Part shown: one piece after another, positions 1 to 64,000 of the stretch
How positions within the stretch are numbered: the first letter of the stretch is position 1
Layout of the letters: every line of letters begins with the position of its first letter
Assembly (NCBI RefSeq): GCF_949628215.1
Contig: NC_134276.1
Span: forward strand, 132,432,125-132,496,124
Direction of reading: 5' to 3'
From: Phalacrocorax aristotelis
Taxonomy: Eukaryota > Chordata > Aves > Suliformes > Phalacrocoracidae
DNA: 64,000 nucleotides
Notes under the pieces: generated by a model
The model's input: the letters and a program-made list of their open reading frames with translations, nothing else
What the model was told of the DNA's origin: nothing
Database searches by the model: none
Translations under genes and position numbers: made by a program

Positions 1-3000
1 CTCCATCCTTCTGTTACTCTTCTGTCTTCCTGGCCTGGAACGACTCAATCCAATTTGTTCCCCTCTGCTGACTTGCTGCGTCCAGCATCAGTTTTGTCCT
101 GTGACCTGCCTGTCTCCCCTGTCCAGCCCCTGACTCTGGGCTCCCCACAGCAGCCCCCATTTGAATTTATAATACCACCTCTGCCATCAGCAACCTGGCT
201 GCATCCTCCCTGGCACACCCATGACTACTAGAAGTCATAGCTGGAATTCAGTCCCCTCCGTACGGGATTAGTGAGCTTTCCTTCTCCTTCTGTCACTTCC
301 TTTTTAATATTTTCCCTCTTCTGAAGTGGCTGTACCTTTGCTCTGCCTCTGACCAGAGAGGCTGAGCCACAGCAAGCAGTGCTGTTGTCAAGGGTGAGGA
401 AGACAGGAAGGCTTTCCTCAAGTGCATGGTAGATCCCTGTCTTCCAAAAACCCTTACTGCAACAGCAGGAGCAGCTGGCAGGGAGCTGCGTGCCCAGCAG
501 CAATACTACCAAATAAACAGCCAGGGAAAAAGGAAGGACAGACAGACAAGGGGTTCTGATCAAGAAGTTTGTTTAGAAGCAGCAGTGGCAGCTTCTGCTT
601 GGAGACCTCCCAGCATGTGCCCTGGAAACCGTCGCTGACTCAGAGATCTCAGCTGAGCCTGCTGCCACGTCCCTTCACTGGTCTCCCGCTGCTGCAGCCT
701 GCCTGCACGCACAGCAACCCGTGTTTTCTGCCAGCTTCCTCCCCCCTCACATATCCCTGATTTTACCTCCTGCCCCATACCTGCCAGCCTGTTTGCAATC
801 CCCTCCTGTCGCACCCAGGTGAGCAGGGTCAGGCAGCAGGGTGACCCGCTGCTGTATGCAGCCAATGGGGAACGTAGGTAAGAACAACACCACAAGACGT
901 GGAGCAAGCACTTTCCTAAGCTCCACTTGGCCCACTTCTGTCCTGCTGGGGAAACCTGGCAAGCTGAGCTGATTAATGAAATGCCAGTGGAAGAAGGCAT
1001 TACCACCCATCAGGAAATCTTTTTCACCAGGAGGCCAGCACAGCACTGGATCAGATGATGGGATCTCCATCCTTGGTGGTTCTCAGGGCTCAACTACATG
1101 AAGCCACAGCGATGTCACCTAGTGCTGGGACAGTCGTGCTTACAGTGGGGGGCTGGGGTACACACCTCCAGTGCCTCTTCCCACCAACACCCCTGCTGTC
1201 TCCTGGAAGGGACAGGGCAGTGCAGAGCCTCTTTTTTTTCCTAGCTTCCCTTGATCAGGATCTTTGGATGAAGGATTCCTCCTGACACAGAAGATGGCTG
1301 GGACAAAGGGCCAACCTCTTCTAGTTACTCCTGAGGAAGCCCAGAGCCTGGAGCTAATCCTGCTACCCAAGGGACCACAATGCTCCTTCCTTGACCTCGA
1401 CCTCACCCTGGCACAACAGCTCCTCCTCCTCATCTTCCCTCCTTGGTTCGCCAAAAACCCTGGCACTTCTCCAGACCCTCCAACAGCTCCTGCCCTAGTT
1501 TATTAGCTCAGATTCAGCAGTGGCACTGCTGGACCCCACCTGCTGACATGCAGAGCTGCTAACTGCAGCTCTTAAAATTGTACCTGTAGCCAGTGTAAAA
1601 ATAGACACTTCTTCATAAACATGCTCATCTTTATCTTACTTCCACAGATTTCAAGGCCGAGAAAGAAGAGTGCATTTTCTGACCCTGTGCAAAACACACG
1701 CTGTAGATTTCTGTAGCCCAAGTCAGGTACTCATGTGGGACGGTATCTCTAGTTGCTGACAGCACAGTAAAAAGATATTGAGCCTCTACCATTATCCTTC
1801 ATAGGCAAATCAAGGTAGGTTCCCCAGGTGGCCAACCACCTATTAAAATCACATGCTTCACCTTGCTTCTCATTTGAATTTGCCTAGCTTTAACATCCAT
1901 TGCCAGTTTGAGATGCTCCCCCTCTCCCAGATCACAGAACCTCTTACTAGCTAATGCATCCTCCTTGCAAAGGTGCTTCATAGGTGAAACCCGTTCAAAT
2001 TAGCTCCACAGCTTTCCTCAAGGCTCATTTTTTTAAGGCATAGCTCACATTAGTGTGTGTATACCCCATCTCCCTGCCCTCCTTCCCTCTGAGTACTCCA
2101 GTGCTACCTGTCCCCTTGCACCACACCACTGGAACCTTTCAGTGGAAACTCTCCAAGTCTTCCAACTTCCAGGATGCTTCACTAAAACTGTCCTGTAAAA
2201 TTGCTTCTATCCACAACCAGAGGCAGGTGCTGCAGTGAACACCCAACTTTTGGGCACCCTGCTGCCTAGCAAAGCTGGCAGCCCAGAGTTAGCTGCCTAG
2301 ATTTGGGTGCGAATGGGGAGAAACTGCCACAGAGCAGCAGCTGCCAACAGAAGCAGTGTGATCACCACACTGCCAACACACAGAAATGTCCCCATCTAAG
2401 AGCAAAGGAGGGAATGGATATTCCTTTAAAAAACTCCACGCACCAGTCCAGGAGGGGGTTTTGTAGCCAGGCCTTGCACATGAAGGCAGTTCTAACTACT
2501 ACGTCCAAGAGCCAGGGACCTAACTGACCTTACTCTTCTCAGCAATTCCCCGTTGACTACATCAGGCAGGTAGGACTTGCAGAGATCCTCTTCAGGGGAT
2601 CTCCACATCCTCCCTAGCGTTAGATGGACAGCTTGGGGGGGCAAAACCTACTGATGCGAGCTTGGTCATTTGTGGATTCAGCCCCTACAAAAGTGCAGTA
2701 GCGCAGCACCCTACCTCTCCCTCCACGCCTGCAGGGGTGAGCTCGCAGCACTCCAGAGCCTGGCAGGCAGGAGCTGCCAGCTGTCTGACTTAATTGTACC
2801 TTGATAAGGCTTCTCTGATAGACTCATTCCTCTCTGTTTGGGGAGAAGGGTTTGAAGAATCCCCACCGAATTCAAGATCTTACAACATGCATGATATTTC
2901 TCCCACTGCGCTGGCAGTCATTAACACAGAAATTCATCTCTCCCATGCACCAGGTTTGTTTTGCATGCTTCTGGCCTTGTTTAGTCTAAATAACTTTACA

Positions 3001-5265
3001 GCACATGGCAACTCTATTACAGAGCTGCTTATCCATTTTTTTTCCCTCCGAGTCATTAAATGCCACTCCAGCAACATTTGTGCACAGCACAGTGGAACAG
3101 ATATCACAACATATTACACTGACTTTTCTCAACCTGTTTTTAATTTATGATGGTGTGTTTACTCCTCAGATCTGCTTTCAACCCTTGCTTTGCCTCAGTT
3201 GCTGCTTTGCTGTGTCTCAGGTCTCACAAGCCACGTTATCAGCAGCTTTCAAATATTCAAACACATTAAATGTAGGTACTAAAAGATGATCCAGTAGTCT
3301 CGTTTTCCCAAAAACTCAGCTTTCAGGTAACAAAAGATTCACAGACTAAGAAGGCAGCTGCAAACAGAAGTCTAGCGTGACCAGCAGCCTCATACCAGAA
3401 TGCAGAGGGAAGCCACCAACCTTCGTTCCCAGCTGCTACATCCCCAGTACCGCCTCCGAAGATCAGTGGCAACATTTCAATGTCACGCTCAGCGTTATCT
3501 CTCTGAGCAGTGATAACTGCAATGGCTGAAATAAAAAGCAGAAGGGGGGAGAACCACCAAAGAGAGCCAAAAGTTTCCTCTGTCTCTCCCCAGCTGTAAC
3601 AAAAGGCTTGCATGCAAGCAAAGCGAGTGGAACAATGCTCAGTAAGAGAAAGTTTTATTGACGTGGTTAAAGCAGCATCTATTCCCACCTTTCAGAGTGG
3701 ACTGACATAATTTGGAGATCCATGAGAAACCGGACAGTTACACTGGGATCCCAACCAAGAACTTTCTATCCCTGCCACTGGGATTATCAAGATAAACTGG
3801 TTATCAAGCTGAGACTATATGCTAGCATAGGAACCTCAATAGGTAGCAGCAAAGTGGGACATGTTAGCATTGCTCCCAAAAGGACAGGCTCACAGCTTGC
3901 CAGAGGCAAAAGCCCTTCTAGATACAACTCACCCTACAGCTGGAAGATTTCTGTATGCTCCAGTTTTGAGTTGTATGCTAAAATCCTGTATTTCATCACT
4001 CCTGGGGAAATCTACTATAATGGAGAAGAAATAAGGCTGAAGGAGCAGAGGCAGGGCTCAGCCTACCTGAAAGCTGCTGTTGCCCCAAGCAACACAAACC
4101 TTGTGCAGCAAGGACCCAGCTGAGGGAAATGAGAAGGTAGGCAGAGCTCAGGACTCACCTTGGGAGCACTAACGGGCAGACGCAGCAGTGGGACCCCCTC
4201 CCAGAGATGCAAGAGCTGCTAAGATGGGTCAGAGCAATGGTCTATCCAAGCCCAGGAAACAGTTTCCAGCACAGGATGAGGACAGAGGGGTTTGTGACCA
4301 GGGCAAGTGAGCCGCAATCCCTCCTCACGACGCTCTCCCAGCCTCTAGCAGTTCACAGCTTGTGGATTTTCTGAGCCAGTTGTGTATACCAGCCCTTACA
4401 AAAAACATTTTTGCCCCTTGTGCATACACTTGTGTAAGCTTCTAGCATCCACCGTACCCTGCAGAAAGGAGTTGCACAGTCACCTATACCTTTGGTGCAT
4501 TTGATGGGTCTGAGGGTTTTTTGTTTATTGGAAAAGAGCAAGCAGTTGTTCCCCGTTCATCTTCTCCATGCCACTAACAATTTTCCACACTGTTATATTA
4601 CTTCTTTCCCCATGGTCTCTTTTCCAAGCTTAAAAAGGCCTAGACTCCAGCTGTTCCTCTTACAGAAACCATTCCACAACTCGGGATATAGCTGTCCTCC
4701 CTGAACATTGAACATTTCCCAGTTTTACAATCCTTACTCAGATGGCGGGCACTAGAAATGCAGTATTAAAGTGCAGGTACAGGGAGGTGATTTTATACAG
4801 GGAGGCAATAATTTTCTCCATTTTACTATCTAATAATTCCTTTCCTGATAGCACATAGTATTTATTTAATTTTTCTGAAAGACCTGGGAAACTTCCCTCG
4901 GGTCCCGTATGTCAGGCGATCCAGGTTACTTCACCACGCAAGCCTGGAGTGAGACGGTTGCATTCAGAGGCACTTCCCTGCCCTGATTCACTGGGAAGCA
5001 CAGAGAAAAAGTAATTTTCAACTATAAGGATATTTGGTTAATGGCTATTCAACACAAAAAGACAAAGTCAAACCCCCCCAAAACAGAGTGGCAATAAATC
5101 AAACACACAGATACATAAGCCCTAAAAAGCAGAAGATAACATGGGGTGTAACAAAGACCAGGGCTCTTGAGACAGCGACAGACTGAACCCTTACAGGAAC
5201 CACTCAAATGCAACCTTGAAGAGCTTCAGCCAGAAACTTCGCAACTGATAAGAAAGCAAAATTAT
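1..5265. other. Intergenic stretch, no supported gene
   Basis: I see no open reading frame with recognisable domains, no CpG island and no clear exon series on either strand. In mammals IFFO1 lies beside the NOP2 3' end, but nothing here resembles its GC-rich, intermediate-filament-like first exon. A minus-strand frame at 3323-3688 has hydrophobic patches but no family I recognise, so I do not call it a gene. Confidence 0.6.
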
Positions 5266-5901
5266 TGTGGGCTTCATGGGAAAGAGCAAATTTATTATTA
5301 GATGTTTGAGGGGAACTGTGGGACCGTGTAAAGTTTATCATGTGATGTTTTTAAGGAAGATTATGGGAGCAAAACTCATTATGAGATGTTCAGGGCAAGG
5401 ATTGAAGGAGGGGAAAGGGAAGCATCAAGCTAGATGAGGGAGATGCAAGCATGGGAAATGGAGAGGATAAATAGAAGGGGCGAGTCGCACAGAAACTGGC
5501 TGCTGGTCAGCGAGCTTGTCTGGCTGAGCCCTGCGCCCGATTACCACCATCTGTCCTGGCCTTGTATTAAACTAATCCTAGCTGTTTCCTCTGCATGCTT
5601 GCATATTTGTGATCTGCTAGCAAACTGCAAGCTGGACTAGCCCTTAAGTAGGATAAGAGGTCTGAGAGCCAGATACCAGGCACGCCACAAGTCTGAGGAC
5701 CAGCTACCAGCGATCCATGGAAGTGCGTGCACACAATCCACTCGGATGCTCTAGGTTTGATGGGCCAGGGAGTAAGAACAAGATTAGGCCTTTTTTGCCA
5801 TTCATGTTTTGCGAGTGCTGTTTGTCTTTTCCAGGGCACCCGCCCACCACAGCACTTTTGTTTGGTTTCTGCTAACCGGTCTGTGTCTGGTTGCATCTAC
5901 A
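5266..5901 (+). mobile_element. Probable solo LTR of an old endogenous retrovirus (fossil)
   Basis: The stretch has LTR-like order. A U3-like part carries imperfect tandem copies of a unit of about 45 bp (about 5270-5395, recurring ATGTTT/GATGTT blocks). A TATA-like GATAAATAG follows near 5466, then an ATTAAA poly(A)-type signal near 5567 and a U5-like tail. A TG...CA-type boundary pair (TGTGGG at 5266, CTACA ending 5901) is plausible but not proven, and no clean target-site duplication was found. No internal retroviral genes adjoin it, so it reads as a solo LTR, a fossil. The family is uncertain and the boundaries are approximate. Confidence 0.45.
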
Positions 5902-6860
5902 GTGGGGATATGTATCTCTGAGGGAATTTCTGGAGTTCACACTCAGCCTTGCCACTTCCTGAACCTGGTAATGTGAGAAAGCAGCAGCCTCACACATGTA
6001 GCAGACCAGGACAGAAAGGATTCCCTAGATCCTACAGTCCACTGCATTTAGCTGTCCTTAACACCAACACTGGAATAGCACGTCAAGGTCTTCCATGAAC
6101 CCCAAGCTTGGCGAGGGAAACAAATCAAGGCAAAGCCTCACGTGAGCTGAGCTAGCAAAATAATTACAGACACAAGAGTTATGCCTCAGGCCTGATGCAC
6201 ACCCAACTCCACGCACACCGTGGTGGAACAGAAGCTGGAGAGCACACATGGTAGAAAGCTTATTAATGAATTGTCTCTAGAAAAAGATCTATTCCCTGGA
6301 GAGCAGAACCAAAGAAGATGATACCGACTCACACTGACAAGGGAAAGGGACCTGGGCTGACATGTCAATAGAAACAGCCCAGATCACTGCTGGTTACGTC
6401 TCAAGGAGAAGCAACTGCATCTAAGTGAACAAAAAGGCAAAGAGAATGTGATTGCACAGTTCCAGGACCAGCAGCAATCCCTGCTGCAGTCTGGAAGGCC
6501 AAGAACCAAAAGACTGATGGAGACCAGCCCAAGGGTGAAACAGGGACAAATCACAATGAACTGGACCAGCACACAGTGACGACAGGAACTGCTGGCCTAG
6601 GACCTCCAGCCCTGCCCTGACAAAGCACTCTGCTGACAGGCACCGCATGATACAACCTTCATCCAGGCAGCTAGGATTTCAGCTCCCACTACTTCCTCAC
6701 AAACATCCATGTTGCAGAGCTTAAGAACAGACACCAGAAGTGCCAAAGCATCAGATGGGAGCGGAAGGGGCTGCAACTCCTGTTGCAGAGGAGTAAGGGG
6801 ACACGACAGAATTCTGTATTCTCAGATCAAGGGAAAAGGACGAGACTTGAGCAAGAGTAT
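5902..6860. other. Intergenic stretch downstream of NOP2, nothing recognised
   Basis: Short overlapping frames occur on both strands, but none shows a domain, splice-consistent extension or codon bias that I can support. It lies 3' of the NOP2 poly(A) signal. Confidence 0.55.
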
Positions 6861-6866
6861 AAAACT

Positions 6867-6872
6867 TTTAAT
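6867..6872 (-). terminator. NOP2: Probable NOP2 poly(A) signal (ATTAAA)
   Basis: The minus strand reads ATTAAA, the commonest variant poly(A) hexamer, about 190 bases downstream of the NOP2 stop codon. This gives a short 3' UTR. No canonical AATAAA was noticed between it and the stop. The call is inferred from position only. Confidence 0.5.
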
Positions 6873-7058
6873 GGGTTACTGCATCAGTCCTTGATGCAGA
6901 AGGAAAGGAGCAAATGGGGCTACAGCTGTCCCAGGCTCTCAGTGCTGCAAAGATTATCTGCACAGGGCAGGAAAGACAAGGTGGTACACATGCAGCTGCA
7001 GCAGCCCCCGGCCTTTGCTCTCCAGGGAGGGGACCAATATCTGGAAAAGCAGTTCCTC

Positions 7059-10000
7059 TCACTGTCTGTTTGGTTTCACTCTATGCTTCTTTTTGGTAGG
7101 GACTTGAGGACGCATTGTTTTGGGAGAAGGCCGGCCAGCCTTCAGTGGTCTCCTCTGTGCCTGCAATGAATGTCTCTTCTTCAAAGCAGGCTGTGGCAGC
7201 TTCTGGTTTTTGTCAACTTTTGATCCCTCGAGTTTCTTCTTTTTTGGCTGAGGCTCCATGACGGTATCAGGGACAGCGGATGGAGCTGCTGCTTCTACAG
7301 CAGGTTCTTCATCTGAAACGAGAGAAAGGTGCTGTAAGAAGAATTCACATGGCTTCTGCAGGGGAAGCAGCCTGTGAAAGCAGGCCCAGGTAGCTCAGAT
7401 GAGCTCCAGCACTAGGTTACCTTTTTGTGCCTGGGGGATAGCATTAGAGAATTTCTTGAACTTAGCAATGAAGAACCCGTCCATATTGTGTGTGTGGGGA
7501 TAGAAACGCCTCGTAGACTTGAGGGAGGGGTGGAAGCGACGGTCCTTGAACCTGGAGGAGGAAGTGGGGTGAGAAGTGATAGAATACCTCTACTCAAACC
7601 TGGCCACCAAGGAACAGTCACCTGTGCAGCTTGTGACCTGGCACGCACCTGGTGAAGCCTTCCTTGCCAAAGTCCAGGCCTGTGGCCACCAAACGAACAT
7701 TGCGTTTCTTCAGGGCATAATCTACAACCCACTCATTCTCCTCCACCTGCCAGAGACTAAGCATTAGAATCCAAAGCTCACCAGTCCCCTGAGCAGAAGA
7801 GGACCACAGCAGACCATGGGACTTACCATGATGGAGCAAGTGCAGTAGACAATGTAGCCCCCTGTCTCTGAGGCAGCATTGACTGAATCTATAGCGCTAA
7901 GAATCAGTTCCTTCTGCAGGTGAGCACAGCGCAGGATGTCTTTCTCATCCTGAAAGAGAAAGATAGGTTAGGATGTCAGAGGCACAGGGAAGCACCCCAG
8001 GCCTCTGTTGTGTATGGAGGAATGACAGGAGAGCAAAGCACATATGATATAGAAGATTCTGAAGTCTTCTGCAGAACTGACCTCAAAAAAACTAGCTCTA
8101 GTACAACATGCAGAATAGGAAAGAGAAGGGGGGGGGAAAGAAAATCAGTGTCCTGATTGCAGGCATCTCTCAAGAACAAAGCTGCCCCAAAGTCCTTCCT
8201 CTCTGCAACTCATACTTGAGTCCCCATCTTGAAGTGTCCCTACCGGTCACTCACCTTGTTGGTTTTGACAGCAGGATCCTTGGAAATGACGCCTGTTCCA
8301 CTACAAGGAGCGTCAAGCAAGACACGGTCAAACCCTCCAAGTACCTACAGGCAGATATACATTTGGAATGACGCTCGTAGGTGGGGACTCAGAACAAGAC
8401 CAAGACTAGAAGGGGAACCAGAAGACTGGGAAGGCAGGGAAGATCCCTCTCTCCTCCCTGTCCACCCTCCTGCCTCCATATCAAATAACAAACACACTCC
8501 ACAGCAGCTCTGTGCATCCTTCTGTGACAAGTGGCCTTGTGGAACACAGCTTTACTAAAGGAACAGCACAGCAGCTCTAGGTAAGCATGGTAAGAACACC
8601 CCAAAGCCAGCAGGAACATACCTTGGGGAACTGGCGTCCATCACAGTTACTCACTACAGCATTGGTGACCCCCAGCCGATGCAAGTTCCCTACCACACTA
8701 CGTAGCCGCTCTGCATTGCTGTCATTGGCCAAGATCACACCTGTGTTCTTCATAAGCTGAGCTGCCAGAGGGCAAAACACATCAGCAAGGGGCTCAAAAC
8801 CTCCTGTGCTTTTGCCCATAAAGGCAGCAACCCCACTCCTTTCCCCGAGTTCAGTTCCCCCCTCCGTTCCCCTTTTCTGTATAGACCAGTAGAAGCTCAT
8901 CGCTTCACAGAGCGTCCCTCCCAAGCCTTCTCCCCAAGGCTCCAGGCTGGTACCTATGTAGGTGGTCTTGCCTCCTGGGGCACAGCACATATCCAGAATA
9001 CGTTCATTTTCCTGCGGAGCCAGAGCCATGACAGGGAGGAGACTAGAGGCTCCTTGAAGCATATAGTGCCCAGCCAGGTACTCAGGTGTGGCACCTGGGC
9101 AGGGAAGACAAAACAGAAGATGACACATGAAAGAAAGGGAGCCAAGAGCAGGTCAGCCCAGCTCTAGGACAGGAAGGGTGATCTCACCAATAGGCACAGA
9201 GGAGTCATAAATAACAAGTCCCGTTTTTGACCACTTCCCCAAGGGGTCGAGATTCACGCCACGGTTGATTAGAGCCTGCAAGACAAGGAGATGGGACTGA
9301 GACACTGCCCCATGTGACAGGCAGCGCAGGAGACAACCATCGTTTCATCCTGACCTGCGCCAGGTCTCGTCGCCTCGTCTTGAGTGTGTTGGTGCGGATG
9401 GTCACAGGGCGGGGAACCTCATTGGCTTCCAGGAAGTTTATCAACTGGATTAAGGAAAGGACAAAGAATAGAGATAAAAATGAAGACCCGAGGAGGCAGG
9501 TAAATCCTCATCAGTCAGCAAGGATATGGGCAGGGCAGGATCCTACCTCAGGGAGTGGGAAGATATCCATGAGCTTCGTGAGCAAGAAGTCACTGTAAGA
9601 ATAGTAGGCAGCCATATCCCGGCGCAACAACGCAAGGTACTCCTTTCGTGTACGTCCTTCTTCCCGCTTCACCACAAAATCCTGCAGTACCTCCATGTTG
9701 CCCTTGATGCGCTGGTGAATGACATGCAGGTCAGGCGGCTCAGCAGGTAGAAAGACCATTAAGGAATCATAAATGGCCAAGAAACTCACACACAGGCTCC
9801 TTACAAGCACAACTGCCCACGCAAGACTCCTGCATCACAACAGCACCTGCACCAGAAAAGCCTTGTTGGAATTGGCTTTCATCAGAGCTCAGCAAAGCGG
9901 GAATTCAAAGGATGGAACCAGACAAAAGAGTTCACAAGGAAGGAACTACAAGGTATTTAAAAGAATTTGGCTAGTTACTTTAGATAAACAGGAAAAAAAA

Positions 10001-12534
10001 ACCTAGGACAAAGAAGATGAAAAAAAAGTCTTCTAATACTGAAAATATTACCTGTAGCAGAAAGGAGACTAGAAGTTCCCCAAGGGCAACTAAGGGGTAC
10101 AGAGGAGAATGAAAAGAGGCAGGATTAAATTGTACTATGGGGCAGGAAATTAAAATCACGAAAGCCCAAGAGCAAGCACTTTGCTTGCTGGAATTGCTAT
10201 CATCAGAAGCTCTAAGATTGGTTTAGACAAATACCTGCCAAGAAAATCAGGGTACAGAGCAACAAGCTACATGGTAAGATATCCACTTGCATTTAGGACT
10301 AGAAAGGAAACTGGGACAGGCTCCAAGCTCCATACAGGGCATAACAGATTTCCTAACTGTGATATACAGAAGCACAGTGTTGTATACTATCTATTAGGGC
10401 AGCTCATCTAAAAATACTTTGTCACACACAAAACTCTTGCTAAGCAATACTTGTGATAAAGTCCAAAGCAAGTTTTTTTTGTTGTATCCAGGCCCCGTGC
10501 TGTTGCACGCTTATGGATGTCACAGATAAAAAGGATATCCTCTCTCTCGATCTGCTCATTAGTTGGCAGTTTAAATTGTTCGTCTATATCCAGGTTGAGC
10601 TGCAGATCTGGGCTCTCTTCCTCCTTCTGTCCCATTTTCTGCCTGCTTGCCCCCTTTACTGCCTCCTCTGCCACCTCCTCTTCCTCCTCCTCCTCTTCAC
10701 TGTCATCTTCACTGAGGCCTCCCCTAAGAACAAAGAACAGGACAGAAGATTTACACAAGAACACAGGTACTTCAGAGCTACCGTTTCTTAGCAGAGAGGA
10801 CAGAAGAATGAGCAACACAGGCTCCTCATCTAACAGGAAAGACTCTGTGGACGGGCAATGTTCTCAAATACTCACCTGTCAGACTTCTGCTTCAGGGCAG
10901 CTTTTTCAATAGGCAGCAACTAGACAGAGACAAAAGATTAATGAAACACTATCCCCATGTACCCCCTTACTTCCCATCATCTGTGAAATTTATCTGCTCT
11001 GTTTAAAAAAGACAACAGAGAAATGCACTGAATGTTACACTGATCAGTTACTGAACTTGAAATTGTTTTTGCAAAAGGAAGAAGGGGAAAGCTCTCTGCC
11101 ACCTCAACATCCACCCCCCAGTAAAGTCACCCTTTTTCCCCAGGCCTGATGGGTCCTTTCAGCCAGTAAAATCAAGGAAGTCTTATGTGATTAAGGACAA
11201 AAAGCCCCTACCTCTTCTTCCTCTGATGATGATGAGGCACCATAATCATCCACCATCTCCTCGCTGCTCCCATCCTCATCCTCCTCCATCTCCCAGCTGC
11301 CCTCTTCCACCTCACCATCGCTGGATAACATCACGTTGTTTCCTTTAGATGGGATTTTCTTGGCTTTGGCCGGAGCCAGCCATTTAGAATTGCCATCGCT
11401 GGAGCCAGACTGGCCACGAGGGGTTTGTTTTGCTGCCTTTATGGCATGTTTTTCCTTCTGTGGGGATTCCTGCTCTTCAACTACTGGCAGAAGAAGTGGT
11501 TAAAAGTTAGGCGCTATTCTCAAAAGCAGCTGCCTTATGTTTCTTAGTTGTTATATGAGCAAGGCGCTCATCCTAGCCCTGAGCTGCCTGTCCAAGAGAA
11601 TAGACTGTTTACTCTCCGCAACAGTTTTCTCAATCATAGACGAGGGCGTATTCTCACCTCTCCCCCAACAAAACTTTGAAAAGGTCTAACTAGAATTACC
11701 AAAGAAAAATACAGCTATGAAGTTCTTACACTGTTTACTCTGATGTATTACGGTACCTGCCTTCCCAAATCTTTGTCTATCCTTCCTTCTTCCTCCTGCG
11801 ACAGCCTCCTAGGCTAGGCAGGACCTAATGCAGCGGGCTTAAAAGCCTACGACAACCTCTCTGTGGGTGGAGAGTAAATCAAAAGTAGCTTTAACACGTG
11901 GGAGAGATACTTTTTACTGGTTTGTTCTCCAGACAGCACTGCCACCTGGCACAACAGGGACCAGAAATCAGGAAAAAAATTTTTAAAATAATGAAATTCC
12001 CGCACCATAAAAGAGGCCAGTGGCAGACAGTGGCGGGGGGTGCTTTGGGGGGGTGCACTTGGGAGCAGGAGGGCTGCCGGTCCCCCACCCCGCCCCCAGC
12101 ACTCACCTGCCGGCTCCGGCTCTGGCGCTCGCCCTCCTCCTACTCGTCCTCCCGCAAGCGGCCTCCTCCCCGCCGGGGCGCTGCCCGCGCCCAGCCGCCT
12201 CTTCGCAGCCCTAGATCGAGAAGGAGAAGCGGCGTCAGACCCGGCCCACCCCGGCCAGGACGCCCCCGCGCCCTGCCGCCCCCCTCACCTCTTCCGCGCG
12301 TGACTGGAGAGCTTCTTCTTCCCGGTCTCCGGTTCTGAGGGGAGAGACGCCGCGGTCAGGCAGCCCGCACCACCGGCACCGAGCGCTGCGAGACGACACT
12401 GGGCCAGGCCGGCCCGGGCCGGACTTACCTGGCGGGAGGAAGCGGGCCAGCTCCACCTCGGCCCCGCGCTGCTTGCGGGCCTTGCGCCCGGGGCCGCGCT
12501 TCTCCTTCCTGGTGGGGTCCAGCTTCCGCCCCAT
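7059..12534 (-). CDS. NOP2: NOP2 nucleolar 28S rRNA cytosine-5 methyltransferase (p120/NSUN1)
   Basis: NOP2 methylates a 28S rRNA cytosine (m5C) and supports 60S ribosome assembly in the nucleolus. I read 16 coding exons (plus coordinates): 12429-12534, 12289-12334, 12107-12210, 11212-11480, 10876-10919, 10539-10723, 9547-9746, 9355-9444, 9188-9275, 8954-9094, 8622-8761, 8255-8344, 7827-7949, 7649-7746, 7421-7551, 7059-7312. They total 2109 nt, 702 residues plus stop, with every phase closing. The start [20 protein letters not shown] matches the family. A basic N-terminus precedes an acidic, low-complexity region (exons 4-6). The Rossmann-type methyltransferase core has CCAPGGKT (about 414-421, SAM binding), DAPCSGTG (catalytic-pair Cys about 485) and YCTCS (Cys about 539). 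The C-terminal tail is Lys-rich and shorter than the human one, which accounts for most of the length difference from the roughly 810-residue human protein. Confidence 0.97.
9747..10538 (-). other. NOP2: U12-type AT-AC intron of NOP2 (between coding exons 6 and 7)
   Basis: On the minus strand the intron begins ATATCCTTTT, the U12 AT-AC donor consensus, after exon base 10539. It ends TTCTAC before 9746. A perfect-looking U12 branch site, TTCCTTAAT, lies about a dozen bases before the AC. No GT-AG pair restores the frame, whereas this choice gives [17 protein letters not shown], in phase with both neighbours. The human p120/NOP2 gene is a classic source of an AT-AC intron used to define minor-spliceosome splicing. 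The conserved position fits orthology. Confidence 0.9.
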
Positions 12535-12860
12535 GGCGCCGTGGGACCCTCCGGCACCACCGGGCTCACCGCCACACGTGCGCGCCTCCCCGCCGCCCCG
12601 CCCCGGCGCATGCGCCCGGCCTCGGGCCCGCCCCCGCCCCTGCCCATTGGTTGGTGCCGCCGATCCTGCTCGCTGAGTGGCTCGGCGGGTCACGTCAGAC
12701 GCCCGGCCCGCTGAGCTCCGGCGTCACGAGAGGCACGGGGGGCCTCGGCGCGGCACTTCCAGCCCCGGCAAAACCGGTCGGCCACTCCCGGCCCCAAACG
12801 GCTTCCCCGGGGGAGCCCTGCGTCCATCCACGGGCAGCCCAGAGCGGCGGGAACAGGCGC
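12040..12860 (-). promoter_or_regulatory. NOP2: NOP2 CpG-island promoter
   Basis: This is a GC- and CpG-rich block spanning NOP2 exons 1-3 and its upstream flank, with no TATA box. Upstream of the ATG are a CACGTG E-box (12575-12580), which fits MYC control known for NOP2, and a CCAAT box in reverse (ATTGGTT near 12647, NF-Y-like). A CACGTCAG element (about 12691) resembles a CRE half-site. The start of transcription is inferred to lie near 12560-12640. No second gene in the plus direction is supported, although CpG promoters are often bidirectional. Confidence 0.7.
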
Positions 12861-13098
12861 GGTGGGAGCTTAGTCTGCAGCCTAAGGGAGGGTCTGGGGC
12901 AGTAACACCCACCAGCGTTCTGCAGAGACGCGGCTTCATGTATATGCAAAGAGGAAGCAAGAATGCAGAGGAGGCATTCTTGCTAAGACAGAAAATTAGG
13001 ACTAGGAGAGGTAACAGATCGCTTGTGCCAAGGGAAGTCAGTACTTACCCCACCCCTCCTCTGCTAAATAGCACCAACAAGGTAAAATACAAGGAAAC

Positions 13099-13104
13099 TT
13101 TATT
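13099..13104 (-). terminator. CHD4: CHD4 poly(A) signal (AATAAA)
   Basis: The minus strand reads AATAAA about 510 bases after the CHD4 stop codon, followed by a T/G-rich plus-strand context. It implies a 3' UTR covering roughly 13080-13614 and leaves only about 0.4-0.5 kb to the NOP2 promoter. Confidence 0.7.
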
Positions 13105-13614
13105 TTTCAGTTTTACCAAGGTTTTGCTGTTTTTTTGATTTTGTTTTTCTCTTCAAGCTGCTTATTAGTGGACAAGTCCGGTCAGTTTTTTTGTATTAAA
13201 AAGGATCTTGATGGAGGTAGCTTTGTCTCTGTCCTGGCTTTTGCTTGGTCTTGCCTGCGCACTCGTCTCAGTAAACAAACTCAAAATAAAATTAAAAATG
13301 AAAACTGGAATTCCAGGCGGAGGCAGCGAGCAACGCAGCCAGGTTCTCCGTGTAACAGACATGGCGCTGTGGCCTCCAGTCACTATATACAGAGTCCATC
13401 ATACATCCCCCTCTCTCCTAAGCACACTCCTTGCTCCAACGGGCTGGCTGCAGACGAAGGAGTTTCTTCTCCTCCCGGAGACCTGCGCAGCAGCTTCCAT
13501 GGAGGGAAACAGCACCCAGTCAGGAATGTCAGGCAGAGGGGTAGAGTGTGAAGGGGTGGGGTGGGGGGGGTCACTTCAGCTTGGCCGAAAGGTCAACAGC
13601 ACTGGGCCACGGAC

Positions 13615-33537
<19,923 letters not shown>

Positions 33538-33839
33538 CTTCATCGGAAAGAAAACAAGAAAGTTATAGCAGACCTGAACTGTTTTCCCAAGCAATAGTGC
33601 TACCAAGAGGATCTGTGAGAAAGCTTAGACAGCAACTTTACTGGATTTGGATCCTATGGATAATAGAAATACTGGCAGCAACTATCAGCTTAGAGTTGTG
33701 AGGAAGGAGCCTTTGAAGACACTAAATATTAAACTGAGTCAGCAGCTCATCTCTGGCAAGGAAGCCAAAACAGCTGTCCTGTAGAAAAATTCCCCCGTCC
33801 TCTGCAGCCAGGTGCCCTCGGCTGTATCTACCTCTGGCT

Positions 33840-34690
33840 GGGAGAAGACACCGAGGCAGGGACGGCGGCTGGGCTGCCGAAAGAGACCTTGGGCCCGGCG
33901 GCACGCTGTCAGCGAGCAGCGGCAGGGAGCGGGTGGCCCGCGCGGGGCCCGGTACGGCGGACAGCGGCGGCGGCACCGGCCGGCAGCCCTCGACTCGCCC
34001 GCCCCGGGCTGACACCGCCGCGGCCGGAGAGGAGCTGCCCTCCGCCTCCTCCGCCGCCGGCCCCATACAAAAGACAGGGCAGGCTCGGCGGCGCCGTCAA
34101 CCCCACTCCGCTGCCCGCCGCACCCGCGCCCCCGCCCGGAGCGGGGCTGCGCGGCGCAGGGCGGGGGCGGCGGGAGGGGGCGGGGGGGGGAAGCAGCGCA
34201 GCGCCTCGGCGGGGCACGGTCTCCCGAGCGGGGGCGCGGGGCGGGGACGTCCGGCCCGCATGCGGCGAGGGCCGCCTCTCCCCAGGGACAGGCGCCGGGG
34301 CGGGGGCCGAGCGACAGGCGACGGCCAGGGGCTGCGGAGACCGACGCGGCGGCCGCTCCCCGGCGCGACCCCAGGGAAGGGGAGAGAGGGAGGCGTCCTG
34401 CGGCCACTTGGGCAGGGGTACGGCGCGGCCCCCTTGTGGGGAAAACTGCGGCCGGGGGCCCGACGGGGCGCCCGGCGGAGAGGGGCGCCCGGTGGCAGGG
34501 ACGCCCCGGGAGGCGGTAGAAGGCCCTCCCCGCCCTCGTCCCCGCCCGGCTGCTCACCCGGCTCCAGACCCCGGCTCCTCTCTCGCCGCCGCTGCCGCCG
34601 CTGCTGCTGCTGAAGGGAAAATGGCTCCGACCCCGGCACCGCCTCTTAAAGGGGAAAAAACCCGGCCAGGCCCCGCCCCGCTCCCGCCTC
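33840..34690 (-). promoter_or_regulatory. CHD4: CHD4 CpG-island promoter
   Basis: A very GC- and CpG-rich block covers the presumed transcription start and the 5' part of intron 1, without a TATA box. A YY1-like GCCATTTT (minus strand, about 34618-34625) sits at the expected start region. The long open frames here come from lack of stops in GC-rich DNA and are not genes. Confidence 0.7.
34558..34650 (-). other. CHD4: CHD4 untranslated exon 1
   Basis: A strong GTGAGC donor on the minus strand follows GAGCCGG at 34558. It is preceded by a CAG/GGC-rich leader typical of CpG-island first exons. There is no in-frame ATG, which agrees with the non-coding first exon of mammalian CHD4. The 5' limit is approximate. 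Confidence 0.6.
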
Positions 34691-35213
34691 CATCCCATAA
34701 TATGCCCCGGGACCCCGGCAACCGTCCCCGCCCCCGTCTCCCCGGCAACCCACCCCCCCCACCCGAGACATCCCATAATACGCGCCCTCCCCTCAGAACT
34801 TCCCACTCACTGCCCGGCCCGGCATCCCATAATAACAACAACCCCTCCCGCCGGGAACATCCCATAATAAGCGGGGCCCCCCCCGCTCCGAGAAACATCC
34901 CATAATACTCCCCACGCTCGCACCCCTTCGTTCCGGCATCCCATAATACTCGCCCCCTCCCCCCCACCCCCCCCCGCCTAGGACCCCGCGCCAGGGCAGG
35001 GCGCCCCTCGCTGCGCGGCCCCTCGCCCGCACGCGCGCGCGCCGCCTGGCCTGCCATCCCATAATAGGCACGTCCCTCCAGCGGGGGGAGGAGAGGGACA
35101 CACTGTAGTAACCCCCAGAACATCCCATAATAGTCACACCCCCTCCCCCCCGCCCAGGCAGGCATCCCATAATACTCGCCGGGAGCCACCGTCCATCCAT
35201 CCATCCCATAATA
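34691..35213 (+). promoter_or_regulatory. Proximal ZNF410-type motif cluster at the CHD4 promoter (10 exact CATCCCATAATA)
   Basis: Exact copies start at 34691, 34769, 34823, 34858, 34896, 34937, 35055, 35121, 35163 and 35202, all in the plus orientation, that is, reversed relative to CHD4 transcription. Spacing runs from 35 to 118 bases and is most often 35-55. They begin within about 50 bases upstream of the presumed CHD4 exon 1. CATCCCATAATA is the known target of the five-finger protein ZNF410, which in mammals activates CHD4 through clusters at the promoter and about 6 kb upstream. Binding in this bird is inferred from the sequence. Confidence 0.9.
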
Positions 35214-35939
35214 CTCGCGTCCGCCAGCCCGCCCCGCAGCCCGCGGGGCTCTGTCGCGCCCCCGCCCCACCCCACCTGCCCGCTGCCCCCGGGGCACCGC
35301 TCGCCGCCCTGCCCCTGGCCCGCCGCGGCGCCGTCGAGGTCCCGGGGCACGGGGCCAGCCACGCAGCCTGGAGCACCCTGGCATCGCCCGGCCCCTGCGC
35401 GCTGCCCGCTGGCACAGGCCCCGGCACAGGCCCCGGGCGGCCTGCAGTGGGCACCACCCTCCCCCGGCCGCAAGCGCCGGGTCCCCGCCGACGGCCCCCG
35501 CTTGCTCCCCTTCCTCATCCCACACGGGGAGGGACAGTCGGCCTCTGTGGCAGGTTTTCGCCTCCATGCAGAGTGGGCTGGAGCCTGCCATGCCCCATCC
35601 CCACAGGGCTGCAGGGCCCCACCATGGCCGTTTGTGCCCAGCCTGTGACATCCCACCACACAGGCGATGCTGTTGCCAGCCAGCGTTCAGGCTTGCAACG
35701 CAAGGCCTCCTCTCCTGAGTGCTGGTACCTACAGAACTATCTGTACCACAGGGACATGCGGCATCTCCATGTACTCCGCTCCTCCCTCTCACCCCGTACC
35801 TAGCACCGCACGCTGCTCCCTGCTGCAGCCCTCCGCTGGGAAACGCGTCGCTTTATATGGATGTGAATAGTCCATAGGTATAAATACACCCCAATTATGC
35901 ACGTGAAACTGTATAATTAATTTCCTATTAAAAAATTCA
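35214..35939. other. GC-rich CpG-island shoulder, then ordinary sequence
   Basis: To about 35500 the DNA is very GC-rich and continuous with the CHD4 CpG island. After that it returns to ordinary composition. No gene is supported. Confidence 0.5.
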
Positions 35940-35951
35940 CATCCCATAATA
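35940..35951 (+). promoter_or_regulatory. Isolated exact CATCCCATAATA motif
   Basis: One exact copy of the ZNF410-type 12-mer sits in AT-rich DNA about 0.73 kb beyond the proximal cluster, in the same orientation. A decayed relative, TATCCCATAACA, lies at 36268-36279. It could be an outlying site or a remnant of a once larger array. Confidence 0.65.
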
Positions 35952-38900
35952 CCGCCTCCTATCCCACATTTAGCATATTCGTAAAGCTATTAATCTCAGC
36001 AAAGAGGCATAGTCTGTCCACCTCTCCCAGTAAACTTGCGAGCGTCAATGACTCTGCTTATTCCTCCTCAAGCAAAACGCCTCCACAGTACTGTGCCTGG
36101 TGGTGCGTGTGCACGTTTCATCCCGCCACTGTAAAAAATCACCGAACACAACTGGAGGATTTACTGTTACAGCCTGCAACGGGTTGTTACAGATCCCGTA
36201 ATGCGATCCACACTTTGTCTGCCAAACCACGCCAAAAATATGTCCACGCATACACCAGGCATGCAGGTATCCCATAACACCACCCCACTGCCTTTGCTGC
36301 ATGCCAGAGCATCTTGGACTGTCGGCAAACTCTCCCCTACCTGCAGACGCAGCCCCCAGTTGCCCACTTCTTGCACCAGCATCTCTCTGCCGAGATACCA
36401 TCAAGTTCTGCCACCTCTGCCATGTGTCCGTCACTGCCATGTGCTCTGGCGCAGTCCCGCACTGTGGAATACGCATGCACCTACTCCACAGCAGGAGCTG
36501 CCCCTCCTGCGCATGTCCTTCCCACCTCGCCAGCAAAGACTAGACCCCATGTCCCGAAGTGCTGCTGTGTTATGCACCTTCTTGCACACACCAAAATCCC
36601 ACCAACCCTCCAGCCAGCTGCGGTACACACAAGTGCGCTATCCCTGACCATATAGCTTCGCCTGAATGACAATGATGCTATCATTTATCTCAGCTCCATG
36701 GAGGAAAAGCGGTAAGGAAGAGCCATGCTACTATTCCACAGATGTTATCCATCCTCCACACGGATCAAGCGTAACAGAATATCTAGCCCTACGGAAACGT
36801 ACGGTGGATAATGCCACTGCCAAACTCATGCGGACCCCCGCAGGAATTTTCATTCCCTCTTTTGTACACTGACAGCCATAATCCTCTCTAATAGGAGCCA
36901 GGCGGACAGCCACGCCAAATTCCTGTGTGGAGTAGCCTGGCCCCAGCCAGTGACCGCCGGGCTCCGCACATCCCTCTTTCTTCCAGCAGTTGGGTGGCAT
37001 GGTGAGAGGTACAGCGCAGGCGAAGACCCTACAAAGAGAGGTAGTTACTGGGGCTGTCTCTACAGGTGCTCCCCAACGCTCTTGCTGGCAGGGTTGTGAT
37101 ATGGAGAGGGCTGTTTGTCACCGGTTAGTCAAGGTGCACCCCAGAGCTTCAGTCACCAAAGTGCTGAGCTTCCCAACGAGCCACTGCTTCCCTGACATCT
37201 TTGTACCACACCTGAACACATTTTTGTCAGGAAAATACCCCCAAGGTTCTCCAACTCACTTCCAATTCATTTCTCCTTGTAACTCAAAGTTTCTCAGTCA
37301 GCAGAAGCCTTAATTTTCACTCTAAAAAAAATCCATGCAGGATACAAGTGATTATGGTTAAGGTGTTCTTAGTGTTTGTGAGGGCCAAGTAGATTAAATG
37401 GATTTAAAAAAAAATGAGACTTCTGCATGTTTCCTTTTGATGATAACACCATGAGATATAGATTTCCAGCTGTTTGGCTGCTTTAAACCTGGAAGTTGCC
37501 CTACCTTACCATGGTTTGATTACTTACCCGGTTTAACTGAATCTTCTGAGTTTATAGCACTTGGCTTGGAAACAATTAGGGCAAGATCTGTGTAATAAAA
37601 TCTTCCCTACCTGCTGACGGGTGTCAATGCCCCAAACAACCCCACAGCGCACTTCTGTTGGGCAAAACACCTGCAACACTCTCTTGCTTTGGTGCTGCGC
37701 CTGTGTTAGGGAAATCCAAATTAACCAGAGGACCCTCCACACACCCCTGCCTGGCTCTGTTTCTGAGGACAGCTGGGTAAAGGGGGCTCTAGACCCCTAC
37801 AGCAACATGCTGGCACGGCCTCCAAATTATTTCTGTAGTTTTGTGCATGGTCTGAGTCACTCAGGGTTGAGGTCCCAGCCTGGGGACCCAGGAGAGAGCC
37901 CTGCCCCACCTTCCTCCATGTTGCGGGCAGCCTCCCCTGCCCAGGCTTTATCAGGCCCACAGCCCTTTCTCGGTTTCACTTTCAACAGAGACATGTTTCT
38001 CCAAGGTAACAAGAAGAGCAAAGTGTGACATGTTTCACCCTGGTGGGTACTTGTTCAGTGTTTCCACTTGGGCACGAATGGAGGCCAGAAACCTTCGTCC
38101 AGGGTATTTCAGTGCTGCCCAATGTGGGAGGCAAGGGCAGGGGGGAGGGGAGGGACTCCAGAGCATTTGGGAAAGAACAGAGACTTTCCAGGCTAGCGTG
38201 AACCATTCATATGCAGGACACATAAAACAGACTATAAGCGTGACTTGCTGGTGCTGCAGACAATGTGATCCTAGAGGTCAGTTTATGGTCTCTCAGGTTA
38301 TTTTTTGTTAGCTCCTTTAGTGTCCAGTAACAAAGCAGAGGTGCTAACGGTTTTAGATGCTAGACGTTGCGATGGTGCCTTTGTATGGCTTTATTTGGGT
38401 TCTGGGATTCAGATGTACTTCTGTTTTACTCTTCTTCATTTTTGCTGTTCCTCTGACTGAGGGTTGCTCTAGCCTGACTGTAATACCCGTTTTGTCAGGT
38501 TACATACAACTAGTAACATGAAAAATATCTTTCGGTATCTCTGTAAAGCAGGTATCATCCGATGTGTCCATAAATGCGATGCTGTTCCGCAAAGGCTGCA
38601 GGTACATTTCACTTCTTCCTTTAACCCAGTTTTTATAATTTGTAGCTAATGTGAATGGACTTACCCCTTGTGTTTTCTGTCCAGCACCCCTGCAGGCTCT
38701 CCTGGTCATAGTGATCCTTGCCATGACTCTGAGCTGAGGTCTTACAGCTTCTGCCAAGTAACCTTGAAGATCTCAGGATTTCTGAGAAGTCTTGCCTTTT
38801 GTATTTCTTTGGTAAGGCAGAGAATTTTGCCCTAGAACGTTTTGAGAGGAGAGGGGTATCAAGCTCCCAGAAAAGTAACTTGTACTTTGAAATTAGTAAT

Positions 38901-41320
38901 AAACTGGTCCAAACTTTCACTCAATATTCAGTTATTGTCCAGAGCCTGTGTCTTTTCAACCCCACCCCCCGCCATGTTAAACTATCTTGAGAGAATCCTG
39001 TGTCTCCAACATTAGCCAAAGCAATTGTCCTGAATTCTGCAAGTCTTCCCCAACGCTACAAAGCTGTTTCCTCTGCCTGAGATACCCTTCTCCACTTCCA
39101 GATTTCTGCAAAGTCTCCACTGCAAGCTAAGGAAATCTAAATGATCCATTTTCATTGTTGCTTTCTTCATTGTGGCCCCCACCCCTATTCTATTTGTTTG
39201 TTTGATTTGTTTTTTTCACAGAGAAGCATGAGCTTATTTGTTTAGCACAATGGAAGTATCTTTGCTTTGGTGTCAGACATGGAAGAAAATGACACAAGAA
39301 ACAGTCTCCTCCTCTTGTGGAGAAGAGACAAGAGCCCTTCCTGTCATGTCCAAGCAGCTACTCCTGGAGCAAACAAATGCCACTGGAACAAGAGGCAGAG
39401 AGAGACCTGCACACAGAGAATTTGGGAGAATACAACCAGAATATGATCAAGATGCACTGAATAGATGATGTGTGCTTCTTTTTTGAGAACATCATCCTAG
39501 TATCAATGGAGGATCCAGCCTCCCTAACGGCCACCTAGGTGAGGACTGTCCATATGCCAGCATGACTCTGCATCTACTTCCCGTTAGAAGAATGGCAGTT
39601 CAGACTTCGCTCTGCCGTGGTCATGAGCCTCATCTCCTGTTTTGCCAGGAGAAGGAGGGGGCAGGGTGAATGGTGCGGCCGTGCAGCCAGAGCCACACCA
39701 CGTCAGCCAGCCAAGCGCGGTGCATGAGGCAGGGCTAACAGCAGAGAACTGGGGGGGGGGGAGGGAAGGTGGAGAAGATTGGGGATTGCTCAGCCCCCTG
39801 TAAATGTGAACTGTTGATCTCTATCTCTGTATGCTTTCCTAGTTTGCTTGCTTTAAAAAACATCACAGACTTACTTGGTACTGACACCTATAGCTAAGGT
39901 TACTTGATATTTTCCATCACAAGTCTGTTTTCAGTTACTCAGAACTTTGCCAGACATCAGACATTCAGATTTTAATTTTCCATGTTTGCCTTCACCTTTT
40001 TTTTTTCTGATGATGGAGGAACTTAGTAAGATGCAAGAAACAAATGTTATTTTGCAATTGTCAAAACTTGACTTTGTAACATTACCCGTCTTTTAACGTA
40101 GAATGTTGTATATAATGAAAAATGAAAGCTGGAAGTGATGCCCAAAAGTTAAGGATACTTACTAGTTACCATTTTTAGGTTTCCATTCCCCTAAAGTGCC
40201 TTAGATAGATGCCCTGCTCCCCTCTTCATGAAACAAATTGTTGGATCCATTCAGAGAAGAAGCAAGTGTGGACTCAAAGGGACTGCAGTAACAGCTTCCT
40301 GCTTCAAGCTGCCTGGATTGCAATTCTGTGACACCTATTTTTGCGTCCTGTATTAAAGCTGGTGGGTTCTGGCAAAAATCACTTACACTGAAACACATCT
40401 CTTGAGCTCAGTTAGCAGAAATACTGAAAAAACAGGCTGGGACAGAATTCTCCTTCATCTCCTACCTCCAGCTGCATCTGGGAGAGGTGTTTCCAGCACT
40501 GTAGCCAGCAACAACTGTGCTACAGGAAACAGTGCAAATAAGCCTAGAGGTTGTATACCCCATTCGACTGGGTACGAACCCCACTACTGCTGAGCAGAGC
40601 TGATGGAGTCAGGACAGAGGAGGTCATGCAAGGCTCAAATCTGAATGGTGATACCTAAGCCACCTTCAGCTCGAAACCAGCCAGAGGTTTGCAAAGCTGC
40701 TGGATCCGTGCGTGTCTGCAGGAGGTTTTCCCTTGTCCCCTAACAGGCAACAACCAGCCTGGTAACTCTGGGGCTGTGCCCTCAGCACAGAAACCAATGA
40801 TCACAGATCAGGTCCTACTCCGAGATGAACTACTCAGGGACGGGTCTTGCTTTGTGCCATGCATGTGCACATTGCTTGAAGTTGCCAGCTCCTAGCTTTG
40901 TGATGCTTGGACTTACACGGTAAGTTTTTTTCCTTAAAAAGATACACTGGGACCAATGCTTAAGTGCCTTTCTTATCGCAAGTCATTGGGATGCTCTGGA
41001 GCCCCAGTTTGAAGGGCTGGGTTTTTTTTCCCCTCGCTCAACTGGGAAGGCAACAGAACTTGCTTTGCGAGTAAGCAGAAGCCTACAGACTCCTGAGGGC
41101 GGGAGCGCCCAACGGCAGCCTCGCCATCCTGGGGACCCAACCAAGAATCTCTAGAAAACTCACGTGAAGTTGGCATAGACCCCACCGCGTTTTTGTCTCT
41201 GCCTGCGGCTGACGAGTCCCTGCTTTTGCATCCTCCCGCCGCGCTGTCCCTCCCCGGGGGGCGGCGGGGCGAAGGCCCCCAGCACCCCTCCGGGGCAGCC
41301 CCACCCTGCCGAGCCCGCCA
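35952..41320. other. Interval between the two motif clusters, no supported gene
   Basis: I see no spliced coding series, no RNA gene and no clear transposon here. Several short open frames exist, all without recognised domains. It forms the spacer of about 6 kb between the promoter cluster and the distal cluster. Confidence 0.5.
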
Positions 41321-42075
41321 CATCCCATAATAGTTCACAACGGCGAGTCTATCCCATAATAGCCACCCACGGGAAATGCTCCATAGCAACCTTCCCCCCC
41401 ACACTCCACCCCACCCCCACCCCACCGTGGAGCAGACATCCCATAATACCCTGCCAGCTTTATTGGTTATGACTGCTGAGAGCAGGGGAAGGGGAGCCGG
41501 GGCGAGGGGCCACACGACGGGCGGGACGGGGACACCGACGGGACGGGGGGTGGAGGGAGTCCCGGCGGGCACCGCCAGGAAGCCCGACTGGGGCTATCAC
41601 CTCCCCCCCTCCCCGCCCCAGGCTGCACCGACATCCCATAATAACTCCCACCCTCCTCCCCGCCCCCCCCCGTCCGCTGCATCCCATAATAGTTCCCAGG
41701 GAGGCAGCCGCTGTAGGTACATAGGCATCCCATAATAGTCGTCCGGTCACACGCGCTGGGAATGGTGCCATCCCATAATACTCCCTCTCCCCTCACGCCG
41801 GCTGCGGCGGGCCCTGCCATCCCATAATAGCCTCCTGCTCTCCCTCCCCCCCCGCCTTATGGGGCATCCTCATCCCATAATACTCCCCCAGCGGCAGGAG
41901 GGCCTGCCATCCCATAATACTCCCTGCCACCCACCTGCCCCCCTCCGGTCGCGGGAGGCCTCGCCATCCCATAATAGTCGCGGCTCGCCCTCCCCCGCCG
42001 CAGAAGGCCTCGCCATCCCATAATACCCGCCGCTTGCCCTCCCCCTCTCCCCCCGGCCCTCGCCATCCCATAATA
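41321..42075 (+). promoter_or_regulatory. Distal ZNF410-type motif cluster upstream of CHD4 (12 exact plus 1 near-exact)
   Basis: Exact CATCCCATAATA starts at 41321, 41437, 41632, 41680, 41726, 41769, 41818, 41871, 41908, 41965, 42014 and 42064. A single-mismatch copy, TATCCCATAATA, is at 41350. All are in plus orientation. From 41632 on, the spacing is strikingly even (37-57 bases, mostly 43-50). Several units share flanks such as GAGGCCTCGC before the motif, which points to tandem duplication. The cluster is about 6.7-7.4 kb upstream of CHD4 exon 1, like the distal ZNF410-bound CHD4 enhancer known in mammals. Confidence 0.88.
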
Positions 42076-42420
42076 GCCGCGGCGGAGGCCTGACCCCGTG
42101 GGCAGCAACCGGCTCGGCTCGGCCCGGCCCGGCCCGGCCTCCCCCCAATCCCCCCTCCGCCGCCTCCCCTCTGCCCCCGTCACCGGGTCGCCTCGCCCCG
42201 GCCTCGCCACCCGGCTCTGGGCTGACTTCACCCTCGGCCGACCCTTCCGGCGGCCCCGGGCCCGCTGCCGCCCCGGCTCTCCGGGGCTGCCCCCCTGGCC
42301 CGCGCCCCCTCAGAGCCCCCGTCGGGGCACCCCCACCCCGGGGCCGTCCTCCCTCAGCGTTCTGCACCTACTGCCCCAGCCCCGGTGCTGCCCACCATAC
42401 CCCGGCCACCCTTCAGTTAG
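42076..42420. promoter_or_regulatory. CpG-rich flank of the distal cluster
   Basis: A very GC-rich, CpG-dense block continues the CpG island holding the distal motif cluster. It could be an unmethylated enhancer or the promoter of a non-coding transcript. No coding exon is supported. Confidence 0.45.
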
Positions 42421-45400
42421 CAGAAATGCACAAAGCTGGAGCAAGCACTGCATCGTGCAGCTCAAAGGCAGGGCACTTCTGTGCCTGCACCCGGTCTGGA
42501 GAGAGCCCCTGCTGCTGCGGGGCCTGGGGCCACACTGGCACGGTCTTCGTGACCACCGAGCCCTGACCTAGTTTGCTGGCTGCCATGCCACCACCCGGCA
42601 GGCCTCCCACTACTCGCCTGTGGGTTGGCTGGCAGAAAGCTTTGCTATCCACTTGCATCTGTGTTGTTGCGTGTCTGCTGTGGAAGATAACTCCTCATCT
42701 TGCCCTCCGCTCTACATGAGCGTTTTACTTCTGAACACATTTTTTACCGTTGTCTTGGGGCTTTGCTTTTGGCCCCATCACTGCTTTTGTGCACCTATTG
42801 TCTTTAATGTTTATTATGGGCTCGAGGTAGTGTTTCTGAGCTTCTCAGTGGTTTTACTGGACATATTCACTACCCATCCTTACCATAACAGCTCAGCACC
42901 TGCAACATTTACGTCTTGTTAAAGTCAGCAAAAGTGTCCCTATACCTAAGGGAGGAATACAAAGGGTAAACCCCCAAAAGCTGAAATAAGAGCACGTGAA
43001 AAGTTTGCATGCAGAAAAGAACCACAAAAAGACATAATTTCCTGCGCCCTGGATGGAGGCTTCAAAATTATAGACTTTGTGGATTAAAAGTATCTAGGCA
43101 GGCTGGGAAACAAGTAATACATGGTAGCAACATAGCAAGGTGTTTCCTTGGCAGTAAGCAGGGTGGGATGCAGAGAAGGCAGCTGCGTCCATTCAGTCAG
43201 ATCCCTGCAGAACGTGGCTGGGGATGAGGTTTTTAGAGCAGCAGGAGCAGCAAGCTTGAACACCACCGCAAGGAAAGGCAGGAAGGATCCTGTTTTCCCA
43301 GTGAGAAACCCACCACTGCTGCTTCAGTGGGAAGGCTCTCTACCCGGCCTTGTCCAAGTGAAACTGGAGAAGGGGTCTGCTGGGAGCATGCCTACGGCTG
43401 CACGCCCACCGGTGCCAGATACCATCACTGGCGCTGCTGGTGAGGTGTGGTCCCTTTGTCTGGTGGCTTTCTGGCAGCGGATGCAGGAGCCCCCTTTGCA
43501 AACTCTGTGTTTTACAGAGAGTCCCCCTGTGGCAGATCTGCTAACAGGAGAAGCGTCTGCAGGGGAGCGCGAGGCGGTGGAGGATGCAGCCTGCAAAGTG
43601 CTGTGTGTTTTCTTCTGCCTGTCATACACTTTGTTTGCAGATGATCTTTTGACGTCGGTTAGAAACAAGCAAGCAAGCAAATGCACACAGCACACCATGG
43701 TCCTCAAGGAGCTCTGGACTCAGAGCCTGGAAGCACCAAGTCCTTTTGACAATCCTTCCCGCTCCCTGTTTTTCACGTTTCCGTGCACTTGGGCTCCCAC
43801 CGTGTAGGTCTCTAACCTTAGTCCTCGGGAAGATAGCTGTCTTTTGCTCCTTTTACATAGAAGGTAACCGAAGGGCCAAATGCGGTCATGTCAGGCTGAG
43901 CTAACGCAGAGCCTTAGTTTGCAGCGTATGGTCTGTGCTATAGCATCTACACGTGACGTGTTCAGATCAATGTTACATCTGTTCAGTAAAATACTGAGAA
44001 AGCCTAACGCAGAGGAGGAACTTAAACTGCTCCAAGCCTGGCTTTAGTTGGATAGACCTGTGGTTTGGGCGTATGCTCACTTTGTGGAAATCCGTTGCCA
44101 TTTGGGTGCTCCCGTCCCCTGGGTGTCCACTACCAACCTACTGCAACAGCAGTTGCTCCTCTTGGCTCTGGCGACAGAGCAGAAGGTATGCCTGCTCGCT
44201 ACCTGCCTCAGCACGAAGTCCAGCACTTCACAGCATGACAGCTACAGGAGGAGGTCTGAGCTAAGGAAACTGGTCCTCCTCAGACCCCGCAGCAGGTCCT
44301 GCGCCATGCAGCCTTCCCGCACTTGCACCTTTCACAGGGAAAGAGGGGAACTACTACAGCCGGGCTGCTGCCCCAGGGAGCAGGAGCCGTATTTCTGCAG
44401 GGGCAATAGCTGCTGCTCAGTGCCTGTGTGCTGCAGGCAGGCACAGGAGGGGCACTAGCATCCCAGGCAGCGAGCCACACCAGCCCGCAGGCTCTCAGTT
44501 TGATTGCACTAAGTGAACAGGTGCCTCATCCTTTACTTTAAGAACTCACCAAATTCAATTATACCACTTCAAAATGTTCCATCCTCGGTGAGGCTTGACC
44601 ATGTCCACATCAGCGGTTTTTAGAGGTGTAACAAGACTGATTTACACTGGTGACACTGCTAACAGACAAACCATATTATGAAAAACTCCAGGTTTCAGGT
44701 TTGCCCTTCGCTCTTTCCAAATAAATATTGCCAGCTTTTTGTGTAAAGTGGCCGTTTCCAGCCATCAGGCCTCATTTCTTCATCTGCCTCGCAATTCAGA
44801 CAAAGCTTCTGAGAAGGCATGATCTATGGCAAAGCAAGTGCCATGTTCCTGCCTTATTCTGAAGTTGCTAGGGACAGTGATGTGACTGATCCCAGAGTGG
44901 CAAGTTCAAATTGCAGGTGAACCACGGAGAGAGTTACCAGCAGAGCTGGAATTAGACTGTCTGGGCATTCCTGCTGTAAACCATTCAGTTGCTTGTAACT
45001 TTTACGATTGGAGCTGAAATTTTCCATTCTGGCTGTCTGCCTATATCTGATTTTTTTCATATTTTTTTTTCTCTTTAAATATGGCTTCAGCCTAAACTTT
45101 TAATCTACTCTGGGGAAAAAAAGGCAGAGAAAAACATTTTGCTTTAGACCATTAAAGTGTACGTTAAAAAGAACAGCCCTTTACTGTGAATGACTCCAGC
45201 CCAGCTGCTTCGGAGGAGGAAACTGAAATCTATGAGAGAGAGTTATCCTCATATCAAAGTTATACTACTCACTCTCCCCTGAAAAGTCCATGCAAAATTT
45301 TGATAAATGATAAGCCTTTCAAAAAGAAAAAAAAATCCAGTTCACACAGGCTCTGCTGGGACACTTCAGACTTTCACCATGCAGTTCTTCAAAGATCTTC

Positions 45401-47145
45401 CTTCACTGCTCTGGGTCCAGACAGGGTGAAGGATGAGCAGGTGCATGCAAAGAGGACAGCAAGTCCCTTGGGGAAGGGAAACACAGAGAACGGATAACGT
45501 CAGGGAGCCTAAGGGTACTAGGACGGGTGTGCGGGTTAAGACAGGAGGAGTTATTGGAAAATGACGGGGTGGAAAAGGGAGAAAAGAACCTTGACCGGCT
45601 GAATAACATGACTAGTTGAAAATCAGAGTACACGGGTTAAAAAAAGTCAAGACTGATGGCCGTAGTGGAAGCAGGGCCTAGAGAGAGGGAAGGCTAGGAT
45701 GAATGGAACAAGCAAGCTAGTCTTGGGAGCTATGGAGAAAGCAGAACTAAGGAGCCAGTGAAATGAGGAGAAAAGGGGACCTAAAGGTAGTGGGAAGGGT
45801 GTAACAACACTGGGCCTGGAGATAGGAAAGAAGAAGCTGTGATAGACTCATTAAGGAGCCAGAGGGCAGGAAGAGCTCTCAGAATACTGAGCAGAGAGAT
45901 TTGAGGCAAAAGGGTAGGCAAGGAGCTGGCCAAGGAAGCAGCAGTCTCTATCCTGTTCTAGGGGAAAAGCCTCAGGGTCCTGCATCTTACCATTCCTGAG
46001 TCATGATTCAGGAATGCTGAGGCTGGCAGCGTTGCTACTGTGAGGTGCTAAAGGACAGAAGGAAAAAGAAGAAAGAATAAGATGGAGGGGATTCTACAAC
46101 AGCTTCTGAGCTGTCATTCTCCATGTGAAAAAACACGAATGAGTTACTCCTAGAAGGATCTGCCTCCTTCACCAGCTGATAAATGACATCCTGAGACCAT
46201 TTTATGGGCAAAAGAGCATCCCTCCTGGTCCCCCCATCCTCATCCGCTCACTTCCCAGACTCCTTGGTAATGGCACAGGAACTGAACAAAATGAAGACTC
46301 ATCTGTTCTAATGTCTTTGATTAACAAATCTTTTTGTTTGTTTGTTTGGGTTTTTTTGGGTGTGGGGGTAAAGTTAGCAGACCAGATGGAGAGCTCTTTA
46401 TGTAAAAAAAAGGTAAGGTGCTCCCAAGGCCTGTGCTGTACCTCTTCCTAAGTTCTACATGCTCTGCCGACTTCCCCTTACAATTACCATACCTGCCCTC
46501 CACGCTGGCTTACTGCCCAGGCTGTAAGGGGTTTCACCAAAACCGCTGATGGGGCAGGTGACTGGGATGCTGGAGCTGGATGGGATCCATCCAAAATCTC
46601 TTGAGGGTTGTGATTCTTCTCCTTTACCCACCCCCTTTAAAAACTGTGATGACATGCGGGATAAAATGGGAAAAGCTGAGAGTGCCTGAGTACTACAAGG
46701 TATGCTATTCCCAGACACATTTCTCTCTCTACCACAAAACCTGGTATGTTTGCTGACAGATGCAGTCACCCAGACTTGAAGTAGAAACAGGGATGGCATT
46801 AAGAAACCCCCCAGAGATGCACATAGGAATGTCAGATGTTAAAGCTGGTCTTCAAGTCTTTGTGGTACCATCTTCTTTAAGACAACTCTTTCTTCCAACA
46901 GCCAAATCAACTCCACCAGCCAGCCAAAACAAGGACACTGCACCTTACCAATGAAGTTTCCAATTTACCCTGCAGTAGTTGCACGTAGAGCCAAGTGGAA
47001 TCTCTCTTTCTGTAATTTGCTCACTTTTATGGATGCTCAAGTTTTTTTTCCTTTCTTCCCTGCACCCTCCTCCCCCTTGAAGCTGTGGGAGCAATGAAAT
47101 GTAAGAAAGAATTGCTGACAAGAACTGCTGCAAGAGGATGGGACT
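42421..47145. other. Gene-poor interval, nothing firm
   Basis: No spliced gene or RNA gene is recognised. A 103-residue plus-strand frame at 45186-45497 has no homologue known to me and is probably chance. About 45480-46080 is purine-rich. Confidence 0.5.
45991..46016. repeat. 26-bp near-perfect palindrome with AP-1-type core
   Basis: CATTCCTGAGTCATGATTCAGGAATG folds back on itself with only one mismatched base pair. Its centre holds TGAGTCA and its near-mirror TGATTCA, AP-1/MAF-type cores. Function is unknown and it may be chance. Confidence 0.5.
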
Positions 47146-47433
47146 GGGCTTTTTTCAGTGGTGCCCAATGACAGGATGAGGGGCAATGGGCACAAATTGG
47201 AACACAGGGAGTTCCACGTAAATATGAGGAAAAACTTCTTTACCGTGAGAGTGATGGAGCAGTGCAACAGGCTGCCCAGAGAGATTGTGGAGTCTCCGTC
47301 CCTGGAGACATTAAAAACCTGCCTGGATGCAGTCCTGTGCACCCTGCTCTAGGTGTGCCTGCTCAAGCAGGGGGGGTTGGACAAGATGATCCCAAGAGGT
47401 CCCTTCCAACCCCTACCATTCTGTGATTCTGTG
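47146..47433 (+). mobile_element. CR1 LINE, 3' end fragment
   Basis: The piece has the standard 3' region of avian CR1, including GGCTGCCCAGAGAG, TGGAGTCTCC and GGTTGGACAAGATGATC. It ends in the ATTCTGTG octamer repeat at 47433. It is 5'-truncated, as is usual, and moderately diverged. Confidence 0.9.
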
Positions 47434-50400
47434 ACCAGCTCTCTCTTCAAAATTATAGCCTGGGAGTTACTGCCTAAGCTATTTGGGGAAGTAACCTGAG
47501 ATGGATTTGATGCAGGTTTGGTGCTGGACAAGAAGTATCAACTGGCACTCATGAGCTACACAAGATCGGGAAGCTGTAAGCTCCAAGAGACTGCAGGTTC
47601 AGATACAAGCAAAGCTCCATCTCAGATTCCAAAAGCATCCATCACTGTGGAATGACTCCAAAGAACTGAGACAAAAGGCTGTTCTGGACATTTTTCCTGG
47701 CATCCAAGCGCAGAGACACAGTGCTATGAAGAACCTGTGTTCTTGGTAGGGTTACTGTGCTGTCAACATCTCAAAATGTTCCTCTGGCGAGGAGCACAAG
47801 TATCTTCTCTAGTAGGTCTCAGAGCTTTTCCTGTTCCTTTCAGGCTTTGTTGCAGTGCAGTGTCTGACGTCTCACAGGCAACCCTGGCAATTCAGAACAC
47901 AGAGCAGGACAACTACCCTCCACAGCACTCAGCTGCTAAGAGAAATGCTGCATGGGGAAGAGCTGTCTGTCAGACTTTGAGATCCCCACCCACCACCACG
48001 CTCAGCCCACAGGCAGGAAAAGCAGTACAAAGCCCAGCTGGATCAAACCATCAGCACCAAGGAGGTTATTTCTCGGGACCACTAACACTATCCCCATGCT
48101 GAACCTAAGACAGTAGGAAACAGGGTTTTTTTCCTAATTATTTTTTCTTTTTTAAATTGGTGAAGGCTACTCCCTATAGAGGGCTACAGAAGTCAACCCA
48201 AGGACAGAAATAAAAGTGGTGAAAAAGGCAGGCATAATCAGCTTCATCCCATGCTTTGGTGTCCCTGGGAAGTTGCTCTCCCAGCTGACTTATGGTTTTG
48301 GTGCAAAGTGCCGTAGGTTTTTGGAAGAGAATAGTTTTTCTTAGTACTTTCAGACTGCACGTCTAGAAAATTATGTGACGAAGGACAGCATGGAGGGAAG
48401 AGAGCAGCACAGGGTCAGGTTTGGAGAAAGTAAAATGGAGAATTGTATGTATGACAGGGCCCTCTCAGGCTTCAAAAATAGCTCAAGTGATGAGCCTTAC
48501 CATTTCCCTCTGAAGCATTGATGTTACCCTGCCTGTGGCAATGATCTACTTATCAGATTGACGATATATTGCTACTGGCAGTTACTCTGAAAGGGCTAAA
48601 GTCAATAAATACCATTTCTAAATTAAGTAGCCAGAGAATTTTCCTATTGCTTCTCCTGTATTTAATTCTTTCTTGTCCGGTAAGTCACAGTGTCTCACCC
48701 CACTGGCTTTCCTTTCCCTCACCATTAGAACGTACAAAGTACAGAATGACAGAATGACCCATGTCACCATTTTGTCTGTCTTACCCTTTTACTTTCTAAA
48801 TTTCTCATTTGTATCCCCTCTGAACTAAGATGGCATTTTCCCACTGATTATAGCTGTGGGCTTTTTGGCTACGTAATAAACTTCGTGCAACCAACTGCCA
48901 GATCTCACTGGTATTTTTCTGTCACTGTGTTTCTTCCTGACTAATTCTCCGCATCACTTCCCTCCTCTGGAGGCAGGTCCTTTTGGAGCACCAAGTGTGC
49001 GTGCTGGTGCTTCAGGTTACGCTCCAGATGTGCAAACAAGGCAACCAGGTCACGAAGACAGCCTCAGATTCCCAGGCCAACAACAAATGCCTCGCTTCCC
49101 GTCACAATGCACCCCAGAACCAAGCCAGCTTGTGGCAGTGCCGATCCTTTCCCTGCTTACAAATTGTCGCCAATAATTTTGGCAAGTGCTAACAAGGCAT
49201 GCTGATGAGCTGCAGGAGTCTCCCACATGTCTCGCAGATTCAGGTCTCTCATAGCGCCCAGGTTCAGCTCTCCCATAGCATCCGCTCTGCCCCTGTGGCC
49301 CCCCCCCATCTCTGCAGCCTGCCAGGCACACTGCAGTGCTTTTAGCGGCTGTGCAGCAGTGGCTGCCATCCCTAAGCCATAGCCCAATGCTATTTTTTTT
49401 TTAATCTCCTTGTCCCCTCTGAACAGGCCATAACCAGGAACTCAAGCACTGCAATCATGCAAATTGTCCCACCAGGTTTTTTGTAATGCTAATTATATCA
49501 AATGCATGCTCATCAATGAGAACGTCTGATTCCCCTTGCTCATTATCTAGATGTCACACACTGATATAGAAGCATCTCAAAAATGCATCTCCTCACAACA
49601 CAGTGTTTGTGAACCCCTTGCCACCACCTTTGCAGCCCCTGCCTCTGCCCCAGAGCCCCCAGGTGATATTAGGCATCAGCAGATACACCACATTGTCCCC
49701 CGAAGCCACTGATCCTTTGCCTCTTCTTCCAAGTGCTCTTGGCTTGAGACTTTGGTGTTTGATTCACAGAACTGCTTAGATCTTGTATTTGTGACTGAAA
49801 TCAGTAGGAGCAAGAGGGAGAATGCATATGTGCTATATAGCACTTCAAAAAGTGACGTCCGAAGTAATTCAGAACATACATTTTAGCTACTAAGTTTCCT
49901 GCCTATAAAACAGTAATAACACCATACTGGCTTATGGGCCTCTTGTGAAAGAAGTTAATTCAAATTTATGAAGCCGTTGGATGTGCTAACGATAAATACT
50001 ACAGAAAAGCATGAGAAGATCGGTAGCCCTGTTTGCAGAACAGAGTTTGGAATAAGTAGCTGATGGATTTGTGTACTGCACATGGGAAAAGAAAAAAAAA
50101 AAGAAGAAAAATAGCAAATAGCTACTTTTTTTCCTCTTTCTGTGAGTGGTGTTCTTCCTACGCAGGGAACAAAGAAGGGACTTCGTGGAGAAAACAATCT
50201 GTCATTGCGTAACCAAGGACAACCATGACACCTATGCACAAGGAGCCCACAAGGAGAAAATTAAGTCTGGCATTTCTACACCCTAAGTGCAGGGGTTTGA
50301 AACCTTTTTTGGGTGTGTTTTCATTTATCACAGTGCTCCCTAAACGTGCGTGGTCAGCATCTGCCAGGCTCTGATGAGGCAAAACCCTCCTGGAAGACAC

Positions 50401-50639
50401 ACTGACCTGTGCGATGGGCGAGATTACTTTCAAATGCTTTTATTGTTGTTGTGTGTCTGTTCATCTCGTACTGGGGGGAGGGAGTTGCTGTCCTGACGAC
50501 AAAATTAACTTCCCTTCTTCCCGGGGAAGAAGCGCTTGCACCTTTACTTCCTTCTGTTTTACAGCTTCTTCCCTTTACTACCATCTTTATTTCTTTTTGA
50601 ATTGCTTTTTCCCAAAGGCTGAGTGGGTCTGAGAAAAGG
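47434..50639. other. Intergenic stretch, nothing recognised
   Basis: No gene, RNA or clear repeat is seen. Frames are short and without domains. Confidence 0.5.
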
Positions 50640-51290
50640 CGAGAACAAGACAGGGAGCCATGCCCCGCTGCACGATAACGCAGGGCAACCAGCCTCGACG
50701 GCTGCAGTCCCGGGACCGAGGCTCCCGGCTAGCAGGGGAGCTCACGCACGCCCCGCGGACACGGGGTCCCACCCGCGGGCCCCAGCCCGGCCCTCGACAG
50801 CCGCTTCCCCCTGGGGAGAGCCGCTGGGTGCCCTCGGCCCAGGCCCGCTGCTTTGGCCCTCTGGGCCCGGCCCGGTGCAGCGGGTGCGGTACCGTCCCCG
50901 CGGCGCCTCGGAGGGGGCCGGCGCTGCATGGCGCGGAGCCCCCCCGGTCCTTCCCCGGGGCGTGGTCCCGCCTCGGCCGTGTGCCCGCAGCCCCCCAGCC
51001 GGTTCGGCCCCGAGGAGCCCCGCCGCCGCCGCTGCCGCCGCCGGGGGCCGCTGTTGGCCGCGGAGAGCGCGGGTCGGGGCGGGAGCGGGGCGGGGAGCGG
51101 GGCGGGGCGCGGGGGGCGGTGGCGGCGGGCTCCTCCGCCCGGCTGGGAGCCGCTCTGCTGCCAGCAACGGCCCCGGTGCACCGAGGGGGGGGGCCCGTGT
51201 CCCCCTTTGTATCTAGCACCGAACACGCCGCGCGTGTGTCTGTGCCTGTGTGCACCGTCGCCGGGGGAAGTAGAGCTGCAATCATAGACA
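50640..51290. promoter_or_regulatory. Orphan CpG island
   Basis: An abrupt, very GC- and CpG-rich block lies between CHD4 and LPAR5 and is downstream of LPAR5, so it is not the promoter of any gene called here. It contains long frames on both strands with Pro/Arg/Gly/Ala-rich products, typical of GC bias. It probably marks an unannotated transcript start or an enhancer-type island. Direction is unknown. Confidence 0.6.
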
Positions 51291-52431
51291 CGTCATTTTG
51301 GATTCGGAAATTCTCTTCTTGTTTCAGATAAAAAAAGAAACGCCAAAACCCAACCGACCCAAATCACGAAAGCATACGGTAATGTTGGTCAATACGAAAT
51401 TTTTCGTCGCAAAACATTCATTTTGGTGAAAGCACTCCCTCATTTCAGCTAACCCTGGCTGCGTCTGGTTCGGTGTGTTTTACCCACGCAGGCTCTTAGG
51501 AGGGCAAAGAACAAGAGACTGAGAACCCGCAGGTGTCCCTCTGAAGCTGGGACAGGCTGTTCCCGGTGTCACAGCATGCTGAGGGTTTGGTCCTGTCATC
51601 TGAGTCCGTTCCTGATGCACTGACAGGTTGCTTTGTAGTTCAGTGACGTCAGTACTGCTTCCTCCTTTTCCCCTCTTTTTTTTTTTTTCTTTCTTCTTTT
51701 TTCCCCAATAAAGTCAGGAAAGGTCTCTTATCATCACTTTGTGGTGAAAAGTTTGATCCTTCCCCTCCACCCCTTGCCCTCCTGGAAAAAAGTACTTTCT
51801 TGTTTCCTTGTAATTCAGGGTCTGAAGCAGGGAGTGACTGCCTGTGCTTCAGCAGGTAGTATTTGCAGGGCAGGGAGGTTTTACAGCTAGCCTGGAATAC
51901 TAGATCACCGCGCCCTTGTCACTGTTACTGTCTGAGTGAAATAGGTTAAAGCAGGGATAGCTGTGTCTGGCTTTACCACATGCAGATTTCCAAATATCCT
52001 AAAAAAAAAAATTAGCAGAACAGCAGGTGCTTCAGTGATATTACACTATTTCTTCTCATTTTATTTGGGAGCCCTCAGAGACTGCTATCCCACTCTGTAA
52101 AGTGCTACGCAAGCCAAACAAAAAATGATCCATGCCCAAATATCTCTTCGAGTGTATGAGCAGAGACAGGCAGGTGACATGGAAATGTGGAAAACGGCAT
52201 CATTCTGTTAGCATTGCAGAATGCAAGAGTTTGAAAGAAAGGCTTCAAAAGGAACTCATGAAATGCAAAGCTTAAACTGGCCACTCTCAGCCACAGGATC
52301 ACAGACTCCAGCGGCAGCTGGAAGGCACAGGGTACACAAAGTGTAATCCAGGCAAGAACAACTATAAGTGGGAATGATAATGAAGAAGGTAAAAAATGTT
52401 TGAGACCCCAGATCAGCATCTAAAACACAAG
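51291..52431. other. Intergenic stretch beside the orphan CpG island
   Basis: It has ordinary composition with a T-rich run near 51677-51705. No exon series could be joined to the CpG island. Confidence 0.45.
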
Positions 52432-52565
52432 GTCAGAGAATCTGCAATCATTTAGGTTGGAAGGACCTCTGGAGGACATCTCTGTTTTAACTCCCAGCGA
52501 CTGGGGAAGAGCCTGGGGAGGGAGCCGATAACCTCCTGAGCTCAAAGCAGGCACAGCTTAAGATG
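52432..52565 (-). mobile_element. CR1 LINE, short 3' fragment (antisense)
   Basis: The plus strand reads the reverse complement of a CR1 3' end (AATCATTTAGGTTGGAAGGACCTCTGGAGGACATC in part). Only the last hundred or so bases are recognisable. Confidence 0.75.
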
Positions 52566-52889
52566 CTCAGGGCGTTTGTAATACAAAATGCATGTTTCGT
52601 TGGAGGGACACATCAAGTGGTGGGAGGCATGCAGCCAATGCATGGTGGAAGGAATATAAGCAGTAATAAAAACAATTTGGAGATGAAGTCTGGCTTGTTC
52701 TGGGACATGTGAAACATTTTTTCAAGCTGATTTATGGAACGCAGAGTAGCAGTGGGTGTCTAGAAAGTATAAAATAAAATTAAGATTATGATTAATAGTT
52801 ATAAAAAATGTTTCTATATCATCCAAATAAGGAACCATTTCCAGAAGTGAGTGGCATGTCTGTTTTGGAAGGAAAAAGACTTGAAATCA

Positions 52890-53489
52890 TGTGCTGGTTT
52901 TGGCTGGGATAGAGTTAATTTTCTTCATAGTAGCTAGTAGGAGGCATTGTTTTGGATCTGTGCTGAAAAGAGTGTTGGTAACACAGGGATGTTTTTGTTA
53001 CTGCTGAGCAGTGCTTACATAGAGTCAAGGCCTTTTCTGATTCTCACACCACCCCACCGGCGAGCAGGCTGGGGGTGCACAAGAAGCTGGGACGGGACAC
53101 AGCCAGGACAGCTGACCCAAACTGACCAAAAGGATATCCCACACCATATGATATCATGCTCAGTATATAAAGCTGGGGGAAGAAGGAGGAAAGGGGGGAC
53201 ATTCGGAGTGATGGCGTTTGTCTTCCCAAGTAACTGTTGCGCGTGATGGAGACCTACTTTCCTGGAGATGGCTGAACACCTGCCTGCCCATGGGAAGCAG
53301 TAAATGAATTCCTGGGTTTGCTTTGCTTGTGCGCGCGGCTTTTGCTTTCCCTATTAAACTGCCTTTATCTCAACCCACAAGTTTTCTCACTTTTACTCTT
53401 CTGATTCTCTCCCTCATCCCACCATGGGAGGGGGAAGAGAGCAGGTGGCTGTGCGGTGCTTGGTTGCTGGCTGGGGACAAACCACAACA
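52890..53489 (+). mobile_element. Solo LTR of an avian ERVL-type endogenous retrovirus (fossil)
   Basis: A complete LTR of about 600 bases runs from TGTGCTGG to CACAACA. It has a TATA-like TATATAAAG near 53164, a TATTAAA-type poly(A) signal near 53352 and a pyrimidine-rich U5. The sequence matches a high-copy LTR family I recognise from neoavian genomes. No internal region is present, so this is a solo LTR left after recombination. Flanking target duplications are not clean. It looks fairly well preserved, so it is probably of moderate age. Confidence 0.82.
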
Positions 53490-54894
53490 AATTCTAATAT
53501 ATTTATGCATTTTTGCAGATACCCTGTCTGATCTGTATAGAATAGGCATTCTGTGCTCCTTTGCCATCTCTCTGACCTTTCACTTGTTCAGCCTTACTTG
53601 ATAAGAAGACATTTGTTTAATGTTCACCTCTGTGAATGACACAAAGTGCAGGGGAGCAATGAACAGCATCTTTTACCCCTGACATACTTAGCGAGAATAC
53701 TAATGCAAGAATTATCTCAGTAGGACATAGAGGGTCAATTACACAGGTTGAAAAGACTTTGCTGAGCTTATATTCCCATTTAACTTTCCTTTCTTGAATA
53801 CCATTGCTTCATGGAGTTTGTTCCTGTTGTTTTAAATGCATGCTTTAAAGTGGTTCTGTTTTGTAGCAATTGGTATTGTTGGACACCATCACACCCAAGG
53901 ACTTTCAGACTTGTTTGTTTGACTTTTTTATATATACTCATTAAATAGAAGCTATAAAGCAAGATAGGGTGAGTGACTCATTTCACTGAGAGACAGCACA
54001 TGCATGTTCTCTATCACCATATGATGGAATAAAAAAATTCAGGCTAACAAAGGCAAAAACCCAGAAGCAGAAGACCTAGCTAACACTCATTCTGTCTGGC
54101 AGACATGAAAAATAACCAAAATCCCTCTCCAGAATCCAAAGCAATTAAATTTGACTAGAATCCTCAAAAATGAGACAAATCCAATGCAAGCTGAAAATGA
54201 TTTAAAAGCCAAAGGACAAAACCCAATAGTCCCCACTGGCCACACTATTGCCTATATATAACCATTAAGGAAAGCCTTCAGAAACCCAAAGTCAGGAACT
54301 TTTCTGCTGCATGTAGCATGACCAGCAGCCCCCTTTATTGTTAAACTGGTTGATGAGATCCATTAAGAGATCAGCTTTTCTGTTATTTATAATTTTGTCA
54401 AAATATTTGAGCTAAAATCTCCTCTGCTGGAGGTGGAATATATATAAAATGTTCCAGGTAAAAATAGTTCTGCTATTTTCAGGAATCAAGCTATAAGAAA
54501 ATATGTTGTTTTCTCATGTTCTTTTTGAGAAGTTCTGTGTTGTGTTTTGGGGAGGATACTGTATCTTAGGCAGAGGAGTCACCTCCTACATAGGAGTGGT
54601 GTCTGCCACCTGACATTTCATTCGTACTTGGCAAGCTTGCAGGCCTTTGAAAGATTGCTGTTTGCCCCAACCTGGGGAAGTCAGGTGCCTCTGTGAGGAT
54701 GCCAACTGTAGAAGCATGCCCTGGGGACACCTGTACAAGGATGGTGAACATACCTCCCAGAGGTCTCCTCTGTTACCAGGCACTGGTGTCCAGGGAGCAC
54801 CACCCTAGGTTCTTTTGCTGATGCTCCCACACCCTGGGTGCTGTTAGCAAGAGTGCAGCCAGCAAGTGGAAAGAAATGATTACTGCTCTTTATT
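53490..54894. other. Intergenic stretch, nothing recognised
   Basis: No domain-bearing frames and no firm repeat are seen. Confidence 0.5.
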
Positions 54895-55303
54895 CAGCAC
54901 CTGTGCAGAACTGGGTCCACAAGTACAGGAGAGAGATCAACAAACTGTGGACGGTCCCACAGACGATCACTGAGGCAGCTGTAGCAGGTGGTCAGTGAGG
55001 AGAGGCTGAGGGAGCCGAGTCTGTTGAGTCTGGGGAAGAAGAGGTCGAGGGAGACCTAACTGCTGTCTTCCACTACCTAAAGGGAGGGTACGGAGAAGGT
55101 GGAGCCAGACTCTGCTCACAGTGGCCCTGAGAAAGCACATGAGGCAACAGCCATGACTTGCAACAAGGGAGATTCCTGCTGAGCATTAGGAAGAGCCTCT
55201 CCCCAGGGCATGTTTCAGCACTGGTGTGGGTGCCCCAAGAGGCTGAGAATATCCATCTTTGGAGGTGCTCAGAAGACACATGTATGAGGCCCTGAGCAAC
55301 CTG
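54895..55303 (+). mobile_element. CR1 LINE, 5' part of a split copy
   Basis: It follows the CR1 3' region consensus (GAGGAGAGGCTGAGGGAGCC, then the CATTAGGAAGAGCCTCTC and TTGGAGGTGCTCAGAAGACAC blocks). It stops at GAGCAACCTG, where CR1 should continue into its last 80 bases. Those bases are found about 600 bases further on. Confidence 0.75.
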
Positions 55304-55912
55304 AACCAGCTCAGGGTCCCAAGTGCATCCTCCCTGCTCCTGGGGCTTTGGCTGTGTGAGCTTGGGGCCAGGTCAGAGAGAGTGTGGCTGAAGGCTGCCC
55401 GTTCCCTCTGGTGACTTTGGGGAGAGTTTCCACAAGGCTCTGCTGGAGCCTCAGCCAGGGCTGACCCCCTGCCCCAGGAGCTGCTTTTAAGCTGGTACTC
55501 TTGCCCTTGGCTCCTGCCTGAGCAGCCTTGCCCATGCCTGACCATGGACTGTGTTGATCTAGACCCATTAAAAGACTTCCTGCCTTGACCCGAGGCCTGC
55601 CTTATCATGATGGACTTGTCTGGCAATTGCTGGACTGTGGCTCACCCTGATTATTGCCTCCAGAACTGATCCTGATGCTGACTTGACTTCTCATTTTGAC
55701 CTTGGACCTGCCCATGGTGATGATCTGACGATCTGGATTCTCAGCTGAACTTGGCTACCATCATTGTACCTGCGTTGCTCACCTTGCGCAGGTGCTGTGG
55801 GATGGGAACCTTGCTGGGGAAGACCTTTCCTATGCCTGCCTTGTTACCATGCCTGGCTCTCAGCTGCCCTTCCTTTGGGGAGCAGCCAGCCCTTGCTGCC
55901 CACAACAACCTG
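55304..55912. mobile_element. Unclassified insertion of about 0.6 kb inside the CR1 copy
   Basis: The block interrupts CR1 and is flanked by a direct repeat CAACCTG (55297-55303 and 55906-55912), a likely target-site duplication. Inside it are an ATTAAA near 55567 and a run of imperfect GACCTG/GACTTG-rich units. Its family is not recognised. It could be an LTR-type fossil or a non-autonomous element. Confidence 0.45.
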
Positions 55913-55985
55913 CTGTGAGCAGGGAGTTGGGGTAGAAACCTCTGCAGGTCCCTTCCCACCCAAATCTTTCTGTGAGTCTCTGACA
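55913..55985 (+). mobile_element. CR1 LINE, 3' terminal part of the split copy
   Basis: GAGCAGGGAGTTGGGGTAGA followed by AGGTCCCTTCCCACCC and a diverged TTCTGTGAGTCTCTG end matches the CR1 3' terminus. It completes the element begun at 54895. Confidence 0.7.
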
Positions 55986-57791
55986 GTGCTCTAGCCAAGT
56001 TAAAAGGAAAGAAAAAGAATCAACTTCTCTGTGCAGGGAAGAAAACGGCAGTGAAAACATTGTGTTGATGCTTGGGTGCATGACATATTAGATCTGGGGA
56101 GGGGAGAAAGGACCAGAGGAACAGGGACAAGGAAAGGGGTCTAGGAAAGAGGAAGGTGGAGGAAGATGCAGAAATGGACAACAGTGCAGTTGTTCACTCC
56201 ACTACCTCATAAATCCCAGAACAAAAGGGTAACATCAGACCCTAGCAGAAGGTATACCCACAGCTCTGTTTCCGCTCGAGTTGTACTGTGTCACAAATGA
56301 TTCGCGTTCACATAATAGTCCTGAATTTTCAAAACAGAAATACCAACTGCCCTGCAAGCCCTTCTCCACCTCTCACTGTATCTCTTGGACACCGTTAAAT
56401 GTCCTTCATCTGTAGTCATATTTCAAGGCTGGTCTGCTGGTGATGCACGGGCTGAGAAAGGGGACAGAGCTGGCCTATGTAGGGTGGCCTGTCACACAAG
56501 GATATCTCTCTGGAGAGGCTCATCATCTTCTACAGGTCTTCTTAAAGACCTGCTTCTACAATCACCTGTAGTAAAAGAGAGGGTCTTCAAGGGAGACTGG
56601 AAGGATGGATTTAAAACCCTGTGTCTTCAAAACTGTATTGTAACACAAAACCATGATGCATTGCAAATGCATTTATTCCCGCAGCAGTCATGAGGTAGGG
56701 ACTTGGAATAAGATTCACTGCTAATTTAGAAGTCCAAGAACCAGGGCTTTACTCTGAACAGCATTTCTTGTCACTTTCCCTTACCATTCCTTTAACATTT
56801 TCCCCCAAATTACAATATACCATAATGCACCCGCTCTGGGATAGCCTGAGTGCTGCTAGAAGCCACAGAGAGGCTGTTTTGCCGTGCAGGTGGAAAGGCA
56901 ACCCTTGGTCACTAGCAGGAGTGAGTAACTGGGGTTTCTGGCACTGCCCGTGTACAGCTGGGTCTCTCACTTCTGGGGAGATTTATAGGGCTTTCGCATA
57001 CAGTGCAGGCTGAAAAAGCATGTACAAACAGTGCAAGCAAATATATTTCACTGCAGACTCATTCTGTGACATCATTTCTTTTTAACAGTGAAAATCTCTC
57101 AGTCCTGAAATCAATTACCCTATGGCCGAGTGACAAGAAAGTGCAAAAGCACTAATGCCAATGTGAGCTTCAGAAATGACAACAGTATTGGTATCCTCTT
57201 TTTTCTGGGGCCTTTATGAATGCTGGGTGTATTTTTCAGTGTGCTAGTGTTTCCCAAGCCATTTTGCTTTAAGTAAATGTATAGCCATTGTGCTGCGTGT
57301 GTGTGTGTACAGCTGCACAAGCACATTTGACATACCTCCTGAAGATTGTTTTGCTAAGGTCTGTGACTTACTACACAATTAGAAACCAATTTTCTGCAAG
57401 AGTACTAAACACCCAGCTATTCTCCTTGACCCCAACAAGGGTTGCTAAATGCTTCAACTCTTTTGTAAAATTAAGGCACTTATTTAGGTGTCCCAAGCTG
57501 GATTTAAGACTCAAATTGAAGCATCTAGTTAAAAAAACAACCCCAGTGTTTCCCTCAGTCTTTACCACTAAATTCAGTCTGTCAGCAGTGAGCACCACAT
57601 CTGCGCTCTGATTAACACTAGGACTGCTTCACATTACAGTGCAGCCAGGAGCTTCTCAGGCAGGATGGACTTGCTATAGGAACCTGTGCAGACCAGACCT
57701 AGACACACTAGGTTTGTTTCAAGTCCTTGTTCCCCATTATGTTTCCTGTACCAAAAGAGTCAGGTGGGACCACATCACCAAGACACCTCTG
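55986..57791. other. Intergenic stretch downstream of LPAR5
   Basis: No supported gene or repeat is seen. A short TG run lies near 57295-57308. Confidence 0.5.
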
Positions 57792-57797
57792 TTTATT
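57792..57797 (-). terminator. LPAR5: LPAR5 poly(A) signal (AATAAA)
   Basis: The minus strand reads AATAAA about 160 bases past the LPAR5 stop codon, giving a short 3' UTR. It is inferred by position. Confidence 0.6.
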
Positions 57798-57957
57798 CAA
57801 AACAACCTATCATCCTTCAGGTTTGTATCATCATGTTCACCCACATACAGTCTGCTGTGCTCCCTCAAACAGTTCACTAAGTTACCCTGAGCTGTCTCCC
57901 TCAGTCTTGCTGTAATTATTGAATGGGTGACCCTGCAATGGTGTGACCTTTCTGTGG

Positions 57958-59070
57958 TTATATTTCCGAGTCCTCAATAGGGCTATTCAAAAATACTGCA
58001 GTAGGAAGTGGTGGCAAAGATTCATTGGGACGGATAAACTTTTCAGCGGGGAATTGTTTTACTTCTGAGACAGCATGGACTCGGGATGACTTATTCTCCA
58101 CAACCTGATTCTTAAGCGTCCCTATGTCTGAGTCCCAGGCTTGTCCCCTCCGCATTTTCTTAAGGGTGTTACGGAAACCCTCAGTACTAAAGTAGTAGAT
58201 CAGGGGGTCCAGCATGCAGTTCATGCTGGCCAACAGCATTGTTGTAATTAACACTTGGCGCACGGAGGCCTTTGTTTGTTCCTCTACCTTCATCACCTGG
58301 GCCTTTATCATCCCATAAACTGCCAGGGTAGTGTTGTAAGGCACAAAGCAGATGATAAAGATGACCAGATTGACAAAGAGGAGACGGACAGTCTTCTGCT
58401 GTCTCAGGGTCTTCGTTTGGCTGTCCTGGCAGAGCTCCTGAAAGATTCGAATTGAGCAGTATGTCACAGAGCTGAGAGGCAGGAGAAACCCCAAGATTTC
58501 AGCCAGGACAACTAGGGGGAAGAGGTTATGCTGCCATATGTCGTTACTAAAGCTTTCAAAGCACAGATAAGTGGTCTGGTTGTGTTCCTCACAGTGGTTT
58601 TGCTTGTGGACTATGGCAGTGGGGATAGAGCCCATGAAGATCACAACCCAGACAAACAGGCAAAGGAGCTTGGCCACCTTGGGGCGCCGCAGGTGCCGCC
58701 AGCGAAGCGGGTGGACAATGGCAACATAGCGATCCAGGTTGATGCACATGAGGAAGAGGCAGCTACCATACATATTGATCTGAAAGACAGAGCCAGAGAC
58801 CTGACACAGGGTGTTACCAAAGGGCCAGTGATGGTTGGAATAGTAGTAGAGTCGCAGTGGCAGAGGGAGTGTGAAGGTGAGGTCACTTATGGCCAGGTTG
58901 AACATGTAGATCATCACTACAGACTTCAGGCGCAAGTAGCGGATGAATATCCAAAGGGCCATCATGTTCAGCATCAAACCTGTAATGAATATCAGGATGT
59001 AGCCAGGCAGGAGGAAGTGGTGGTTGAAGCTGTAATCCTTGCATGTCTGAGACACATTGGAAGCTGACAT
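57958..59070 (-). CDS. LPAR5: LPAR5 (GPR92) lysophosphatidic acid receptor 5
   Basis: This is a class A GPCR of the P2Y-like lipid group at the plasma membrane. Mammalian LPAR5 binds lysophosphatidic acid and couples to G12/13 and Gq. The intact 370-residue frame is in one exon, as in mammals (human 372). It has seven hydrophobic segments, N-glycosylation sites at N5 and N164, NLAISD in TM2 (58-63), DRY at 113-115, a Cys89-Cys170 disulfide pair, CFVPY in TM6 (241-245) and DPLIYY in TM7 (288-293). The stretches QINMYGSCLFLM, LRRPKVAKLLCL and YYFSTEGFRNTLKK track human LPAR5 closely, which rules out LPAR4/6 and the P2RY genes. Its position beside CHD4 is as in human. The start is the first Met, 24 residues before TM1. 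Confidence 0.95.
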   Translation of the reverse strand: MSASNVSQTCKDYSFNHHFLLPGYILIFITGLMLNMMALWIFIRYLRLKSVVMIYMFNLAISDLTFTLPLPLRLYYYSNHHWPFGNTLCQVSGSVFQINMYGSCLFLMCINLDRYVAIVHPLRWRHLRRPKVAKLLCLFVWVVIFMGSIPTAIVHKQNHCEEHNQTTYLCFESFSNDIWQHNLFPLVVLAEILGFLLPLSSVTYCSIRIFQELCQDSQTKTLRQQKTVRLLFVNLVIFIICFVPYNTTLAVYGMIKAQVMKVEEQTKASVRQVLITTMLLASMNCMLDPLIYYFSTEGFRNTLKKMRRGQAWDSDIGTLKNQVVENKSSRVHAVSEVKQFPAEKFIRPNESLPPLPTAVFLNSPIEDSEI

Positions 59071-60226
59071 GCCCAGCGGGGATCGGGGAAGGGTCTCACT
59101 GAGATGGCTGAGCCGGCTGGTGGGCTAAGGAGGCACAAATAAAAGCACAGAGAGAAGTCATTCCCCTCTAAGAAGCTATGGGCAGGTCATTCTCCTCATC
59201 TGCGGCTGGGAGGCAGGTGGGCGTATCTCTCTCTTGACTGGTGCTGCTTTGGATTGCTGGTCAGTGGTCATCTGGCAGGGATGGTAGTGTAGTCAGCTTC
59301 TGCCTCTAGTTCAGCAATTCTTTCCAGTGGTTGTGGGGATGCTGATGCAATGGAGGGTCACTGCCAGTTGTCAAATGTCAGCACAGTTCCTGGTCAAAGT
59401 GGAAGTCCAAGATAGGAGAGTTTAAGTGAGGGGGAAATCTCTTGAAAAGTCAAAATCCCACCATGATGGCTTCTGCTGCAAGAACTCACAAAGAAATCAA
59501 AAGACTAAGAAAAATGGGCAGTAGAAAAGTGAGCAGTTACATGGCAGAAGAAGCCAGAGCACAGAGAAGGTAATTGTTGTACAGAATCATTTATCGCTCA
59601 GCCCCAGAAAATGCACGTTACTTTGATCACTGCTGAAATCACATATATACAAGAAAGGGGCAGCACAAGATCACATGGGGAAAGCAGTCAAGGCAGCTCG
59701 AGGAAAAAAAAAGACAGAAAGAAAAAGAAGAAAGCAAACATTTTGAGGGAAAAATGCTGACTGGAAGGAACTTAAAATAAAAACTGCATAGTATTGTTTT
59801 ATATCGGAGAAACAGGACTTTGTACATACATTGCAGATAAAAAGAATTACACTAGTTAGACTTGACTCCACCCTAGCTCCTTTTCCTAGGTGAAACAACC
59901 CACATAAACCTGAGCCCCAGCTAGTTGGAGTTCCTTCTGTGGCTTACATTCATACCATTCCTTTGGTATTCTCTCTTGCATGAGACCAGTGGTGTCTATT
60001 TGGATTGGATGTCCTCAGATCATTTTCCTGCTTACAACACCATAAAGCATGAAGCAGCCCATGTCCCACAAACACAGAGCAGCACACCCAGGTAATGGAG
60101 CACACAGTAAAGCAGGAAGAGCCATGGGATTCATGTGGACAAACATACCTGTGACTCCGAAGTGGTGTCAGACTGGTAACCAATATAGATACTAATGGTA
60201 GCACTGCCCTGCCAAACATTGATCAA
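59071..60226 (-). other. LPAR5 upstream region
   Basis: The 5' UTR exons of LPAR5 probably lie here or beyond the window. Candidate acceptors (CTCCTTAG near 59128) precede the ATG on the minus strand. No CpG island is present, so the promoter is likely tissue-restricted or further right. Confidence 0.4.
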
Positions 60227-60668
60227 CTGGATTGAGTCCAGTGGAAGGCCATCAAAAAGATCACGGGGCTGGAACACTTGTCCTGCAAGGAGATGTTAAG
60301 GGAACTGTGCTTGTTCAGCTGGAGAAGAGAAGGCTCCAGGGAATATAATAGCAGCCTCCCCATACCTGCAGGGTGGTTACTGGAAGAGGACAGTTAGCTG
60401 TTCACAGTGAAGCATGGCAGGGAGACAAAAGGCAATGGGCATAAATTGAAGCAACAGGTATTCAGACTGGATATAGGGAAAAATGTTTTCACTGTAAGGA
60501 CAGTCAGGCATTGCAATGGATTTCCGCAAGTGGTTGTGGAGTCTCCATCCTTGGAGGTATTCAAGACCAGATTCTATAAAGTGCAGACTAAACTTCTCTG
60601 ATCTGATAGCTGACCTATTTTGAGTAGGAGGTTGGACTAGAGACTGCCTTAATTATTCTATGATCCTA
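60227..60668 (+). mobile_element. CR1 LINE, 3' fragment
   Basis: It follows the CR1 consensus from GGAAGGCCATCAAAAAGATC through the GGAGAAGAGAAGGCTCCAGG and GTGGAGTCTCCATCCTTGGAGG blocks. It ends in ATTCTATGATCCT. It is more diverged than the copy at 47146. Confidence 0.85.
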
Positions 60669-61735
60669 AAACTGGATGGTTGGTAGATATGATGGAATTC
60701 CCCATAGCTGCTTGCAGGGGTTAGATAGGGACTCCTTCACAGAGCCCAGGTAGAGTGTGATTTACCTCAAAAGGAAAGTAGAATTTTCTGTCTAAAGGAA
60801 ATTTTTAACTAAGTTTGGTATTACTGTAAGAGGAAGCTACTCAGCAACTTGACAGGCTTGACAGGCATGTCAGACCTTCTGGATGGCGTTTGTGGGGTGA
60901 TGCACAGATCTAGAGGGAGGATCTATTAAAGACAGAAGAAGTGTGTGCTGACCTCATAGGTACAAAAAGATTAATTCTGTCAATATGCTAAACAATGAAA
61001 GTGGAAGTCTAATATGGGCGAGTAGACAGCTATCAATTTGCCCTTCCTTTTGTGTTGTTGAGCAATTTTCTTAGAGGAACTTCTGCTGGTTTGTCAAGCT
61101 ACATCTGAGTGGCTTTCACCCTTCTTTGGCAATGCTGGATGAAAATTTTGTGCGAAGACTTGCATAAGTTTAAAATATAATAACAAAATATATAAAAATA
61201 ATAATATAATAATCCAGCAAGACAAGGCAAATGTGCAAGCATGTTGTGAAATGATGAGATGCTTCAAAAAATCTCAAGGAGGTATGCCAGCTTTTTCCAG
61301 AGCCAAAACCTTGCAATGACTGCAGTCTGAACAGAGTGGTGAGACCTTCGTCTTGACCAAGACAAAGAGAGTGAGACTGAGGCTCTGTGAGAGACCATGA
61401 CCTGCTCTAACATGTGTCCCCAGACCAGCCAGCTGTCAGGTGAAGGTGACTTGTCTCCACAGACAAGCTTTTTTAATCAAGAGGTATTCAATAAACACCT
61501 CTAGGGAATATAATATGTAAGCACAGTTTGTACTGTGTGAGATAAGTGGTCTATCTACAACTAGTAGTCTGTCTCAAATCATGGATGGTGAAGGTATAAT
61601 GTAAGAACAGTGCAATCATGTAGTTATGCTCCCTCGAGTTCTCTTCCTGCTTCCAGCATATTGCAGGCCAGGGATTTCCTGACCCAGAGGTGACCTATTT
61701 GTATTCAGTAGTCCTCAGGGAATTCTTCCATTATT
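60669..61735. other. Intergenic stretch, nothing recognised
   Basis: There is an AT-rich patch at about 61170-61215. No gene or clear repeat is seen. Confidence 0.5.
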
Positions 61736-62750
61736 TTTTTCCGGTTGCTTTTTGAGTCCATGTAAAATTTGCCATCAAAAACATCCAGTGCCAGGAGTGG
61801 CAAGGAGTTCCACAGCTTAACTGCATCTCAGGTTAAGAACCACTTCCTTGTACTCATTTTTGAATCACCACTTGCTAGATTCAGTTCCTAGTTCTAGTAC
61901 TGGAAGAGACAGTAGAAAAATCTTCCCTATTCACCTTCTTATCCCTCATGATTTTAGAAACAACTACCACGTTTCCCCTCAGTAACTTTTTTTTTTTAGG
62001 CTAAAGGGTCATTATCTTCATAGTTGTTCCTCATAGAGGAGCCATTCTGTTCTTGTTGCCCTTCTCAGAACCTTTCTAATTCTGCTATAGCTTTTGTGAC
62101 CTCTGTGGTGGGGTGCTCAAAACATACACAATGTTGATGATGTGAATACACTGAGCTGAGTAGGCGCAGATCTCATTTGATAGGGATAATGGTCAGTTCA
62201 GATTGGTTTTTCTCTTCACTTAACTAGATGAAATTTCAGCTGTTATTTTAAGGCCAGTCACTCACACTGCAGTTCTTTGCAGCCAACCTTCTTCTTTTCT
62301 AACTTGAATAATTTTATGTCTCCAGCAGATCTGTTATTTCATTATTCATCCCTCATGAATAAGTCAAACTATCCAAGCCCCAGCACTGGTGTCTTAGAAC
62401 TCCGCTGAGAAAACTGACCATCTACTCTTACTCTCTGTCCTGTCTTTTAGGCACTTTTTTCCAAGGTAGAAACCTTGTTTTCTAAATTTCTTTAAGCACC
62501 ATTGGTGAGAGCCCTTTGGAAAGCCTTTTGGAAATCCACATGGGCCACTCTTCACATGCTTGTTGACTCCTCCAAAGAACGACTGTGAGGCGCAACATGC
62601 CTTTATAAAAGCCATGACGTCTCTTCCCCAGTAATTAGATGTGACTGCATGCCAATTGATTTTTTCCTTTATTATAACTTCTACTAATTTGTTCACCACA
62701 GACATCAAGCTCCCTGGTCTGAAACTCCCCAAGAGACCTTTTCTCAAATT
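61736..62750 (-). mobile_element. Ancient CR1/L3-clade LINE relic
   Basis: Read on the minus strand, 62394-62747 gives a decayed reverse-transcriptase-like stretch with FRPGSLMSVVNKLVEVIIKE, resembling the CR1 YRPVSLTS...KLMEKII block. The stretch 61736-62160 matches the old amniote CR1 3' region, including AAGGTGAATAGGGAAGA and AAGCTGTGGAACTCCTTGCC. It is much older than the other CR1 copies. The middle is hard to align by eye. Confidence 0.6.
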
Positions 62751-64000
62751 GTGTCTGCTAGTGAGCCTTTAAAAGCAATGTTAAGCAAATGTTTCTATAC
62801 CACAGTTAGTCAGGACCTTCACCCTTCAGTTTTTTTCAGATCTCTGGGGTAGAAGCCATGTAGTTTCAGACACTGCTCAGTTCATATTGCTGCTCCATAA
62901 CCATTCCCACCACCATTTTGATCAGAGACAGTCCTTTGATGAATTTGCCTGTAAAGAGAGTTTCTGCCATGGAAGTCTCACAGGCTTTCCTGCCATGAAC
63001 ACCAGTGCAAGAAATCTGTTTAGTTTTTGCCCACCATCACCTTTTCTTTTTTTTCTGAGTGGTCTTTCCTTACATACTAGCCCTACATTCTTTGAGACAC
63101 CAAAGAGCAGAATTCTAAACTGGCAGCAAAGCTCACTGAGAGTGAAAAATAGATTGGGTTCTTTTGAGGGGATTTTTTTTTTTGTGGGTGGAAACACAGA
63201 AGCAAGAATCCACTAATGGTGGTGTTATTGAAGTTAAGCTGACAGTCTCAGATTTGACATAACAGATAGTGTAATCAAGGTCTCAGAGACCTGAAACGAA
63301 ATGCATACATGCACAGTCTTTGGAAAGATGAAGCTGTGGGAATGGAGCATTTCTCTGCAGAGCTCTGGAGGTACTGTTTTGACTGTCCCTCACTGAAGAA
63401 GAAAGCTATGGGTAAAGCAGGTTGGTAGTGGGAAGACAGAAGAGCTGAAATTGGTTGCATTGTTCTTCCTTGTTGGTTAATGTCTGAGAGCCACAGGCCA
63501 TATTCTTTGTGGCTGTCTCTAGAAGAACCTCAAGTCCTCACTGCTCTACAGGAAAGCTGCTGAGAGGTCTTCAAGTCATCAGCTGTGCAAAGAGGCAACA
63601 GTACCACAGCTCAATCATCCTCCACCTCACAATGACATGCTATCTTGAAACCCTGAAGGAACTTTCTGTTTGGTAACTGACCGTACATGACCCAGGAAGT
63701 GGAGGAAGCATATTTTTACCTCTCAGTGAAGATCAATGTGAGCCTCTGAAGACCATCTACCCAGACCATGGCTTTTCTCCAGCAGGGACAGAAAAGAACT
63801 CAGACCACACGTACTACCTAGGCAGATATTTCTTCCTGTTTTCAGTTGGAAAATTAATTTGTTGCTAGTATTCTTGCTTTGGGAGGGGGGACAGAGGGAA
63901 TGACATATGTACATGTGTGCCTGTACACACACACACACACACTATGAGCAACTGCTGCAAGGGAGGAGGAGCTGCACAAACTAAAAGGAAGGGAAAACAC
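62751..64000. other. Right-end stretch, no supported gene
   Basis: Only short frames without domains are seen. The next gene in mammalian order (ACRBP or ING4) is not visible. Confidence 0.45.
63925..63942. repeat. (AC)9 microsatellite
   Basis: Nine uninterrupted AC units lie in intergenic DNA. Confidence 0.95.

Follow-up and report, generated by a model that had tools for sequence, protein, structure and literature searches.

How old is the circuit in which ZNF410 acts on CHD4, and can its regulatory sites be recognised in a bird? Transcription factors devoted to one gene are, to our knowledge, rare. Human CHD4 has 27 ZNF410 sites in total, with the distal element at a distance of about 6 kb, and Lan et al. 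and Vinjamur et al., both in 2021, reportedly described two clusters bound by ZNF410 at mammalian CHD4, one in the promoter and the other in a distal element. The word followed here, CATCCCATAATA, we take to be the ZNF410 site. Available excerpts of the mammalian work place clusters of ZNF410 sites at the CHD4 promoter and at a distal element, and report lowered CHD4 upon ZNF410 loss (PMC9181152); CHD4 holds 23 of 2,894 conserved predicted ZNF410 sites in the excerpted text of a second paper (PMC9426921), and disruption of the sites upstream of CHD4 raises fetal haemoglobin according to part of a third (PMC10253463). The first-pass annotation of this DNA held that ZNF410 acts almost only on CHD4. 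The promoter and distal pair on which that view leans is indeed published, but the second of these papers (PMC9426921) also mentions that ChIP-seq of ZNF410 in one human erythroleukaemia line gives thousands of peaks, which argues against strict single-target action. Among the open-licence papers listed we found none with both the name ZNF410 and CATCCCATAATA, and the titles and abstract openings of those listed (among them 20 of 37 papers that mention both ZNF410 and CHD4, and 10 of 3,229 in another listing) yielded no description of these clusters in birds.

Sites and genes in the window

The window, that is, the whole 64-kb stretch of DNA analysed, contains 23 exact copies of CATCCCATAATA, all on the + strand (equivalent to TATTATGGGATG on the CHD4 transcript strand): 12 in a distal array (41321-42075) and 11 at the CHD4 promoter (34691-35951). 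One further copy with a single mismatch, TATCCCATAATA, lies at 41350 on the + strand, inside the distal array. Our recount thus agrees with the first-pass annotation, which had reported twelve identical 12-mers and one near-copy within 755 bases in one orientation, with correct coordinates. It put the chance expectation under equal base use at about 0.008 per window; the recomputed figure is 0.004-0.009 exact copies on both strands (Markov orders 0-2), and inside the GC-rich distal region, the same models predict about 2e-6 to 1e-5. With up to two mismatches allowed, 31 matches occur, where 100 shuffled windows average 3.7 and never exceed 8. CATCCCATAATA is the most frequent 12-mer of the window, followed by its own overlapping shifts, and the leading word apart from these reaches 6 copies; no 12-mer within the 64 kb is more densely clustered.

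Some scattered copies deserve mention. The exact outlier at 35940 and a two-mismatch site at 36268 occupy AT-richer DNA (35940-36279), separate from the promoter cluster. Beyond the NOP2 frames, an AT-richer stretch on the - strand (5293-5388) carries three two-mismatch copies spread over 96 bp at intervals of 43 and 41 bp; it resembles either the remains of an array or a diverged repeat of separate origin, and no direct repeat was found there. Pairs of CATCCCATAATA 25-55 bp apart numbered zero in a collection of viral contigs and one stretch in prokaryote contigs, counts that bear little on vertebrates; the single case, two exact copies 41 bp apart in an apparent imperfect repeat (390-442 of a Lachnospiraceae MAG contig), is likely a coincidence.

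CHD4 lies on the - strand between NOP2 and LPAR5, which is the human gene order too. The LPAR5 open frame is 92% identical to that of Anhinga, which marks the window as avian, and 82% identical to that of chicken. Among the CHD protein exons, also on the - strand, matches to CHDNT, PHD and CHDCT2 exceed their Pfam cut-offs and a chromo match falls slightly under its own; human CHD4 is the top match for both exons compared with solved structures. The start codon has its A at 33472. The first exon would be noncoding and end at 34558, with a GT donor at 34557 on the transcript strand, and the putative transcription start site (TSS) would fall at about 34.60-34.65 kb. Measured from there, the promoter cluster starts about 40-90 bp upstream, and the distance to the distal array is about 6.7-7.5 kb (7.8-8.6 kb when counted from the ATG), in keeping with the earlier placement of the array some 7 kb upstream of CHD4. 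Both clusters sit in GC-rich DNA with elevated CpG. Between CHD4 and LPAR5, a further GC-rich stretch (50590-51363) combines short GC repeats with open frames that are long in either direction, and is possibly the CpG island of some promoter.

Table 1. Positions of genes and CATCCCATAATA sites in the 64-kb window.
Feature	Position	Strand	Remark
NOP2-type methyltransferase exon(s)	8580..9152	-	Next gene downstream of CHD4
CHD4 coding exons	13728..33474	-	Low-coordinate end approximate (last CHD4-like open frame)
CHD4 noncoding exon 1 and TSS region	34558..34650	-	Predicted from sequence
Promoter cluster	34691..35213	+	10 exact CATCCCATAATA, directly upstream of the putative CHD4 TSS
Outlier site	35940..35951	+	Exact CATCCCATAATA, 738 bp beyond the promoter cluster
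Distal array	41321..42075	+	12 exact CATCCCATAATA and one TATCCCATAATA in 755 bp
Exact distal sites 1-6	41321, 41437, 41632, 41680, 41726, 41769	+	CATCCCATAATA
Exact distal sites 7-12	41818, 41871, 41908, 41965, 42014, 42064	+	CATCCCATAATA
Quasi-regular part of distal array	41601..42083	+	Ten sites, spacing 48 +/- 5.7 bp
LPAR5 open frame	57961..59124	-	388 aa between stop codons; neighbours CHD4 on its upstream side

The locus offers what would mark a distal element of the mammalian kind: a compact group of perfect sites, over ten in number, on the upstream side of CHD4, a second cluster at the CHD4 promoter (10 exact copies and one at 35940) and, in three full bird records, a ZNF410 with the same reading residues. 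Given the site counts, their single orientation and position, the NOP2-CHD4-LPAR5 order, the preserved cores, the recognition helices of bird ZNF410 and the published clusters, the array is very probably the bird equivalent of the distal regulatory element that ZNF410 binds at mammalian CHD4.

Cores, flanks and spacing

Over the 24 sites, the 12 core columns contain 1 change in 288 bases, against 152 changes in the 12 columns to the left and 131 in the 12 to the right. In the distal array the left flanks have a mean identity of 0.38 and the right flanks of 0.35, where random 15-mers of that stretch give 0.33; at the promoter the corresponding values are 0.42 and 0.46, where random 15-mers give 0.37. 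Sorted by mismatch, the distal region has 12 exact copies, one with 1 change and none with 2, 3 or 4, and the promoter region 11 exact copies, one with 2 changes, two with 3 and five with 4. Because the cores are so nearly constant amid changing flanks, and since an unselected, decaying array should keep many of the near-copies that the distal region lacks, the pattern fits selection on each site and not a young satellite.

The two clusters have 74 14-mers in common, each with at least 7 bases of CATCCCATAATA and 61 of them with 11 or 12; longer homology between the clusters was rejected, nothing being common beyond CATCCCATAATA and a few neighbouring bases. This narrow likeness, like the fast turnover of the spacers, would be expected if ZNF410 binds at CHD4 in both groups while birds and mammals each gained a distal array of their own, or if the array was fully turned over, such that an old circuit would be served by a non-orthologous element. 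We consider this unlikely: the gene, the two kinds of place and the number of sites resemble what excerpts of the mammalian papers describe and the human total given above, and the gain of both clusters twice would be a coincidence.

The spacing of the array may tell how it was built. The last ten distal sites are more evenly spaced than random ones (scan P 0.00025, nine spacings, 29-bp minimum), a value that corrects for the choice of the best run and not for the choice of this test, the run having been noticed first. Tandem Repeats Finder (TRF) reports a 49-bp unit in 2.6 copies (41956-42083); the distal array also has repeat families whose register matches that of the sites. The distal spacers resemble one another with a mean local score of 8.25 against 7.21 when shuffled (sd 0.20), and the promoter spacers with 7.71 against 7.22 (sd 0.31), in a comparison limited to spacers of at most 90 bp, which drops one of the 9 promoter and one of the 12 distal spacers, and to sites other than the outlier at 35940. 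This residual likeness, the TRF unit and the in-register families indicate that the spacers are not fully independent. The distal array thus probably grew in the distant past as a unit of about 48 bp was duplicated in tandem, and we read the likeness between units as having since been lost almost everywhere except at the sites.

The same observations (even spacing, residual spacer likeness, the TRF unit and repeat families in register) are those that a minisatellite would leave, its copies multiplied by tandem duplication alone with no protein involved. Like minisatellites as we know them, the distal array combines quasi-regular spacing with remnants of a 49-bp unit; unlike them, it keeps the 12-base core alone. 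The likeness of whole units expected of a minisatellite is absent, since the repeat finder recovers just 2.6 copies and, through most of the array, the other spacers barely exceed the random level; copies with 2-4 mismatches are wanting in the distal region, and CATCCCATAATA forms a second, irregularly spaced cluster 5.4 kb away. A minisatellite origin of this kind is accordingly most improbable. The promoter cluster shows no significant regular period (P 0.53 for phase coherence, and 0.086 at the lowest in the spacing scan), and helical phasing near 10.5 bp did not exceed its null. The longest motif-free gap of the distal array (41449-41631) contains a reverse CCAAT box at 41466 (-) and a TGCTGAG half-site at 41474 (+), and is a possible site for other factors.

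The protein that would read the sites

The ZNF410 finger domain used as reference equals 6wmi in 146 of 146 residues. The helix comparison covered 20 ZNF410 records, none from Phalacrocorax aristotelis; the three full bird sequences among them, from Chaetura, Apteryx and Onychostruthus, share 138, 138 and 137 of the 146 residues with human, and all 60 helix residues, so that all five recognition helices are identical. The four readable fingers of Chrysolophus ZNF410 each equal the human ones, and in the Alcedo model a copy of finger 2 sits where finger 1 belongs. A broader set, from fishes to mammals and with several isoforms of one species, was drawn from the best 120 of 546 and the best 120 of 319 matches: 224 records were reduced to the 178 with the finger 3 word TTAGNL and, after removal of 22 without five readable fingers, to 156. 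Within it, contact residues are identical to human in 156 of 156 vertebrate records for finger 4, 155 for finger 2, 143 for finger 5 and 120 for finger 1; the 156 of 156 for finger 3 is largely circular, as the selecting word fixes three of its four positions. The way in which the middle of the site is read has therefore probably stayed constant since bony vertebrates arose. Among the matches listed, at least eight frog records carry the five-finger block twice, and finger 1 helices are altered in the frog sequences aligned (Hyla, Gastrophryne).

Contacts have been published for the Gln of finger 2 and the Lys of finger 4, as excerpted (PMC12264921), and would fit an arrangement of fingers 5 to 1 on CAT-CCC-ATA-ATA-nTC. 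At the second base after the site T is enriched (12 of 24 sites; P 2.9e-6, the best of 160 tests), as expected from an extra triplet read by finger 1. That CATCCCATAATA is instead read by another DNA-binding protein, or acts through an RNA made from the array, can be entertained insofar as the link between word and ZNF410 is presumed, but is hardly credible given that the two-cluster position at CHD4 matches the ZNF410 pattern in the published excerpts, that bird ZNF410 fingers are unchanged from human, that nothing in 30000-52000 reaches the gathering score of an Rfam family, and that 41200-42200 is free of inverted repeats at least 18 bases long.

Mechanism, age and meaning of the circuit

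Taking the array as the avian ZNF410-bound element, the mechanism would run as follows. ZNF410, a five-finger C2H2 activator, would bind each 12-base site, with finger 1 probably reading a weak 3' extension; a dozen sites in 0.75 kb, together with ten to eleven at the promoter, would create high local ZNF410 occupancy and thereby raise CHD4 transcription, the distal array acting on the promoter across 7 kb. Binding, activation, action over that distance and descent shared with the mammalian element are all steps that we infer.

The nearest known system is the mammalian one, in which, as far as the excerpts go, CHD4 likewise has one promoter and one upstream cluster with more than ten perfect sites in each. 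The word is presumably the same. The totals are close (23 exact copies and one near-copy in the bird against 27 in human), and the bird differs in the regular spacing, about 48 bp, of part of its distal array. Homotypic clusters of transcription factor sites, as generally understood, similarly pack one site many times over into a small regulatory region, but the bird array stands apart in its long word, single orientation and near absence of degenerate copies. The ZNF410-CHD4 circuit, both clusters and their conservation are already in print; new here are the anatomy in a bird, the contrast of cores and flanks inside a single genome, the regularity with which distal sites are spaced and the constancy of the residues that read the DNA.

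Overall, the circuit probably dates back at least to the ancestor that birds and mammals share. The first-pass annotation had argued for an origin before the bird-mammal split, a view to which gene order, sites and protein lend good support. More tentatively, and at somewhat less than even chances, we suggest an ancestral amniote (possibly bony-vertebrate) circuit of one factor and one gene, with selection on every site and a cluster renewed by tandem duplication of about 48 bp; were this renewal real, selection would hold the number and identity of the sites and not their surroundings. The avian version with its two clusters makes it testable whether the devotion of ZNF410 to CHD4 dates back at least to the bird-mammal ancestor, and the array also allows one to ask how extreme arrays of identical sites are built and kept. 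If the circuit is that old, the silencing of fetal globin in mammals, which led to its discovery, would not be what it originated for.
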